A stretch of DNA of 64,000 bases, from the NCBI GenBank assembly GCA_021157965.1, contig JAGGVO010000041.1:256119-320118 (forward strand), given 5' to 3'. The position numbers were made by a program, and so were the translations under genes. Below the pieces are notes generated by a model. The model searched no databases, was not told where the DNA came from, and saw only the letters and a program-made list of their open reading frames with translations. This document shows, in pieces, positions 1 to 64,000 of the stretch. This DNA is from Candidatus Neomarinimicrobiota bacterium (lineage in GTDB: Bacteria; Fidelibacterota; Fidelibacteria; Fidelibacterales; Fidelibacteraceae). Numbering within the stretch: the first letter of the stretch is position 1; each line of letters begins with the position of its first letter.

Positions 1-2046
1 CGGCAAATCCGGGAGTATTTCAAGCACAGGCCTGATAAGTATCCTTTATTACGCAAGCGGGTCCTGGATCCTACGGTTGATTTACAGACCCTTGAACGGG
101 GTATATTGTCCGTTATTGATGAAGGCGGAACAATTGCCGACCATGCTTCACCGGCACTCCATGCTATTCGGAAAAAAATCCGCCGGCTGAACCAGCGAAT
201 TTTCCAGGAAGTGCAGAAGATTTCGGCAAAATTGGCTGAAGATCAGGTAGCTGTCAGTGATCAGGTTTTATTTCGGAACGGTCGTCATGTAATTCCTGTC
301 AGAGCCAGCCGGAAAAATCAGATCCAGGGAGTTATTCATGATCAAAGTCAGACAGGGCAGACCTTTTATATTGAACCTTTGACCATTGTGGTTATGAACA
401 ATGAATTAAGGGAAGCCCAATTGGCCGAAAGGGAAGAGATACACAGGATTTTACAGGCACTGACTGACAAGGTTCGGGAGAATCTTGAGGATTTTCAGGC
501 ACTCACAACCATGTTGGAAGATTTGGATTTCATCCATGCTGCCGGAAGAATTGCCGTCCGCTATGTGTGTGATAAGCCCTCGGAAGAGACTGATGTATTT
601 CGTATTGTCAATGGACGGAATCTGGAACTGGCGGTCCAGCGGGATGTGGTTCCTCTTACGTTCTCCCTGGAAAAAGGGAAAAGGGGCATCGTAATTACCG
701 GTCCCAACGCCGGGGGAAAAACTGTTGCCCTGAAAACTGTCGGACTCCTTGTGCTCATGAATCAGGCCGGTTTGCTGATCCCTGCCGAGGCATCCAGTTC
801 TCTGCCTGTCTTTGACCGGATCTTTGTGGATATCGGTGACGAACAGTCCATAGAAGGGGATCTTTCCACCTTCAGTTCCCATATTCTCCGCATACGAACC
901 ATTCTTGAACACGCAACACATGAAAGCCTTGTCCTGATTGATGAACTGGGCACGGGAACGGATCCCGATGAAGGGGCGGCCCTGGCAGAGGGGATTCTGA
1001 GGGAACTCATGCTCCGGGGCACCACGACCTTTGCCACAACTCACCACGGTGCCCTTAAAACACTGGCCTTTGAGATTGATGAACTGGAAAATGGTAGTAT
1101 GATGTTTGATGACAAGACGTTGTCTCCCACCTATGAATTCCGACTGGGGATTCCCGGAAGCAGTTATGCTATTGAAATTGCCCGGCGCTATCATCTGGAT
1201 CCTCGGGTCATTGAGACTGCCGTTATGCGGGTGGGGAAAAGCCGGGAAAAGCTGGAACGTCTTATTCAGGATCTTCAACGAAAAATCTTCCGCTATGATA
1301 CACTGCTGAAGGATATCCGAAAGCGGGAAGAACATCTGAAAAAGGATACGGAACACATTCAGGAAAAACTGAAAACCATCGATACCAAATATAAAAAAGC
1401 CGAGCGGGAAGCCTTGAAACGGGCAGAGTTGATTATTGCCGATTTACAGAAAGAACTGGAGGGGGCTATCCGGGAAATCCGCGAATCAGGAGCGGAAACA
1501 GCATCCATTCACAAGGCAAGACAAACATTTACCCAGATTAAATCCCGGGTTCAGATCCGGCAGGAAAAGACTGCAGATCCCGGCAAAACAGTCCTGAAAA
1601 TGAAAGATTTGAATGTGGGGGATGAGGTGTGGATTCGCTCTCTGGGACAAAATGGCCGGGTTGTGGAAATCAATAACCAGAAACACCGTGTCTGGGTGGA
1701 TGTGGATGGTTCACGGATGCGCCTGGACCTTTCATGGCTTGATAAAGCCCGAAAAAAACCCCAGCGGGTGGAAACCCATGTGGAAAGAAGCTCCGACACT
1801 ATATCACACCGCATTGATTTGCGGGGATTCCGGACAGAAGAAGCACTGAGCAGTCTGGACCGGTTTATCGACAGGGCGGTGGTCGGCCGGCTTTCCCGTG
1901 TGGAAATTCTTCATGGAACAGGTTACGGTATCCTGAAAAAATTTATTGAGGAATTTCTGACCAAGGACCGGCGGGTTCTCTCTTTTGAAGAAGCTCCCTG
2001 GGACCAGGGGGGTGCCGGCGTGACTTTTGTAAAATTGAATGTTTGA
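1..2046 (+). CDS. mutS2: Endonuclease MutS2, 5' end missing
   Basis: MutS2 is a MutS-family ATPase that acts on branched or recombination DNA and on stalled, collided ribosomes. The reading frame is open from base 1, so the gene starts upstream; the TTG at 106 is internal. About 681 residues are visible, and roughly the first hundred of a usual MutS2 are missing. Visible in order: clamp/lever helices, Walker A GPNAGGKT (about 667-730), Walker B with LIDELGTGTDPDEGAAL, a long Lys/Glu-rich coiled coil (about 1230-1500), a KOW-like segment (VGDEVWIRSLGQNGRVV), and a C-terminal Smr domain with IDLRG and HGTGYG. The Smr domain separates it from MutS1. dnaG follows 12 bases downstream, probably in the same transcript. 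Confidence 0.95.
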   Translation, partial: RQIREYFKHRPDKYPLLRKRVLDPTVDLQTLERGILSVIDEGGTIADHASPALHAIRKKIRRLNQRIFQEVQKISAKLAEDQVAVSDQVLFRNGRHVIPVRASRKNQIQGVIHDQSQTGQTFYIEPLTIVVMNNELREAQLAEREEIHRILQALTDKVRENLEDFQALTTMLEDLDFIHAAGRIAVRYVCDKPSEETDVFRIVNGRNLELAVQRDVVPLTFSLEKGKRGIVITGPNAGGKTVALKTVGLLVLMNQAGLLIPAEASSSLPVFDRIFVDIGDEQSIEGDLSTFSSHILRIRTILEHATHESLVLIDELGTGTDPDEGAALAEGILRELMLRGTTTFATTHHGALKTLAFEIDELENGSMMFDDKTLSPTYEFRLGIPGSSYAIEIARRYHLDPRVIETAVMRVGKSREKLERLIQDLQRKIFRYDTLLKDIRKREEHLKKDTEHIQEKLKTIDTKYKKAEREALKRAELIIADLQKELEGAIREIRESGAETASIHKARQTFTQIKSRVQIRQEKTADPGKTVLKMKDLNVGDEVWIRSLGQNGRVVEINNQKHRVWVDVDGSRMRLDLSWLDKARKKPQRVETHVERSSDTISHRIDLRGFRTEEALSSLDRFIDRAVVGRLSRVEILHGTGYGILKKFIEEFLTKDRRVLSFEEAPWDQGGAGVTFVKLNV

Positions 2047-2058
2047 CGGCAGGATATC

Positions 2059-3876
2059 ATGGGACGTATACCGGAACATGTGATTGAACAGATTAAAGAA
2101 TCCAACGATATAGTGGATGTCGTATCCTCCTATATCTCCCTTACCCGGAAAGGACAGAATTACTGGGCCCGGTGTCCTTTTCACCAGGAAAAAACGGCGT
2201 CCTTCAGTGTGAGCCCATCCAAACAAATTTATCACTGCTTTGGCTGCGGAGCCGGAGGGAATGTGATTAATTTTGTCATGACTTATGAAAAGATCACATT
2301 TCCTGAAGCCCTCCATTCTCTGGCAGACCGGGCCGGCATCAGCCTTGAGGAATATACCTATCAACCCTCGGAAGAAGAAAAAAGTATCAGTTCACAACTT
2401 TATGAACTCCACCGCCTGGCCATCGATTTATACAGGAAAGCATTGAAATCTCCGGAGGGAAAAACCGCCCGGGAGTATTTGATCAAACGGGGACTGGATG
2501 ATGAGACTCTGAACACTTTTGAAATTGGGTATGCCCCCGAAGCCTGGGATACATTGCTGAAAGCGGCATTAATGAAAAAATTTGATGAAAAGCTGCTTAT
2601 TTCGTCGGGACTCGTTACCGAATCAGAGCGTAAGAAGAAATATGACCGCTTTCGAAACCGGATTATGTTTCCCGTTTTCGATATCCGGGGGAATCCCGTC
2701 GGATTCGGCGGACGGGTTCTGACCGGTGATGACCAGGGGGCAAAATATCTCAATTCCCCTGAAACGCCGGTCTATCATAAAAGCCGAATTTTGTACGGCC
2801 TTCATAAATCCCGGGATGCCATCCGGAAAACCGACAAAGTTTTGATTGTGGAAGGCTACATGGATTTGCTCCAGTTGTGGCAGAACGGTTTTACAAATAT
2901 CATTGCCGGATCAGGAACAGCTTTTACTCCTGATCACGCCAGGATTATCAAACGGTTCGCCTCCAAAGCGGTTTTATGCTACGACGGAGACGAGGCGGGA
3001 CAGAAAGCCGCCGTTAAAACAGGGCTTATTCTTGCACCTCAGGGAATATCCTGCCATGTTTTAAAATTGCCTGTCAGGGAGGACCCCGATAGCTTCATCC
3101 GTCAGGCGGGAGCCGAAGCCTTCCAGATGAAAATCAACGAAGCTCCGGATTTTATGTCCCACCTTGAATCCCTGATCAAACCGTTTAGCCTTTCGGCAGC
3201 CAGAAGGTCCGATGCTGTAAAACGAATTCTGGATCAGCTGGGATCCTTTACCGATCCGGTGACGGAAGAGATGTTTCTCAGTGACTTGGGACGGATTTTC
3301 GGGACGGATATGGCCGTGCTGAAACATCAGCTGAGTCGCACAGGTGCCAGGGACAAAGAGGATGCCATGTATGTTGGACCTGTAAAGAAAGAGAAACATT
3401 TTGCCAATAAATCTGAAGCGGCTCAATACCAGTTGATACAATTGCTGGTAAATACACCGGACCGTTCCATCCGGGCCGCTGCTCTCAGGGTGTTGAAGGA
3501 AGACCTTTTTACACATGATTTTCTCCGAAAGGTCTATAAACACATCCTGCCGGTTTTACGTAAACAGATGCAAATCAGCTCCTCTTCCCTGGCTGAAGCC
3601 GTGAAAGATGAAACGATTCAGCGCTTCATTTTCCGCCTGATTATGGAAGGAAACCCTTTCCGGGAACCTAAAAAAACTTTTCTGGATTGTCTTGCCCGGC
3701 TGGGTGAACAAAAAATCAGGGATCAGTTAACCCTGATCGGTGAAAAACTCCGGGAAGCGGATAAAAAAGGGGAATTCCCCGGTACCCTGCTGAAAGAAAA
3801 ACAAACCCTTCTGAAAAAACTGAAATCCCTTCAGGATACCCTGACGACGGATATCTTTCGGGAAGAAAACGAATAG
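2059..3876 (+). CDS. dnaG: DNA primase DnaG
   Basis: Synthesises RNA primers at the replication fork. The 605-residue protein has the CHC2 zinc-binding domain first (C39, H42, C60, C63), then the primase core and TOPRIM fold with VEGYMDLL and the acidic YDGDEAG motif at roughly residues 260-320, then a helical C-terminal region for helicase binding. Length is normal for the family. The ATG at 2059 is preceded by AGGA at a suitable distance. It sits directly behind mutS2 and converges on the cyclase gene with a 25-base gap. No rpoD follows, unlike the common dnaG-rpoD macromolecular-synthesis arrangement. Confidence 0.97.
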   Translation: MGRIPEHVIEQIKESNDIVDVVSSYISLTRKGQNYWARCPFHQEKTASFSVSPSKQIYHCFGCGAGGNVINFVMTYEKITFPEALHSLADRAGISLEEYTYQPSEEEKSISSQLYELHRLAIDLYRKALKSPEGKTAREYLIKRGLDDETLNTFEIGYAPEAWDTLLKAALMKKFDEKLLISSGLVTESERKKKYDRFRNRIMFPVFDIRGNPVGFGGRVLTGDDQGAKYLNSPETPVYHKSRILYGLHKSRDAIRKTDKVLIVEGYMDLLQLWQNGFTNIIAGSGTAFTPDHARIIKRFASKAVLCYDGDEAGQKAAVKTGLILAPQGISCHVLKLPVREDPDSFIRQAGAEAFQMKINEAPDFMSHLESLIKPFSLSAARRSDAVKRILDQLGSFTDPVTEEMFLSDLGRIFGTDMAVLKHQLSRTGARDKEDAMYVGPVKKEKHFANKSEAAQYQLIQLLVNTPDRSIRAAALRVLKEDLFTHDFLRKVYKHILPVLRKQMQISSSSLAEAVKDETIQRFIFRLIMEGNPFREPKKTFLDCLARLGEQKIRDQLTLIGEKLREADKKGEFPGTLLKEKQTLLKKLKSLQDTLTTDIFREENE

Positions 3877-3901
3877 AAATTCAATTTGCGATAAAGCGAC
3901 T

Positions 3902-6079
3902 TTATTTTGTCGTCATGATAAACTCACCCTGCCAGTCATCGGGCGGTGGGGAAAGTTTAAACTCCCGGCATCGTTGGATAAAGCGTTCTGAAGGCGGATC
4001 GCCGGGGACAAACTCCAGGGCTTTCCGGAAGGCGTTGATGGCTTTATCCCATTTCTGATCCCAGTAGTGATTTAATCCCTTTTCGTACCATTCTATGAGC
4101 TTCAGTTCCGCTTCCGTAGCTTCACCCTTTTTTGCCATCAGGTTGTATACCGTAATAGGTTTAGCTTTTCCTTTCACAATCAGGCGGTCAAGCACCCGGG
4201 CTTCTATGAAAGGTTTCGCCAGATTGTATGTGCTTTCTCCAATCATCAGATAAGTGCCGTATTGTTTGTTCGCTCCTTCAAATCGGGAAGCGGCGTTTAC
4301 GGCATCTCCCATCACGGTGTATTGGAAACGCTGTTCGGACCCCATGTTACCGGCACTGACCATTCCGGAATTGATTCCCATGCGGACATAGATTTCCACA
4401 CCATATTCCTTTTTCAGTTCGGGCCTCAGTTCGGCAATCTTTTTCTGTTGATCCAGGGCAGCCCAGCAGGCCTTCCGGGCATGTTCGTCATCTTCCACGG
4501 GCACACCGAAGTCACACATGATGGCGTCACCTTCGTACTTGTCCACGTAACCGTCGTAACTCATAAGGATTTGGGTCATAGGGGAAAGATATTTGTTCAA
4601 TAACTTGGCCAGGTCTTCCGGGTTCAGACTTTCGGAAATGGTGGTAAAATTTTGCACATCAGAGAAAAACATGGTGGCTTCCCGTTTTTCTCCTGTCAGG
4701 GTAAAAGCATCAGGATGATCTTCCAGATATTTCAGAATCTTAGGAGAAATATAGGTTGAAAACATCCCCCGGATTTTTTTCTTTTCACGTTGTTCAAGGA
4801 TGAATTCATACAAAATGTCAAAAGCATAGGACAGAAAAACAGCAAGAAGTGGAACGAAAAGTTCAATAATGATCCGATTTTCACTGAAAAGGTAAAAGGA
4901 CAGATAAGCATATCCCAGGATTAAGAGGGAAATGATGATAATCCCCCATACGGGCCCCAGGGTGATGGTGATGATAAGGGCCAAAACACTTAAAACCAAT
5001 ACAATGACATTATTTACCCATTTATCGGGTTTAATCAGGTAATTTCCGTCCAGGACCGTCTGCATGGCATGAGCATGGGTTTCCACACCGGCCATGAGAT
5101 TGGTCATCCCCTTATAATTGTAAAAAGGGGTGAATTTGGTATCAAAATGTTCTTCAAGGGCATCCCCGATGAGAACAATTTTACCTTTAAAGGGAGAATC
5201 TTCACCTGTGGGATTCAGAATGGAAAGGAGTTCTTTGGGATAAGCCGATTTGTCGCCTTTCCATAGTTCCATGTAATCCGTGTCATAGTCCCCTCTGAGA
5301 TCCGTTTCCGCATCATCCAGAACAGAAGAAAGGGAGTAGGAGCTGAATGTTTTGGGCGGTCCGTAGTAATTGATCATAAAGCTGTTTCCGTTGTTGTGTC
5401 GAATGCGCAAGGGACCGTATTCAATAAAATTCATGTCTTTTGAAAAAGCCATTTTCACGGAGTCGTGAATGCCCAGATACTCCTTTATTGCTTTCATGCC
5501 CAGAAAAAGGTAGTACTTATCCTTGAGGGGATAAAAAATGGAATAATTCCGTGTATACTGATCTATATCCTTCAATTCACCGATGAGCCCGGTTGTCAGG
5601 CAGGCATCGTAAAAAAGATCCACCGGTTCAGTGATGTGCTGGATGACATGTCCCCGGACAATTTCCTGATTCAGCTTACTGGGGAGGATTACATTGCCGG
5701 CATATTTAATGGCTTCAGCAAAAAGGGTGTCGCTGTGAAAATCATTAATGTCGTGGGTGTCAAACTGAAAATCAAAGACGATGAGCTTTGCACCGGCATC
5801 CTTGAGGTTCCGGACGACCTTGCCCCACATTTTTCGGGGATAGGGAAAACGGTAAGGGATGGATTCCCAGGACTCCTGATCCAGAGCAACCACCACGATG
5901 GGACTCCGCTTCCGGATGTCTTCCACAGGTCCCCGCCGTTTGAACCGGTAATCAATGGATTTCAGTTCGATGGTCTCAATCATACCGGCTTCACGGATTA
6001 AAATGCTCAACATCATGACCACCGTGCCGATGATCACACCGGCCAGAATGTTTTGCCAGGTGTTTTGCTTGATCTTCAT
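3902..6079 (-). CDS. CHASE2-domain adenylate/guanylate cyclase
   Basis: Membrane receptor cyclase making a cyclic nucleotide, probably cAMP. Order of parts in 725 residues: an N-terminal membrane segment, a large extracytoplasmic CHASE2 sensor (about 35-335), a cluster of membrane segments (about 350-435), then a class III cyclase domain (about 465-650) and a short helical, TPR-like tail. Catalytic features are intact: metal aspartates in FSDVQNF and in YEGDAIM, the purine lysine just before it (DKYEGD), and VNAASR for the transition state. The ATG at 6079 overlaps the previous gene's TGA by one base; a TTG one codon upstream is the alternative start. It is the last gene of a four-gene operon whose other products are exported, so the signal sensed is probably in the envelope. 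Adenylate rather than guanylate specificity is an inference. Confidence 0.93.
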   Translation of the reverse strand: MKIKQNTWQNILAGVIIGTVVMMLSILIREAGMIETIELKSIDYRFKRRGPVEDIRKRSPIVVVALDQESWESIPYRFPYPRKMWGKVVRNLKDAGAKLIVFDFQFDTHDINDFHSDTLFAEAIKYAGNVILPSKLNQEIVRGHVIQHITEPVDLFYDACLTTGLIGELKDIDQYTRNYSIFYPLKDKYYLFLGMKAIKEYLGIHDSVKMAFSKDMNFIEYGPLRIRHNNGNSFMINYYGPPKTFSSYSLSSVLDDAETDLRGDYDTDYMELWKGDKSAYPKELLSILNPTGEDSPFKGKIVLIGDALEEHFDTKFTPFYNYKGMTNLMAGVETHAHAMQTVLDGNYLIKPDKWVNNVIVLVLSVLALIITITLGPVWGIIIISLLILGYAYLSFYLFSENRIIIELFVPLLAVFLSYAFDILYEFILEQREKKKIRGMFSTYISPKILKYLEDHPDAFTLTGEKREATMFFSDVQNFTTISESLNPEDLAKLLNKYLSPMTQILMSYDGYVDKYEGDAIMCDFGVPVEDDEHARKACWAALDQQKKIAELRPELKKEYGVEIYVRMGINSGMVSAGNMGSEQRFQYTVMGDAVNAASRFEGANKQYGTYLMIGESTYNLAKPFIEARVLDRLIVKGKAKPITVYNLMAKKGEATEAELKLIEWYEKGLNHYWDQKWDKAINAFRKALEFVPGDPPSERFIQRCREFKLSPPPDDWQGEFIMTTK

Positions 6080-8589
6080 CAAAATTGGTACGTGTATTTC
6101 GTGTAAAACCGGGTAGTCATTCCAGTAGTCCCGGATTGATTCAGTTTATTAACGTGCAGGTTCAGAAACAAATCATTTCCGAAGATTTTTATTCGCAGTT
6201 CCGGTGAAAGCTGGTACTGGTCAAAGGCAACATCACCTGAAGCGTGAGTCCATTTGATTTCAAAGGTTCCGTACAGTTTGTTTTTCCACAGGGATTTTTC
6301 CATTTTTCCGGCGAATGTCTGATAGGTAAAATCGGAGGTACGGCTGATGTTATTATCCATCAGACTCCAGGACAGGGTTTGGGTCAGGGTGGATGACCAC
6401 TGTGTAAGGGCGGAAACGGACCAGAGGTTCAGGGAATAATCGGGACTGATATAATCCGGTGGCCTGTTGGGAATTTTATCCTTCCGGAGTGCGCGGATAT
6501 AATTGATGGTCAGATCAGAGTGGATGCCGCCGGTTTTCAGCGGTTGAGTCAGAGTAAACATCTGATACAGATTTTCATTTCGTATGCGCTGGTCGGTTGC
6601 AGCCGATGCGAAGAATTCACTGAGTGTATCAACGGCTGTATTCAGGTCGTTTTCCCTCAGATAGTATCTGAAAGACATGGACACGGTGGGAAGTTCCTGT
6701 CCCGGCATGACAGACATAGCTGATGATACTGAATTTGTGTTGGTGACATACTCTTTTTGTTGTCCCAAAAGGTTATCATACTGGCTGCTGTACCGCAGGG
6801 TCACAATCAGCCTGTTTCTGAAAAGCCGGATCCGGTCGCCGATTTCGGACAGGTGAATATCCGTCTGCAACCCCGGGTAGGCAAGGGACGAAAATTCAGG
6901 GGCGATATGCTTAAGTGTCCAAGTGATCAGGTTATTGTAATAATTGAGCCGCAGGGTTGTCCAGTAAGCCAGGGACGGGTAGTCCATGATTTTGTAGGGC
7001 TGAAGCCTGAAGTCCGCCAGGTCTTCACTGACTTCAGCCGGTATGGGAAGGGTTGTATTTTCATTGATGATAAAGAAACGGGACATTTTTTCAGGGCTTA
7101 TAAAATCCGGGAGTTTGTCCGAAAGGCTGATAATTTTATCACCAATGGTTATGGAATCATGCACACCTCCCCGGATGTTCCGGTTCGTCATGCTCAGGGC
7201 CAGATTGTGAGACCATACCAGACGCTGATTGTCCAGTTTCAGAGTGATGCTGTTGTCAAAAACCAGATTGTCCACCGGTGAATTTCCCTGGAAGACATAA
7301 GAATCGGTATCGGCATTATAATCTTTAATGTTCAGAGCCGGATCAAGACTGGCAGTATCGTCCCGGGCATGCATAAGGGTCATTTTCCAGTTCAGGAAGG
7401 ATCCGATACGGATTTCAGGCTGAATGACCTGAATATTCCGGGAATAGGTGAAGGAGGAGATGGTCCAGGTACGTGAACTACTGTCCAGTTCCGCCCGGTT
7501 CAGGACTTCGCGGAGCAATTCACCCCGGAGGTATGTAAGGTTCAGGAAATTCAGTTTAAGCCGGATCATGGCTCCGTTGACCCGGTTCCCGTAAAGAGTA
7601 AGCCGGGAGAGCTCCGGATAGAAGGTTCCTAATTCAAGATCTGTATAGGAAGTCCGCGCATAAGCATTAAAAGAATTTCTGGCTTGATACCGACGGGAAT
7701 CGTTTGAGACCCACAATCCTGAAATACCCAGTGTAATGCCCTGCACGGTTCCATTGATTCTGCCGGTGATACGGAAAAGATTGTTGGGTTCTCCATCCAC
7801 ATCTTCCCAGCGGAATTCGGTTCCGGCCTGACCACTCAGGGAACGGTCAATGCGCTGTATGGACTCTTCCGTACTGATCAGTGTAAATGTCCAGGTTTCA
7901 GGTCTGAAAAGTGTGCCATAATGATTCCGGGCATGAAGTGTTGCTGTGTACATCCCCGGCTTCAGAGTTTCAGGCGGCAGCGTGAGTGTGATAATATCCT
8001 GTGATTTTTCCAGATAGGATGAAAAATCAGTCCCGTTTAGCTCCAGTCGGATGCTTGATAAATCAATATCCGGCAGGTTGAAAAGGGAAACGGCTACAAC
8101 AAAATCGTTGCATTGAATCGTTCCGCCCGGTTCAGGTGCAAGAATAATATATTCCGCCGGGACGCCTTCTCCCTCCGGGCGTGTTGTGCTTTTCCGGATG
8201 GATGCTTCATCGCTCTTAGTGTCCCGGATGGTCAGGGGATAATCAAAAGGGCTGTCATCCGGTGTACTGATAACTCCGCCGTGTGACAGTTCGGCCATAA
8301 TAAAATATTCCATGTCGCCACCGGAGAGATCAGTTCCGGGTACGATTCCTGTCCATTCGCTTCCGTTATATTTCATGGGGTATTGACGATATGCCCGGTT
8401 TCCGGCCGGTCGGATATAAAGAACCATACGTTCAACAAGAGAGATGTTCCCTGAAAACAGACAATGTAAAACCAGGGTTTCACCAGGTATGTATTCTCTC
8501 GCCGGGACATGGACAAGTGTGCCGGTTTGAGCTGAAAGTATATAAGGGATCCACAACAGGAATAAGGTCCGGAGGAGGCGTTTCTTCAT
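6079..8589 (-). CDS. Exported protein, probable outer-membrane beta-barrel
   Basis: No family recognised. The 836-residue product starts with a clear signal peptide (MKKRLLRTLFLLWIPYILSA). Residues about 20-240 resemble Ig-like, beta-rich domains. From about 250 to the end runs a series of alternating polar/aromatic strands, ending in YTYQF with a terminal phenylalanine, typical of outer-membrane barrels. It lies between a FecR-like periplasmic protein and a CHASE2 cyclase and touches both neighbours: its start overlaps the fecR-like stop by one base and its stop overlaps the cyclase start by one base. Co-translation suggests it belongs to the same envelope-signalling unit, perhaps as the outer-membrane component. 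This role is inferred from context only. Confidence 0.75.
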   Translation of the reverse strand: MKKRLLRTLFLLWIPYILSAQTGTLVHVPAREYIPGETLVLHCLFSGNISLVERMVLYIRPAGNRAYRQYPMKYNGSEWTGIVPGTDLSGGDMEYFIMAELSHGGVISTPDDSPFDYPLTIRDTKSDEASIRKSTTRPEGEGVPAEYIILAPEPGGTIQCNDFVVAVSLFNLPDIDLSSIRLELNGTDFSSYLEKSQDIITLTLPPETLKPGMYTATLHARNHYGTLFRPETWTFTLISTEESIQRIDRSLSGQAGTEFRWEDVDGEPNNLFRITGRINGTVQGITLGISGLWVSNDSRRYQARNSFNAYARTSYTDLELGTFYPELSRLTLYGNRVNGAMIRLKLNFLNLTYLRGELLREVLNRAELDSSSRTWTISSFTYSRNIQVIQPEIRIGSFLNWKMTLMHARDDTASLDPALNIKDYNADTDSYVFQGNSPVDNLVFDNSITLKLDNQRLVWSHNLALSMTNRNIRGGVHDSITIGDKIISLSDKLPDFISPEKMSRFFIINENTTLPIPAEVSEDLADFRLQPYKIMDYPSLAYWTTLRLNYYNNLITWTLKHIAPEFSSLAYPGLQTDIHLSEIGDRIRLFRNRLIVTLRYSSQYDNLLGQQKEYVTNTNSVSSAMSVMPGQELPTVSMSFRYYLRENDLNTAVDTLSEFFASAATDQRIRNENLYQMFTLTQPLKTGGIHSDLTINYIRALRKDKIPNRPPDYISPDYSLNLWSVSALTQWSSTLTQTLSWSLMDNNISRTSDFTYQTFAGKMEKSLWKNKLYGTFEIKWTHASGDVAFDQYQLSPELRIKIFGNDLFLNLHVNKLNQSGTTGMTTRFYTKYTYQF

Positions 8590-9278
8590 TACCGATATTC
8601 TATGATTATGTTTTTCGTGTCTCCGCGTGGGGTTTGAAACTGAATTTTCAGTTGCTGAAGTTCTTTTTCGTCCACAACAATATCCCGGGGGATATCATTC
8701 GGGTCGGTAACCTGAACATTCACACTGCCGTTTAGAAGGGATAATCCCGTTTGATTGGGGCCAACAGAAACCGTGTAACCTGTGATCTGATTCATCAATT
8801 CCACAAGACCGCTCAGGCCGATAACTTTATCCCCAAGGCGGGGATCGGATAAAATCCAGAAATCGGTTCCTTTCACCGAGGCCACGGATGTGGGAGTGGA
8901 TATTTTAAATTCTCCCCCTCGCTGGTCTGAGATTTCCGCTTTCAATTCTCCGAAATTCATGGAAAGATCTTTGTTGAGTTGATTCCGAACCTTTTCTCCA
9001 CGGATTTCCAGATCGCAGTTTGCAAGAAGTTTCACCTGGCTTTTATCGTCAAGAAAAATCAGAGCCACAAAGGATTCTTTACCTGTTTTGATCACATCCC
9101 CGTTTTCCAGGATAGTCCCTGCCTTTGCCGTGTTTTTGAATGCTCTTTCGTTTTCATGGCGGAATGTTACCACTCCTCTTGTTTTTGCAACCATGGCAAG
9201 TTTTTGATTATCGGCATAGACGGGGATGATAATCACAAGGATCAGGATAATGGCAAGAAAGGATTGTATGTGTTTCAT
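8589..9278 (-). CDS. FecR-domain periplasmic protein
   Basis: A 229-residue secreted protein with a hydrophobic signal peptide ending near VYADNQ, followed by a FecR-type domain. Recognisable features are LENGDVIKTGKES, a run of beta-strands over charged or polar substrates, and FKISTPTSVASVKGTDFW. FecR domains in TonB systems relay ligand signals across the periplasm, but here there is no anti-sigma or sigma factor gene; the partner in the operon is a CHASE2 cyclase. The ATG at 9278 is chosen because GAGGT lies just upstream and the signal peptide begins there; a longer reading frame to 9362 would place charged residues before the signal and run into the upstream gene. Ten bases separate it from the upstream stop. 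Confidence 0.85.
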   Translation of the reverse strand: MKHIQSFLAIILILVIIIPVYADNQKLAMVAKTRGVVTFRHENERAFKNTAKAGTILENGDVIKTGKESFVALIFLDDKSQVKLLANCDLEIRGEKVRNQLNKDLSMNFGELKAEISDQRGGEFKISTPTSVASVKGTDFWILSDPRLGDKVIGLSGLVELMNQITGYTVSVGPNQTGLSLLNGSVNVQVTDPNDIPRDIVVDEKELQQLKIQFQTPRGDTKNIIIEYR

Positions 9279-9288
9279 GGTGACCTCG

Positions 9289-10497
9289 TTATTCAACAAA
9301 AACATTTTGAATGGTGTAAGATCCGTTCCGGATGCCGTTGACGATCGTCCGGAGCTCTTCAACAGTTATGGGTCGTCCGTTCACGGTAATCATACCTGAT
9401 ACCTGATAACCGTTTAGCTGACCTTCTTTCAAGGTTTCAAACTGGTTTTCACCTATCAGTTCCTTCAGCAATTCCTCTACCGGGTTGATCATCCGCCGGG
9501 CGGTTTCCGTCGAGGAGGGATCTTCAAGATAGAATCCGAAGATTTCGCTTTTCATGCTTTGAAGTCCACCGGATGTCTCAAAGGTTTTTTCTACCTGCCA
9601 TACGTAATATTTTCCAAATTCCAGATCTCTTCCGGCCAGTGCAGGATCGTAATTTAAAACGGTGATATTGTTTCCCACGTCATAAAAATCCCCGTTATCG
9701 GGAAAAGGCAGGACGGCCTCATCCATCATGGCATCGTAAGGACTCGCATGAATACCCGGGACATACTCACAGATGCGGATTGCATAGTTGCAGGATGCAC
9801 AGGCTTCGCTGTCCCACTGGAACATAGGAAACCTGTTGAACTGATTTTCAAAGTCCCCAAGACCGTGAACAAGAGTTCCCGGACCGACGAGTTCCAGAGA
9901 TGTGGGGGAAACAATCCGTATATTTTTGGAAACTTCCGATATCTGGCCGCTGCTTTCATTGATAATGCGGACCAGAAAGGAGTAGGTCCCCGCAGGGAGC
10001 TGTCCCGTAGATAAAATGGAGTTAGATAAACGGGACATGGCCGTTTTGTCCACATCTGCCCGGCCGCCGTTCAAATCCACATAGGGACTCCCGGTATTCA
10101 CCTGGGCCGGGCAATCGTAGGGAATGAAAAAATTGGAGATGTTGGATGAAATAATCTGGTTGGATATGCGACACGGACCGGCGATGGTAAATGGGTTCAA
10201 AACAATGGTGGCAATGGGTTGAAAACTGATCCATCCCAAAGCTCTGATCCTGGCTTTAAAATAAAATTCCAGGCTGATCCGGACCGGTTCGGGGAAAATA
10301 CAGGGATAATTCCTGTTTCCGATGTAGTATTCAAAAATCAAAGGATTCCCCTGGGGATTTTCCAGATTGAAATCAGAGAGGTAGAATATGACGATATCTT
10401 CATTAAAAAATTCTTCGGAAATTTCGATGGGAACCGCTCCAGGCAGTCCGGAAGTGGCCATAAAAAAGAACAGAAGACACAGAAGACCACGCTTCAT
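9289..10497 (-). CDS. Exported protein of unknown function, first gene of cyclase operon
   Basis: A 402-residue protein with a signal peptide (hydrophobic segment LLCLLFFFMATSGLPGA). The body is beta-rich, with Ig/fibronectin-like stretches (FLVRIINESSGQISEV, YYVWQVEK), and ends in a small helical-beta tail with VNGRPITVEELRTIV. I do not recognise a named family. GAGGA precedes the ATG at a normal spacing, and a promoter is seen about 90 bases upstream. It leads the operon of FecR-like protein, barrel-like protein and CHASE2 cyclase, so it may be a ligand-binding or scaffold component at the cell surface. That is inference from position only. Confidence 0.8.
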   Translation of the reverse strand: MKRGLLCLLFFFMATSGLPGAVPIEISEEFFNEDIVIFYLSDFNLENPQGNPLIFEYYIGNRNYPCIFPEPVRISLEFYFKARIRALGWISFQPIATIVLNPFTIAGPCRISNQIISSNISNFFIPYDCPAQVNTGSPYVDLNGGRADVDKTAMSRLSNSILSTGQLPAGTYSFLVRIINESSGQISEVSKNIRIVSPTSLELVGPGTLVHGLGDFENQFNRFPMFQWDSEACASCNYAIRICEYVPGIHASPYDAMMDEAVLPFPDNGDFYDVGNNITVLNYDPALAGRDLEFGKYYVWQVEKTFETSGGLQSMKSEIFGFYLEDPSSTETARRMINPVEELLKELIGENQFETLKEGQLNGYQVSGMITVNGRPITVEELRTIVNGIRNGSYTIQNVFVE

Positions 10498-10584
10498 GAT
10501 ATGTTCCTCATATTTTTTAGTGTTTATGATAAGTTAGGTGTTCTCCCTGCGGATTGTTGTGATGAAAATCATCCCGGCTCATTA

Positions 10585-10613
10585 AATATAGAGGGGTCTG
10601 GCAATTAAATCAA
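10585..10613 (-). promoter_or_regulatory. Sigma-70-type promoter of the cyclase operon
   Basis: On the minus strand TTGATT (10613-10608), 17 bases, then TATATT (10590-10585). It lies about 90 bases upstream of the first gene of the operon ending with the CHASE2 cyclase. Between promoter and start there is an AT-rich leader without an obvious operator. Confidence 0.5.
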
Positions 10614-10619
10614 TTACAT

Positions 10620-10668
10620 AGCAAAAAATTTAAATTAAAAAGCAAAGCCTTCCCCGGGGAAGGCTTTG
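10620..10668 (-). terminator. Rho-independent terminator of tRNA-Glu
   Basis: Self-complementary arms CAAAGCCTTCCCC and GGGGAAGGCTTTG (10643-10668) form a 13-bp hairpin with little or no loop. Read on the minus strand it is followed by CTTTTTAATTT, so it ends the tRNA-Glu transcript. Confidence 0.8.
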
Positions 10669-10677
10669 TCGTTTAAG

Positions 10678-10749
10678 TATCCCGTAGGGGAGTCGAACCC
10701 CTGTTGCAGGAATGAAAGTCCTGAGTCCTGACCACTAGACGAACGGGAC
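10678..10749 (-). tRNA. tRNA-Glu (anticodon TTC)
   Basis: A 72-nt cloverleaf on the minus strand. The acceptor arms GTCCCGT and ACGGGAT pair over 7 bp, with a G-T at the first position; the discriminator is A. The anticodon stem CAGGA/TCCTG holds the loop CTTTCAT with anticodon TTC, and the T arm is GGGG-TTCGACT-CCCC. CCA is not encoded. A promoter lies 20 bases upstream and a terminator directly downstream, so it is a single-gene transcript. Confidence 0.96.
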
Positions 10750-10768
10750 GTATCTCAAATAGCCCGCA

Positions 10769-10797
10769 ATTATAAGAGGATATAGAATATAGTGCAA
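10769..10797 (-). promoter_or_regulatory. Promoter of tRNA-Glu
   Basis: On the minus strand TTGCAC (10797-10792), a 17-base spacer and a perfect TATAAT (10774-10769), about 20 bases before the first base of the mature tRNA. A GC-rich stretch just after the -10 box (GCGGGC) resembles a stringent discriminator. Confidence 0.72.
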
Positions 10798-10842
10798 GAA
10801 AAAAATCGGGAAGACCGGGTGTAAGGTGCTTTATACCATGTG

Positions 10843-10871
10843 TTGTATTTCAAGGGGAAACTCATTATCTT
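10843..10871 (+). promoter_or_regulatory. Candidate promoter of the acyl-CoA synthetase pair
   Basis: TTGTAT (10843-10848), 17 bases, TATCTT (10866-10871), located 28 bases before the first synthetase start. The -10 box is only a moderate match. Confidence 0.4.
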
Positions 10872-10880
10872 AAAACTAAT

Positions 10881-10894
10881 GAACAGGAGGGAAC
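10881..10894 (+). repeat. Ribosome-binding leader repeat, copy 1
   Basis: GAACAGGAGGGAAC occurs here and again at 12766-12779, each just before an acyl-CoA synthetase start. It contains the Shine-Dalgarno AGGAGG. The shared leader supports origin of the pair by tandem duplication that included the translation signal. Confidence 0.7.
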
Positions 10895-10899
10895 AGTTC

Positions 10900-12708
10900 A
10901 TGACCTATCAATTGGAATATATTGAAACACTTCCGGCGTTGTTTGCTGATTCTCAGAAACGTAATGCCGGTATGGTTGCCTTTTATACCAAGAAAAAAGG
11001 GGAGTGGCAGGGACTTACATATGCCGAACTTCGGGATGTCACTGAGAATGTTGCCATGGGGATGGATGTCCTGGGGCTGAAAAAAGGGGACCGGATCGCC
11101 ATTCAGTCCGAAAACCGGCCGGAGTGGGTCATTACTGATTTTGCCTGTGCTCATTTTGGCATTGTCAGCGCCACGATCTATCCGACCCTGATGGAAAAAC
11201 AGGTGGAATACATCCTGAAAGATTCAGGTGCCAGGGCCGTCTTTGCCTCTTCTGAAGAGGATGTAAAGAAAGTGCTGGCTGTCCGGAAAAATCTGCCTGA
11301 TTTGCAGTACATTATTGTCTTTGATTCCTTTAAAACCGACGATCCCATGATCATGTCTTTCCAGGAGCTGGCGGACAAAGGTAAAACGTATAAGACCGGA
11401 GTGAATTTTACCCTTGAAAGTCGGGGTGCCGAGCGGAAAAAGGATGATTTGTGGACGATTATTTACACCAGCGGCACCACGGGTAAGCCCAAGGGAGTCA
11501 TGTTGTCACATTTTAATATTTCCACCAATATCCAGGCATCCCAGGCAGCCTTGCATTTTAAAAACGGTTGCCGCTGGCTTTCATTTCTTCCCCTGAGTCA
11601 CAGCCTTGAACGGGTGGGGATTCACATGTCTTTCTGGGTGGGGTCAACCACCTATTTTGCCGAAGATATTCTGAAAGTCCCGGAAAATCTCAAAGAGGCT
11701 AAACCCCACTACCTGGTCAGTGTTCCCCGTTTATATGAAAAGATTTACGCCAAGGTGTTGGATGGTATCGGCCAGACTTCTCCGGTGAAACAAAAGATAT
11801 TTTTCTGGGCAAAAAATGTGGGGAGTGTTGCAGCAAGGGATTATATCCAGAAAGGAAAAGAACCGTCCGGTTTTATCGGTTTCAAATACCGCCTTGCCAA
11901 AAAACTGGTTTTATCCAAAGTAATGGATGCCTTTGGCGGCCATTTTATCTTCGGTATTTCAGGCGGAGCACCGTTACCGCGTGTCGTGGGTGAATTTTTT
12001 GCATCTGCAGGCATTGTGATACTGGAAGGTTTCGGTCTGACGGAAACCACGCCGGTAACCAATGTGAATCCCCGGGATAACATCAAATTCGGAAAGGTGG
12101 GACCCACCCTGCCGGATGTGGAAATGAAAATTGCCGATGACGGGGAAATACTCTTCCGGGGACCCAATATTATGCAGGGATACTGGAAAAATGAAGAGGC
12201 TACAAAAGAAGTCATCGATAAGGACGGCTGGTTTCATTCCGGTGATATCGGGACCATCGATGAAGAAGGCTTCCTTCAGATTACCGACCGTAAAAAGAAT
12301 ATCATTGTTACTTCAGGCGGCAAGAATATTGCACCTTTCCAGATTGAAAACGTGTTGAGCAAATCCCGGTACATCGATCAGATTGTGGTTATCGGGGACC
12401 GGCGTAATTTTCTGACGGCTGCCGTCGTGCCGGCCCGGGAAGCCGTGGAGCTTTGGGCAAAAGCCAGCGGGATTAATTATTCATCCTGGGATGAACTCCG
12501 GAACAAAGCGGAAGTATACCAACTGATTGATCATGATATCCAACACCTGCAGGAAGAATTTGCCCGGTATGAAAAGGTAAAAAAGTTCTTTATCCCACCT
12601 GAATCATTCACGATTGAAGGAGGAGAACTGACACCCAGTATGAAAATTAAACGTAAAGTTGTGGAAGAAAAATACAAGAAGGAAATCGATGCCCTGTATT
12701 CAGCCTGA
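10900..12708 (+). CDS. Long-chain acyl-CoA synthetase (AMP-forming), copy 1
   Basis: Activates fatty acids to acyl-CoA through an acyl-adenylate at the inner face of the membrane. The 602-residue protein carries the ANL-family signatures: IIYTSGTTGKPKGVMLSH (P-loop-like AMP motif), GFGLTETTP, GWFHSGDIG, the hinge ITDRKKNIIVTSGGKNIAP, and a C-terminal lysine region near SMKIKRKVV. The ATG at 10900 has AGGAGG nine bases upstream; an in-frame start at 10840 is less likely because it lacks this and adds no conserved sequence. A paralogue with the same ribosome-binding leader follows after 72 bases. Chain-length preference cannot be read from the sequence. Confidence 0.93.
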   Translation: MTYQLEYIETLPALFADSQKRNAGMVAFYTKKKGEWQGLTYAELRDVTENVAMGMDVLGLKKGDRIAIQSENRPEWVITDFACAHFGIVSATIYPTLMEKQVEYILKDSGARAVFASSEEDVKKVLAVRKNLPDLQYIIVFDSFKTDDPMIMSFQELADKGKTYKTGVNFTLESRGAERKKDDLWTIIYTSGTTGKPKGVMLSHFNISTNIQASQAALHFKNGCRWLSFLPLSHSLERVGIHMSFWVGSTTYFAEDILKVPENLKEAKPHYLVSVPRLYEKIYAKVLDGIGQTSPVKQKIFFWAKNVGSVAARDYIQKGKEPSGFIGFKYRLAKKLVLSKVMDAFGGHFIFGISGGAPLPRVVGEFFASAGIVILEGFGLTETTPVTNVNPRDNIKFGKVGPTLPDVEMKIADDGEILFRGPNIMQGYWKNEEATKEVIDKDGWFHSGDIGTIDEEGFLQITDRKKNIIVTSGGKNIAPFQIENVLSKSRYIDQIVVIGDRRNFLTAAVVPAREAVELWAKASGINYSSWDELRNKAEVYQLIDHDIQHLQEEFARYEKVKKFFIPPESFTIEGGELTPSMKIKRKVVEEKYKKEIDALYSA

Positions 12709-12765
12709 GCCTCTTGCGGGAACCTGAGAATCAGGCCGGGATCCATATCCTTCACACATATATCC

Positions 12766-12779
12766 GAACAGGAGGGAAC
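12766..12779 (+). repeat. Ribosome-binding leader repeat, copy 2
   Basis: Second exact copy of GAACAGGAGGGAAC, here one base before the ATG of the second acyl-CoA synthetase. AGGAGG is 5 bases closer to the start than in copy 1. Confidence 0.7.
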
Positions 12780-12780
12780 G

Positions 12781-14607
12781 ATGACAAACGAACGTAACAA
12801 GCTGAACGTTATCCCTGATTTTTTTAACGAATCCCTGGGCCGGAATCCGGACAGGAATGTATTCTATGAAAATAAGGGAGGGAAATGGGTCTCTATGACC
12901 TATCGGGAAGCAGCAGACCGGATTGAGCTGATAGCCTTTGGCCTCAGACGGCTGGGACTCACCAAGGGAAACCGTGTGGCCATTCAATCGGAAAACCGCT
13001 CTGAATGGACTCTTACCGATTATGCCTGTGCCCATTTTGGGTATGTCAGTGTGGCTGTTTATCCCACACTTCTGGCACCCCAGATCCGGTTTATTCTGCA
13101 GGATTCCGAAACCAGCACCGTGATTGTATCCACCCGGGAACAGGCAGAGAAAATTCTCTCGATAAAAAAATCCCTGCCTTCCCTGAAAACCATGGTTGTA
13201 ATGGACGATGAAGCCTTTGATGAAAAGTGGATCATTACTTTTCGTGAACTGCTTGACATGGGGCGGGAACAGAAAAAGGAATCCGGCACGACCCTGGTTG
13301 AGGAAGGGAAAAAAATTATGAAGGATGACCTGTGGACCCTGATTTATACATCGGGAACCACGGGAAACCCAAAAGGGGTCATGCTGACTCATTACAACCT
13401 GGTGTCGGATGTGATATCCACATTTGACATTGTGAAATTTGAGCGGGGATGCCGCTGGCTCTCCTTTCTGCCTTTGAGCCACAGCTTTGAGCGTACGGCG
13501 TCTCATCTTACCTTCTGGCTTGGATCGGAAATCTATATTGCCGAAGATATTCTGAAAGTTCCGGAATATCTGAAAGTTGCCCGTCCTCACTATCTGGTCA
13601 GCGTGCCGCGCCTGTATGAAAAAATCTTTGCGAAAATTACCAATCAGATTCATGACTCGTCTGCAACGAAACAGAAAATTTTCAATTGGGCCAGTCATGT
13701 CGGCCGGGAAGTTGCGGCAAAATATCTGGTGAAGGGGAAAAATCCCACCGGTGTACTGGGAATTCAATACGGGATTGCCAAAAAACTGGTCTTTAAAAAA
13801 ATTCAGGATGCCTTTGGAGGGGAACTTCGTTTCTGCGTTTCAGGCGGAGCCCCGCTGTCTAAAGAAATCGGTGAATTTTTTGCCGCAGCCGGTATTATCA
13901 TTCTGGAAGGATTCGGCTTGACCGAAACCTCTCCGGTTACCAATGTGAACCTTCCCCATGATATCCGCTTCGGTAAAGTGGGTCCCACCATTTCATGCTG
14001 TGAAATGCGCATTGCCGATGACGGGGAAATCCTTTTTAAAGGAAGTAATGTGATGAAAGGCTATTGGAATAATCCGAAAGCCACGGCGGAAGCCATTGAT
14101 GAAGAGGGTTGGTTTCATACCGGAGATATCGGGATGGTGGATGAGGATGGATTCCTGAAAATCACCGACCGGAAAAAGAATTTGATTGTCACCTCCGGTG
14201 GTAAAAATATTGCACCGGCCAACATCGAAAATCTGCTGGGTCAGTCTCCCTATATTGATCAGATTGTGGTTGTCGGGGACCGGCGGAATTATCTGGTAGC
14301 CGTCATTGTCCCTGCCAAAGATGTGATTGAAAAATGGGCACAGGAAAAGGGATTTGCCGAACCGTATGAAGAGATTCTGAAGAAAAAGGAACTGAAAAGT
14401 TTCATCGGGGAAGATATAGCCACCCGCCAGGCCGCCCTGGCCCGGTATGAGCAAATTAAAAAATTCCTGCTGATTCCTGACGCATTTACCATTTCGAGTG
14501 GTGGATTGACACCCAGCCTGAAGATTAAACGAAAAGTAGTGGAAGAACAGTATAAAAAAGAGATTGAAAGCCTTTACAAAGAGGACAATATGAACGGACT
14601 TATGTAG
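12781..14607 (+). CDS. Long-chain acyl-CoA synthetase (AMP-forming), copy 2
   Basis: Paralogue of the preceding synthetase, 608 residues. It shares blocks such as AIQSENR, DYACAHFG, GCRWLSFLPLSHS, FCVSGGAPLS and the AMP motif LIYTSGTTGNPKGVML. The hinge ITDRKKNLIVTSGGKNIAP and the tail SLKIKRKVVEEQYKKEI are also present. The N-terminal substrate-side region differs most, which could mean different chain-length or substrate preference. The ATG at 12781 follows a strong Shine-Dalgarno. A bidirectional terminator follows within 30 bases, so the two genes probably form one operon. Confidence 0.93.
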   Translation: MTNERNKLNVIPDFFNESLGRNPDRNVFYENKGGKWVSMTYREAADRIELIAFGLRRLGLTKGNRVAIQSENRSEWTLTDYACAHFGYVSVAVYPTLLAPQIRFILQDSETSTVIVSTREQAEKILSIKKSLPSLKTMVVMDDEAFDEKWIITFRELLDMGREQKKESGTTLVEEGKKIMKDDLWTLIYTSGTTGNPKGVMLTHYNLVSDVISTFDIVKFERGCRWLSFLPLSHSFERTASHLTFWLGSEIYIAEDILKVPEYLKVARPHYLVSVPRLYEKIFAKITNQIHDSSATKQKIFNWASHVGREVAAKYLVKGKNPTGVLGIQYGIAKKLVFKKIQDAFGGELRFCVSGGAPLSKEIGEFFAAAGIIILEGFGLTETSPVTNVNLPHDIRFGKVGPTISCCEMRIADDGEILFKGSNVMKGYWNNPKATAEAIDEEGWFHTGDIGMVDEDGFLKITDRKKNLIVTSGGKNIAPANIENLLGQSPYIDQIVVVGDRRNYLVAVIVPAKDVIEKWAQEKGFAEPYEEILKKKELKSFIGEDIATRQAALARYEQIKKFLLIPDAFTISSGGLTPSLKIKRKVVEEQYKKEIESLYKEDNMNGLM

Positions 14608-14633
14608 TCACGAAGGACCCGTATAAAAACATC

Positions 14634-14663
14634 AAAAAAGCATCCCCGGGGATGCTTTTTTTT
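14634..14663. terminator. Bidirectional rho-independent terminator
   Basis: Arms AAAAAAGCATCCCC and GGGGATGCTTTTTT form a 14-bp hairpin with T runs on both strands. It serves the acyl-CoA synthetase pair from the left and the PLP-enzyme gene from the right. Confidence 0.85.
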
Positions 14664-14671
14664 GTAGTGAA

Positions 14672-15637
14672 CTATTCAAACAATTGGATATTGCCGCCGG
14701 TATGGATGAAAAGAACCGGTTCATCGGGAGGAATCAAACCTTTAGCGCAATAATCGAGGAGTCCTGAAGCTCCTTTTCCTGTATAGACCGTATCCAGAAA
14801 GATTCCTTCCCGTGAAGCAAAACGTTGAATGGCTTCGCGGCATGCCGGTGTGGGGATTCCGTATCCTTCACCGATATATGCTCCGTCAGTATGGACGAGA
14901 TCGGGATCCACGGATACATTCAGCAGGGCGCCGGCCTGTGATGCAAGGGTGTAAACATTCTGTGCCAGGTCTTTTTCGGGGACGTCCACACTGATTCCCG
15001 TAATCCGGCCGTCCCAACCGCTGATGGCTTGCCCCAAAACCAATCCGGCCTGGGTACCAGCCGACGAAGAGGCATGAATAATATGGCGGATATTGACATC
15101 CGATTGTTTTATATCCCGGAGGATTTCGTCAAAGCCGGCAGCATATCCCAGAGTGCCGATGGGTGTGGAACCGCCCGGTGGCATGAAATAAACATTTCTT
15201 CCCCTGGCCGTCAGTTCGTCATAAAGTTCCCGCGCCCGGTTTTCCCGCCGGGACCGGGGGACATGATAAATTGTGGCATTCAGCAAATGGTCAATCAGAA
15301 GATTCCCCGTGGGTTTCTCAGGCTTTTCCCCGCTCAGAATGAGAAACACATCCAAACCGTACCGGCTTCCCGCGGCAGAGAGTATGCGGCAGAAGTTGGA
15401 CTGGTTGGCCCCAATTCCGATAAGGCTGTCACATCCCTTTTGCAAAGCATCGGCAATCAGGAAATCGAATTTACGTGTTTTATTTCCGCCGAAGCCAAAG
15501 CCGGTCAGATCATCCCGCTTGATCCACAATTCACAGCCTGTCTCATCCGAAAGCCGGTCCAGCCGGTGAAAAGGAGTGGGCAGCAGACTGATTTCTACCC
15601 TTGAAAAAACGGTGAGTTTCTTCTGAATGACGCTCAT
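14672..15637 (-). CDS. PLP-dependent D-cysteine desulfhydrase / ACC deaminase family enzyme
   Basis: A 321-residue fold-type II PLP enzyme. The signature FGGNKTRKF near residue 50 carries the PLP lysine in GGNKTRK, as in the D-cysteine desulfhydrase/1-aminocyclopropane-1-carboxylate deaminase family. Further conserved parts are IKRDDLTGF, GANQSNFCRI, SSSAGTQAGLVLG (phosphate-binding) and VYTGKGASGL. The family degrades D-cysteine, or deaminates ACC or related small amino acids; the sequence alone does not tell which, though D-cysteine desulfhydrase is more common in bacteria. The ATG at 15637 has AAGGG upstream. The gene stands alone between a terminator and a divergent SDR gene. Confidence 0.86.
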   Translation of the reverse strand: MSVIQKKLTVFSRVEISLLPTPFHRLDRLSDETGCELWIKRDDLTGFGFGGNKTRKFDFLIADALQKGCDSLIGIGANQSNFCRILSAAGSRYGLDVFLILSGEKPEKPTGNLLIDHLLNATIYHVPRSRRENRARELYDELTARGRNVYFMPPGGSTPIGTLGYAAGFDEILRDIKQSDVNIRHIIHASSSAGTQAGLVLGQAISGWDGRITGISVDVPEKDLAQNVYTLASQAGALLNVSVDPDLVHTDGAYIGEGYGIPTPACREAIQRFASREGIFLDTVYTGKGASGLLDYCAKGLIPPDEPVLFIHTGGNIQLFE

Positions 15638-15699
15638 ATTTGCCCTTTATTTTTTGAATAATCTATGTATTTTCCGGCAGAAATAACAAGAAGGGTTTG

Positions 15700-16518
15700 A
15701 TGGTGAAACCGGTTGCCTGGATTACAGGTGCCACAAGCGGAATCGGTGCCGCGTTTGCGGAACATTTTGCTTCGCAGGGATACGACCTGGTGCTGACGGG
15801 GCGCAGAGAACTCCAATTACGGGAGCTTGCCGATATGTTAAAGGTAAAATACGGAAGTCAATTCCGTCTTTTTCTGGGAGAACTATCGGACGAGGCGGTT
15901 GTTTCCGGTATTGAATCTGCCCTTCGAAACGATAAAAATGCCCGGGTATTAATAAACAATGCAGGTTTTGCCGCGTATGGTGGATTTCATGATAGTGATC
16001 TGACAATCCACCGCCGCATGCTGACGGTCCATTGTGATGTGACGGTCCGCCTGACCCATGCTGCCCTGTCCCCCATGCTTGCCGCCGGGGATGGAATCAT
16101 CATCAATGTGGCGTCTCTGGCCGGTTTTTTCCCCTATCCCAATCATACCATGTATTCCGCGACCAAAACTTTTATGATTAATTTTTCCGAGTCCCTTGGA
16201 ATCCGGTACCGGCAGAACGGCCTGAAAATAATGGCCCTCTGCCCGGGGATGACTATCACGGATTTTCATACCCGTATGGGATTGGATGCGGACAAAGTAT
16301 ACAAGAAATCCGGTTTGGAAAAGGCCCTGACGGCTCAAAAGGTGGTCCAAAAAGCCATCCGTTGCCTGAATAAGGAAAAATTGGTATGTGTTCCCGGTTG
16401 GAACAACCGGCTTTTGAAATCGTGCTCCCGCCTTGTGCCCCGGAAGATTTTATATAAAATCATGAGAACCTGGATCGAAAAGCGCCGGAATCACCCGGAT
16501 TTTAAAATCCGGCAGTAA
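15700..16518 (+). CDS. Short-chain dehydrogenase/reductase
   Basis: A classical SDR oxidoreductase of 272 residues. The Rossmann motif TGATSGIG is near the N-terminus, NNAG follows (INNAGFAAYGG), and the catalytic YxxxK is MYSATK with the upstream serine in NVASLAGF. Basic residues after the Rossmann strand (TGRRE) suggest NADP(H). The C-terminal lysine/arginine-rich tail could associate with membrane. The ATG at 15700 with AAGGG five bases ahead is preferred over the TTG one codon upstream. The substrate is unknown; the group is close to DltE-like short-chain enzymes. Confidence 0.88.
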   Translation: MVKPVAWITGATSGIGAAFAEHFASQGYDLVLTGRRELQLRELADMLKVKYGSQFRLFLGELSDEAVVSGIESALRNDKNARVLINNAGFAAYGGFHDSDLTIHRRMLTVHCDVTVRLTHAALSPMLAAGDGIIINVASLAGFFPYPNHTMYSATKTFMINFSESLGIRYRQNGLKIMALCPGMTITDFHTRMGLDADKVYKKSGLEKALTAQKVVQKAIRCLNKEKLVCVPGWNNRLLKSCSRLVPRKILYKIMRTWIEKRRNHPDFKIRQ

Positions 16519-16571
16519 AAGGATTCCCGAAATACCCTGATTTCAGGGAAACGGACCTAAGGAGATTTGAC

Positions 16572-18362
16572 ATGACTTTACTGGATGCCTGGATTATAGT
16601 AATCTATCTGATAGGTGTTGTTTTATTGGGTATTTTCATTTCCAAAAAAGCGGGTAAAGACCTGAAAAACTATTTTCTCAGCGGAAACCGGGTTCCCTGG
16701 TACTGGCTGAGTGTATCCAATGCCTCTTCCATGTTTGATATAACCGGAACCATGTGGGTGGTTTATGTGATGGTAGTGTACGGCATGAAGGGCATCCTTC
16801 TCCAGTGGCAGTGGCCGATTTTTAACCAGATTTTTATGATGGTGTACCTGGCTGTCTGGATTCGCCGGAGTAATGTTCTGACAGGGGCGGAATGGATGGG
16901 TACCCGCTTCAGTCATCGGGGTGGTGAGCTTGCCAGGCTGGCCGTCACTCTCTTTGCCTTCATTTCCGTCATTGGATTTTTAACCTACGCCTTTCAGGGT
17001 ATCGGGAAATTTGCCGCAACCTTTTTGCCCTGGGATTTCAGCCCGGACACCTATGCCATCCTTTTTATGGGTATTACGGCCGTGTATGTGATCGCCGGCG
17101 GGATGTACAGTGTCGTATTTACCGATGTAATTCAGTTTGTACTCCTGGGTGCTGCAGGCATTGCCCTGGGGGTTATTGCCATGAACCGAATTGATGCCGG
17201 AGAGATTGCCCGGCTGGTTCCCCCTGGATGGGATACTCTCCGCTTCGGTACCCGCTTGGGAATAGACTGGAGTGAAACACTGCCTTCGGCCCAGCAGCGA
17301 ATTATGACCGACGGCTGGGAATTTTTCAGCATCATTATCATGGGACTCCTGTTTAAAGGTTTTCTGGTAAGTAGTGCGGGACCTTCTCCCGGATATGATA
17401 TGCAGCGCGTTTTGGCGACCCGAAATCCCAGGGAAAGCGCCCTCATGAGCGGAATGGTGACCGTTTCGCTTATTCCACGGTGGATTATGATTGCAGGAAT
17501 TACCCTGATGGCCATCAAATTTTTTATTCCTGAAATGCTTGCCATGGGTGCGGATGTGGATTATGAACAGGTTTTACCTTTTGTCATCCGCCGTTTTCTT
17601 CCGGCAGGACTCATGGGCATGATCCTTGCCGGCCTGCTGGCCGGGTTTATGTCTACCTTTGACAGCACGGTGAACAGTGGTGCCGCCTATCTGGTGAATG
17701 ATGTCTATAAACGCTATATCAATCCCAATGCCTCCGATAAAAAACTGGTTTTCGTGTCTTACGGCGCGTCACTCTTTCTTGTGTTATTGGGCATTCTGTT
17801 CGGCCTGATGGCCGAATCCATCAATGAAGCGATGATGTGGATTGTTTCCGGCCTGTGGGGAGGTTATGCCGCTCCGAATATGTTGAAATGGTACTGGTGG
17901 CGAATGAACGGATTTGGTTTTTTCTGGGGGATGGTGAGTGGAATGGCTGCCGCGCTTCTCCTGCCCCTGATGATTCCCGGCCTTCATCCCCTGGTGACTT
18001 TTCCCATTGTTTTCGGACTCTCACTGGCAGGAACTATTGCCGGGAGTTTGTTGACGCCGAAAGAACCCGACGAGATTTTATGCGACTTTTACCGGACAGT
18101 GCGTCCCTGGGGATTTTGGAAGCCTGTAAAAAATAAAGTCCTGACCGAAGCGCCCGGCCTGGAGCCGTCTTCTTTCCGGCGGGATATAATCAGCATCTGT
18201 ATCGGTATTGTATGGCAATTGAGCCTTGCGGCAGTGCCCGTTTATCTGGTTATGAAATATTGGGGATCCATGCTGATATGGCTCGCTGTGGCCTTAATAA
18301 CAACCGGTCTGCTTAAATTGGTCTGGTATGATCATCTGGAAAAAAACTCTCCCGGAGCTTAA
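16572..18362 (+). CDS. Sodium:solute symporter family transporter
   Basis: An integral membrane protein of 596 residues with about 13-14 hydrophobic segments of the SSS (solute/sodium symporter) family. Typical elements are the first helices with YFLSGNRVPWYWLSVS, the GGMYSVVFTDVIQF motif, and GLLAGFMSTFDSTVNSGAAYLVND, which carries the sodium-site serines. The substrate (sugar, amino acid or organic acid) cannot be assigned. AAGGAG precedes the ATG. It follows the SDR gene by 53 bases and ends with a 4-base overlap with the convergent tRNA nucleotidyltransferase gene. Confidence 0.9.
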   Translation: MTLLDAWIIVIYLIGVVLLGIFISKKAGKDLKNYFLSGNRVPWYWLSVSNASSMFDITGTMWVVYVMVVYGMKGILLQWQWPIFNQIFMMVYLAVWIRRSNVLTGAEWMGTRFSHRGGELARLAVTLFAFISVIGFLTYAFQGIGKFAATFLPWDFSPDTYAILFMGITAVYVIAGGMYSVVFTDVIQFVLLGAAGIALGVIAMNRIDAGEIARLVPPGWDTLRFGTRLGIDWSETLPSAQQRIMTDGWEFFSIIIMGLLFKGFLVSSAGPSPGYDMQRVLATRNPRESALMSGMVTVSLIPRWIMIAGITLMAIKFFIPEMLAMGADVDYEQVLPFVIRRFLPAGLMGMILAGLLAGFMSTFDSTVNSGAAYLVNDVYKRYINPNASDKKLVFVSYGASLFLVLLGILFGLMAESINEAMMWIVSGLWGGYAAPNMLKWYWWRMNGFGFFWGMVSGMAAALLLPLMIPGLHPLVTFPIVFGLSLAGTIAGSLLTPKEPDEILCDFYRTVRPWGFWKPVKNKVLTEAPGLEPSSFRRDIISICIGIVWQLSLAAVPVYLVMKYWGSMLIWLAVALITTGLLKLVWYDHLEKNSPGA

Positions 18363-19813
18363 GATTCCTTTTTTTCGGAGAGGGCGTTCCGGGCTTTTTC
18401 CAGCAAAGTGTCTTTATTTTCAACAAGCCAGGCCTTTGCGGCTTCGTATTCGTTGGGGATTTCCCCGTCCAGAATGGCATTTTCTATCAAAGATTTGATT
18501 TTTCCCACAAGGGGCCCCGGGGGGATATGGTAAAAATCCATCAGTTCCTGACCGCGCACCGGTGATTGAAAAGCCCTCAGCCGGTCTTTCTCTTCCACTA
18601 TCTGAATCCGTTTTTCCACTTCGTCAAAATTATTCTGATATTCACGGACCTTTTCCGGGTTTTTCGAGGTGATATCTGCCCGACACAGGGTCAGTAAATC
18701 CCGGATGGAATCCCCGGCTTCAACCCGCAGGCGGCGGACGGCACTGTCTGTGACTTCGTCACCGGCGATTGCAATAGGACGCAGATGAAGCCGGATCAGC
18801 TTCCGGATTTCCTTGATTTGTCGGATAGGCAGCTTCAAATGCCTTCCGATGGTTTCAAACATCCGCGCGCCTACATCCTCATGGCCGTGAAATGTCCACC
18901 CCTGATTGGGGAAAAATCGTTTTGTCGGCGGTTTACCCACATCGTGAAAAAGAGCGGCAAGGCGGACCGTCATTTTATCGGTCATCTTGCATACATTATC
19001 CACCACTTTGAGGGTATGGTAAAAAACATCTTTATGACCATAACCGTTTTTTTCTTCCACCCCTTTCATCCTGCTTATTTCCGGCAGGATTAATGGAAGC
19101 AAACCGGCATTTTCCAGGAGAATAAATCCGATGGATGGCTGGGATGCCATCAGGATTTTTATCAGTTCGTCCCGGATGCGCTCCATGCTGATGATCTGAA
19201 TACGCTTCACCGTTTTTTTGATGGCATCGAAGGTCTCATCCGAAATCCGGTATTGAAAGCGGGTGGCAAAACGGATAGCCCGCATCATTCGAAGCGGGTC
19301 GTCAAAAAAAGTCTCTTCCGGATTAAGAGGAGTCCGGATGATTTGCACTTTCAGATCCCGAATACCGTTGAAGGGATCTTTAAAATCGCCGTAATGATCG
19401 GGACGGATATCCACAGCCATGGCATTAATGGTAAAGTCCCGTCGCCGGAGATCTTCCGTTATATCTGTAAATACCACATCCGGTTTCCGGGAGTCGGAAG
19501 AATACGTCTCTTTCCGGGCAGTGGCAATTTCTATCTGAATATGCTTGAAGGGGATCATGGCGGTTCCGAATTGACGGAATTTTACAACTGGTCCTGCGTG
19601 GAGCGCCCGGGCAACCCGGTCGGCAAAATCCAGGCCGTCCCCGGTCACCACGATGTCAAGATCTGTGATGGGGCGATCTAAAAAGGCATCCCGGACTATT
19701 CCCCCCACAATGTATGTTTCAAGGTTTGCCCGACGGCCTTCTTCACCGATGAGATGTAAACAGTCAATGAGTTCTTTCTGATCCTTCAAAAGGTGGTCAA
19801 TATCTATTTTCAT
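18359..19813 (-). CDS. cca: CCA tRNA nucleotidyltransferase / poly(A) polymerase family, HD domain
   Basis: Adds or repairs the 3' CCA of tRNAs, or adds poly(A); the family members are hard to separate by sequence. The 484-residue product has the class II nucleotidyltransferase signature GGIVRDAFLDRPITDLDIVV with the DxD metal pair, an RRDFTINAMA motif, and an HD domain (LFHDVGKPPTKR). Neither tRNA in this window encodes CCA, so such an enzyme is needed. The ATG at 19813 overlaps the stop of the upstream antiporter-like gene as ATGA; a longer in-frame stretch to 20128 lies inside that gene and is rejected. It is the last gene of a three-gene operon with two membrane proteins. Confidence 0.9.
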   Translation of the reverse strand: MKIDIDHLLKDQKELIDCLHLIGEEGRRANLETYIVGGIVRDAFLDRPITDLDIVVTGDGLDFADRVARALHAGPVVKFRQFGTAMIPFKHIQIEIATARKETYSSDSRKPDVVFTDITEDLRRRDFTINAMAVDIRPDHYGDFKDPFNGIRDLKVQIIRTPLNPEETFFDDPLRMMRAIRFATRFQYRISDETFDAIKKTVKRIQIISMERIRDELIKILMASQPSIGFILLENAGLLPLILPEISRMKGVEEKNGYGHKDVFYHTLKVVDNVCKMTDKMTVRLAALFHDVGKPPTKRFFPNQGWTFHGHEDVGARMFETIGRHLKLPIRQIKEIRKLIRLHLRPIAIAGDEVTDSAVRRLRVEAGDSIRDLLTLCRADITSKNPEKVREYQNNFDEVEKRIQIVEEKDRLRAFQSPVRGQELMDFYHIPPGPLVGKIKSLIENAILDGEIPNEYEAAKAWLVENKDTLLEKARNALSEKKES

Positions 19814-21093
19814 GTTTCCCGGAATAGTTTGATTCGATATAAAGCCCGCTGGTACAGGGGCGGGCCGACCAGCAAATTTAGAAAAACCAGCAGTGTAAGG
19901 ACAGTACAGAGTTCCTGAAGATGAGATATTTCCGGAAAGGATGAAACAATTGAAATGAAACAGAGAGTCAAACCGCTCTGGGATACAAAACCCCTGGAAA
20001 GGGGCCGGGCTGACGGAGATTCCTCCTGCCATTGCCGAAGGAATAACTCCGTGGAAAAACGCAGGGTAACATATCGCATCATGAACAACACGGCCAGCAT
20101 GGATAAAAGGGAGGCAGTGAATGTCCAATGAATTCCTGCGGCTGTCAGGGTGAAAAAAACAACAAAAAAGGGCAGGGAATGCCGGCTGATATCTTTGATG
20201 AAACGCTTACCCGAAGCGGAGTTATAGCGGACGATAATTCCAGCTCCCATAAAAGACAAGATCAGTTCCGGCATGTAAAGATCCCCGCCACCGAAAAGGA
20301 CAATCATGAAAATGACAAGAAAAAAAACAAGTTCTCCCCTGAAATGTTTTAAAAAAAAGCGGAGCAGTAAGCCCATGCTTCCGGAGACAAGGATCACACT
20401 GAAAAGGTGAATGGCAAAGGTTTGGAAGGCTGAAGCCCATTCCGGGCCTTTGGCTGTCATGGCTTTTAACAAAACCCCGTGACCCAAAAACGGAATAATC
20501 AGGATCATGCCGGACAACGTGACGGTATTCAGCACGAGGGACTTGTTCCGCACCGGTGACACATTTTCCCGGTTTACCGAAAGAATAACCGCCGGTGATC
20601 CCGAGGCTAATACGAGCGTAGTAAACAGAATGTAAAAGAAGGTATGAAAGCCTTTTAAAAAGGCAAAATGATGAAAAAAGGCAGAGAGGATTAAAAAAAG
20701 AAGGACTGTTCCTGATAAAACCGCCCCGAACTGCGTTGCCATGAGAAGGGGAATCCTTTTGGAAAAGCCGCTATGGGCCTTCAGCTCAAGACGCCCCCCG
20801 ACAAGGAAAGCTATCATCATAAAGACCATGAAGCGGATGAATTCAAGCGATTGAAGGTCTACAGCCGTTATGAGATTCAGTCCTTCCGGACCTACAAGCA
20901 TGCCATAAAGGACAAAACCCGTCAGCATAGGTAGTGTTTTATTTTTTACGGAATGCCCCACAACCCAGGCCGATACGAGAATCAAACCGAGTAAGATGGA
21001 AGGATTGAGATCGGTCGGCAGGTTCAGATAGTGGGACAGGTATTGGGAACCGACCGTCAGTCCGGTGAGAACCAGGATAATCAGAAAACTCAT
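19810..21093 (-). CDS. Cation:proton antiporter-like membrane protein (second of a pair)
   Basis: A polytopic membrane protein of 427 residues with about 11-12 hydrophobic segments. TGFVLYGMLVGPEGLNL resembles the LGYLLAGILLGPxGL signature of CPA-type Na+/H+ exchangers, and LVLASGSPAVILSV resembles the ion-binding unwound helix. The ATG at 21093 has GGGAGGT upstream and overlaps the TGA of the preceding membrane-protein gene (ATGA). An in-frame start at 21183 would lie inside that gene. The downstream cca start overlaps its stop in the same way. It may form a heteromer with its neighbour. Ion and direction are unknown. Confidence 0.75.
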   Translation of the reverse strand: MSFLIILVLTGLTVGSQYLSHYLNLPTDLNPSILLGLILVSAWVVGHSVKNKTLPMLTGFVLYGMLVGPEGLNLITAVDLQSLEFIRFMVFMMIAFLVGGRLELKAHSGFSKRIPLLMATQFGAVLSGTVLLFLILSAFFHHFAFLKGFHTFFYILFTTLVLASGSPAVILSVNRENVSPVRNKSLVLNTVTLSGMILIIPFLGHGVLLKAMTAKGPEWASAFQTFAIHLFSVILVSGSMGLLLRFFLKHFRGELVFFLVIFMIVLFGGGDLYMPELILSFMGAGIIVRYNSASGKRFIKDISRHSLPFFVVFFTLTAAGIHWTFTASLLSMLAVLFMMRYVTLRFSTELFLRQWQEESPSARPLSRGFVSQSGLTLCFISIVSSFPEISHLQELCTVLTLLVFLNLLVGPPLYQRALYRIKLFRET

Positions 21094-22259
21094 CGGTGTA
21101 CCTCCCACCGTATCAGGAGGATCATAAGGGCATATCCGGCAATATAAGCAAGTCCAAGCCCGCCTGAAATGATGCCGGCACAAGTAGACGAGGAGATCAG
21201 ATGAAGATGAACGGCAATGGCCGGAGTTAAAACACCCAGCGGGATAAGAGATGTAAGGATGGGCCGGATCTCTTCCACCTGCATGATCTGCTTTGTAAAA
21301 AAGTGCCGGAAAGACCAGCGGTTCAGGATAAACCGGAGCAGAATCAGACCGGGGACAATGGCCGGTGTTAACCAGGGGTGAAGTTTAAGAGATAATCCCG
21401 TATAAAAGAGAAGGAATAAAATCACCGGCCGGACCAGCGGTTTGAGAGTGTCCTGAATTTGCTGTTTCCAGAATCCGCCGGATGAGATGACCATTCCCGA
21501 AACCAGATTCATCAGGAGGGGATTAAAACCAAAAAAGTATGACATGCCTGAATTGATGAGCAACAGGCTCAGGAGCCAGATCAGCATTCCTTCGCCCTGA
21601 CTGATCCGCCGGATTCCCATATACACCAGGCGTCCGGTAAACAGGGCGAGCAGAACCTGAATCAGAAGATTCAGTACAAAGTGGGGCATGGAGGTGCTGA
21701 TCCCCATAGGTGAAAGAATCCCAAAAAGGATTATGGTAAACAAACCGCTTAAACCCGCTACGGTTTTGAATATAAACGCAAATGAAGATGAATGTTTTCG
21801 GAATTTCTTTAAAAACAACAGGGATGCCGAAGAAATCTGGGTCAGGGCAAGGGAAAGATATATACCGCCGATGAGAATTTCCCAGGCCGGAAAATGAGCC
21901 AGGTAAAGAAGCACATAAGAAGCGGCCAGCATCACGGTGAACATGAAAAAAGAGTGAAGTGCTGAAAAACGTTTCACATTCACATCGAAATATCGAATAT
22001 CCCTGAATCCGAAAAACAATCCCCAGTATAATCCCTGAAAACCCAGACTGAATTCCAAAAGAGGCAGGGTTTGAACCGCCAATGCGTCCGTCATCAGATC
22101 CAGTCCAGAAACGCCCACATAAACACCCGCCATAAACGGAATGGATATAATGACAAGTTCCCGAAAGATTTCCCGGGTTGCTTCTGTACGGACACAAAAC
22201 ACTCTGAGGAAGAGAAACATCAGGAGAAAGGTCACAAATAAGATGAAAGGCGTTCCCAT
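21090..22259 (-). CDS. Antiporter-like membrane protein (first of a pair)
   Basis: A 389-residue protein with about 11 hydrophobic segments, weakly similar in layout to cation:proton exchangers: the middle has VSGMVISSGGFW and the end has LGVLTPAIAVHLH and GLGLAYIAGYALMILLI. No clear GPxGL motif is visible, so it is either a divergent exchanger or an accessory subunit. It is coupled by a 4-base overlap to the second antiporter-like gene. It is transcribed divergently from recQ across a 112-base AT-rich gap. The assignment rests mainly on hydrophobicity and the partner gene. Confidence 0.6.
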   Translation of the reverse strand: MGTPFILFVTFLLMFLFLRVFCVRTEATREIFRELVIISIPFMAGVYVGVSGLDLMTDALAVQTLPLLEFSLGFQGLYWGLFFGFRDIRYFDVNVKRFSALHSFFMFTVMLAASYVLLYLAHFPAWEILIGGIYLSLALTQISSASLLFLKKFRKHSSSFAFIFKTVAGLSGLFTIILFGILSPMGISTSMPHFVLNLLIQVLLALFTGRLVYMGIRRISQGEGMLIWLLSLLLINSGMSYFFGFNPLLMNLVSGMVISSGGFWKQQIQDTLKPLVRPVILFLLFYTGLSLKLHPWLTPAIVPGLILLRFILNRWSFRHFFTKQIMQVEEIRPILTSLIPLGVLTPAIAVHLHLISSSTCAGIISGGLGLAYIAGYALMILLIRWEVHR

Positions 22260-22371
22260 AAATAAATTTATCTAACTGCTTACTGGCCTGCAATGTGAAT
22301 ATTCAAAACATGCAATATAGAAAAGAATGAATAAATTTTTATTTGTTGGGCCGGATTTTTAATTTACATGC

Positions 22372-24345
22372 ATGGATATTCTGGAAAAAACGCTGAAGGA
22401 GCGTTTTCATCTTCCAGGCTTCAGACCTCTTCAGCGGGAAATAATTGAAGGTATTCTGGAAAGAAAAAATGTGATTGCCGTGCTGGCAACAGGCGGGGGG
22501 AAATCCCTCTGTTTCCAGTTGCCTGCCTTGCTGACGGGGGGGCTGACCCTGGTAATCACGCCGTTGGTTGCCTTAATGGAGGATCAGGTAAAACGGGTGC
22601 AGGAGCTGGGAATTGCCGGAACTTATATTTCATCGGTTCTGGATGAGCGTGAGAAAAGGACCCGTTTGTGCCGCCTTGCCCGGGGAGATTATCAAATCCT
22701 TTTTATTGCGCCGGAACGCCTGACGTCCGAATCCCTGAACCGGGCTCTTGAAAGCTGTCCGCCTTTCTTTATTGCTATTGATGAAGCCCATTGCATTTCT
22801 CAGTGGGGACATGATTTCAGACCGGCCTACATGAAAATCGGTCCTTTTATACAACGCTATGCCGTCCCTTATAAAGCGGCATTCACCGGGACTGCCACAC
22901 GGGAGACTCTTGAGGATATGAAGAGGTCTCTGGGATGGAATACCGCCCTGGTTTTGAAAGCGACCTTTGACCGTCCCAATTTGAAATATATGGCGTATTC
23001 TTTTAAAAATTCCCTAACCAAACTCTATGCGCTAAAAGAAATTTTAAAGGGAATGAAAGGTGCCGGTGCTGTTTACTGTTCAACCCGGAAAGATGTGGAA
23101 CAGATATACGGCATTCTCAGAATGTGGGGAGCCAGATCCTGTATGTATCATGCAGGTCTTTCTCCCGAAATTCGAAAAAGATCCCAGGCAGACTGGATTT
23201 CAGGGCGTATTCCCCTGATTGTTGCCACAAATGCTTTCGGCATGGGGATAGACAAAGGGGATGTCCGTTTTGTGATACACTACCAAATACCGGGGAATCT
23301 GGAAAATTACTATCAGGAAGCCGGCCGGGCCGGGCGGGACCGCCAGGATTCCTTCTGTATCCTTTTATATGCACCGGAAGACAGGGATATTCAGGAATTC
23401 TTTCTGTCTGGCCACACCTGGGATCCGCAAATGCTTGAGGATTCCGTGAAGGATGGCCAAATCCCGGAAGACCTTCCGGAATATGTGAAGCGGTATCTGT
23501 CTGAAACCCTGTACAATGAAGAAAAAGATCCAGACCGTATCCGCCGGGATCTGATGAAACTGAAATCTTATGCATCTCTTCAGATGGGAAAATTTGAGAA
23601 GATGATGGGATATGTATTAGAAAACCGCTGTCGAAGAAAAGCCATCCTGGATTATTTTGATGAAGCATCTTCCCTGAAAAATTGCGGAGGCTGTGATGTG
23701 TGCCTGTCATGGATGCCGGAAGATCTGAAAACGGATTATCTGACGGTAAAAAATGAATTAAATGATGAAATGAATATGACACTTCAGCTGTACACCCGGT
23801 TTGGCAATCATCGGTTTTATTTTAACGGCCATCGTTTCAAACACCGCTCTCTTATTCGCTGCATACTGAAGCATGGCGAGCAAAACGGCCTGGTGCGGGA
23901 AATTGTCCCGGGCCTTTGGAAAACAACTGATAAATGCCGAAAAGAACTCCCACACCGCATGGAAGACCTGACTTTAAAACACTTTCCCGGCTTGGTTATC
24001 AAGGCGAAAAAAGTTATCCAACGCACGGGAGGTCAACGGCTTGAGGCATGGTCAGAAATTCTTCCCCGGTGGTTTTTTCGGGGTATTGGCAGGAAACGTT
24101 ACCGGAAAATTCTTTCGGAGATCTCATCCGGAGATGAAATACGGACCATTTTATTCCCTTTTCATGAATCAATTATTGAACGCGTGTTGCGTATATGGGA
24201 AGCGGATACGGGAAATTTGCCCCCGCGAAAGAGACATCTTTTAAAACTTTTGACCCAACACGGGATATCACCGGATTGTCAGGAACTCTATCTTGAAAAG
24301 GAGGGTGTGCAAGGAACAAAAGTTTATTCAAACCGTTGGGATTAA
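22372..24345 (+). CDS. recQ: ATP-dependent DNA helicase RecQ family
   Basis: A 3'-5' superfamily 2 helicase for recombination and replication-fork repair. The 657-residue protein shows motif I LATGGGKSLCFQLPA, motif II DEAHCISQWGHDFRP, motif III TGTAT, motif V NAFGMGIDKGDVRFVIH and motif VI QEAGRAGRDR. The RecQ zinc site follows: C in NRCRRKA and the CGGCDVC cluster. The C-terminal 200 residues are winged-helix-like but I cannot see a clear HRDC domain. No Shine-Dalgarno precedes the ATG at 22372; an out-of-frame ATG lies 4 bases earlier. Confidence 0.92.
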   Translation: MDILEKTLKERFHLPGFRPLQREIIEGILERKNVIAVLATGGGKSLCFQLPALLTGGLTLVITPLVALMEDQVKRVQELGIAGTYISSVLDEREKRTRLCRLARGDYQILFIAPERLTSESLNRALESCPPFFIAIDEAHCISQWGHDFRPAYMKIGPFIQRYAVPYKAAFTGTATRETLEDMKRSLGWNTALVLKATFDRPNLKYMAYSFKNSLTKLYALKEILKGMKGAGAVYCSTRKDVEQIYGILRMWGARSCMYHAGLSPEIRKRSQADWISGRIPLIVATNAFGMGIDKGDVRFVIHYQIPGNLENYYQEAGRAGRDRQDSFCILLYAPEDRDIQEFFLSGHTWDPQMLEDSVKDGQIPEDLPEYVKRYLSETLYNEEKDPDRIRRDLMKLKSYASLQMGKFEKMMGYVLENRCRRKAILDYFDEASSLKNCGGCDVCLSWMPEDLKTDYLTVKNELNDEMNMTLQLYTRFGNHRFYFNGHRFKHRSLIRCILKHGEQNGLVREIVPGLWKTTDKCRKELPHRMEDLTLKHFPGLVIKAKKVIQRTGGQRLEAWSEILPRWFFRGIGRKRYRKILSEISSGDEIRTILFPFHESIIERVLRIWEADTGNLPPRKRHLLKLLTQHGISPDCQELYLEKEGVQGTKVYSNRWD

Positions 24346-24369
24346 ATCGGAATTCAGGTATATTTGTTT

Positions 24370-26481
24370 ATGAAGAAAATATCAAGGAAGAAATTAATAT
24401 ATCGATACTTCATTTATTCGCTGCTGATCATGCTGTTCGGCTTTTTTCTCCTTCTGGGCGGCTATTTTTATCTGAGTCGGGATTTGCCGGGATTGGAAGA
24501 GCTTGAGCGCTTTGAACCGGAGCTTATCTCCCGGGTATATGCTTCAGACGGGACGATTCTAAAAGAATTTTACACACAGCGGCGGGTTCTCATTCCCCTT
24601 GAAGAAATCCCGACCCATGTCGTGAATGCCCTGTTGGCGACGGAGGACCGGGACTTTTATGATCACTGGGGGATGAATGTCAAACGGACTGTAAAAGCCT
24701 TTCTCGTCGGATACGGTGGTGCATCCACCATCACTCAGCAGCTTGCAAGAACACTTCATCTGAACCTTGAGCGGACATATATCCGTAAGTTGAAAGAATT
24801 GATCATTGCTATCAATATTGAACAGACCTATACCAAGGATGAAATTTTGGAAATGTACCTGAATTCAGTCCATTTTGGTCACGGAACTTACGGAATTCAG
24901 GCAGCAGCTAAGCTTTATTTTAACAAGGATGTACAGAATTTAAATCTGGATGAAGGGGCCATGTTGATTGGACTGCTGCCGGCACCGGCCCGTTTTACGC
25001 CTATCCTTTATCCCGATGTGGCCATTCAACGGCGGAATCTGGTCCTCCGGAATATGGTTGTGACCGGTAAAATCAGCAAATGGGATTATGCCAATGCCCT
25101 GAATCAGAATACTTCAGTGGCGCCCCGGCGCGAATCCCCGGGCATTGCCCCCTATTTTACCGAATATGTCCGGCGGGAAATTTCGGATTTGGCAGACCGC
25201 TACAACATCAACATTTACCGGGACGGACTGGAAATTTATACAACGTTGGACAGCCGGATGCAGATGATTGCCGAAGAAGCTCTTCAGAACCATTTGCGTT
25301 ATCAGCAGAAGAAACTGGACCGCCGACTTTTGGCAAACCGTGAGGAAATGATCAACCTGCTGGGCGTTCAGGCGGACAGTGTGGCCCATCTGTCCAATGA
25401 TTCTCTGTTTCAGCTGCTTCCTAAACGCCAACGTGCTGTTCAGGGGAGTTTTTTTGCCATCAATCCTGAGAACGGAGCCATATTGGCCATGATCGGCGGC
25501 CGGGATTTTGAAGAAAGCAAGTTCAACCGGGCCGTCCAGGCCGAACGTCAGCCCGGTTCCATTTTTAAACCCTTTGTCTATACGGCTGCCGTGGACAATG
25601 GTTTTTCACCCTGCGATCAGGTATTAAATCAGCCGGTTGTGATCATTGAAGCAAACGGGACCCGGTGGACCCCTACCAACTATAATGGTAAAACCGGCGG
25701 ACTCGTGACGATGAGGGAGGGAATCCAATGGTCTACAAACCTTGTTTCAATTCGCTGGGCTCAAAAGGTGACACCGGCTGTTGTCCGGGATTATGCACGG
25801 AAAATGGGACTCACGACCCGCATAGATGCTGTCGAGTCCATTTCTCTGGGGACATCACCCACGCGCTTATCCGAGCTGGTGGCTGCCTATGCCATTTTTC
25901 CGAATCAGGGAGTGTGGAATAAACCGTTTGCCATTACGCAGGTTCTGGATAGAAACGGGCATGAAGTCTACCGTAGCCCCCGGGATACCCGGGAAGTCCT
26001 GAGCCGGGAGACGGCTTATATCATGACTGATATGCTGCGCACAGTTGTGGATGCTGGCACGGGTGGAAGCATTCGATGGAAATATCATTTTAATGTGCCG
26101 GCCGGCGGGAAAACCGGTACGACTCAGAATTTTACCGATGCCCTTTTTGTAGGGTTTACAAAAAATCTATGCGCCGGGACCTGGGTCGGAGTGGACGATC
26201 CCCGGGTCTCTTTGGGTGAAGGTCAGGCAGGATCGGTGGCCGCTCTGCCTATATGGGCAACTTTTATGAAACATGTCTATGATGAACTGGAACTGCCTGT
26301 GAAAGATTTTGACATGCCACCCGGTGTCCGATCCATTGAAATTTGTTCCGAAACAAAAAAACTCCCGACTGAATATTGTCCTACGACAACTGAAATTTTC
26401 AATGTCCGGTATGCGCCTAAAACACGGTGTACAGTCCATGGGAAAAACAGCTCCCGCTCAAATCAGGGCGTGGATTTCTAA
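24370..26481 (+). CDS. Penicillin-binding protein 1A (bifunctional)
   Basis: Class A PBP that polymerises and cross-links peptidoglycan at the outer face of the inner membrane. Of its 703 residues, 15-37 are a membrane anchor. The GT51 glycosyltransferase has EDRDFYDHWG and GASTITQQLAR. The transpeptidase has SIFK in RQPGSIFKPFVYT, STN, and KTG in GGKTGTTQ. A short cysteine-bearing tail (ICSETK, EYCPTT, RCTVHGK) follows. The ATG at 24370 is preferred over a TTG two codons upstream. Its last four bases overlap the convergent CBM9-like gene. Confidence 0.93.
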   Translation: MKKISRKKLIYRYFIYSLLIMLFGFFLLLGGYFYLSRDLPGLEELERFEPELISRVYASDGTILKEFYTQRRVLIPLEEIPTHVVNALLATEDRDFYDHWGMNVKRTVKAFLVGYGGASTITQQLARTLHLNLERTYIRKLKELIIAINIEQTYTKDEILEMYLNSVHFGHGTYGIQAAAKLYFNKDVQNLNLDEGAMLIGLLPAPARFTPILYPDVAIQRRNLVLRNMVVTGKISKWDYANALNQNTSVAPRRESPGIAPYFTEYVRREISDLADRYNINIYRDGLEIYTTLDSRMQMIAEEALQNHLRYQQKKLDRRLLANREEMINLLGVQADSVAHLSNDSLFQLLPKRQRAVQGSFFAINPENGAILAMIGGRDFEESKFNRAVQAERQPGSIFKPFVYTAAVDNGFSPCDQVLNQPVVIIEANGTRWTPTNYNGKTGGLVTMREGIQWSTNLVSIRWAQKVTPAVVRDYARKMGLTTRIDAVESISLGTSPTRLSELVAAYAIFPNQGVWNKPFAITQVLDRNGHEVYRSPRDTREVLSRETAYIMTDMLRTVVDAGTGGSIRWKYHFNVPAGGKTGTTQNFTDALFVGFTKNLCAGTWVGVDDPRVSLGEGQAGSVAALPIWATFMKHVYDELELPVKDFDMPPGVRSIEICSETKKLPTEYCPTTTEIFNVRYAPKTRCTVHGKNSSRSNQGVDF

Positions 26482-27158
26482 GGGTTTCTGAATCGCAGGA
26501 ACCCAAATGCATCAGGTCTGTGAAAGTTTTTCTCCGGTAAAGAAGTCCAACTGATCCAATGGGGATGGGATGTTTCGTCCCCGCATTTATAAAAATTTGC
26601 CTTCCAGATTTCACTGAATGTATCGTTAGTTAAAGGGGTAAACCGTTTAATCAGATCATAGGGAATGGCAAAAGCCAGTTCCCAAAAGAGAGGTGACGTG
26701 ATTTCTTCGGGAACGCTGGAGGGGAGAGTACTCTGCCGGCGTACCATGTCCAGTTCTTCCGGTGAGAGAATATCATAATCTAAGCGTTTGCCGTTTTTCT
26801 TTTGAGGGTTTCGGATATAATAACAGAGCAAATTCCCGCCGCAATTGAATTCAAAATTAAAATACCCTGTGGAACCGGCCGGTTTCAGAAAAAATTCTAC
26901 GCAACTATCCTTGCTTACTTTGGCCTGGTAGCCTTCCTGAATACACCGGACATATCGGTCGTCTACGGAGAATTTTCCGTAGAATGCCTGGTTGTCTCTG
27001 AAAAGGCGGACTTCCACATGTGGGGTATGTTCACCACTTTCGGGGCGGATCTCCCGGAGTGTTACCGGTGATGTATTTTTCCAGTTCAGGGAATCCAGCA
27101 GATGGGCCGGGTTGTTTATACGTTTGAAGGGGACGGTTAAGACCGGTTTGGAAATCAT
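26478..27158 (-). CDS. Carbohydrate-binding family 9-like protein
   Basis: A 226-residue beta-sandwich protein resembling CBM9-like/DOMON-type sugar-binding domains. It has HVEVRLFRDNQAFYGKFSV, KDSCVEFFLKPAGSTGYFNFEF, FWELAFAIPYDL and WKANFYKCGDET. There is no signal peptide, so unlike secreted CBM9 domains it probably stays in the cytoplasm, or its export signal lies elsewhere. The start ATG (27158) shares ATGA with the stop of a candidate 66-codon gene upstream. What it binds is unknown. Confidence 0.8.
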   Translation of the reverse strand: MISKPVLTVPFKRINNPAHLLDSLNWKNTSPVTLREIRPESGEHTPHVEVRLFRDNQAFYGKFSVDDRYVRCIQEGYQAKVSKDSCVEFFLKPAGSTGYFNFEFNCGGNLLCYYIRNPQKKNGKRLDYDILSPEELDMVRRQSTLPSSVPEEITSPLFWELAFAIPYDLIKRFTPLTNDTFSEIWKANFYKCGDETSHPHWISWTSLPEKNFHRPDAFGFLRFRNP

Positions 27159-27355
27159 TTAAAACTCCCGGTTAAAATGAGGTGCCGGCAGGTGACGCCG
27201 CCGGTTTTCGTGAATGTATTCAGCATCTTCAACGGTAAGTCAGACGGGTGTCCCGCTTGTCTGTTTACTTCGTTTACGGTGGTTCTTGATTCTCCCGGGA
27301 AAAGTTCCATGGCGTCTTTGTTTTCATATTCCATCCGGCCTGCCCTTTTTCCATA
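27155..27355 (-). CDS. Candidate small protein, 66 residues, coupled to CBM9-like gene
   Basis: An open frame of 66 codons fills most of the gap between lptD and the CBM9-like gene. The start is ATG at 27355; an in-frame ATG nine codons later is a second possibility. The stop TGA (27157-27155) overlaps the CBM9-like ATG by 4 bases, the same coupling seen elsewhere in the window. The product is basic and polar (parts: MKTKTPWNFFPGES, TTVNEVNRQAGHPSD, GGVTCRHLI), with no membrane segment and no family I can name. GGAGG lies only 2 bases before the first ATG, which is tight. It could also be a repeat-borne open frame rather than a real gene. Confidence 0.4.
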   Translation of the reverse strand, partial: YGKRAGRMEYENKDAMELFPGESRTTVNEVNRQAGHPSDLPLKMLNTFTKTGGVTCRHLILTGSFK

Positions 27356-27375
27356 TCCTCCGAATATGGAAAAAA
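27347..27375 (-). promoter_or_regulatory. Hairpin enclosing the start of the small gene
   Basis: Arms TTTTTCCATAT and ATATGGAAAAA pair perfectly over 11 bp with a 7-base loop. In the minus-strand RNA the loop carries CGGAGG (Shine-Dalgarno-like) and the 3' arm carries the ATG of the 66-codon frame. There is no T run after it on either strand, so it is not a terminator. It could control translation or mark the end of a small repeat. Confidence 0.5.
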
Positions 27376-27411
27376 TCCCGGTCAGGGTGGTACGGTCGGA
27401 TTACAATTGAT

Positions 27412-30400
27412 TTATCTCCAGACATTGGCCTGCCGGCCTTCCCTTTTTTCCAGTTTCAAAGCATCACTTAAAACCGATGATTTTACATTGATACGAAGAT
27501 AAAAACTCTTTACCGATGATGTGGGAGTCCAGTTCAGGCTCATTTCCCAACAGTGAAGATCCCGCTTTAACGAGATGTACTGATAGGTGATTTTCTGATT
27601 GATGATGTTGATGTTCAGAGAATAATCTAAAGACCAGTTTGGGCTGAGATTGGCTGAAAAAATGGTGTTTAAGGTGAGATTTTTACTGCTTTTATCCGGG
27701 TTTGTTGCCGCGTAGTTATACCGGATACTCACCCGGGCCTGCCAGTCTGAGATGCTTTCGTCATGTCGGGTACCTGTTGAGTCCCGATTGCTCTTTTCCC
27801 TGAACCGGAAGCCTGTATCAAAGCTGAAATGGGTCAGCCTGGGGATGGTTTCATAATTATTGATTCGCCGATGACTCACGGTGTCATACTGATAAGGATC
27901 CAGGCGGATGTTTCCGCTGAACTGCAGATTCCCCGGCAAGCGGGATGCACGATATGAAATACTTACAGGACTCCATTTTAGGGAGTCGGCATTGAAATCA
28001 TAATTGCCGTTCAAATTCAAAGTCAGAAAATCATATTTTTTAAATTTTTCCGGATCTTTTTTGTCAGAAAATTTTGCTGAAAACTGATTGCCTACAGACC
28101 AGCTCATGGTTCGGGAGTCTCTTGAGGGTGTTTTGCCCAGCAGGGTTGAAGAAAAATAATCATAGGATACCGGATTGCCATTGGTATCGGTACCTCGGAA
28201 GACGTAATTCGGGTTGTTGGAAATATCCGGGGTATAGACAAAGCTCACTGAAGGACTGATTACATGTCTGAGGGCCTGGAAGCAACCGGCCCGGAAATAG
28301 AAAATTCCGTAGAATTTGGAGGAGAAACGAAGATTTGCAGAATAGACTGCTCGGCGCTTAAATGCCTTTTGATCCAAGAGGATCATTTGGCCTGTGCTGT
28401 CCAGAACTGCCTGGCCGTTGTCTGAAAGCAGGGGTGATTTATATTTAAAAACCCATCCTTCCTGAATGTTAAGCCCTGGAGAGGTTGTCAGCCAGTTGAA
28501 GAATTTATGATTCAATGAAATGTTTCCCTGGTGGATCATTCTGCTTCGCTGGTTATCCAGAAAGGTGGAATCATTTTGCAGAGTATGGGTATACCGGTTT
28601 TGAAAATTTGTCGAGTAATTATAGGTGAGAGTGTGATACCAGCGTTGCGGATCGCTTGCCTTCGACTTTTTAAAAACCTGACCGGTGCTTTTAGAGAGAG
28701 AAATCTGGGGTACGGAAGCGTGGACATTCCCTGTGATAAGATCTTCCGTCCGCGAAGCGTTCACTGTAAGCCCCATATCTCCGATCCGTGTGGAATAGGT
28801 GGCGTTTGAAATGAGTTTCTGTTTCAACCGCTCATCCAGTTCAATTCCGGTCTGCTGATAATAGGATCGGTCATTGGTATAGGAGCCGGAGATATTGAGT
28901 CTGGAGGACCGACCGATGGTCTGCCGGTGATTCAGGGCGATATCGTACCGGATCTGGGGACGGTCTGCCAGAAAATTGTTGTTATAGCTGGTTCGGATTT
29001 GTCCGTTCAGTTTGTATCTCAGTGCATAGCGGGTTGTATTATTCATTTTGATTCCCTGCAAATCGAAGAAATCAAGCTGAATTTTTGTATCCATGTAATC
29101 ATTGGGGGCCCAGTAATAACCGGCGCCTTTCAAATACCATCCCGATACGTTGGATGTCCCGAAGGTAGGCATAAACCAGCCGCTGTGGCGCCGGCCCTTT
29201 TGATCGGGATAGATCCCAAAGGGAAGGTAAAATACAGGAATATTCATGATCCGGAGAACCAGGGGTTTGGCGATAACCATTTTATCGGGAATCAGTTTCA
29301 TGCGTCGGGATTCAATCCAGTAATGGGGATCTTCCTTCAGGTCGCAGGTTGTGTAACGGGCATAGTCCACATAAAATGGTTTATCCTCCCGTTTCTGGAT
29401 TTGCCGTCCCGTATAGAAACCATCTTCCAGGGTTGTAGAGCCGTACTTAGCTCTCCCCCGACGGGTCCGGAAATTATAGAATAAGGCCTCCCCGTACATG
29501 GGATCTGCCGAACCTTGAATGAATTCGGGAATACTGACAAGCCCTGTGTCGGTTTTCTGCGGCAGGGCATAAAGGATATCCGCATTCCAGTCCACCCGAA
29601 TGGTGTCCGCCTTGAGATGCATGTTTCCGTAATCCAGTGTGGCATGGTGAATCAAATCGGTCATGTCGGCCATCATGTGGTAATGAATCCTGTCTGCTTT
29701 GTATACCAGATTTGTATCCATGCCCGCTTCTGTAGGATGGGGATAGAAAATCCCCGATACATCCCGGATGACCCGGATGAGTTCCAGCGAATCATTACGA
29801 AACAACATGCGTACCGTATCACCGCTGGCATGATTGAGTCCCTGAAACAGGGAATCCCTGAATACATGATAATCTGATTCGGCCATCCCTTTCATTTCCA
29901 GGGAATCCACTTTGTTCAATGCGTTGAACCAGATCCACAGGTCCCGCCCTGTGAGAGTGCTTGTAAAGACAACGGAGCTGTCTGAATCCTCTTTTTTAAA
30001 AATTCCCCTCCGGTCTGTTTCCATCACGGCGTGTCCTGAAACATTCAGATAGTGCAGGGTATCTCCCTTAAAGGAAAATTTCAGCCGGTCCCCGCCAAGG
30101 CGGTTTTCCCCGTAAAAAACCCGGGGATTGCCCCTGAAAACCGCCAGTCCATCAGCATCGGAAAAGTTCAGGGAATCGCTGTAAATTTTCAGGGAATCCC
30201 TGAGTACCCGGATGTTTCCCTGCCCTTCAAATATACGGCTTTTCGTGTTACCGGCCAGAAGATCGGCATATACCAGTAACCGCCCGTTTCCCTTGTCATC
30301 GTTTCGGATAAAGACGGGATCGGCATTGCTGAACATATTATTCTTTTCCACATCATACCGGATATAATCACCGGTCAGCAGCATATTTCCGGTGGAATCG

Positions 30401-30936
30401 GTTACAACGGCATTTTTGTAGTAGTGAATGATCCGGGCTGTGTAGTCATAGAAAACCGAATCGCTGGCGGATTGAATCAGCGTATCCCGGATAAAGATAT
30501 TGCCGTGGCCTGTATAGCGATTTGTCTGGAGATCGGCCTTTACCGTATCCCCTTCCAGAATGCGTTCTTTATAGCGGATGTAGCTGCGTTCCGGGGAAAA
30601 CAACCGGTCTGTGTCGGTGTGAAATTCGATTCTCTGGCTTGTCACCCGTGAAATGGTATCCCAGACTGTAACATTTCCGCTGAGAATCAGCAGGTTTTTT
30701 TCGGGATAGTGCAGGGCATTATCACAGGTGATTTGGATGGCCCCTTTTTGAAACTGCACATTCTGTTCCAAATGGAGATATGTCTCACCATCCTGCTTTA
30801 CATGATGCAGTTCTTCCGCATGTTTCAGCACCAGGGGTTCCACCGCTCCGGACAAAGGGTGATAAAATCCCAAAATCAGGTTGAATAAGAGCCCGCTAAG
30901 GGTTATATATAAACACTTTTTACTTTTCAGAATCAA
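27412..30936 (-). CDS. lptD: LPS-assembly protein LptD / OstA-like
   Basis: Outer-membrane translocon that places LPS in the outer leaflet. The 1174 residues are far more than the roughly 780 of E. coli LptD. A signal peptide is followed by about 450-500 residues of repeated OstA/LptA-type beta-jellyroll strands (VTSQRIEFHTDTDRL, ADLLAGNTKSRIFEGQGNI, LKADTIRVDW). The LptD core then begins with YTTCDLKEDPHYWIESRRM and PVFYLPFGIYPDQKGRRHSGW, and a large C-terminal barrel ends the protein. The only start before the signal peptide is TTG at 30936, inside the last 17 bases of rarA, so translation is probably coupled. The extended N-terminal region may act as a built-in LptA-like bridge. Confidence 0.85.
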   Translation of the reverse strand: MILKSKKCLYITLSGLLFNLILGFYHPLSGAVEPLVLKHAEELHHVKQDGETYLHLEQNVQFQKGAIQITCDNALHYPEKNLLILSGNVTVWDTISRVTSQRIEFHTDTDRLFSPERSYIRYKERILEGDTVKADLQTNRYTGHGNIFIRDTLIQSASDSVFYDYTARIIHYYKNAVVTDSTGNMLLTGDYIRYDVEKNNMFSNADPVFIRNDDKGNGRLLVYADLLAGNTKSRIFEGQGNIRVLRDSLKIYSDSLNFSDADGLAVFRGNPRVFYGENRLGGDRLKFSFKGDTLHYLNVSGHAVMETDRRGIFKKEDSDSSVVFTSTLTGRDLWIWFNALNKVDSLEMKGMAESDYHVFRDSLFQGLNHASGDTVRMLFRNDSLELIRVIRDVSGIFYPHPTEAGMDTNLVYKADRIHYHMMADMTDLIHHATLDYGNMHLKADTIRVDWNADILYALPQKTDTGLVSIPEFIQGSADPMYGEALFYNFRTRRGRAKYGSTTLEDGFYTGRQIQKREDKPFYVDYARYTTCDLKEDPHYWIESRRMKLIPDKMVIAKPLVLRIMNIPVFYLPFGIYPDQKGRRHSGWFMPTFGTSNVSGWYLKGAGYYWAPNDYMDTKIQLDFFDLQGIKMNNTTRYALRYKLNGQIRTSYNNNFLADRPQIRYDIALNHRQTIGRSSRLNISGSYTNDRSYYQQTGIELDERLKQKLISNATYSTRIGDMGLTVNASRTEDLITGNVHASVPQISLSKSTGQVFKKSKASDPQRWYHTLTYNYSTNFQNRYTHTLQNDSTFLDNQRSRMIHQGNISLNHKFFNWLTTSPGLNIQEGWVFKYKSPLLSDNGQAVLDSTGQMILLDQKAFKRRAVYSANLRFSSKFYGIFYFRAGCFQALRHVISPSVSFVYTPDISNNPNYVFRGTDTNGNPVSYDYFSSTLLGKTPSRDSRTMSWSVGNQFSAKFSDKKDPEKFKKYDFLTLNLNGNYDFNADSLKWSPVSISYRASRLPGNLQFSGNIRLDPYQYDTVSHRRINNYETIPRLTHFSFDTGFRFREKSNRDSTGTRHDESISDWQARVSIRYNYAATNPDKSSKNLTLNTIFSANLSPNWSLDYSLNINIINQKITYQYISLKRDLHCWEMSLNWTPTSSVKSFYLRINVKSSVLSDALKLEKREGRQANVWR

Positions 30937-32251
30937 AACGGTCGGGCCACAAATGTTTCAGTCGTTGCCGGATATATTTCTCATATCCGTTTTCCGTTGG
31001 GTTATATACCGGCAGTCCGGCATGCTGTTCCGGAAGGTAATTTTGTCTGGTAAAGCCGCCGGTATCGTGGGGATATTTATAATTTTTGGAATAATCCATC
31101 TCTTTCATGAGGGATGTGGGGGCATTGCGCAAATGCAGGGGGACATTCTGAAAGCCGGTTTCCCGGATGAAATCCTGTGATTTTTTGATGCTCAGGTAGG
31201 CGGCATTGCTTTTGGGGGCAGAGGCCAGAAAAGTAGTCACCTGGGCCAGGATGATGGAGGCTTCCGGCATACCGATGGCATGAACTGCCTGAAAACCGCT
31301 GACAGCCATGGTGAGTCCCAGAGGTTCTGAATTGCCGATATCCTCCGAAGCCAGAATGATAAGGCGCCGGGCAACATAAAGGGGATCTTCACCGCCTTCA
31401 AGCATCACAGCCAGCCAGTAGACCGCCGCATCGGGATCACTGCCCCTGACACTTTTAATAAAGGCGGATATTGTATCGTAATGATAATCTCCGGTTTTAT
31501 CGTACAACAGGTTTTTTTCCTGAAGGGCGTTCTCGATATCATCCCGGGAAATTGAAAGATTTTTTGCCCCGCTTTGCCGGGAAAGAGTCATTTTAAAACA
31601 GAGCTCCAGGGTATTCAGCATTTTCCGGGCATCACCACCGGCAGTGCGCAGAAGAAAATCCCGGTCTTCACGGTTCAGGTCAAGGGTGTATTTCGAAAGG
31701 ATGATATCTGAAGTCACGGCCCGGTTAAAAAGCGTTTCCAGTTCTTCAGGAGAGAGGGGCTGCAACTTGAGAACCTTCATGCGGGAAAGCAGGGGCGAAA
31801 TGACTTCAAAAGAGGGATTTTCCGTCGTGGCGCCGATAAGTACCAGACTCCCGTTTTCAACGGCATGAAGCAGGGCGTCCTGCTGGGCTTTATTGAAACG
31901 GTGGATTTCATCGATGAACAGGACCGTTTTTTTTCCCATGTTCATGTTGTTTTCCCCCGTCCTGATCAGGTTCCGGACATCTTTGACACCGGCGGTTACA
32001 GCACTGATCTCGTGGAACTCCGCCCCGGCAAGACCTGCCATCAGCCGGGCCAGGGTGGTTTTTCCCGTTCCCGGAGGCCCCCATAAAATCAAGGGAATAA
32101 TCTCCCGGTTCCTGAAAAGCCTGCTCAGGATTTTTCCCTCGCCTGTGAGGTGGGTTTGTCCCACCAAATCAGTGAAACGGGTAGGGCGCATCCGGACGGC
32201 TAAAGGAGGCAGCACACGCTCATTTTGTGAAAAAAGTGTCTCTTCGGCCAT
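30920..32251 (-). CDS. rarA: Replication-associated recombination protein A (RarA/MgsA)
   Basis: AAA+ ATPase that acts at stalled replication forks. The 443 residues carry Walker A GPPGTGKTTLARL, Walker B LFIDEIHRFNKAQQDALL, sensor 1 GATTENPSF and the RarA-specific C-terminal tetramerisation part (DPDAAVYWLAVMLEGGEDPLYVARR, YKYPHDTGG). No Shine-Dalgarno precedes the ATG at 32251. Its 3' end overlaps the TTG start of lptD, so the two share a transcript. Confidence 0.95.
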   Translation of the reverse strand: MAEETLFSQNERVLPPLAVRMRPTRFTDLVGQTHLTGEGKILSRLFRNREIIPLILWGPPGTGKTTLARLMAGLAGAEFHEISAVTAGVKDVRNLIRTGENNMNMGKKTVLFIDEIHRFNKAQQDALLHAVENGSLVLIGATTENPSFEVISPLLSRMKVLKLQPLSPEELETLFNRAVTSDIILSKYTLDLNREDRDFLLRTAGGDARKMLNTLELCFKMTLSRQSGAKNLSISRDDIENALQEKNLLYDKTGDYHYDTISAFIKSVRGSDPDAAVYWLAVMLEGGEDPLYVARRLIILASEDIGNSEPLGLTMAVSGFQAVHAIGMPEASIILAQVTTFLASAPKSNAAYLSIKKSQDFIRETGFQNVPLHLRNAPTSLMKEMDYSKNYKYPHDTGGFTRQNYLPEQHAGLPVYNPTENGYEKYIRQRLKHLWPDRFDSEK

Positions 32252-32422
32252 AATGTTAAAATTACAATGATTCCGCTTCTCAGGACATGATTAAATCATG
32301 GATTCGGATAACCCGCCGGACCGTTTACATTGCCGGGAGAAGGTACGAATATGACGGTTGACACACCCCCTGTGAATAATGCTTGTTTTCTTTTTGGGAC
32401 TCACTTATATTGTATCGTTGAT

Positions 32423-32845
32423 ATGAAAAAACTTCATCTGAAATATATCCCAAGAATGGCAGTCATCCTGCTAATGGCCTGGAGTGCTGCTTTTGCATGG
32501 GATGGCATCGGGAATTTTGATGCTTATGTGCAAAACGGCAAAATCGTTGTGGAATGGCAAACGAAACACGAAGATAATGTGGATTATTTTGTCATCCAGC
32601 GCAGCATGAACAGTAACGATTCCTATTATGATCTGGCAAAAATTGAGCCGCACGGAAATGGTTGGGCTTATATTTATATTGATGAAAAGATCCTGGGAAA
32701 ATCAGCCAATATGGTGTATAATTACCGGCTGAAAATAGTCTTCCGGGATAAAAGCATTGCCTATTCCGATCAGTCTGTTCAGGTCGTGATGGTTGTGTCG
32801 TCTCTCCAGCATACTTGGGGCAGTATTAAGGCGATGTTTCAGTAA
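32423..32845 (+). CDS. Small exported protein with fibronectin-III-like domain
   Basis: A 140-residue product with a signal peptide ending at about AAFA-WDG, followed by a single beta-sandwich resembling a fibronectin type III domain (GKIVVEWQTKHEDNVDYFVIQRS, YNYRLKIVFRDKSIAYSDQSV). The ATG at 32423 is chosen because the signal peptide starts there; 93 bases of in-frame sequence upstream contain no such feature. It stands just before mreB with a 131-base gap. Its function is unknown; a surface or periplasmic adhesion or scaffold role is possible. Confidence 0.65.
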   Translation: MKKLHLKYIPRMAVILLMAWSAAFAWDGIGNFDAYVQNGKIVVEWQTKHEDNVDYFVIQRSMNSNDSYYDLAKIEPHGNGWAYIYIDEKILGKSANMVYNYRLKIVFRDKSIAYSDQSVQVVMVVSSLQHTWGSIKAMFQ

Positions 32846-32913
32846 TTATTTTCGTTTTTCTCATAATTCCCGTGTATCTTTTTCTATAAGAGTATAAATT
32901 TATGCCAAATTGT

Positions 32914-32940
32914 CGTATTCTCCTGTTAGGGAGAAATACG
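32914..32940. promoter_or_regulatory. Imperfect hairpin in the mreB leader
   Basis: CGTATTCTCC and GGAGAAATACG can pair with one bulged base around a 6-base loop, 37 bases before the mreB start. No T run follows, so it is more likely an operator or a leader structure than a terminator. No convincing -35/-10 pair was seen here. Confidence 0.25.
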
Positions 32941-32976
32941 TGTCATCTGTAAAAAATCTCGAGGTGTAAAATATTC

Positions 32977-33990
32977 ATGAAATTCTCGTTTCTCAAATGG
33001 TTATCCAGCGATATTGCCATTGATCTGGGAACAGCCAATACATTGATCTATGTCCGTGGGGAGGGCATTGTTGTCAATGAGCCGTCTATTGTTGCCAGAT
33101 CAACCATCAACAACAAAATCATTGCCGTTGGTGATGATGCCAAGGAAATGATGGGTCGAACTCACCCCAACATTGAAGTTGTGCGTCCTATGAAGGATGG
33201 TGTCATTGCCAACTTTGAAATGACCGATGCCATGCTTCAGGGGTTCATCAAAAAGATTAACATCTCCCGTTTTGCCCGCCCCCGCATTGTTATTTGTGTC
33301 CCCTCCGGAATTACCGAGGTGGAAAAACGGGCGGTGAAAGAGAGCGGAGAACGGGCAAACGCCCGGGTAATTTACCTGATAGAAGAACCTGTGGCAGCTG
33401 CTGTGGGTATCGGCATTGACATTTCCAAACCGGTAGGCAACATGATTGTGGATATCGGGGGAGGAACCACGGAAATTGCCATTATCGCCCTGAACGGAGT
33501 TGTGACAAAAGAGAGTCTGCGGATTGCCGGAGATGAGATGAATGAAGCAATTATTCAATATTTCAGGAAAGAGCACAACCTGTTGATCGGAGAACGAATG
33601 GCTGAACAGATCAAACTGAATATTGGGTCTGCAACGAAAGTGGAAGATAAAACCATGTCCGTCAAGGGACGGAATTTTGTGGTGGGTATCCCGCGGACCA
33701 TCGATGTCTCGTCGGAACAGATCCGCGAATGCCTGCGGGAGACAGTGGATGTAATGATCAGTGGTATCAAACGGACCCTGGAAAATACTCCACCTGAGCT
33801 TTCGTCCGATATTCTGGACCGGGGGATTATTCTGACAGGTGGCGGTGCTCTTTTAAAGGGACTGGATGAACGTATCCGACTGGAAACGGAATTGCCGGTT
33901 CATGTTGCGGAAGAGCCCCTTCTCTCTGTTGCCATGGGGACAGGGAAAGTGCTGGAGGATGTGGAAAAATATAGGGAAATACTGATGTAA
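32977..33990 (+). CDS. mreB: Rod-shape-determining protein MreB
   Basis: Bacterial actin that guides cell-wall elongation under the inner membrane. The 337 residues show actin-fold motifs: phosphate 1 DLGTANTLIYVRGEGIVVNEPS, connect/phosphate 2 IVDIGGGTTEIAII and the adenosine motif GIILTGGGALLKGLDE. An amphipathic N-terminal stretch (FSFLKWLS) suits membrane binding. GAGGTG precedes the ATG. It is first of a tight elongasome operon continuing with mreC, mreD, mrdA and rodA. Confidence 0.98.
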   Translation: MKFSFLKWLSSDIAIDLGTANTLIYVRGEGIVVNEPSIVARSTINNKIIAVGDDAKEMMGRTHPNIEVVRPMKDGVIANFEMTDAMLQGFIKKINISRFARPRIVICVPSGITEVEKRAVKESGERANARVIYLIEEPVAAAVGIGIDISKPVGNMIVDIGGGTTEIAIIALNGVVTKESLRIAGDEMNEAIIQYFRKEHNLLIGERMAEQIKLNIGSATKVEDKTMSVKGRNFVVGIPRTIDVSSEQIRECLRETVDVMISGIKRTLENTPPELSSDILDRGIILTGGGALLKGLDERIRLETELPVHVAEEPLLSVAMGTGKVLEDVEKYREILM

Positions 33991-34775
33991 TGCTGAAAAG
34001 AATCATAGATTTCTTTTTAAACAGACGATTCCAGATTTCTACAACTGTCCTTTTATTTCTTTCATTTATCATCTTTATCAAAACATCCCATCCTGCAATC
34101 CGTCATCTGGAAATATGGGCCGGAGATGTCCTTGCACCTGTTAAAGAACCGGTTGTCTGGTTCAGGGACCTGATGGAAACCCGTGAAACCAATGAGATTC
34201 TTAACCGGCGTTTAATCCATCTCAGTCAGGAGGCATCCCGTTTTTCATCTATGGCCGATGAGAATAAGCGGCTGAGAAGTATGCTGGATTTTAAAGAACG
34301 GTCTGAATACAATCTGTTATCTGCCCTGGTTTTATCAGAGGGAATCCATAAAAGTGTCAACAGCCTGTTATTGAACCGGGGGAAAAAGGACAGTATCCAG
34401 GTAAATGATCCTATCATGAATGTGGATGGTGTCATTGGAAAAATATTCTTTGTAGGTGAGTCCACATCCCTGGCACAGCTTCTTATTGACCCCAATTCCC
34501 GGTTGAGTGTGCGCATAGAGCCGTCCGGTGCGAAAGGCATCCTCCAGTGGTATGGAGGAAACCGTTATCTGATTGCTGATATTCCCAATACAATGGCTGT
34601 CCAGCCGGGTAATCTTGTGGTGACATCCGGGCTGTCAGATATTTATCCTGGTGATTTGCCTGTCGGGGTTGTCCGTGAATTATCTCCCGCCCCCGATGGC
34701 TTTACCCATATTGTCTATGGCGATTTTCTGGTCAACTTCAACCAAATTCGAGAGGTTTTTATCATTCTGGAATGA
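33990..34775 (+). CDS. mreC: Rod-shape-determining protein MreC
   Basis: A 261-residue bitopic protein linking MreB to PBP2 in the elongasome. One membrane helix near residues 15-30 is followed by a coiled coil (about 60-95) and the periplasmic beta-domain with VIGKIFFVGESTSLAQLLIDPNSRL and VVTSGLSDIYPGDLPVGVV, which is typical of MreC. The ATG overlaps the mreB stop by one base and the gene's end overlaps mreD by 4 bases. Confidence 0.96.
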   Translation: MLKRIIDFFLNRRFQISTTVLLFLSFIIFIKTSHPAIRHLEIWAGDVLAPVKEPVVWFRDLMETRETNEILNRRLIHLSQEASRFSSMADENKRLRSMLDFKERSEYNLLSALVLSEGIHKSVNSLLLNRGKKDSIQVNDPIMNVDGVIGKIFFVGESTSLAQLLIDPNSRLSVRIEPSGAKGILQWYGGNRYLIADIPNTMAVQPGNLVVTSGLSDIYPGDLPVGVVRELSPAPDGFTHIVYGDFLVNFNQIREVFIILE

Positions 34776-35260
34776 ATTCACTCCAATATCTAAAACTCAT
34801 GCTTATCGTGCTGGGAACGGTTCTGATTCAGTTCTTTTTCAATGAAGTGTTGGATATACAGGGCATCCGCCCCGACCTTTTTTTTATTCTCCTCATCTAT
34901 CTGGCGTTTCGCCTCTCTGCCACCCAAACTGTCTGGGTTGCCTTTCTCCTGGGAATTTTACAGGATATTCTTTTCCATCCCTCGGTTTTGGGACTCTCAC
35001 CCCTGATCAAAACATTTTCAGGTTTTATCCTGGCTCAGCTCATCCACCAATCTTTTCTCCGGGTGCGGGTTTTTTCGACAATTTCATCCGTGCTTCTGAT
35101 TTTTTTAAGCCATGTCATTTTCAATTGGGTGCTCTTTATTGAAATGCCTGTGGATTTTAATTATGTATTAATACACTACAGCCTGCCGGAATTTCTTTAT
35201 ACGGGAGGACTCTTTATACTGGCGAATTATTTTATTTCGCTCTATCCGGAAACTGAGTAA
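34772..35260 (+). CDS. mreD: Rod-shape-determining protein MreD
   Basis: A 162-residue membrane protein with about five hydrophobic segments and the MreD layout (short loops, GILQDILFHPSVLGLSPL in the middle). It works with MreC and PBP2 in lateral wall growth. Start and stop overlap mreC (ATGA) and mrdA (one base), so its place in the operon supports the call more than its poorly conserved sequence. Confidence 0.92.
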   Translation: MNSLQYLKLMLIVLGTVLIQFFFNEVLDIQGIRPDLFFILLIYLAFRLSATQTVWVAFLLGILQDILFHPSVLGLSPLIKTFSGFILAQLIHQSFLRVRVFSTISSVLLIFLSHVIFNWVLFIEMPVDFNYVLIHYSLPEFLYTGGLFILANYFISLYPETE

Positions 35261-37038
35261 TGGCCCAATCACATGAGAATACACTTACACCGGTCCAATA
35301 CTATATCCTCATTGGGATAACGATCATTCTTTTTGGTATCCTTTTATACAGAATTTATGATCTTCAGATTCGCAGATATTCGGACCTTTCTTCGGAAGCG
35401 GTTGAAAATATGTATCGTAAATATAATATCCCTGCACCCCGCGGCATTATTTACGACCGCTACAACCGGCCCCTGGTGTATAATCAGTCCAACTACGATC
35501 TGGAAGTCTATCCCTTTGAAATTAAACAGAGTGAACATACCTGGGATGTTTTGTCGGATATTCTGGATATCCCGGCAGAAACGCTGAAAAAGCGGATGGA
35601 AAAGAACATGAACGGGTATTACCGACCGTCTAAAATTGCATCCAGCCTGGATTTCAGAACGGTTTCCCTGATCCAGGAGTATCAATTGGAACTGTCCGGC
35701 GTTATCCTGACATCCCGGCCGACCCGGAAGTATGCACCGGGGATCCGGGCAGGGCACCTCCTGGGGTACACGGCCGAAATCGATAAAAACAGCATTGAAT
35801 TGTTGAGGAATCAGGGATACCGTCCGGGTGATTATGTTGGCGTCAAAGGTGTTGAAAAATCATACGAAAAAGAGCTGAAAGGCACCAATGGCACCCGGTA
35901 TGTCCGCATTAACGCCTACGGGATGGACTTCGGAGAGGATTTTTCTAAAAGTATCCCGGTTGTCCCTGGGAATGACCTCTACCTGACCATTAACAAAGAT
36001 TTGCAGAGTTATGTTGAATCTCTTGCCGATACTCTCCCCTTTTCCGTAACAGTTCTGGATTATACCAATGGTGAAATCCTTGCTATGACATCCCAGCCGG
36101 GATTTGACCCCGCTATTTTTTCCGGCACTGTGGAGACAGAGGACTGGCTGGCCCTGCTGAATGATCCGTGTAAACCTTTGATTAACCGGACGGTTCAGGG
36201 ATTGTATCCGCCGGGATCCATTTTTAAGCTGATCTGTGCGGTAGCTGCTCTGGAAGACCGTGTCATTTCTCCCTCCCACCAATATTACTGTTCAGGGTCC
36301 TACCGCCTCGGGCGGAGGGTATACAAATGCTGGAAAAAGGCAGGACACGGAACGCTGGATTTATATGGTGCGATTGAAAATTCCTGTAATGTCTATTTTT
36401 ACAATCTGATTCAGGATGTGGGACTTGAACGTTGGCACCGGTATGGCAGTGCCTTTCGTATTGGCACGTTAACAGGAATTGATATTCCTGAAGAGAAAGC
36501 AGGTATCCTGCCGGACCGCCGTTACCTGGATGCAAAATACGAACGTAACGGCTGGACCGTGGGATTGTTGCTGAATATGGTGATCGGTCAGGGGGATGTG
36601 TTGGTAACACCTATTGACATGGCCCGATATACCTGTCTTTTGGCAACCCGTGGTAAAATCATCACACCCCATGTTGGCCGGGCAATTTATGATAAAAAAG
36701 AAGAGACACTCCGGATGCTCTCGTTTCCGGAGGATTCTGTTCAGGGTATCCATCCCCGGGTTTGGGATGTAATCCACGAAGGAATGAGACGGGTTGTGGC
36801 CGGAAAAAACGGGACTGCAAAAGTGGTTAATATCCCTCATCTTGACGTGTACGGTAAAACCGGTACGGCCCAGAATCCTCACGGAGATGCACATGGATGG
36901 TTTATCGGCTTTGTGAAAGACAAACAATTCCCCTATGCTATTGTTGTCTTTGTTGAAAACGGGAAATCCGGCAGCGGTTCTGCGGCTCCCATGGCCCGGA
37001 AAATTTTTGATTATTTCTGGAAAGTGAGCACTTTTTAA
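35260..37038 (+). CDS. mrdA: Penicillin-binding protein 2 (elongation transpeptidase)
   Basis: Monofunctional class B transpeptidase partnered with RodA. The 592 residues contain one N-terminal membrane helix (about 17-33), a dimerisation domain with RGIIYDRYNRPL, and the catalytic domain with SIFK in YPPGSIFKLICA, SCN in ENSCNVYFYN, and KTG in YGKTGTAQNPHGDAHGWF. Start and stop overlap the neighbouring genes by one base each. Confidence 0.96.
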   Translation: MAQSHENTLTPVQYYILIGITIILFGILLYRIYDLQIRRYSDLSSEAVENMYRKYNIPAPRGIIYDRYNRPLVYNQSNYDLEVYPFEIKQSEHTWDVLSDILDIPAETLKKRMEKNMNGYYRPSKIASSLDFRTVSLIQEYQLELSGVILTSRPTRKYAPGIRAGHLLGYTAEIDKNSIELLRNQGYRPGDYVGVKGVEKSYEKELKGTNGTRYVRINAYGMDFGEDFSKSIPVVPGNDLYLTINKDLQSYVESLADTLPFSVTVLDYTNGEILAMTSQPGFDPAIFSGTVETEDWLALLNDPCKPLINRTVQGLYPPGSIFKLICAVAALEDRVISPSHQYYCSGSYRLGRRVYKCWKKAGHGTLDLYGAIENSCNVYFYNLIQDVGLERWHRYGSAFRIGTLTGIDIPEEKAGILPDRRYLDAKYERNGWTVGLLLNMVIGQGDVLVTPIDMARYTCLLATRGKIITPHVGRAIYDKKEETLRMLSFPEDSVQGIHPRVWDVIHEGMRRVVAGKNGTAKVVNIPHLDVYGKTGTAQNPHGDAHGWFIGFVKDKQFPYAIVVFVENGKSGSGSAAPMARKIFDYFWKVSTF

Positions 37039-38291
37039 TGAATTATCTCCAGCATCTACGGGAAAAAACATCGGATTTGGATTACCTGACACTGGCTATT
37101 GTCCTGGCATTAACTATTATCGGACTCTTTTCTATTTATAGTGCGTCCAGTGTGGGAGAATCATCACACTGGTCCCTGCAGTTTGTCGTTCAGCTGATTG
37201 CACTCTTTTTAGGGCTCATTTTTTTTGTCATGATGTATGTGATTCCCAAACAGTTTTTATTGAATAATGCCTGGTTTTTTTACATTGCGGGGGTTTTGCT
37301 TTTGCTGATTCCCTTTTTCACCTCAGGCACTATTGCCGAAACAAACAGATGGATCGATTTGAAAATTGTCAGGATCCAGCCCTCCGAATTTATGAAGTTT
37401 ATTCTTATTCTCATTTTAGCCCGGTATTTTTCCACAACCAAAAATTCTACAGAAGTATTCCGGTATGTGTTCAAACCGTTATTTTTAACGCTCCTTCCAT
37501 TCATTCTGGTGTTTATCCAGCCTGATCTGGGGACATCTATTATTTATCTGGCCGTTTTTATTGGAATGCTTTATGCATCAGGATACAGGGTTTATTACAT
37601 CTTTCTGCTGATCGCACCCATGATCACCATTGTGGCAGCCTTTAATCTGACGGCTTTTACTATCTGGGGCATTATCCTGGGAATCATCATCTTTTTTAAC
37701 CAGGCCAACATTTTTGCATCCGTGGGAATTTTTATCGGTAATATTGCAACCGGACTGATTACGCCCCTGATCTGGAACCATTTAAAACCATACCAGCAAA
37801 CCAGGATTCTCACCATGTTCAATGCCAAACTGGATCCTCTGGGTGCCGGATATCAGGTGCTGCAGTCACAAATTGCCATCGGTTCCGGCGGACTGCGGGG
37901 AAAGGGTTTTATGGCCGGAACCCAAACCCATCTGCGTTTTCTTCCGGAACAACATACGGATTTCATCTTTTCAGTCATTGCCGAAGAACTGGGGTTTTTT
38001 ATGGTGGTTATTCTCTTTATTCTGTTCTTTACCCTTTTTGCCCGGTGGTTCAGGATGGCTTATCAGGCCCGGGACAAGTTCGGAGCTATGCTTATTGTGG
38101 GTGGAACCATGGTTTTACTGATCCACTTTTTCATCAACATCGGGATGACAGTTGGACTCTTGCCCGTGACGGGGAAACCGCTCCCTTTTCTCAGCTATGG
38201 AGGGAGTTTTCTGGTAACCTGTTACGGACTTGTGGGCATGATCCTCAATGGGAATTCGGAACAAATACCCCGGGCGCTCACATATCGCTAA
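37038..38291 (+). CDS. rodA: Peptidoglycan glycosyltransferase RodA (SEDS family)
   Basis: A 417-residue polytopic SEDS protein that polymerises glycan strands for elongation, activated by PBP2. Diagnostic stretches are RWIDLKIVRIQPSEFMKF, FIQPDLGTSII, LRFLPEQHTDFIFSVIAEELGF and LLPVTGKPLPFLSYGGSFL. An extra central hydrophobic portion (about residues 190-235) makes it slightly longer than E. coli RodA. It is the last gene of the mre operon. Confidence 0.96.
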   Translation: MNYLQHLREKTSDLDYLTLAIVLALTIIGLFSIYSASSVGESSHWSLQFVVQLIALFLGLIFFVMMYVIPKQFLLNNAWFFYIAGVLLLLIPFFTSGTIAETNRWIDLKIVRIQPSEFMKFILILILARYFSTTKNSTEVFRYVFKPLFLTLLPFILVFIQPDLGTSIIYLAVFIGMLYASGYRVYYIFLLIAPMITIVAAFNLTAFTIWGIILGIIIFFNQANIFASVGIFIGNIATGLITPLIWNHLKPYQQTRILTMFNAKLDPLGAGYQVLQSQIAIGSGGLRGKGFMAGTQTHLRFLPEQHTDFIFSVIAEELGFFMVVILFILFFTLFARWFRMAYQARDKFGAMLIVGGTMVLLIHFFINIGMTVGLLPVTGKPLPFLSYGGSFLVTCYGLVGMILNGNSEQIPRALTYR

Positions 38292-38330
38292 GTAATTGGT
38301 AAACTCCACTTTTCCCTTTAAATTCCATCG

Positions 38331-38780
38331 ATGTCTGAAACAGTTGTGACAAACAAGCGGGCTTTTCATGACTATCAAATTTTGGAAACCCTTGAAGCCG
38401 GTCTTGCCTTAAAAGGCTCAGAGGTGAAATCCATTCGGGAAGGAAAAATCAGTCTGAAAGAAGCCTATTGTTATTTCCAGGAGGGAGAACTTTACCTCCT
38501 CCAGTGCCATATTGCCCCTTATTCCCATCTGGGATATGAGGAGCATGATCCCCTGAGGCCCCGGAAACTTTTACTCCGCCGGGATGAACTCAGGAAACTG
38601 CGAAAGAAAAAGGAAGAGGGCGGACTCACCATTGTTCCCCTCAAAGTCTATTGGAATAAAAATCACCTTAAAGCGGAAATTGCTCTGGTAAAAGGTAAAA
38701 AGCTTTATGATAAACGGAGGGACCTGGCTGAGAAAGAATCCCAACGGACTATAGAGCGGATGATGAAACACAAAAGGTAG
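38331..38780 (+). CDS. smpB: SsrA-binding protein SmpB
   Basis: Binds tmRNA and brings it to stalled ribosomes for trans-translation. The 149-residue protein has the family start (VTNKRAFHDYQI), LEAGLALKGSEVKSIREGKISLKEAY, and the basic C-terminal tail (KRRDLAEKESQRTIERMMKHKR). No Shine-Dalgarno is seen before the ATG. The tmRNA gene itself was not found in this window. Confidence 0.97.
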   Translation: MSETVVTNKRAFHDYQILETLEAGLALKGSEVKSIREGKISLKEAYCYFQEGELYLLQCHIAPYSHLGYEEHDPLRPRKLLLRRDELRKLRKKKEEGGLTIVPLKVYWNKNHLKAEIALVKGKKLYDKRRDLAEKESQRTIERMMKHKR

Positions 38781-38783
38781 CTT

Positions 38784-39992
38784 ATGATCACATTTCCCCC
38801 ACTGAATGAGCAGATGGACCTGATCCGGAAAGGGACGGAGGAAATTCTCCCGGAAGAGGAGATGGTCCGGAAAATTGAAGAATCCATCAAGGCAAAAAAA
38901 CCCTTACGTATCAAATTGGGAGCCGATCCCAGCCGACCGGACCTGCATATCGGTCACGGTGTGGTACTGAATAAATTGAGGAATTTTCAGGATCTGGGGC
39001 ACCAGGCCGTGCTGATTATCGGTGATTTTACGGCCATGATCGGGGATCCTTCGGGCAAAAGTAAAACCCGACCGGCCCTGACTCTGCAGGAAACCAAAGA
39101 AAATGCCCGGTCCTATTTTGAACAGGCAGGAATTATTCTGGATTCTCAACGACTTGAAATACGTTATAATTCAGACTGGCTGAACAAACTGACCTTTGAG
39201 GATGTCATCATTTTATCGTCAAAATACACGGTAGCCCGCATGCTTGAACGGGATGATTTTTCGAAACGATACACCGAAGGAATGCCCATCTCGGTCCATG
39301 AATTCATGTATCCCCTGGCCCAGGCCTATGACAGTTATGCCATACGGTCTGATGTGGAGATTGGCGGTACAGATCAGAAATTCAATTTTCTGGTTGCCCG
39401 GGATATTCAGCGGGAATACGGCCAGGATCCCCAAGTGATTCTGACCATGCCCATCCTGGAAGGAACCGACGGGGTGGAAAAAATGTCCAAGTCCCTGGGG
39501 AATTACATTGCCCTGACTGATTCTCCGGATGAAATGTACGGTAAAACCCTTTCCATACCCGATGAGTTGATTCTCCGTTATTTTGTCCTGACCACCGATT
39601 TATCCCCCCGGGAGATTGAGAAAATCAAAGAGGATCTGGAGGCTGGGGAAAACCCCCGGGATGCCAAACACGAACTGGCCTGGCACCTGGTTCGGCGCTA
39701 CCATTCCAAAGAAGATGCAGATAAGGCAAGGGATCATTTCAACCAGGTTTTTGTAAAGGGCGGGGTACCGGATGATATGGATGAGTATGCGGTATCACCG
39801 AATGAAAGGATTCTGGATATCATGGTTGCCGCCGGTCAGGTTTCTTCTTCCGGCGAAGCCAAACGCCTGATCAAACAGGGCGGTGTGTCCCTGGATGGTG
39901 AAAAAATAACTGATATTCAGGCTTTCCCCACCTTTGAAGGTGAAGCAGTGCTTAAAATCGGGAAGCGGAAATTTCTGAAACTGAAGAAATAG
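38784..39992 (+). CDS. tyrS: Tyrosyl-tRNA synthetase
   Basis: Class I synthetase of 402 residues. It has the HIGH motif (PDLHIGHGVVL), tyrosine-pocket residues around YPLAQAYDSYAI and GGTDQKFN, KMSKS in GVEKMSKSLGNYI, and a C-terminal S4-like RNA-binding domain (SSGEAKRLIKQGGVSLDGEKI). The length and the KMSKS spelling fit the TyrZ-like subgroup. It begins 3 bases after the smpB stop. Confidence 0.96.
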   Translation: MITFPPLNEQMDLIRKGTEEILPEEEMVRKIEESIKAKKPLRIKLGADPSRPDLHIGHGVVLNKLRNFQDLGHQAVLIIGDFTAMIGDPSGKSKTRPALTLQETKENARSYFEQAGIILDSQRLEIRYNSDWLNKLTFEDVIILSSKYTVARMLERDDFSKRYTEGMPISVHEFMYPLAQAYDSYAIRSDVEIGGTDQKFNFLVARDIQREYGQDPQVILTMPILEGTDGVEKMSKSLGNYIALTDSPDEMYGKTLSIPDELILRYFVLTTDLSPREIEKIKEDLEAGENPRDAKHELAWHLVRRYHSKEDADKARDHFNQVFVKGGVPDDMDEYAVSPNERILDIMVAAGQVSSSGEAKRLIKQGGVSLDGEKITDIQAFPTFEGEAVLKIGKRKFLKLKK

Positions 39993-39998
39993 TTATTT

Positions 39999-42233
39999 AT
40001 GCGCATTGCATTTTTACTTAAAGGAGTCCTGTTGTTTTTTCCCATACTGGGAATGGCCGGTGATTATCTGTGGCCCACGGATGCCACACGACTTCTCAGC
40101 GGGACATTTGGTGAAACCCGGAGCGGACATTTTCATTCGGGGATTGATATTAAAACCTGGGCACGGGACGGATATGAGTGCTATGCCCCCGATGACGGGT
40201 ATATAGAGCGTGTGATCGTGAGTCCGGGAGGATATGGCAAAGCCCTGTATATCCGCCTGAAAGATAACCGGGTTGCTGTGTTGGCTCATCTGGATTCCTT
40301 TCATGGCCGTATTGCCTCCCGGGTCCAAAGTGAACAACTTTCTACGAAAAAAGCCTTTCTGGATCTGGTTCTGAATCCCGGTGAATATCCTGTCCGGAAA
40401 GGGGATATTGTTGCCTGTTCCGGTCATTCGGGAACGGTTATCCCTCATATCCATTTTGAAATCAGGGATTCGTCCAATTATCCCATCAATCCTCTCCTGA
40501 ATGGTTTTCCCATTGAAGATGACGTGGCGCCGGAACCGGTGGAAATTGCATTTATCCCCCTGAGCCCGGGAGCCCGTGTAAACGGTTCTGCGGAAGGAAT
40601 GATTTTCCCCCTGGCACCGGATAAGGGAAATATATACACGGTGAATGATACAGTATATCTTCAAGGGACCTTCGGCCTCGGTTTAAAAACCTGGGATAGG
40701 GGGAATTATCCCCATAACAAAAACGGGGTATATTCCATCAGTCTCTACTTAGACGGTAAAAATCTTTTTGAAAGCCGTTTTGACAAACTGATCTGGGATC
40801 AGACCCACTGGATGTATGAGGACCGGAATTACCGCCTGTTCTATGAAGGGAATGGCGTATTTTATCGTTTATTTACTTTTGAAAGTACTGAAGAACTCTC
40901 CTTTTACCACAGTGAAAACGGGGGATACCTGACCGTGGAAGATGGAGTTCACACCTGCGTTATCCAGGTCCGGGATGCCAACGGAAACCGTTCAGGTGTG
41001 AAAATCATACTGAAAGGTTCTGAAACCCCGGAGAATCCCTGCAGTGTTGAAAAGCAGGAGGATATATACATCGTTTCCGTGGACTCAAGCTATCATCAAC
41101 GTTATCCGGGTGCCGAACTCCTGATTGAACGGTATAATCCCTACGGCCATAAAGAAGCACAAGTCAGCAAGACCCTTGGTTCTCTGTTAAATGGAATCCT
41201 GAAAATTAAAGCAGAGAAAGATAACTGCGCCCTGCTCCTCCGGGTTATCCCAAAACACGGACCGGTTCCACCTCCCCTCCTGAAACATTTCTACGACCCG
41301 GAAAGATATCCGAAAGCAGCAATCCGGGTCATACCCCGTCATTTTTCCGCCGGTGTCCTTTTTGAAATTGAATCCAGCATGGTTTTGCCCCCTTCATTAC
41401 TTTTATCTTTGGAAGGAGAGGCCTGCACACCGCTGGACTGGGAGGTGGTTTCGGCTAACCGTGCCCGGACAGCTTTGATTCCACCGGAAGAATTTGAAAC
41501 ATATCACAAGCTAAATGTTTATGATTATCACAGGAATGCATGGGAAATGGTTTGGAATATTTCCCCCCATGTTGTAAAGACGGCTGAAAAAGTTTCATTC
41601 CGGTCTGAAGATGAACGCTTCGGTGTGGTGATTCCGGAAAGGACTTTTTTTCGGGATGTGGTTTTCTGGATCCGTGAAGAGGAAAAGGGAGATGACCCAC
41701 AAGGAGGAGAAATTGTTTCGAAGATCTATTCTCTTCACCCGATGGACCAGCCTTTAAATGGCGTCCTGGAAATTGCTCTCAGGAGTGATCCGACCTATCC
41801 TTATCATGATCAAACCGGTTTATACCGGGCAAAAGGCGAGGGAAAGTGGTCTCTTGTCCGGAAAGATCCCGAGCCGGAAAAAGACTATTACCGGACTTGC
41901 ACGCAGTCATGTGGAACCTATGCTCTTATAAGGGATTTGGAGCCGCCGGTTTTTGATGAAATTTTTCCGGGAGACGGGGGATATTATTATTTGAAGGATT
42001 TGAAAAAGGCCTGGATTAAAGTATCGGATAATTTGAGCGGTATAGATGCCGAGAATCTGGTGGTAACCATAAACGGAACCTGGATGATATACTACTACAA
42101 TGCGCCCACGCAGGTAGTCTCAGTTGAAATGCCCCGACAATTGCCGGAAGGTGAGCATATCCTTCAATGGATCATCCGGGATAATGCGGGGCATGAGCAG
42201 AAAAAAATCATTAAATTTCACATTATGGAATAA
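39999..42233 (+). CDS. Exported M23-family metallopeptidase with long C-terminal extension
   Basis: A LytM-type peptidoglycan endopeptidase or its regulator. A signal peptide covers about the first 20 of 744 residues. The M23 domain is N-terminal (about 25-180), with zinc ligands in HSGIDI and in HIHFEIRD, so it appears catalytically intact. The remaining 550 residues are beta-rich, Ig-like segments of unknown role, ending in a domain with VSDNLSGIDAENLVVTING. The ATG at 39999 is 6 bases after tyrS and lacks a clear Shine-Dalgarno. Confidence 0.85.
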   Translation: MRIAFLLKGVLLFFPILGMAGDYLWPTDATRLLSGTFGETRSGHFHSGIDIKTWARDGYECYAPDDGYIERVIVSPGGYGKALYIRLKDNRVAVLAHLDSFHGRIASRVQSEQLSTKKAFLDLVLNPGEYPVRKGDIVACSGHSGTVIPHIHFEIRDSSNYPINPLLNGFPIEDDVAPEPVEIAFIPLSPGARVNGSAEGMIFPLAPDKGNIYTVNDTVYLQGTFGLGLKTWDRGNYPHNKNGVYSISLYLDGKNLFESRFDKLIWDQTHWMYEDRNYRLFYEGNGVFYRLFTFESTEELSFYHSENGGYLTVEDGVHTCVIQVRDANGNRSGVKIILKGSETPENPCSVEKQEDIYIVSVDSSYHQRYPGAELLIERYNPYGHKEAQVSKTLGSLLNGILKIKAEKDNCALLLRVIPKHGPVPPPLLKHFYDPERYPKAAIRVIPRHFSAGVLFEIESSMVLPPSLLLSLEGEACTPLDWEVVSANRARTALIPPEEFETYHKLNVYDYHRNAWEMVWNISPHVVKTAEKVSFRSEDERFGVVIPERTFFRDVVFWIREEEKGDDPQGGEIVSKIYSLHPMDQPLNGVLEIALRSDPTYPYHDQTGLYRAKGEGKWSLVRKDPEPEKDYYRTCTQSCGTYALIRDLEPPVFDEIFPGDGGYYYLKDLKKAWIKVSDNLSGIDAENLVVTINGTWMIYYYNAPTQVVSVEMPRQLPEGEHILQWIIRDNAGHEQKKIIKFHIME

Positions 42234-42253
42234 TAAAATACAGGATCGGTTGT

Positions 42254-42658
42254 ATGAAAGAGAAGTATGATGACGAGTTAATCCGGGCGGCTTGTGAAGT
42301 GCGGGTAAAGGCACATGCGCCGTACTCCCGTTTTCATGTGGGGGCAGCCCTTGAAGGGAAGGATGGGAAAATTTACACCGGAGTCAACATAGAGAGTAGT
42401 TCTTATGGACTCTCCGTGTGTGCCGAGCGGAATGCCGTAGCCCGGGCAGTAGCCGATGGAGAGAAATCCTTCCGTCGCCTGGTTGTGGCAAGTCCCGGCG
42501 GTGTGAGTCCCTGCGGTGCCTGTAGGCAGGTCCTTTGGGATATCTGCGGTGATATGGATGTGATTATGGTTGATGAATCAGGAACGGTGACCCGGCGGAT
42601 GAAAACATCAGAACTTCTGCCGGCAGCCTTTGACGAGAAGAAGTTGAAACATGGATGA
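42254..42658 (+). CDS. cdd: Cytidine deaminase
   Basis: Converts cytidine or deoxycytidine to uridine or deoxyuridine. The 134-residue protein has the zinc-binding deaminase motifs CAERNAV and PCGACRQVL, and the N-terminal AYSRF-like AHAPYSRFHVGAAL. It starts a salvage operon: udk overlaps its end by 8 bases, followed by tdk and a nucleoside transporter. Confidence 0.96.
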   Translation: MKEKYDDELIRAACEVRVKAHAPYSRFHVGAALEGKDGKIYTGVNIESSSYGLSVCAERNAVARAVADGEKSFRRLVVASPGGVSPCGACRQVLWDICGDMDVIMVDESGTVTRRMKTSELLPAAFDEKKLKHG

Positions 42659-43289
42659 TGCAAAGTGTGTCGTCATCGGTCTGGCGGGGGGCAGTGGATC
42701 AGGTAAGACATCCGTAGCCAAAGCGCTGGCCCGGGATTTTAAGGACAAGGGGGCCATTGTCATTGAACAGGACTGGTATTACCGGAATATCCCGGAGGAT
42801 TCCCGGATTAAAGTGTCAGACTGGAATTTTGATCATCCCGATTCTGTGGAATTTTCGTTGCTCATAGACCAGCTTAAATCCCTTAGAAAAGGCGAGCCTG
42901 TCGATGTGCCCCAGTATGATTATAAAACTCATTCCAGAATGGAGAAAACCCGCCGTATTTATCCTCAGCCGGTGATTATTCTGGAAGGCATTCTTATACT
43001 GGACAATCCTGAATTGCGATCCCTTCTGGATATCAAAATCTACGTGGATACAGATGCGGATGTGCGCTTTATACGCCGCTTGCAGAGGGATATCCACGAA
43101 CGGGGAAGAAACGTGGAAAACGTAATTACCCAGTATTATAAAACGGTCCGCCCCATGCATGAGACATTTGTTGAACAGAGTAAAAAGTACGCGGATATCA
43201 TTATCCCCCAGGGGGCGGAAAATTATGTGGCAATAGATGTGTTGAAAACGAAAATAAAATGGTTATTAAGGGAAGCTCATGGTCGGTGA
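42651..43289 (+). CDS. udk: Uridine kinase
   Basis: Phosphorylates uridine and cytidine to UMP and CMP. The 212 residues show a P-loop [19 protein letters not shown] and the nucleoside-binding [10 protein letters not shown] and [18 protein letters not shown] and [15 protein letters not shown] are typical of Udk. It overlaps cdd at its start and tdk at its end (11 bases). Confidence 0.96.
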
Positions 43290-43851
43290 CTGGTATCCTC
43301 ACAAAGGCGGCTGGATCGAAGTGATCTGCGGCAGTATGTTCAGTGGTAAGACAGAAGAGTTAATCCGGCGTCTTCGTCGGGCACAAATTGCCAAACAAAA
43401 GGTTGTGGTATTCAAACCCCGGATCGATAATCGCTATGATGACGAAAATATTGTCAGTCATAGCCAGTTGCAATTGCCCAGTATTGTTATCGACAAACCG
43501 GAAGACATCCTTCAGCATGCCATTTTTGCCCAGGTTATCGGTATTGATGAGGTTCAGTTTTTAAGTACGGATATAGTGGATATTGTGCAAAAACTCGCCG
43601 ACAGCGGGAAACGGGTGATTATTGCCGGGCTGGATAAAGATTACCGGGGCCGTCCCTTTCCTCCCATGCCTGAACTCCTGGCTCTGGCGGAATATATTAC
43701 CAAACCTCTGGCGATCTGCATGCGGTGCGGGTCTCCTGCAAATTATACACAACGGTTGACCCGTTCAGACAAATTGGTTGAAGTGGGGGCCGATGAGATT
43801 TATGAAGCCCGGTGCCGCCACTGTTTTGAACCACCGAAAGACGAAGAATAG
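43279..43851 (+). CDS. tdk: Thymidine kinase
   Basis: Type II thymidine kinase, 190 residues. It has the P-loop [14 protein letters not shown], the DEVQF catalytic/Walker B site, and the lasso region with a zinc site (CMRCG and CRHC). AAGGGAAG precedes the ATG inside the end of udk. It is part of the pyrimidine nucleoside salvage operon. Confidence 0.96.
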
Positions 43852-43875
43852 GAATTTTTTGAAAAAGGACCTCTT

Positions 43876-45498
43876 ATGAAACTAATCAGTCTACTTGGAA
43901 TGTTAATCCTGCTTTTTATTGCCTGGCTTATGTCCTACGAACGGAAAAAAATCCAAATCCGGACAGTCATTTGGGGCATGGGCCTGCAATTGCTTTTTGC
44001 CGTGATTATTCTTCAAAAAGGCATGTTCAGCTTTATGGGAATGGGAGTTCTGGCCTTTCTTATTATCCTGTTTCAGTTTAGGGAAGAACTTGTAATACCT
44101 CAAAAACGGGGGCTGGCGATTCTGAAAGGGATCAGTTGGACACTTATCCCCGGAATTGCGTGGTTTTTTGTTTATAAAATTGCCGATGGTGCCCTGGTTT
44201 TGTTGCTATTGCTGTTGGGAATCATCCTTTTCAAAAGACTGAAAAACATTTCCTTTTCCAGAGCCCTTTCCCGTCTTTTTACCGTTGCACTTTTTACCCT
44301 CCCCATAAGTCGGGGATATGACGGGGAATTGATTTTTCAGTCCTTCAGTGATAAAGTAGCCGCATTTCTCAATATGTCCAACTATGGCGCTGCATTTCTT
44401 TTCGGGAATTTGGTTGAAGCAAAATATTTTTTTCCGGTTGTAGATACCTGGCCCGGATTCGGGTATCAGTTTGCATTTAAGGTGCTTCCCACAATTATCT
44501 TTTTTGCGGGATTTATGAGCATTCTCTATCATCTGGGGATTATGCAAAAGGTGATTGTGGCCATGGCTCGTTTTATGCAATGGACTATGGGGACATCCGG
44601 GGCTGAAACCCTCAGTTGTTCGGCTAATATTTTTGTGGGGCAAACGGAAGCCCCCCTTTTGATCAAACCCTTCATTAAGGATATGACAAACAGCGAGCTT
44701 TTAACCATTATGGTCGGCGGTTTTGCCACCATTGCCGGCGGCGTGTTGGCAGGCTATATTGCCATGGGGATTAATGCCGGACACCTGATTGCCGCCAGCG
44801 TTATGTCTGCTCCGGCGGCTCTTGTGATAGGTAAAATTATCTTTCCCGAAACACAGGAATCCAAGACCGCCGGGAAGGTGGAAATGCCGGAAATGCCCCG
44901 GAATGCCAATGTAATAGATGCCGCCGCATCGGGAATTACCGACGGATTGAAATTGGCAGTGAATGTAGGCGCCATGCTCCTGGGATTTATCGCTTTAATT
45001 GCTGTTATTGATGTCTTTTTAAACTGGCTGGACATGCTTATTGACGGAAGACTCCTGGGAGGTGCCATCTATGAGTATACCGCCAAAACCATTTCATCAC
45101 CCATCACAAAAGAATATGCCGGTATTTTCCCCGGCTCCCTGAAAACACTCTTCGGAAATCTTTTAAGACCTCTTGCCTTTGTCATGGGTGTCCCCTGGGA
45201 AGAAGCTTACCTTGTGGGAAACCTGCTGGGTATTAAGCTTTCACTGAATGAATTTGTTGCTTATGGTAACCTGGGGACCTATATCCATGCAAATGTTTTA
45301 AGTGAAAGAGCTCAGATAATTTCTACCTATGCTTTATGCGGGTTTGCCAATTTCTCTTCCATTGCCATACAATTGGGAGGTATAAGCGCTCTTGCACCAG
45401 ACCGGCGGGCCGATCTTTCCAGAGTAGCTCTGAAGGCCATGTTCGGCGGCGCACTGGCAAGCTGGACAACGGCAACACTTGCGGGAATACTTATTTGA
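43876..45498 (+). CDS. Concentrative nucleoside transporter (CNT/NupC family)
   Basis: Imports nucleosides with Na+ or H+. Over the C-terminal 400 residues it has the CNT core: SILYHLGIMQKVI, GTSGAETLSCSANIFVGQTEAPLLIKPF, NLGTYIHANVLSERAQIISTYALCGFANFSSIAIQ. With 540 residues it is about 120 longer than usual because of an extended hydrophobic N-terminal part (about residues 25-165). AAAGGA precedes the ATG. It closes the cdd-udk-tdk operon, which gives uptake, deamination and phosphorylation of pyrimidine nucleosides. Confidence 0.92.
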   Translation: MKLISLLGMLILLFIAWLMSYERKKIQIRTVIWGMGLQLLFAVIILQKGMFSFMGMGVLAFLIILFQFREELVIPQKRGLAILKGISWTLIPGIAWFFVYKIADGALVLLLLLLGIILFKRLKNISFSRALSRLFTVALFTLPISRGYDGELIFQSFSDKVAAFLNMSNYGAAFLFGNLVEAKYFFPVVDTWPGFGYQFAFKVLPTIIFFAGFMSILYHLGIMQKVIVAMARFMQWTMGTSGAETLSCSANIFVGQTEAPLLIKPFIKDMTNSELLTIMVGGFATIAGGVLAGYIAMGINAGHLIAASVMSAPAALVIGKIIFPETQESKTAGKVEMPEMPRNANVIDAAASGITDGLKLAVNVGAMLLGFIALIAVIDVFLNWLDMLIDGRLLGGAIYEYTAKTISSPITKEYAGIFPGSLKTLFGNLLRPLAFVMGVPWEEAYLVGNLLGIKLSLNEFVAYGNLGTYIHANVLSERAQIISTYALCGFANFSSIAIQLGGISALAPDRRADLSRVALKAMFGGALASWTTATLAGILI

Positions 45499-45501
45499 GA
45501 G

Positions 45502-46248
45502 TTAAATAATCAATTTTATTGCCATCATCAAAATTGCAACAGCAAGAATCGCTTTGATAATTGTCTCACCGCCTTTGACCTGAATTTTTGCGCCCCACCA
45601 GGCGCCGATAGCATTTCCGATGCCCAGAATCAGGCCATATAGCCAGTGAATATTTCCTGACAATGAAAAAATAATGATGGAAGGGATAGTATAAATGGCG
45701 ACGATGAACATTTTGTGCATGTTAACATAGACAAGGTTCAATTTTAACACGTGATACAAAACAGCCATAAGTAAAAATCCTACGCCAACCTGGATGAAAC
45801 CGCCATAAAACCCGATAAAAAAGAGTCCGACCATTCCGGCAAAACGGTGTTGAGGATGGGGAGATGTTCGTTCATGTGATATTTTTCCCCGGGGAATGAT
45901 CATGGTGATGACAATGCCTACCATAATGATGGCCAGAAGCCGTTCAAACCACACATCCGATATTTGGATAGAGAGAAAAGAGCCCAGGATGGCACCGGGC
46001 AGGGTGGCTGCAGAGAGTTTGAGACTTTCACGGGTATGATGCACGGCCTGATTCCGGAAGGATTTTACGGCAAAAATATTCTGAAACAGAATGCCTACTC
46101 TGTTTGTCCCGTTGGCAAGGGTGCTGTCCAGCCCGAGAAAAATCAGGGCCGGCAGGGTGATGGTCGATCCTCCCCCGGCGTTGACATTGATGAAACCTGC
46201 GGCAAGGCCGGTGATGGCAAGAAGTATGATTTTAAGTGTTTCTTCCAT
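45502..46248 (-). CDS. TSUP-family (TauE/SafE-like) membrane transporter
   Basis: A 248-residue protein with about eight hydrophobic segments in two related halves. The first has GFINVNAGGGSTITLPALIFLG and the second GFYGGFIQVGVGFLLMAVLY, both diagnostic of the sulfite exporter TauE/SafE family. Substrates are usually sulfur oxyanions or organosulfonates, but cannot be read here. It lies 18 bases behind the MFS gene on the same strand. Confidence 0.88.
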   Translation of the reverse strand: MEETLKIILLAITGLAAGFINVNAGGGSTITLPALIFLGLDSTLANGTNRVGILFQNIFAVKSFRNQAVHHTRESLKLSAATLPGAILGSFLSIQISDVWFERLLAIIMVGIVITMIIPRGKISHERTSPHPQHRFAGMVGLFFIGFYGGFIQVGVGFLLMAVLYHVLKLNLVYVNMHKMFIVAIYTIPSIIIFSLSGNIHWLYGLILGIGNAIGAWWGAKIQVKGGETIIKAILAVAILMMAIKLII

Positions 46249-46266
46249 AGAGTGCAGAGTGTCTTG

Positions 46267-47481
46267 CTAAGTGTTTTGTAATGTTCTGAGAGGTTTATAA
46301 AAGAGAGCAAAGCCTCCGGTTACGGCAGCCAGAACCCCGATATATGCAAAAAGATCACGGACAGGGATGTATTCAGTAGCAAGTCCCGTTAACGCGGTGG
46401 ATACAGCTGTCAGCCCAACGACGGAAATGGCGATAAGACTGAAAAATCGTCCCTGCAGGGAATGGGGGACTCTTTTCTGAATAATGGTGGTCCTGCCCAC
46501 AATGACTAAGGGGATGAAGAGAGCATGGAAGAAAATAATAGCCCAGAGCAGAGGAATGGTCGATGCCCATTTCACCGGGATGTACGTTAGTCCGTCCATA
46601 ATGATACCGGTAATGAGCATGATTCCCAGGGGGATTTTACGTCCCCATCTCATGAGAAAGAGGGAAGTGACAATCATCCCGACAGACAGGAAAGTTTCAC
46701 ACAGCGCCCAGTCGGAAGCGCTGCCATTAAAAACTTCCCGGACCAGGATAGCCATACCCACAACGGCCGGACCCATAATGAACAGATTATCCACCACGGT
46801 GATAATTAACAACCAGATTAAGACAGGGTCGTTTTTTAGGGTCTCCAGGATATCTGTCAATGTCCGCATATCCAGGGATTGAATCTGGATATCCTTTTCC
46901 CGGGCCGGATGTTTCATCAAAAATCCCGTGATAAAAGCGAAAAGAAAGAGGATTCCAATCAAAATAAATACCCGGACGGCTCCCACCAGATCTATCAGGT
47001 AACCGGCAAGGACCGGTCCCGCGATAAAGGCGATTTGTATGGTTATCTGGACAATGGTGTTGCCACGGATGAGCTTGGATTCGGGAAGATAGAGAGGGAT
47101 GAGTGAATCACGGGACGGGTTGTAAAAAGCCGCCACGCTGGTCAGGATAAAAGCAATCATTCCCATCACGCGGATGGACAGGCTGTCCAGACTGTGTAAC
47201 AAGGGTATCAGCAGAACAATCCCGGCCTCCAAGAGGCAGACCCATCGGATAATGCTCACTTTACTCTTTCCGTCTGCAAAGATGCCGGCGGGAAGGCTGA
47301 AAAAGAGGTAAGGCATATAAACGGCAGATGCCAGAAGGCCCGTCGTCTGTTTTGATCCGCTGATGTCCAACACAGTCCAAATGAGGGAAACCTGAAAAAG
47401 AGCATGGGATACCTGAAAAAGGAAGAGATTTCCTGTCAGAGCCAAAAAAGAATTCCCATCGTTTGTTTTTTTCATAAACAT
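46267..47481 (-). CDS. Major facilitator superfamily transporter (EntS-like)
   Basis: A 12-segment MFS permease of 404 residues in the MFS_3/enterobactin-exporter-like group: FQVSLIWTVLDISGSKQTTGLLASAVYMPYLFFSLPAG and RDSLIPLYLPESKLIRGN are typical. The start is placed at ATG 47481 (a second ATG is at 47475), since the reading frame upstream enters the divergent mqnD region. No Shine-Dalgarno is visible for either. The substrate is unknown; the family often exports drugs or siderophores. Confidence 0.85.
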   Translation of the reverse strand: MFMKKTNDGNSFLALTGNLFLFQVSHALFQVSLIWTVLDISGSKQTTGLLASAVYMPYLFFSLPAGIFADGKSKVSIIRWVCLLEAGIVLLIPLLHSLDSLSIRVMGMIAFILTSVAAFYNPSRDSLIPLYLPESKLIRGNTIVQITIQIAFIAGPVLAGYLIDLVGAVRVFILIGILFLFAFITGFLMKHPAREKDIQIQSLDMRTLTDILETLKNDPVLIWLLIITVVDNLFIMGPAVVGMAILVREVFNGSASDWALCETFLSVGMIVTSLFLMRWGRKIPLGIMLITGIIMDGLTYIPVKWASTIPLLWAIIFFHALFIPLVIVGRTTIIQKRVPHSLQGRFFSLIAISVVGLTAVSTALTGLATEYIPVRDLFAYIGVLAAVTGGFALFYKPLRTLQNT

Positions 47482-47533
47482 GTGCGAATTTAAATGACTT
47501 TTCAGGTGATAAAAAATGTAAAGCGGAGGGTAA

Positions 47534-48373
47534 ATGCGAAAAAAAATCATGATTGCTCACAGTCCGGATTCTGATGATGCCTTTATGTTCTATGCTTTTG
47601 CCGCCGGTAAGATTGACACCCGGGGCTATATATTTGATCATTATCTCAACGATATTCAGTCCCTGAATGACGATGCGGAAACCGGTCGTTTTGAAATATC
47701 CGCCATATCCATACATGCCTTTCCGTATATTGCCGACAAGTATGCCTTGATGACCTGTGGCGCCAGCATGGGGGATAATTATGGCCCCATGATTGTCACA
47801 CGTGAACCTATGGATCCTGATGCTCTTTCTAAGGCAACCGTTGCAGTCCCGGGGTTGAAAACATCGGCATACCTGGCCCTGAAGCTTTGGAATCCCCACA
47901 TTAAAACGGTGGTTATGCCTTTTGACAGGATCATGGAGGTTGTTGAAAAGGGAGAGATAGAGGCAGGGCTTATTATCCATGAAGGACAACTTACCTGGAA
48001 AGACCGGGGGTTATATTCGGTGATCAATCTTGGGGAATGGTGGTACAATCTGACTGACGGACTTCCCCTGCCATTGGGGGGGAATGTGGTCCGCAGAGAC
48101 CTTGGGGATAAGACGATGCACGAATTAAATAATATTCTTCGTGAGGCCATACGATATGCGATTGAACATAAGGATGAGGCGCTCACTTATGCTATGAAAT
48201 ATGCCGGTGAAATGGATGCACAGCGTGCCGGTGAATTTGTCTCTATGTATGTCAACGATTTGACCATTGACTACGGGAAAAGGGGACGGGAGGCTATCCG
48301 GCGCTTTCTGTCCATGGCTTCTGAACGGGGACTGGTTCCTGAAGTGCCGGTTGAACTTATGATGGTTCCGTAA
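47534..48373 (+). CDS. mqnD: 1,4-dihydroxy-6-naphthoate synthase (futalosine menaquinone pathway)
   Basis: Late enzyme of the futalosine route to menaquinone. The 279-residue protein has the family N-terminus HSPDSDDAFMFYA, SIHAFPYIADKYALMTCGASMG, GLIIHEGQLTWKD and LPLPLGGNVVRRDLG. GGAGGG lies just before the ATG. No other mqn gene is in the window, so the rest of the pathway must lie elsewhere. Its presence implies a menaquinone-based respiratory chain. Confidence 0.9.
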   Translation: MRKKIMIAHSPDSDDAFMFYAFAAGKIDTRGYIFDHYLNDIQSLNDDAETGRFEISAISIHAFPYIADKYALMTCGASMGDNYGPMIVTREPMDPDALSKATVAVPGLKTSAYLALKLWNPHIKTVVMPFDRIMEVVEKGEIEAGLIIHEGQLTWKDRGLYSVINLGEWWYNLTDGLPLPLGGNVVRRDLGDKTMHELNNILREAIRYAIEHKDEALTYAMKYAGEMDAQRAGEFVSMYVNDLTIDYGKRGREAIRRFLSMASERGLVPEVPVELMMVP

Positions 48374-48428
48374 TCTACGGGAGAGGATTGGCAGGAAAAG
48401 TGAATAATAGCAAGAACGCGTTTCACCA

Positions 48429-49112
48429 TCACTTTCTCATCCTCTCCATCCCTTCCAGGGAATGGTACATGTGATCCCGTTCATCCAGGCCGATCCGGCG
48501 AAATAGATCTGCCATGGATTTCTGTTTTGGATAGAATTCAAAATACTCACTCTCAATCTGTTCATTCTCCCATTCGGGATGTTCCTGAACAATTTTCATG
48601 TATTCATGTTCTGCATGGGATTCAAAAGCGGCATTCATCCGAAAGCTCCATTTTGGGTTCATCCACCACATAATGCGTGTCAGATAATAGTAGGCCCCGG
48701 TTATAATCCGGGGAAGAAAGACTTTTTTTAACCATCCCAGATGGAGTTTTTTCTGTTTCATTATATCCTGAATCAGCATCAGATGCCACTGTTCAATATC
48801 CTGGGATTCCCTGCCAAGACTGATCAGGTACAAGGCTATATCAGATTCATGTCGTTTAGCCCAGCGTGAGTGGGTATGGGATTTTGTGACAATTTTATAT
48901 CCGCCCCTTTCCCAGGCCCAATAGGGATACCGGGCCAACACTTCAATAATCATGAATTTTGGAAGGGTCCGCTTAAAACCGTACAAAAGATTCATCATCA
49001 GATACATGGATTTTAAAATCAGGTTTGCCTTAAGAACGGGTGTTTCCAGTGTTTTCTTTTGCTCGACCTTTAAATCCACTACTTTACCCATGGTATATTC
49101 GTAACCGGACAT
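48429..49112 (-). CDS. Alternative-oxidase-like di-iron protein
   Basis: A 227-residue helical protein matching the layout of alternative (quinol) oxidases. All six carboxylate/histidine ligands can be placed: E57 (IIEVLARYP), E107 and H110 (IEQWHLM, the ExxH corresponding to NERMHL), E164 (AAFESHAEHEY, cf. LEEEA), and E211 and H214 (DERDHMYH, cf. DEAHH). AOX oxidises quinol with oxygen at the membrane surface without pumping protons. Similarity outside the ligands is weak, so a different oxidase or peroxidase activity is possible. AAGGGG precedes the ATG. It is transcribed toward mqnD and divergently from the sensor kinase. Confidence 0.72.
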   Translation of the reverse strand: MSGYEYTMGKVVDLKVEQKKTLETPVLKANLILKSMYLMMNLLYGFKRTLPKFMIIEVLARYPYWAWERGGYKIVTKSHTHSRWAKRHESDIALYLISLGRESQDIEQWHLMLIQDIMKQKKLHLGWLKKVFLPRIITGAYYYLTRIMWWMNPKWSFRMNAAFESHAEHEYMKIVQEHPEWENEQIESEYFEFYPKQKSMADLFRRIGLDERDHMYHSLEGMERMRK

Positions 49113-49277
49113 GACCAGCCCCCTTGTTTTGTTATTTATGATTGAATAAAATTAGATGAATTTTTATCAGGCTTCAAAGGGGAAAGAATTTTAATTGGTT
49201 TTATATTCGGAATATTTTTTCGGGACATGAATATGTGTAACTTATGTTATCAGAAATATAAATTAGGATTCCATACC

Positions 49278-50453
49278 ATGATTAATTCTCTCCGTATAAA
49301 AATGTTGTTGGGTGCTGTCTCTTTTTTGTTCATTCTGGGAATTCTTTTTTACTCCCAGAAAAACGTCCACGAATTACGGCATGAAGCAAAGGATGTTCTT
49401 CTGTTTTATACAGAATTATATGCCCGCATTGCCAGTGAGGAGAATTTTACCGATTTCAGTTTTTTATTTGACGAGATTTTAACGCGTATTTCATTTCCGA
49501 TTATTGTCACAGGTCGTCAAAATCATGAAATCAGTGCCTGGAAGAATGTCCCCGGCATTCCCGATACGACACGCATGTCCCCGGCTGTTCACAGAACCCT
49601 CATCGAGAGAGTCAACATAATGGATCGCTATACGGAACCAGTGCCCCTTACATACGATACCCTGGTTGTAGGTTATATACATTACGGGGACAGTTCCACT
49701 ATTCGTCGATTGAAATGGATGCCCTATATCGAACTGGGTGGAGCCATTCTGCTGATTTTTGTCGGCTTTATGGTCTTTCAGTATATCCGGAGCAGTGAGA
49801 AGAAATTCATCTGGGTCGGTATGGCCAAGGAGACGGCTCACCAATTGGGTACTCCAATTAGTTCGCTGATGGGATGGCTCACATTAGCCCGGGAGACATT
49901 CAGGGCCCATCACGAGATTTTTGATGAAATGGATGTGGATATCCACAGACTTGAAAAAGTCTCAAACCGGTTTTCACAAATTGGTTCACGGGGTCAGCAA
50001 AAGCTGATTGATTTGCAGAATGTGATGAATCATGTAAAACAGTATATGGAAAGACGTATCCCCCAAAAAAACAAACAGCTGAAAATAACATTCCATGTTG
50101 AAACAAATCGGAAAATCCGGGGGAACCGTGATCTGATTGAATGGGGAATGGAAAACCTGATTAAAAATGGCGTGGATGCCATTGGTGACAATGCCGGGCA
50201 GATTGAAGTGCGTGTTATGGAGCAAAACGGGAAGAAAATTATCATTGATGTAAGTGATACCGGAAAAGGAATTCCTGAATCTCTCTGGAAAACTATTTTT
50301 AAGCCGGGATATAGCACGAAAAAAAGAGGGTGGGGACTTGGTCTTTCACTGACGAAAAGGATTTTTGAAGAATATCATCGTGGGCGGATATATGTTTTAC
50401 GGTCAAAAGAAGGGGAGGGGACAACCATTAGAGTGGTGATGAGTTCTGAGTGA
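49278..50453 (+). CDS. Membrane sensor histidine kinase (orphan)
   Basis: A 391-residue kinase with two membrane segments (about 9-27 and 155-175) bracketing a small periplasmic sensor domain. The phospho-acceptor box is MAKETAHQLGTPISSLMGW, a form familiar from Bacteroidetes-type kinases. The ATPase domain has N box NLIKNGVDAI, G1 DTGKGIP and G2 GWGLGLSL. No response regulator is adjacent. The ATG at 49278 is preferred over 49227, which would add a short cysteine-rich leader before the first membrane helix; no strong Shine-Dalgarno supports either. Confidence 0.9.
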   Translation: MINSLRIKMLLGAVSFLFILGILFYSQKNVHELRHEAKDVLLFYTELYARIASEENFTDFSFLFDEILTRISFPIIVTGRQNHEISAWKNVPGIPDTTRMSPAVHRTLIERVNIMDRYTEPVPLTYDTLVVGYIHYGDSSTIRRLKWMPYIELGGAILLIFVGFMVFQYIRSSEKKFIWVGMAKETAHQLGTPISSLMGWLTLARETFRAHHEIFDEMDVDIHRLEKVSNRFSQIGSRGQQKLIDLQNVMNHVKQYMERRIPQKNKQLKITFHVETNRKIRGNRDLIEWGMENLIKNGVDAIGDNAGQIEVRVMEQNGKKIIIDVSDTGKGIPESLWKTIFKPGYSTKKRGWGLGLSLTKRIFEEYHRGRIYVLRSKEGEGTTIRVVMSSE

Positions 50454-50576
50454 TGAATTCACGCTTTGAATAAAGAGTCCGGTTTTGGGTTGATATTTTT
50501 ATTTCGGCGGATGGAAGTGGATCCAAGAGTTTATGTCAAAAGGAAAATTTGTTCTGAATAAATGAAGAAAAAATTC

Positions 50577-50611
50577 TTGTTTAATAATTAGTTATTTGGT
50601 AAAATGACCAA
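50577..50611 (+). promoter_or_regulatory. Promoter and ArsR operator of the arsenic cluster
   Basis: TTGTTT (50577-50582), a 17-base spacer, TAAAAT (50600-50605). An inverted repeat TTGGT-N6-ACCAA (50596-50611) covers the -10 box. ArsR-type repressors usually bind such repeats over the promoter, so bound repressor would block polymerase until arsenite is bound. A strong AGGAGG follows before the arsR ATG. Confidence 0.55.
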
Positions 50612-50629
50612 CCAATTATAGGAGGAAAG

Positions 50630-50974
50630 ATGCGCGAAGACGAAAAAAGATTATACGAGGCCAAGGCAAAGATTTTAAAAGCTTTGGCTCATCCCTCCCG
50701 TTTATACATGGCGGAAAAGTTGTTAAAGGGGGAAAAATGTGTGTGTGAATTTGTCCGGGAGATCGGTGCCGATATATCCACGATTTCCAAACATCTGTCT
50801 ATTCTGAAAGAGGCTGGTATTGTAAAGGATGAGAAACGGGGGAAACAAGTATTTTATCATCTGAAAACACCCTGTATTCTCCAATTTACAGAATGTGCTT
50901 TGAATATTATTGAATCCAATCTGGAAGAGGGGTCTAAAATGATTTCTCACGCTGAATCAGAGAAGGAGAATTGA
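50630..50974 (+). CDS. arsR: ArsR-family transcriptional repressor
   Basis: A winged-helix repressor of 114 residues. KILKALAHPSRLYMAEKLLKG, the metal-site-like ExCVCE (EKCVCEF), the recognition helix DISTISKHLSILKEAGIV and wing EKRGKQVFYHL are typical of ArsR/SmtB. The cysteine pair C38-V-C40 matches the arsenite-binding CVC of ArsR. AGGAGG precedes the ATG, and it is first in a cluster of arsenic and thiol genes, so it is the likely local regulator. Confidence 0.92.
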   Translation: MREDEKRLYEAKAKILKALAHPSRLYMAEKLLKGEKCVCEFVREIGADISTISKHLSILKEAGIVKDEKRGKQVFYHLKTPCILQFTECALNIIESNLEEGSKMISHAESEKEN

Positions 50975-50975
50975 A

Positions 50976-52271
50976 GTGATTTGGAAACGAGAATGGAAAC
51001 CTTTGCTTTGGATAGTTTCTGTCTTTCCGGCTCTATATTATCTGCCTGTTGGACATCCCCGTTTTAACAATGCAGTTCTCGAGGCGCTTGAATTGGTAAA
51101 ATGGTATACACGTGAACATGTATTGCTCTGTCTGATTCCGGCCTTTTTTATTGCAGGTGGCATTTCTATGTTTATCAGTCAGGGTGCGGTTATGAAATAT
51201 CTGGGTTCCCAGGCCAAAAAAGTTGTGGCCTATGGTGTAGCATCCGTATCCGGAACCGTATTGGCTGTTTGTTCCTGTACCGTTCTGCCTCTTTTTTCAG
51301 GGATTTACCGGATGGGAGCCGGACTGGGACCGGCAACGGCGTTTCTTTATTCAGGGCCGGCTATTAATGTGTTGGCTATTATTCTGACAGCCCGTGTGTT
51401 AGGGCTTGAAATGGGTATAGCCAGGGCAGTGGGTGCAATTGTTTTCAGTATTGTTATCGGACTCCTGATGCATGTGATTTTCAGGAAGGAGGAGAAAAAC
51501 GGGGTTTCCACGGAGATGGCTATTCCCGAAAAGGGTAATTCCAGAAGCGGAATTCAGAATATTCTCTTTTTTATTTCTCTTATTGGAATCCTTGTCTTTG
51601 CCAATTGGGGTGCTTCGACTGAAAACACTGGAATGTGGGCAGTTATTTTTCAGGCCAAATGGATTGTCACGGCTCTTTTTTCTTCCGGACTTGCTGTTAT
51701 CCTGGTTCTCTGGTTTGGCTTGGTGTGGTGGAAGGTCGCCGTTACTGCCGTCTCTGTTATTTTATTAGCTCTGTTATATCCCGGTCAACCGGCGCTGGTT
51801 TTTGCTGCCGGTGTGGTGGGACTCTCGGCATTTACCAGCACGGATAAAGGTGAAACCTCAGACTGGTTTGGGGCATCCTGGGAATTTGCAAAGCAAATTC
51901 TGCCGCTGCTCTTATTAGGTGTTCTGATTGCCGGAGCCTTGCTGGGCCGTCCCGGCCATGAAGGACTCATTCCTTCTGCGTTGGTGGAAGGTGCTGTCGG
52001 CGGTAATTCTCTGTGGGCTAATTTCTTTGCCTCCTTTGCCGGAGCGTTTATGTATTTTGCCACTTTGACGGAAGTTCCCATTCTCCAGGGACTCATAGGC
52101 GCAGGAATGGGAAAAGGTCCTGCACTGGCTCTGCTTTTGGCCGGGCCTGCTTTAAGTCTGCCTAATATGCTGGTTATCCGGAGTGTGCTTGGGACGAAAA
52201 AAACTTTGGTTTTTGTTCTGCTGGTTATTGTAATGGCTACCATCAGCGGAATGATTTTCGGAAGCTTGTAA
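50976..52271 (+). CDS. ArsP-type (DUF318) permease
   Basis: A polytopic membrane protein of 431 residues in the ArsP/DUF318 permease family, members of which export organoarsenicals or metals. The motif AVCSCTVLPLFSGIYRMGAGLGPATAFLYSGPAIN contains the paired cysteines of the family, and a second half ends with GPALSLPNMLVIRSV. The start is GTG at 50976 with AAGGAG upstream. It sits one base after the arsR stop. A Cu/Zn efflux role (SO_0444-like) is an alternative, but the ACR3 and ArsC neighbours favour arsenicals. Confidence 0.85.
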   Translation: MIWKREWKPLLWIVSVFPALYYLPVGHPRFNNAVLEALELVKWYTREHVLLCLIPAFFIAGGISMFISQGAVMKYLGSQAKKVVAYGVASVSGTVLAVCSCTVLPLFSGIYRMGAGLGPATAFLYSGPAINVLAIILTARVLGLEMGIARAVGAIVFSIVIGLLMHVIFRKEEKNGVSTEMAIPEKGNSRSGIQNILFFISLIGILVFANWGASTENTGMWAVIFQAKWIVTALFSSGLAVILVLWFGLVWWKVAVTAVSVILLALLYPGQPALVFAAGVVGLSAFTSTDKGETSDWFGASWEFAKQILPLLLLGVLIAGALLGRPGHEGLIPSALVEGAVGGNSLWANFFASFAGAFMYFATLTEVPILQGLIGAGMGKGPALALLLAGPALSLPNMLVIRSVLGTKKTLVFVLLVIVMATISGMIFGSL

Positions 52272-52321
52272 AGAAAGAGATGCAATATCTTACATTCCTT
52301 TCAAAAATTGGAGACTGATTG

Positions 52322-53509
52322 ATGGAACCACATGAGCGAAAAATGAGCAATATCTTCGAGCGCTATTTGACGCTTTGGGTTGGACTCTGTATACTCGCTG
52401 GTATTCTTCTTGGAAAAATTGCCCCCGGCCCGGCTAAATCTCTGGATGGAATGTCTGTTTATGTGGGAAATGCCCCCGTGGTTTCCATTCCAATTGCTAT
52501 TTGTCTTTTTTTTATGATGTATCCCATCATGGTTAAAATTGATTTTTCTGAGGTTGTGCAAGCCGGAAAAAGTGGCAAACCTGTCCTTTTAACTCTCTTC
52601 ATTAACTGGGCAATTAAACCTTTTACCATGTATGCAATTGCTTATTTGTTTTTAGGTATATTGTTTCGCTCTTTTATTGGTGTGGATGCAACGGATCTGG
52701 TCAAAATGCCTTTTGGTTTACATCTTCCGGTTGGTACATCCCATGGGGCAGGCACTGTGGTACTGCATGAAGGCGTAAAAATGCTGAAAATACCCCTCTG
52801 GCGCAGTTATCTTGCAGGAACTATTCTCCTCGGTGTTGCACCTTGCACGGCTATGGTTTTGGTTTGGAGCTTTCTTGCAAGAGGAAATGATGGACTGACT
52901 CTGGTAATGGTTGCCATAAACTCATTAACCATGTTGGTGCTATATGGTGTTTTGGGTGGTTTTCTCCTTGGCGTAGGCAAACTTCCGGTTCCATGGAAGG
53001 CGTTTCTTTTATCTATATTAATATATGTGGCGCTTCCTCTCGTAGCCGGTTATTTATCACGCAAGTGGATCATTAAAGCAAAAGGAGTACATTGGTTTGA
53101 GCAAAAGTTTCTTCATTACCTTACTCCGGTAACTATCATTTCTTTACTTGTGACACTGATTCTGCTTTTTAGTTTTAAAGGGGCTGTAATTGCAGCCAAC
53201 CCCCTGACAATATTATGGATTGCCATCCCCTTATTTATTCAAACAAATTTGATATTCTGGTTAGGATATGGTCTGGCAAAAATCCTGAATTTTAATTACA
53301 GAGATGCTGCTCCCTCAGCTATAATAGGTGCTTCAAACCACTTTGAAGTCGCTCTTGCAACAGCAGTTATGCTTTTTGGATTGTCATCAGGTGCCGCACT
53401 TGCAACAGTTGTCGGAGTCTTAATCGAGGTGCCAGTCATGCTAATGCTGGTCCGCATCTGTTTGAAAACCCAATATTGGTTTACAGATATAAAGAAACGT
53501 ATTGTTTAA
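52322..53509 (+). CDS. acr3: Arsenite efflux permease ACR3 family
   Basis: Arsenite exporter of the BASS-fold ACR3 family, 395 residues with about ten membrane segments. Recognisable parts are [27 protein letters not shown] with the essential cysteine, and [16 protein letters not shown]. Compared with usual members there is an extra loop of about 40 residues between the third and fourth helices ([15 protein letters not shown] to KMLKIPL), with three histidines. The ATG at 52322 has GGAG upstream; a TTG one codon earlier is the alternative. Confidence 0.92.
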
Positions 53510-53537
53510 ACAAGAAAGTCTGAAAGAGGGAAACATT

Positions 53538-54395
53538 ATGAAAATTATAATAATCGGCAAAGACAGCCCTATTCAAAGGCACCTGAAAAATAATGTTGAA
53601 GAAATTCTCCATGAATTGAAACTGACGTGTCAGATAGATATTATTCACACAATGGATGAAATTTTGAAAATTGAAGATAAACAAATTCTTTTGACTCCTG
53701 CGCTTATAGTCGATGATAAAATACTCTGCCAGGGACATATCTGGTCTAAGGAACAGATTCGTGATTTTGTGATCAAATTGTGTCCAAAGACAGAAAATAA
53801 AACGAATAATACATCATCAGATAAATATGCTAAATGGAAGGGCATTCCCAGAGAAAACATTACATGGCATCCTATGATTGATACGGACAAATGTACAGGA
53901 TGCGGGATGTGTGTTACAAGTTGTAGCAGGGATGTGTTTGATTTTGATGTGAATCAAAATATTGCAGTAGTTGCAAGGCCTTTGCAATGCATGGTTGGAT
54001 GTACATCATGTAAAGTATGGTGTTATTATGATGCAATTGAATTTCCAGATACTCGGATCGTCAAAAATTTTATTAAGCGGAACAAAATTTTATTAACTGC
54101 AAAAAAGGATCTTGAAAACAGAATAAAAAAAACAAAAATCTTGAAAGAAAGGGGAAGAATGAAAAAAATAAAAATTCTTGGTGGTGGATGCCCAAAATGT
54201 CACAAACTGGCTCAGCATGCTGAAGAAGCGGCCAAAGAATTAAATCTTGAACATCAAATTGAAAAAATCTCAGACTGGAAGGAATATCAAAAATACGGGG
54301 TAATGATGACACCGGCACTGGTGATTGATGAACAGTTGAAATCCTCCGGCCGGGTTTCTTCCGTTGAGGATATAAAAAAGTATCTTAAAGAATAA
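53538..54395 (+). CDS. Thioredoxin-like / ferredoxin / thioredoxin fusion protein
   Basis: A 285-residue three-part protein. Residues 1-82 are a thioredoxin-like fold that keeps TPALIVDD with the cis-proline but has GKDSPIQ in place of CxxC. Residues 105-165 form a two-cluster ferredoxin: C119, C122, C125, C129 and C151, C155, C158, C162. After a lysine-rich linker, residues 208-285 are a small TM0996/MTH895-type thioredoxin with CPKC (218-221) and TPALVIDE. GAGGG precedes the ATG at 53538; a longer frame to 53502 overlaps acr3. An internal ATG with its own Shine-Dalgarno could yield the last domain alone. Probably carries electrons from reduced ferredoxin to thiols for ArsC or CcdA; this role is inferred. 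Confidence 0.75.
   Translation: MKIIIIGKDSPIQRHLKNNVEEILHELKLTCQIDIIHTMDEILKIEDKQILLTPALIVDDKILCQGHIWSKEQIRDFVIKLCPKTENKTNNTSSDKYAKWKGIPRENITWHPMIDTDKCTGCGMCVTSCSRDVFDFDVNQNIAVVARPLQCMVGCTSCKVWCYYDAIEFPDTRIVKNFIKRNKILLTAKKDLENRIKKTKILKERGRMKKIKILGGGCPKCHKLAQHAEEAAKELNLEHQIEKISDWKEYQKYGVMMTPALVIDEQLKSSGRVSSVEDIKKYLKE
54149..54161 (+). promoter_or_regulatory. Internal ribosome-binding site and start in the fusion gene
   Basis: AAAGGGGAAG directly precedes an in-frame ATG at 54159, codon 208 of the fusion gene. Starting here gives a 78-residue protein, the normal length of free TM0996/MTH895-type thioredoxins. The signal may be a remnant of two once separate genes or may still be used. Confidence 0.5.
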
Positions 54396-54451
54396 TACGT
54401 GCCATTTGTATTTAAAGAATTTTTACTGTTTATTATAAAGGAGGAGAACCG

Positions 54452-54835
54452 ATGAATAAAAAATCCCGCATTTTAATTATAATATCTGTCTGTGTTATTA
54501 TAATAGGAATTATTTTTACGAAAATTTTGGGGACTTCCGGCACGACTGAAGCATCCGTCACAATACAAAATCAAGACAAAGGAATCCCTTCATTCATTGA
54601 TTTAGGTTCTAAAAATTGTATTCCATGTAAAAAGATGGAACCCATACTTGAAGAACTCCGCACTGAATATGCGGGTAGAATGAATGTGATTTTTTATGAT
54701 GTAAATGAATTTCCTGAAAAAGCACAGGAATATCGTATTCGTGTTATCCCTACACAAATTTTACTTGATTCCGAGGGGAAGGAACTCTTCAGACACGAAG
54801 GGTTTCTGGCAAAAAGTAATATTTTCCAAATCTGA
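54452..54835 (+). CDS. Membrane-anchored thioredoxin-family protein
   Basis: A 127-residue protein with an N-terminal membrane helix (about 7-27) and an extracytoplasmic thioredoxin fold. The active site is CIPC (NCIPCKKMEPIL), and the cis-proline is in VIPTQILLD. The C-terminus stops at SNIFQI, somewhat early for the fold's last helix. AAGGAGGAG precedes the ATG. With CcdA immediately downstream, it is probably kept reduced by electrons passed across the membrane. The coding sequence is strikingly AT-rich. Confidence 0.85.
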   Translation: MNKKSRILIIISVCVIIIGIIFTKILGTSGTTEASVTIQNQDKGIPSFIDLGSKNCIPCKKMEPILEELRTEYAGRMNVIFYDVNEFPEKAQEYRIRVIPTQILLDSEGKELFRHEGFLAKSNIFQI

Positions 54836-54892
54836 AGTGACATGGGTTATACATTTTAAACCGGTGTAATAATCAAACTGTTGAAAGGTTTT

Positions 54893-55594
54893 ATGGAAGG
54901 TTTTTTCAATACAATAACAAAGTTACTAAGTGGTTCATCAGGACTCTTTTTGACAATGGTAACTACATTTGTGTGGGGCGTAATGAGTCTTTTATTGAGT
55001 CCATGTCATTTGACGGCTGTACCTTTGGTTGCAGGATATGTTAACGGACAGGAAAAAATTTCGGTTTTTAAAGGATTTCAAATCAGCACCCTCTTTTCTA
55101 TGGGTATGCTTTTAACGATTGTGTTAACAAGTGTCCTGACACTGGCGGCAGTAAGACTGGCGGGAGATACAGGACCTGTAACGACTTATATTTTTGCCTT
55201 TGCGTTTTTGCTGGCAGGACTTCTCTTTCTGGATGTTATTCAGTTCAACGGGTTTAAAGCTAAAATTCCGGATTTTTCAAGGTGGGGACTCTGGGGTGCA
55301 CTGATCCTTGGAATTATGTTTGGTGTAGTTTTAGGGCCATGCACATTTGCTTTTTTGGCTCCCCTTTTTGGCGTGATCTTTAAGATGGGTCCAGAGAAGA
55401 GTGTTTTAGGCACGTCTTTGATTCTTTTATATAGTGCAGGACATGTTACTGTGATTATTATAGCCGGGACCCTTTCCGGGTGGGTCAGTGATTATCTGAA
55501 CTGGAATCAGAAATCCAATACTATTGATAAAGTTCGAAAGGTTTGCGGTGTTTTAATTTTGATTGCCGGTTTTTATACATTGATTATAGCCTGA
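54893..55594 (+). CDS. CcdA/DsbD-type transmembrane thiol transporter
   Basis: A 233-residue membrane protein with about six segments that passes electrons from cytoplasmic thioredoxin to extracytoplasmic thiols. The two conserved cysteines are in SPCHLTAVPLVAGY and GPCTFAFLAPLFG, in matching positions of the two half-repeats. The ATG at 54893 with GAAAGG upstream is preferred over a TTG at 54881. It lies between a tethered thioredoxin and ArsC, so it may also serve arsenate reduction. Confidence 0.88.
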   Translation: MEGFFNTITKLLSGSSGLFLTMVTTFVWGVMSLLLSPCHLTAVPLVAGYVNGQEKISVFKGFQISTLFSMGMLLTIVLTSVLTLAAVRLAGDTGPVTTYIFAFAFLLAGLLFLDVIQFNGFKAKIPDFSRWGLWGALILGIMFGVVLGPCTFAFLAPLFGVIFKMGPEKSVLGTSLILLYSAGHVTVIIIAGTLSGWVSDYLNWNQKSNTIDKVRKVCGVLILIAGFYTLIIA

Positions 55595-55615
55595 AATATT
55601 TCATAGGAGGGGATT

Positions 55616-56059
55616 ATGAATAAGAAAAAATTGCTGGTTTTATGCACAGGCAACTCTTGTCGGAGCCAGATGGCTGAAGGATGGTTCAGATACTTGCGGG
55701 GGAATGAATTTGAAACCTGGTCCGCCGGTATAGAATCCCATGGACTCAATTCTCGGGCTGTAAAAGTGATGGCAGAAGCGGGTGTGGATATTTCCGGATA
55801 CAGATCCAAGCTGACGGACGAGCTCAAGAGTATTGATTTTGATGTTGTGATTACGGTTTGTGATTCTGCACGTGAAAACTGTCCCTACTTTCCGGGAAAT
55901 GTGAAACGCATTCATCAAAGTTTTGACGATCCGCCATATATAACGAAAGGATGGACCGATGAGGAATCTATTCTTGATGTATACCGGCGAGTACGGGATG
56001 AAATAAGAAAATTTGTTGAAACCTTTAATCTTAAAAAATCTAAACATCTTTACGTTTAA
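55616..56059 (+). CDS. arsC: Arsenate reductase, thioredoxin-coupled (LMW-phosphatase type)
   Basis: Reduces arsenate to arsenite in the cytoplasm. The 147-residue protein has the anion loop CTGNSCRS with catalytic C10, and the redox pair in CDSARENCPYFPG, which relays the disulfide to thioredoxin. HQSFDDPP matches the family's WSFDDP. AGGAGGGG precedes the ATG. Arsenite produced here would be removed by the ACR3 exporter encoded upstream. Confidence 0.94.
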   Translation: MNKKKLLVLCTGNSCRSQMAEGWFRYLRGNEFETWSAGIESHGLNSRAVKVMAEAGVDISGYRSKLTDELKSIDFDVVITVCDSARENCPYFPGNVKRIHQSFDDPPYITKGWTDEESILDVYRRVRDEIRKFVETFNLKKSKHLYV

Positions 56060-56132
56060 ACATTTGGACATCAAAGAGCTTGAATTTTAAATCTTTAATA
56101 ATTAATATAATCATTATGTAAGTGGAGGATCT

Positions 56133-57584
56133 ATGGCTGATCAATCGCAAATCATCCTTGTAATGGTTGTTTATTTGTCTTTTTTAATTGGTTGGGGAAT
56201 CTGGCAGGGGCGTAAGGTCAAATCTCAGAAGGATTATGCTATTGCAGGCCGCAATCTGTCAGGATGGGTTGCAGCTTTGAGTGAAAGAGCAACTGGAGAA
56301 TCCTCCTGGGCTCTGTTGGGACTTCCGGGCTTTGCTTATGCGGCAGGACTTACCAGTGTCTGGACGGCTGTTGGATGTGTTACAGGTATTATTGTAGCCT
56401 GGTGGCTGATTGCATTCCGTTTGCAGGAAGAGGCGAAAAAATATGATGTAAATAGTTTTACTGAGTTTATTGCCAGGCGACATGGAGCAATGGAAAAGCC
56501 GATTCGTATAGTGAGCAGCTTTATGATTGTTTTTTTCTTTTTCTTTTATGTAGGAGCTCAATTTCTGGGTGGCGGGAAAACCCTGAATGCCATGTTTGGT
56601 ATGGATCCGGCGCTGGGTATGCTCTTAACAGCCTGTATTATTGTTCCATATACCGTCTATGGCGGTTTTCGTTCAGTTGTTTATACGGATGTTATCCAGG
56701 CAATTGTCATGATTGTAACCCTTATATTGGGACCTCTTGCAGGATTACTCTATCTGAAAAATCATCCTGGCCTTTTTGCCGGAAGTTTACCGGAAGCACT
56801 CCGATTGGCCGGAAGTTCATACAGTTCAATAACAGGTGGTGTTTCTGGTTTTACTGCCGGTATTGCCATCATGGGTGGTTTTTCGTGGTTTTTTGGATAT
56901 TTGGGCGGCCAACCCCAATTGAGCATGCGATTTATGGCCATCAAGGATAAAAAACAGGCGATTAAAGCCAGGAATGTGGGTGTTATCTGGACCGTGTTTG
57001 CATATTTAGGCGCCTTATGTATCGGCTGGATTGGCATTGCTATTTTTGGTCCACAGGGACTCTCAGATCCGGAAACAGTCATGCCAAAAGTGATGCTCAC
57101 AGTTTTCCCACCGGCTTTTGCGGCCATCCTGATTACAGGTGCTATTGCTGCAATGATTTCCACTGCAGATTCGTTGCTCATTTTATCTGCAACAGAACTT
57201 TCCCAAAACATTCTGAAACAACAATCAAGGAAATCATTAGGTTATGCCAGATGTATAACAGCCATATTGGCTGTTGTTGCGCTTCTTTTAGCCTACATTA
57301 CTCCGTCAAATCTTATTTATACACTTGTGGGATATGTCTGGGCCGGTATTGGTGGGACTTTTTCAGTCATCATTTTATTGACCCTTTTTTGGAAACGTTT
57401 TCATGGGATGGCCGTTGTTATAACGATTATCAGCGGCATGCTTTTTACAATTATCTGGATTAGTTCGGGAATGGAAAGCCGAATCACAGCCCGCTTTTTG
57501 ACCTTTATCGTAGCATTGATTGTGGCAGTGGTCTCTACCCTTGTGTTAAATCGAAAGAAACGGCATGAGATCACAGCAGTATGA
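56133..57584 (+). CDS. Sodium:solute symporter, PutP-like
   Basis: A 483-residue SSS-family transporter with about 13 membrane segments, close in style to sodium/proline symporters: DYAIAGRNLSGWVAALSERATGESSWALLGLPGFAY, VYGGFRSVVYTDVIQAIVM, GGQPQLSMRFMAIKD and AAMISTADSLLILSATELSQN. GGAGG precedes the ATG. It follows arsC by 73 bases. Whether it belongs to the arsenic unit is unclear; it could be a passenger in the same AT-rich segment. Confidence 0.88.
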   Translation: MADQSQIILVMVVYLSFLIGWGIWQGRKVKSQKDYAIAGRNLSGWVAALSERATGESSWALLGLPGFAYAAGLTSVWTAVGCVTGIIVAWWLIAFRLQEEAKKYDVNSFTEFIARRHGAMEKPIRIVSSFMIVFFFFFYVGAQFLGGGKTLNAMFGMDPALGMLLTACIIVPYTVYGGFRSVVYTDVIQAIVMIVTLILGPLAGLLYLKNHPGLFAGSLPEALRLAGSSYSSITGGVSGFTAGIAIMGGFSWFFGYLGGQPQLSMRFMAIKDKKQAIKARNVGVIWTVFAYLGALCIGWIGIAIFGPQGLSDPETVMPKVMLTVFPPAFAAILITGAIAAMISTADSLLILSATELSQNILKQQSRKSLGYARCITAILAVVALLLAYITPSNLIYTLVGYVWAGIGGTFSVIILLTLFWKRFHGMAVVITIISGMLFTIIWISSGMESRITARFLTFIVALIVAVVSTLVLNRKKRHEITAV

Positions 57585-57823
57585 TGGAAAGAATAAGTTA
57601 GATGGGAGATATCGCACTACTAATATATAAAATATAGCATAATCTTGCTTTTAATCTGGCGAAGGTCTATTTTATCCCCGGGGGCACATAAACATAAGTT
57701 TTTCACTATATAGAAGCTCTAAAAAATATTATTTCTTCTTAACATTGTTCTACCCAACCTCTTAACATCTATGCGTCTTAAACATCTAAACGTAGAAAAC
57801 CGGTATTACCGGTTTTCATGTTG
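57585..57823. other. AT-rich gap between symporter and tRNA-Ser
   Basis: No gene seen. It holds two adjoining copies of a short TTAA-ACATCT-N3-CGT-like motif (about 57762-57793), which resembles the segment at 56041-56065 at the end of arsC. A hairpin (57795-57817) lies next to the tRNA 3' end. Confidence 0.4.
57795..57817 (-). terminator. Hairpin after tRNA-Ser, possible terminator
   Basis: Arms GAAAACCGGT and ACCGGTTTTC pair over 10 bp with a 3-base loop, 7 bases past the tRNA-Ser 3' end. The only T run on the minus strand is inside the arm (GGTTTTC), followed by TACGTTTAG, so termination would be weak. Confidence 0.4.
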
Positions 57824-57912
57824 CGGAAGAGCCGGGATTTGAACCCGGGGTACGGTTTTGCCGTACACACGATTTCCAATCGTGCACCTTAAGCCAACTC
57901 GGTCACCCTTCC
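57824..57912 (-). tRNA. tRNA-Ser (anticodon GGA)
   Basis: An 89-nt cloverleaf with the long variable arm of serine tRNAs. The acceptor arms GGAAGGG and CTCTTCC pair over 7 bp with one G-T, and the discriminator is G. The anticodon stem CACGA/TCGTG carries the loop TTGGAAA with GGA. The variable arm is GTACGGC-AAAA-CCGTAC, and the T arm CCGGG-TTCAAAT-CCCGG. CCA is not encoded. A TTGACT lies upstream at about -35 but the -10 box is poor. The 3' end faces the arsenic cluster. Confidence 0.95.
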
Positions 57913-57991
57913 CAAAAAACCTACTAAATTAAAACTTTCAACAGTCAATGAAAACAAATAAAAAGACACTCAAAGATATTTGAAAAAGATG

Positions 57992-58264
57992 CTATTTCAG
58001 ACTGAATTCGGATTCGAAGGAACGGACTTTTTGTAAGGTGAGGTGAATTTCGAATTCATCGGATGAAAGGATATACTCTTTGACACGTTTTTTTATATTT
58101 GCATCAAGTCCCGTTTCTGTAATCTTTTCATGAAGGGCTTCATATAGAACAATCATTTTTTTTGAATGGGTACAATAATATGCGTAATGACCGGAAACAT
58201 GTCCGATAAAATGTTGAATTCCGGCTCCACAGAAGGGGCAATTTGGTAAAATAGGTGATGTCAT
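57992..58264 (-). CDS. Small hypothetical protein with partial zinc-ribbon motif
   Basis: A 90-residue protein. CPFC (C9, C12) and YYCTH (C31, H33) could form a zinc site; the rest is helical and charged (ALHEKITETGLDANIKKRVKEYI). No family recognised. No Shine-Dalgarno precedes the ATG at 58264. It is transcribed away from trpR across a 370-base region and toward tRNA-Ser. Confidence 0.5.
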   Translation of the reverse strand: MTSPILPNCPFCGAGIQHFIGHVSGHYAYYCTHSKKMIVLYEALHEKITETGLDANIKKRVKEYILSSDEFEIHLTLQKVRSFESEFSLK

Positions 58265-58341
58265 AATGTTGACAAAATGTAAACAGGCAGAGTGATTTTT
58301 GCAAGATATACTTGAAATTCCAATTGTTTATCGCAATATAT

Positions 58342-58364
58342 TATTAATGGTAAAGTAATTAATA
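58342..58364. promoter_or_regulatory. Inverted repeat upstream of the small hypothetical gene
   Basis: TATTAAT and ATTAATA separated by 9 bases, in the divergent region 78 bases before the 58264 start. AT-rich arms reduce its significance; it could be an operator for either divergent gene. Confidence 0.25.
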
Positions 58365-58578
58365 CACATGTTAAGTGACATTGTTTTATTTGGAACTCCG
58401 ATTATAGTTGTTTTTCAAGATTACAATACAACATATCTTCAGAATAGGTTCAAAATAATTTTTTTGTTTAATATGAATATCACCGGGCCGGAAAGGCATT
58501 GAACTGACGATGGCATGATAGGGTATGGAATCAGTGCCCCGGTATCCGTTATAAAGTTTAAAAATAAGAAAAAAACAG

Positions 58579-58624
58579 TTTACAACCGGAATGAAATTTC
58601 GTATGTTTCTATAAATAGAAACAT
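58579..58624 (+). promoter_or_regulatory. trpR-trpB promoter and candidate TrpR operator
   Basis: Arms ATGTTTCTAT and ATAGAAACAT, 10 bp each, flank a central AA (58603-58624), ending 10 bases before the trpR start. TTTACA (58579-58584) and TATGTT (58602-58607) at 17-base spacing make a candidate promoter whose -10 box lies under the palindrome. Position fits autorepression by TrpR. The arms do not contain the CTAG core of the E. coli operator. Confidence 0.5.
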
Positions 58625-58634
58625 GGAGACAGAT

Positions 58635-58925
58635 ATGCAATCACCTGTTGAATTTGCCAATGTTCTTGCCGGAATCACGGACCCCGTCCTCATGCGGAAA
58701 TTCATCCGGGAGATTCTGACACCGAAGGAAATCGATGATTTTGCTCTTCGATGGCAACTTGTCAAGGAACTGTACAGGGGTGATACGCAACGGACTATCG
58801 CCACCAGGCACCATATAAGTCTGTGCAAAATCACACGGGGATCAAAAATCCTCAAAAAGAAAAATTCAGTAACACGAAGCATCCTTGACAATTTGATGCA
58901 CAACGAAGAGGAAAAAAAAACATGA
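58635..58925 (+). CDS. trpR: Trp operon repressor TrpR
   Basis: A tryptophan-dependent repressor of 96 residues. [24 protein letters not shown] matches the TrpR core, and the helix-turn-helix [14 protein letters not shown] keeps the ITRGS seen in enterobacterial TrpR, which separates it from the YerC-type relatives. The ATG at 58635 is chosen for the GGAG six bases upstream; ATG 58623 lies within the palindrome. Its stop overlaps the trpB start as ATGA, so repressor and TrpB are made from one transcript. Confidence 0.88.
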
Positions 58926-60133
58926 GCAGATCATTTTCACAATTACCGGATACACGAGGCTACTTTGGGGAATACGGCGGTTCCTATGTTCCCCCCCAGC
59001 TTGAATCCATTTTACAGGAAATTACGGATGCCTATGAAAAAATCCGTGAAGACGAGTCTTTTCATCAGGAACTGGCGCATCTGTACAAGCATTATGTAGG
59101 CAGGCCCAGTCCCATTTTCCATGCGAAAACCCTTTCTGAAAAGTACGGGGGTGCCCAGATTTATTTCAAACGGGAAGATTTGAACCACACCGGTGCTCAT
59201 AAAATCAATCATTGTCTTGGAGAGGTTCTTCTGGCGAAGAGAATGGGCAAGAAAAAGGTCATCGCAGAAACGGGTGCAGGGCAGCATGGTGTAGCCCTGG
59301 CGACTGCCGCGGCGTTGCTTGATATGCCCTGTGATGTGTACATGGGCGATATTGATATGGAAAAAGAACACCCCAATGTAACGCGGATGAAAATTCTGGG
59401 AACGAGGGTTGTGCCGGTCACCCGGGGAACCCGAACCCTGAAAGATGCCGTGGATGCTGCATTTGAAGCCTATCTTGAGGATCCGGACAATATTTTTTAC
59501 GCCATCGGGTCTGTGGTGGGGCCCCATCCCTTTCCCATGATGGTCCGTGATTTTCAAAGCGTGGTTGGACGGGAAGCACGCGGTCAGTTTCTGGAAATGA
59601 CAGGAAAACTTCCGGACGACCTTATTGCCTGTGTAGGCGGCGGTTCCAATGCCATGGGACTCTTTAATGCTTTTCTGGAAGATAAAGGGGTGGGTATGTA
59701 TGGTGTGGAACCTTCAGGCCTGAGCCTTAATGAAGGAGAACATGCCGCGACTCTCACACTGGGTAAACCGGGCGTGATGCACGGTTTTAAATCCTACATA
59801 CTTCAGGATGAGAAAGGCAATCCCCTGAGAGTATACTCCGTTGCCAGTGGTCTTGATTATCCCTCTGTTGGTCCACAGCATAGTTTCCTGAAGGATATAA
59901 AACGGGTTGAATACGTTACGGTGAATGATAAAGAGGCAATTGATGCTTTCTTTGAGCTTTCCCGGGTTGAGGGACTCATTCCCGCCCTTGAAAGCGCCCA
60001 TGCCGTGGCTTTTGCCATGAAACTGGCTTCAACACTCCCCAAAACGGCAAAGTTGCTTGTGAATCTTTCCGGACGGGGAGATAAGGATATAGAATTTGTC
60101 GTTAATAAATACGGCAAAGATTATGGTTTATAA
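58922..60133 (+). CDS. trpB: Tryptophan synthase beta chain
   Basis: PLP enzyme condensing indole and serine to tryptophan, 403 residues. Conserved parts are [13 protein letters not shown], the PLP lysine in [28 protein letters not shown] (phosphate grip), [11 protein letters not shown] and NLSGRGDKD. The residue after HKIN is His, where Asn is usual. trpA and the other trp genes are absent from the window, and a terminator follows, so trpR-trpB is a complete two-gene operon. It could scavenge indole or work with an alpha subunit encoded elsewhere. Confidence 0.95.
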
Positions 60134-60167
60134 ATAAACCCCGACCAACGATGTATCCAACCTTCCA

Positions 60168-60197
60168 AAAAAACGGGAAGATTTCTTCCCGTTTTTT
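60168..60197. terminator. Bidirectional rho-independent terminator
   Basis: AAAAAACGGGAAG and CTTCCCGTTTTTT form a 13-bp hairpin with a 4-base loop and T runs on both strands. It separates trpB from the convergent HAD phosphatase gene. Confidence 0.88.
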
Positions 60198-60224
60198 ATT
60201 GTTCAGGCATTATTTTTCATGGGT

Positions 60225-60905
60225 TTATTCAAACAAACAGCGGGAGCCGGTTAATCCTTCATAGTTTTCTATGAGAATATCCGGCAAGCCCTGCAGTAAC
60301 TCATCTTTATCACGGATATGGCTGACGGCGACGGATCGATATCCCCAGTGATGGGCACTGTGAATATCATGAAGGGTGTCTCCCACTACAACGATATTTC
60401 CGGGGTGATATGATTTTCCATAGAATTTCGACGCTTTTTCAACCGCCTGCTTCAAAAGTTCAGGCCGGTCTTCCGAATCGTCTCCGAATCCACCCGTTTC
60501 AAAATAATGTTCCAGCCCAAAGCGGGAGAGTTTTACGTATGCCGTTTCTTTAAAATTTCCCGTTACAAGTCCCAGATTGATGTTGGCTTCCTCCCGTAAT
60601 TTGTCAAGATATTCTCTGACTCCGGGAATTAAATAACCGTCGTCAGAGCGGGGAAAGAGTTCTTTCATAAGGCGGATAAAGTGTTCCTTGATGTGATGAT
60701 ATTCACCGTCTGCCGGTGTTGTCAGATGTTGCCGGAGCATTTCTCGGATAATGTATGTGTCCGTTCGTCCAAAGAAAATGTTTTTCGGAAACTCAACAGT
60801 TTTCCCGATAACCGTTCCGATGGATTCGGCAAAAACGGCCGAAGGGGTTTTTCCGGCGTGAATCAACGTTCCGTCGATATCAAACAAGATAAGCTTATGT
60901 GTCAA
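60225..60905 (-). CDS. HAD-family phosphatase, phosphoglycolate-phosphatase-like
   Basis: A 226-residue HAD hydrolase with a helical cap. Motif I is FDIDGTLIHAG, motif II VTGN (GLVTGNFKET), and motif IV VVGDTLHDIHSAHHWG with the metal aspartates; the motif III lysine is in the region before it. This layout is shared by phosphoglycolate phosphatases and similar small-molecule phosphatases; the substrate cannot be assigned. Its start lies inside the last 11 bases of the DJ-1-like gene, so the two are co-transcribed. Confidence 0.88.
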   Translation of the reverse strand: MTHKLILFDIDGTLIHAGKTPSAVFAESIGTVIGKTVEFPKNIFFGRTDTYIIREMLRQHLTTPADGEYHHIKEHFIRLMKELFPRSDDGYLIPGVREYLDKLREEANINLGLVTGNFKETAYVKLSRFGLEHYFETGGFGDDSEDRPELLKQAVEKASKFYGKSYHPGNIVVVGDTLHDIHSAHHWGYRSVAVSHIRDKDELLQGLPDILIENYEGLTGSRCLFE

Positions 60906-61461
60906 AACGGACTCCCGATATCACACCCTTTTCCACTTTTTCTGCCACATCCTTTCCCATGAGCCGTTTGATAAGAGTCAGGGCAAATGCCATTGCCGCA
61001 CCGGCACTTCGCCCGGTAATCATCCGGTCACTGGTTACCACGGCTTTGTCTTCAACGGTTGAATCCTGTAAGTATTCTTTCTGCATGGGATGAATGGTGA
61101 TGGTGTGTCCCTTTGTAATGCCGGCTTTTTCAAGTACCCGAGGTGCGGCGCATATAGCCCCTGTTTCTTTTCCTGCCCGATTATGTTTTTGCACCATCGA
61201 AAGGATTCTCGTGTCGGCCAGGAGGTTTTCAACACCTTTTCCGCCTCCGGGAAGGACAATCAAATCCCATGATTTGTTCAACACATCATCCAACAGAACA
61301 TCCGTTTCAAGACGAATATCATGTCCTCCCGTAACATGTCTTTCATGAAGTCCCGCACTCACCACAACGGCTCCTGCCCTGCGAAGCATATCAATGATGG
61401 TAACGGCTTCAATTTCCTCAAATCCTTCTGCCAGGGGGACCAGTACTCTGATATCACCCAT
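60895..61461 (-). CDS. DJ-1/PfpI family protein
   Basis: A 188-residue protein of the DJ-1/PfpI superfamily. The conserved glutamate is in AEGFEEIEAV and the nucleophilic cysteine in GAICAAPRVL, with GGGKGVENLL forming the oxyanion side. It matches the DJ-1 (YajL/ThiJ) branch. Members are linked to protein or metabolite repair after oxidative or carbonyl stress; the exact activity is disputed in the literature. The operon partner is the HAD phosphatase. Confidence 0.92.
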   Translation of the reverse strand: MGDIRVLVPLAEGFEEIEAVTIIDMLRRAGAVVVSAGLHERHVTGGHDIRLETDVLLDDVLNKSWDLIVLPGGGKGVENLLADTRILSMVQKHNRAGKETGAICAAPRVLEKAGITKGHTITIHPMQKEYLQDSTVEDKAVVTSDRMITGRSAGAAMAFALTLIKRLMGKDVAEKVEKGVISGVRFDT

Positions 61462-61502
61462 TGTATATCCCTCCGTGGATGCGTTATTTCATTGGTTTCA
61501 AT

Positions 61503-61531
61503 TTGTAAAAAAGATAATGGAATTGTAAACT
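61503..61531 (+). promoter_or_regulatory. Candidate promoter of nhaC
   Basis: TTGTAA (61503-61508), 17 bases, TAAACT (61526-61531), 51 bases before the antiporter start. Moderate match to sigma-70 consensus. Confidence 0.4.
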
Positions 61532-61581
61532 ATTCACAAGTTTTGACTCTAAAAACCGGAAAATTCCATAAGGAGATAACC

Positions 61582-63285
61582 ATGAGACACGGATTTAAAA
61601 GCGGAATTTTATTAATATTAATATTATTATTTATGGCAAGTGTTCTTCATGCCGCCGAGCCTACTGTTTCTGAAATCAATGCCCGGGAATGGGGGATTTG
61701 GTCTCTTATTCCGCCTTTGACAGCCATTATTCTGGCCTTTGTGACCCGGAATGTGATTGTATCTCTGTTCCTCGGAATTTATTCCGGCGCATATATGCTT
61801 CTTTTAAACACCGATAACGCATTTCATGCCATCTGGAAGGGCTTTATCCGGGTTACCTATGAAATGCAGGCCAGTCTGGCTTCTTCATGGAATGCGGGGA
61901 TTATTCTGCAAACGCTGGCAATCGGCGGACTCATTGGTGTTATTTCCCGGATCGGCGGGGCCAAAGCTATTGCAGAAGCCCTTTCTAAAAAGGCGAAATC
62001 GCCCCGTACCGCCCAATTTTATACCTGGTGTATGGGACTCTTTATCTTTTTTGATGATTATGCTAATGCCTTAACGGTTGGACCGATCATGCGGCCGGTG
62101 ACAGACCGGATGAAAATTTCACGGGAAAAACTGGCCTTTGTGATTGACGCCACCGCCGCACCTATTGCAGGTATTGCTCTTATATCCACCTGGATCGGAT
62201 ACGAGCTGGGACTTATCAATGATGGGTTTACAAGTATCGGCTTGGATGCCAATGCCTATGGTATGTTTATCAGGACCATTCCTTACCGTTTTTACAATAT
62301 ATTTATCCTCATTTTTATTCTTGTAGGGATATGGCTTTTGAGAGAATTCGGTCCTATGTACAAAGCGGAAAAACGAGCCCGTCAAACAGGGCATGTCCAT
62401 GGTGAAAATGCCCAGCCCATGGTGGATACGGATGCCAGATCCGTTCAGCCTAAAAAAGGAATTAAGCTTCAGGCTTCCAGTGCCGTTATCCCTATTCTCA
62501 TTCTGATTGTGGGTGCCTTTCTGGGGCTTTATTATGATGGTTACCGGTCTATTGTTACCGGAACAGATACGGCATTGGCTGAACAGGTACTCAGCGCACC
62601 TCTCTCTTTCTTTGCCTTTCGGGAAGCTTTCAGTGCGTCCAATGCAAGTCTCGTCCTGTTTCAGGCAGCTTTACTGGCAGGGATTGTGGCGATTGCCATG
62701 GGGGTGAAACGAAAGATTTTTGGATGGATCGAAGCTATCAATGCCTGGATCAGCGGTGCAAAGGCTTTGGTAATCACTGTCGTGATTCTTATCCTGGCCT
62801 GGTCCCTCAGTGGCATTGTGAATGAACTGGGAACCGCCGTATATCTGGTTTCTGTCCTCTCTGATGCCGTTCCCGCCTTTTTACTCTCATCCATTATCTT
62901 TATTCTCGGGGCTTCCATCTCCTTTGCCACAGGCACATCTTATGGAACCATGGGAATTCTCATGCCTCTGGCCATCCCCCTGGCTTATGCCATGGACCCG
63001 TCCCGGGGATTTCTGGCAATGAATATCGGTGCAGTTCTTACCGGTGCCATTTTCGGTGATCACTGTTCACCCATTTCTGATACAACCATCTTATCCTCCA
63101 TGGGTTCTGCCTGTGATCATATCGATCATACCCGGACACAATTAGGGTATGCCGTCCCCGTTGCCCTGATTACTATCTTTTTTGGATATATACCTGCCGG
63201 TCTGGGAGTCCCTGCATGGTTAACCCTTATTGCAGGAACCGGAGTTGTTTTTGCCGTTGTGAGAATATTCGGTAAAAAAGTTTAA
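61582..63285 (+). CDS. NhaC-family Na+/H+ antiporter
   Basis: A membrane antiporter of 567 residues in the Na+/H+ antiporter NhaC family. Diagnostic parts are GLFIFFDDYANALTVGPIMRPVTDRMKISREKLAFVIDATAAPIAGIALISTWIGYELG and FATGTSYGTMGILMPLAIPL with GDHCSPISDTTILSS. The first 23 residues form a signal-like hydrophobic segment ending in LHAAEP, which many related proteins also have. The ATG at 61582 has AAGGAG upstream; the in-frame stretch back to 61321 lies antisense to the DJ-1 gene and is rejected. The substrate ion is not certain; some relatives exchange amino acids or malate/lactate. Confidence 0.9.
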   Translation: MRHGFKSGILLILILLFMASVLHAAEPTVSEINAREWGIWSLIPPLTAIILAFVTRNVIVSLFLGIYSGAYMLLLNTDNAFHAIWKGFIRVTYEMQASLASSWNAGIILQTLAIGGLIGVISRIGGAKAIAEALSKKAKSPRTAQFYTWCMGLFIFFDDYANALTVGPIMRPVTDRMKISREKLAFVIDATAAPIAGIALISTWIGYELGLINDGFTSIGLDANAYGMFIRTIPYRFYNIFILIFILVGIWLLREFGPMYKAEKRARQTGHVHGENAQPMVDTDARSVQPKKGIKLQASSAVIPILILIVGAFLGLYYDGYRSIVTGTDTALAEQVLSAPLSFFAFREAFSASNASLVLFQAALLAGIVAIAMGVKRKIFGWIEAINAWISGAKALVITVVILILAWSLSGIVNELGTAVYLVSVLSDAVPAFLLSSIIFILGASISFATGTSYGTMGILMPLAIPLAYAMDPSRGFLAMNIGAVLTGAIFGDHCSPISDTTILSSMGSACDHIDHTRTQLGYAVPVALITIFFGYIPAGLGVPAWLTLIAGTGVVFAVVRIFGKKV

Positions 63286-63292
63286 ACCGGGT

Positions 63293-64000
63293 TTAAAAAA
63301 TCCAATTCCAAATTTTGCTGATCAGTACCCAGATAATTTTGGCTCCCCAGACAACAATCCCCACAAAAATGCCAAGGAAAATCAAGGCGATTTTAAAGAT
63401 CCAGTGAACGATAAGCAGGGCAATATCTGCAAGAATGGTGATACCCGTTAGATTTAATAATCCCAGAAGACCCAGGGCAATGGCCATGACAATCAAAGTT
63501 ATCAGCCCACCAAAAATGATTCTTAGCAAAGCCTGTGGAATCGCTGTTTTAAACTTCTTGCTGATGGATGCAGCAATTCCCATTGCTTCTGTGCCCAGAA
63601 AGATAAAGAGAAAAACCTGAGCCCAGGCATGGTAGGTATGGAGAAAATTTTCCGGCTGGTTAATAAAAGAAGCATAACTGAAAACCGGATTGATATGCTT
63701 AAACCATCCATAGACGATAAAACTCCCGAAAAAGAGAGCAAGCAGTCCAGCAATTCGAACACCGGCAGTATAATGATCTTTTATTTTTTCACTGACGGCA
63801 CCAAAAGCCGTATTGACCTTCTCCCGTATTTCATAGACGTCTATACTTGAGGCCTTTTTCAGCTGGCGATAGGCCCGGGTTGTCCAGAGCAAACGGCCGG
63901 CTCTCACGCCGGATTTCCAGTCTTTGAAAGCCACTTCGTAAATGGGACTCAACCCGGGAATCACGGTATACTCACTTCCTGTAAAGGCCATCATGTATTC
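63293..64000 (-). CDS. Hypothetical membrane protein, start uncertain at window edge
   Basis: At least 233 residues. The N-terminal third is soluble and charged (FKDWKSGVRAGRLLWTTRAYRQLKK), followed by about five hydrophobic segments, the last three forming a long apolar C-terminal block. Two adjacent ATG codons (63994 and 63991) may be the start, but the frame is still open to the window edge, so the gene could be longer. No family recognised. It converges on nhaC with an 8-base gap. Confidence 0.6.
   Translation of the reverse strand, partial: EYMMAFTGSEYTVIPGLSPIYEVAFKDWKSGVRAGRLLWTTRAYRQLKKASSIDVYEIREKVNTAFGAVSEKIKDHYTAGVRIAGLLALFFGSFIVYGWFKHINPVFSYASFINQPENFLHTYHAWAQVFLFIFLGTEAMGIAASISKKFKTAIPQALLRIIFGGLITLIVMAIALGLLGLLNLTGITILADIALLIVHWIFKIALIFLGIFVGIVVWGAKIIWVLISKIWNWIF

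Follow-up and report, generated by a model that had tools for sequence, protein, structure and literature searches.

The four genes considered here lie on the minus strand at 10497-3902 of the window, by which we mean the whole 64,000-nucleotide stretch of Candidatus Neomarinimicrobiota DNA that was analysed. Judged by the open reading frame list and the sequence, the genes are tightly packed or overlapping. A sequence-only reading had earlier placed four open reading frames at this locus, and all four are present at those positions. The genes and their features are as follows:

10585..10613, minus strand: possible promoter before gene 1, TTGATT-17-TATATT (9 of 12 matches)
9289..10497, minus strand: gene 1 (A402), a 402-residue exported Ig/FnIII-like protein (open reading frame, AF2 model, orthologues)
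8589..9278, minus strand: gene 2 (FecR), a 229-residue protein with signal peptide and FecR domain, predicted to be periplasmic (PF04773, E=2.3e-10)
6079..8589, minus strand: gene 3 (C836), an 836-residue predicted outer-membrane beta-barrel protein (AF2 pLDDT 84.3, PDB structural matches)
7876..8517, minus strand: two Ig-like domains of C836, predicted to be periplasmic (residues 25-238, AF2 strand pattern)
6082..7845, minus strand: C836 residues 249-836, about 26 long strands and a C-terminal phenylalanine (AF2 model)
3902..6079, minus strand: gene 4 (CYC), a 725-residue CHASE2 class III cyclase that ends in a TPR (domain search), predicted to lie in the inner membrane
4979..6019, minus strand: CHASE2 extracytoplasmic sensor domain and adjoining TM region (PF05226, E=2e-37)
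4145..4687, minus strand: class III cyclase catalytic domain (Guanylate_cyc PF00211, E=6e-26)
4001..4090, minus strand: C-terminal TPR-like repeat of the cyclase (TPR_2, E=7e-5, below the curated cut-off)

Genes 2 and 3 overlap by 1 nt (TAATG), as do genes 3 and 4 (TGATG, in which the ATG at 6079 starts the cyclase), and these overlaps suggest translational coupling. For the FecR gene the most likely start is the ATG at 9278; AACGAGG lies 5-11 nt upstream, and the longest open reading frame uses a TTG at 9362 that falls within gene 1. Is there one promoter for the set, as the earlier reading held? The match before gene 1 is weak, and because the region's 13 promoter-like sites do not exceed the number in shuffled sequence (10.6 +/- 3.2), the match alone is no evidence. 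Its position is plausible, however, since a strong terminator-like hairpin follows tRNA-Glu at 10668-10643, just upstream, so that transcription might well start independently before 10497.

All three exported proteins, A402, the FecR protein and C836, have signal-peptide-like N-termini. Profile searches and structure predictions, which the earlier reading had recommended for the 402- and 836-residue proteins, match neither to a Pfam family and model the first with an Ig-like fold and the second as a barrel. The A402 model (pLDDT 82.5) finds generic Ig folds at low TM-scores. The A402 C-terminal segment is conserved and ends in -VE (30 orthologues), and the protein occurs in 75 of 98 genomes and 44 of 51 genera of the host phylum. 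The FecR protein has a single hydrophobic segment, N-terminal and signal-like, which leads directly into the FecR domain; domain search and hydrophobicity give no anti-sigma domain, and no solved structure is matched by sequence. The motif TPTSVASVKGT occurs in it (32 orthologues), and a C-terminal strand, G-x-x-K-x-I-I-I-E-Y, is conserved.

C836 models as a plug-less barrel of some 26 strands preceded by two Ig-like domains. Nearly all the top PDB matches of the model are outer-membrane barrels, MtrB having the best query TM-score among the matches listed. The protein ends in ...YTYQF, and most orthologues likewise have an aromatic or hydrophobic C-terminus. The first Ig-like domain has a profile match to the peptidylarginine deiminase Ig domain (E=1.4e-4), and a sequence search of solved structures with C836 gave only an Ig-domain match. 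Searches for Plug, STN and TonB_dep_Rec found no match in any of 32 C836 members, and C836 showed no similarity to proteins on plasmids. The sequence-only reading had staked its scheme on this protein folding as a barrel or surface component, and the AF2 model agrees with that.

The cyclase has one N-terminal TM segment and later hydrophobic stretches at 352-428. The catalytic set, D474, K514, D518, T588, N595 and R599 (residue numbers count from the ATG at 6079), is complete: two metal-binding Asp, the substrate Lys/Thr and the transition-state Asn/Arg. All six residues, previously noted as intact, are invariant in 28 orthologues, where the numbering runs one higher. The Lys/Thr pair is typical of class IIIb adenylyl cyclases and predicts ATP as the substrate; the closest solved relative is the P. 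aeruginosa adenylate cyclase CyaB (3r5g). The host genome also encodes two Crp-type regulators, each with a cNMP-binding domain and an HTH.

Do the four genes belong together? The identical order is found in 31 relatives and about 20 named loci of other families and phyla, with intergenic gaps that are mostly <100 bp or overlapping. The order is present in most families of Ca. Neomarinimicrobiota/Fidelibacterota, and also in Calditrichota, Ignavibacteriota, Balneolota and MAGs labelled Bacteroidetes. The genome-wide scan used the cyclase alignment; the C836 alignment had no conserved stretch. Cassette cyclases number 53 within one clade of 57 (99% support), and two of the four remaining members sit at contig ends. 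Dozens of genomes repeat this order, which makes the cluster more than chance and rules out an annotation artefact. The earlier reading required that the genes stay together in related genomes; they do so across phyla.

We think it reasonably probable that the cassette is a trans-envelope cAMP signalling system, a variant of a scheme known from rhizobia. The signalling precedent is a gene on S. meliloti pSymB that encodes a 1219-residue FecR+TPR protein with a barrel-like tail ending KVRF, and that overlaps a CHASE2 cyclase gene. In the proposed mechanism, C836 would reside in the outer membrane with its Ig-like domains in the periplasm, where exported A402 and the periplasmic FecR protein would be its partners. 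Contact with a ligand, or a change of state, in the barrel or in A402 would be relayed by the FecR protein to the CHASE2 domain on the periplasmic side; cAMP would then be made by the class III domains in the cytoplasm and might be read by a Crp-type regulator whose gene lies elsewhere in the genome. Counting against the relay are the cyclase-free clusters described below and the lack of profile similarity between C836 and the barrel of the pSymB protein. In addition, 46 of 54 CHASE2 cyclases outside the cassette lack a neighbouring FecR by the profile used here, and the host genome has a second CHASE2 cyclase that stands alone, without the other three genes. A bolder version has these genes as an ancient FCB receptor class, in which a plug-less, Ig-bearing barrel of about 26 strands works with an exported Ig-like partner, a freed FecR domain acts directly on a CHASE2 cyclase, and cAMP is integrated with an adjacent PorX; this we regard as unlikely on present evidence.

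The strongest competing explanation, itself improbable, is that the first three genes form a surface-assembly or secretion module, with the barrel exporting or displaying A402 or some other substrate, the FecR protein serving as a scaffold in the periplasm, and the cyclase monitoring the process or simply being co-regulated. The host genome has a second cluster consisting of a 1554-residue protein with an A402-like region, a FecR protein and a C836-like barrel, with no cyclase, and genome G060 likewise has an A402-FecR-C836 cluster lacking a cyclase. The envelope trio can thus exist without cyclase output and may have a job of its own, and the paralogous three-gene copy makes the FecR-to-cyclase step putative. 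The ushers FimD and PapC are among the top structural matches of C836, and three A402 members weakly match the TcfC E-set domain (E=0.001). Against a secretion role, C836 has no Pfam usher match, no chaperone, pilin or protease partner occurs among the recurrent neighbours, and what is conserved across phyla is the order of the trio plus the cyclase.

Still less likely is a role for the cassette as sensor arm in type IX secretion control, in which the trio reports the state of the outer membrane or of secretion, and cAMP acts with the neighbouring PorX. Of 51 measured cassettes, 27 have porX (receiver plus PglZ) no more than 1 kb past the cyclase and in the same orientation. The host encodes SprA, and about 52 type IX sorting tails in its genome score above the cut-off. 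In the host genome itself, however, porX is unlinked, on another contig, and among the cassettes examined the adjacency is confined to the host phylum. The porX neighbourhood also carries tsaE/tsaB-like and accD-like genes, so that the cassette's place there may be merely an ancestral location. The four cassette proteins and their families match no known type IX component family, and we know of no action of PorX on cAMP. The PorX proteins of Flavobacterium and Porphyromonas do have phosphodiesterase activity (PMC10951265). Finally, although conserved order alone does not prove contact, it is very improbable that the genes are operon mates kept together only for shared expression, as this would hardly explain why C836 is kept at about 25-30% identity across several phyla or why C836-linked cyclases are restricted to one clade.

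If the trans-envelope reading is right, what follows? CHASE2 receptors are widespread and, to our knowledge, what CHASE2 senses is largely unknown. An order-conserved four-gene unit gives the domain defined partners: a barrel, an exported Ig-like protein and a sigma-free FecR domain. Should the cyclase link prove true, what NsrA exemplifies in rhizobia would extend to a large group that is for the most part uncultured, and FecR domains would be general outer-to-inner relays. With porX as a recurrent neighbour, a connection of cAMP to type IX secretion can also be put to the test.

Several known systems share parts of this arrangement. FecA-FecR-FecI has a barrel, a FecR domain and an inward signal, but in that system FecR acts as an anti-sigma factor in the inner membrane, and the barrel, FecA, is a TonB-dependent receptor. 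We rejected a FecIRA/TonB system here, as there is no anti-sigma domain, no plug or signalling domain, and no sigma factor in the window cluster or, judged from the sequences shown, among the recurrent cassette neighbours; this supports the sequence-only reading in leaving out a sigma factor. In the Burkholderia BiofilmReg system a periplasmic FecR-domain protein adjoins a CHASE2 receptor, as here, but a histidine kinase and response regulator provide the output, LysM is fused to FecR, and there is no barrel (PMC5192318). MtxA of magnetotactic bacteria has a beta-rich Ig/Fn3-like domain, and its gene lies beside that of a CHASE2 cyclase; the protein joins TPR and Ig-like domains, and a barrel partner is not described in the portion of the source drawn on here (PMC4439547). 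The TPR-FecR-cyclase operon of Paracoccus aminophilus pAMI5 also has its FecR gene directly before the CHASE2 cyclase, but begins with a TPR protein, has a 655-residue FecR protein and lacks a separate barrel.

Closer precedents come from two groups. A Campylobacterota cluster of CHASE2 cyclase, phosphodiesterase, FecR protein and TPR protein has been proposed to form one pathway (PMC9239204). It shares with the present cassette the clustering of a FecR protein with a CHASE2 adenylate cyclase, but its TPR and phosphodiesterase genes are separate, and no Ig-like A402 or C836-type barrel is described for it (PMC9239204). The window cluster has no phosphodiesterase gene; a PglZ-type phosphodiesterase, PorX, is a recurrent neighbour of the cassette elsewhere. 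In S. meliloti, published genetic evidence has NsrA, whose barrel lies at residues 600-1200, passing a signal from outside to the CHASE2 cyclases CyaK, CyaD1 and CyaD2 (PMC7529298, PMC13001267). This outer-membrane barrel is needed if the signal is to raise cAMP through these cyclases. The pSymB gene, whose FecR domain is N-terminal, is probably nsrA, as its size, layout and position fit. Both systems encode a FecR domain and a predicted outer-membrane barrel directly before a CHASE2 cyclase; the probable NsrA holds FecR, TPR and barrel in one 1219-residue protein, whereas here they are separate proteins, and the NsrA system has no A402. A profile comparison of C836 with the NsrA-like barrel gave no sign of homology, with an hhalign probability of 0.3% (against a single sequence). 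To call the combination undescribed, as was done earlier, is too strong, given the S. meliloti FecR/barrel protein and the Campylobacterota clusters (PMC7529298, PMC13001267, PMC9239204). We found no description of the four-gene cassette in these phyla in the open-licence literature, and what appears to be undescribed is the four-gene FCB form, together with the two unnamed families A402 and C836. New here also is the frequent adjacency of the cassette to porX, a regulator of type IX secretion.

The sequence-only reading had seen four closely spaced genes served by one promoter, and the four genes are confirmed on the minus strand at 10497-3902, in the order A402 (a 402-residue exported Ig-like protein), FecR (a 229-residue exported FecR-domain protein), C836 (an 836-residue predicted outer-membrane barrel protein) and CYC (a 725-residue CHASE2 class III cyclase). 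These and related features of the genome, G000, are as follows.

2059-3876, plus: dnaG-like gene, flanking the cassette on the CYC side
6079-3902, minus: CYC, fourth gene
8589-6079, minus: C836, third gene
9278-8589, minus: FecR, second gene
10497-9289, minus: A402, first gene
10613-10585: weak promoter-like site upstream of A402
10668-10643: strong terminator-like hairpin after tRNA-Glu
10677-10749, minus: tRNA-Glu, flanking the cassette on the A402 side
G000:C15:26000-43000 (L066): paralogous A402, FecR and C836 trio, no cyclase
G000:C31:5853-8009 (L072, L001): lone second CHASE2 class III cyclase, 718 residues

FecR/C836 and C836/CYC each overlap by 1 base. The weak site is suitably placed for a single promoter, but promoter-like sites in this region show no excess over chance, so the case for that promoter is one of position only. 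Directly adjoining the cassette, at 10840-14607, a tandem pair of similar genes encodes long-chain acyl-CoA synthetase-like proteins of 622 and 608 residues.

What are the four proteins? FecR matches PF04773 (E=2.3e-10), and CYC matches CHASE2 (E=2e-37), Guanylate_cyc (E=6e-26) and, weakly, TPR; A402 and C836 match no Pfam or NCBIfam family, and 30-32 orthologues of these two gave no convincing Pfam match. By hydropathy, the A402 and FecR N-termini are signal-like, and CYC has an N-terminal transmembrane segment and a hydrophobic region at 352-428; no C836 segment exceeds the threshold, yet its first 20 residues resemble a signal peptide. All six catalytic residues of CYC, read earlier as intact, are indeed present and are invariant across 28 orthologues. 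The closest solved sequence is that of P. aeruginosa CyaB. In class III cyclases a Lys/Thr pair marks an adenylyl cyclase of class IIIb, and by that pair the CYC sequence indicates such an enzyme. The barrel proposed for C836 agrees with both its predicted fold and its structural matches. The model, computed from a 32-row alignment (mean pLDDT 84), has two Ig-like domains at 25-238 and then about 26 long strands running to the final residue. Nearly every match in a Foldseek search of the PDB is an outer-membrane barrel (BauA, FimD/PapC, MtrB, Occ porins, FecA), but TM-scores are low, so the predicted class is clear and the family is not. The A402 model (pLDDT 82.5) consists of Ig-like sandwich domains, with generic matches throughout.

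Do the four genes stay together in related genomes, as the operon reading supposed? They do: the complete order recurs in 31 loci among fetched neighbourhoods of relatives, with C836 identity as low as 20-30%, and the association extends to other phyla. C836 occurs in 38 of the 61 relatives searched (24 of the 31 genera represented). Within the window's own phylum, Ca. Neomarinimicrobiota (Fidelibacterota), A402 is present in 75 of 98 near-complete genomes, covering 44 of 51 genera. The cyclase alignment, used to scan named genomes, picked out 80 loci, and profiles built from relatives placed C836 immediately upstream of the cyclase in Ca. Neomarinimicrobiota, Calditrichota (L074, L075, L080, L100), Ignavibacteriota (L079, L093, L096, L097, L118, L128), Balneolota (L091) and Bacteroidetes-labelled MAGs (L084, L105, L122, L131). 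Most intergenic gaps are under 100 bp. In Melioribacteraceae an exported protein of 349-378 residues, out of reach of the A402 profile, occupies the A402 position. The cassette is nevertheless dispensable, since sister genus g2 (G006, G008, G010, G012-G018) lacks C836 and any CHASE2 protein, and G002, of the window's own genus, lacks C836.

A tree built with FastTree from 107 cyclases, midpoint-rooted and without bootstrap, places all 53 cyclases with C836 upstream in one group of 57 with 99% support; of the other four, L076 and L112 lie at contig ends, and L086 and L113 are genuine exceptions. This sequence-based picture fits a cassette that arose once within the FCB group and was later lost in some lineages. 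The lone cyclase L072 falls outside the group, distant from the cassette cyclases. Its gene lies beside a sugar-type ABC ATPase gene, with neither FecR nor barrel; an additional CHASE2 protein of this kind occurs in most relatives.

Of 51 measured cassettes, 27 have a same-strand gene for a receiver+PglZ protein, the architecture of the type IX secretion regulator PorX (PMC10951265), no more than 1 kb 3' of the cyclase gene; all 27 belong to Ca. Neomarinimicrobiota. Next come tsaE-, tsaB- and accD-like genes (identified by eye). The adjacency may be functional or merely an ancestral location; in G000, porX is on another contig than the cassette. G000 encodes a 2041-residue SprA-like translocon (G000:C41:114627-120410), and about 52 of its proteins have type IX sorting tails that score above the cut-off, which points to type IX secretion in the phylum. 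Upstream of the cassette, Melioribacteraceae (L093, L096, L097, L118) carry an adenosine-deaminase-like gene and a gene for a TPR protein whose N-terminus resembles that of a lipoprotein, and in five loci of Ignavibacteriota and Bacteroidetes-labelled MAGs (L079, L084, L105, L128, L131) the upstream genes resemble dxr and rseP. In other systems, anti-sigma factors are the targets of RseP-type proteases; here the rseP-like neighbor is probably coincidental.

How might the cassette work? Most likely C836, with its Ig-like partner A402, would sense something at the surface or report on it, FecR would relay the signal through the periplasm, and the CHASE2 domain would hand it on to the cyclase. 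G000 encodes Crp-type regulators that combine a cNMP-binding domain with an HTH domain. The earlier signalling proposal is upheld for the parts and their conserved association; contact, direction and product we infer. The C15 trio, comprising a 1554-residue exported protein that contains Ig_Rha78A_N domains and a region resembling A402, a 387-residue FecR protein and an 885-residue C836-like barrel protein, is common to related genomes (G004, L065; a similar one in G025, L046) and supports the view that the three envelope proteins form one module. It is mainly its lack of a cyclase that calls for caution over the FecR-to-cyclase step. A third FecR protein of the genome (L160, G000:C34:24177; at least 650 residues) is a single chain that combines a FecR domain with a stretch of DxDxDG-type repeats and a second half resembling a barrel.

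The sequence-only reading took the combination to be undescribed. The four-gene FCB form and the two protein families appear so in the literature searched, but the scheme of barrel, FecR and CHASE2 cyclase is already precedented. In Campylobacterota, CHASE2 cyclase genes sit in clusters that also contain genes for FecR, TPR and phosphodiesterase proteins (PMC9239204), and on Paracoccus pAMI5 the order is TPR-FecR-cyclase. In BiofilmReg the partner of FecR is a CHASE2 kinase (PMC5192318), and the gene for MtxA, with an Ig/Fn3-like domain, lies upstream of a CHASE2 cyclase (PMC4439547). Among 54 non-cassette CHASE2 loci, just 8 have FecR nearby on the same strand by the FecR profile used here, one of them (L119) encoding a 1059-residue FecR protein ending in F. 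In S. meliloti, an external signal increases cAMP via CHASE2 cyclases, and this requires the outer-membrane barrel protein NsrA (PMC7529298, PMC13001267). A 1219-residue protein encoded on pSymB is probably NsrA: it has a FecR domain (85-179) and TPRs, its C-terminal half ends in KVRF, and this layout agrees with published NsrA, whose barrel lies at 600-1200. Its gene overlaps the next one, which encodes a 649-residue CHASE2 cyclase.
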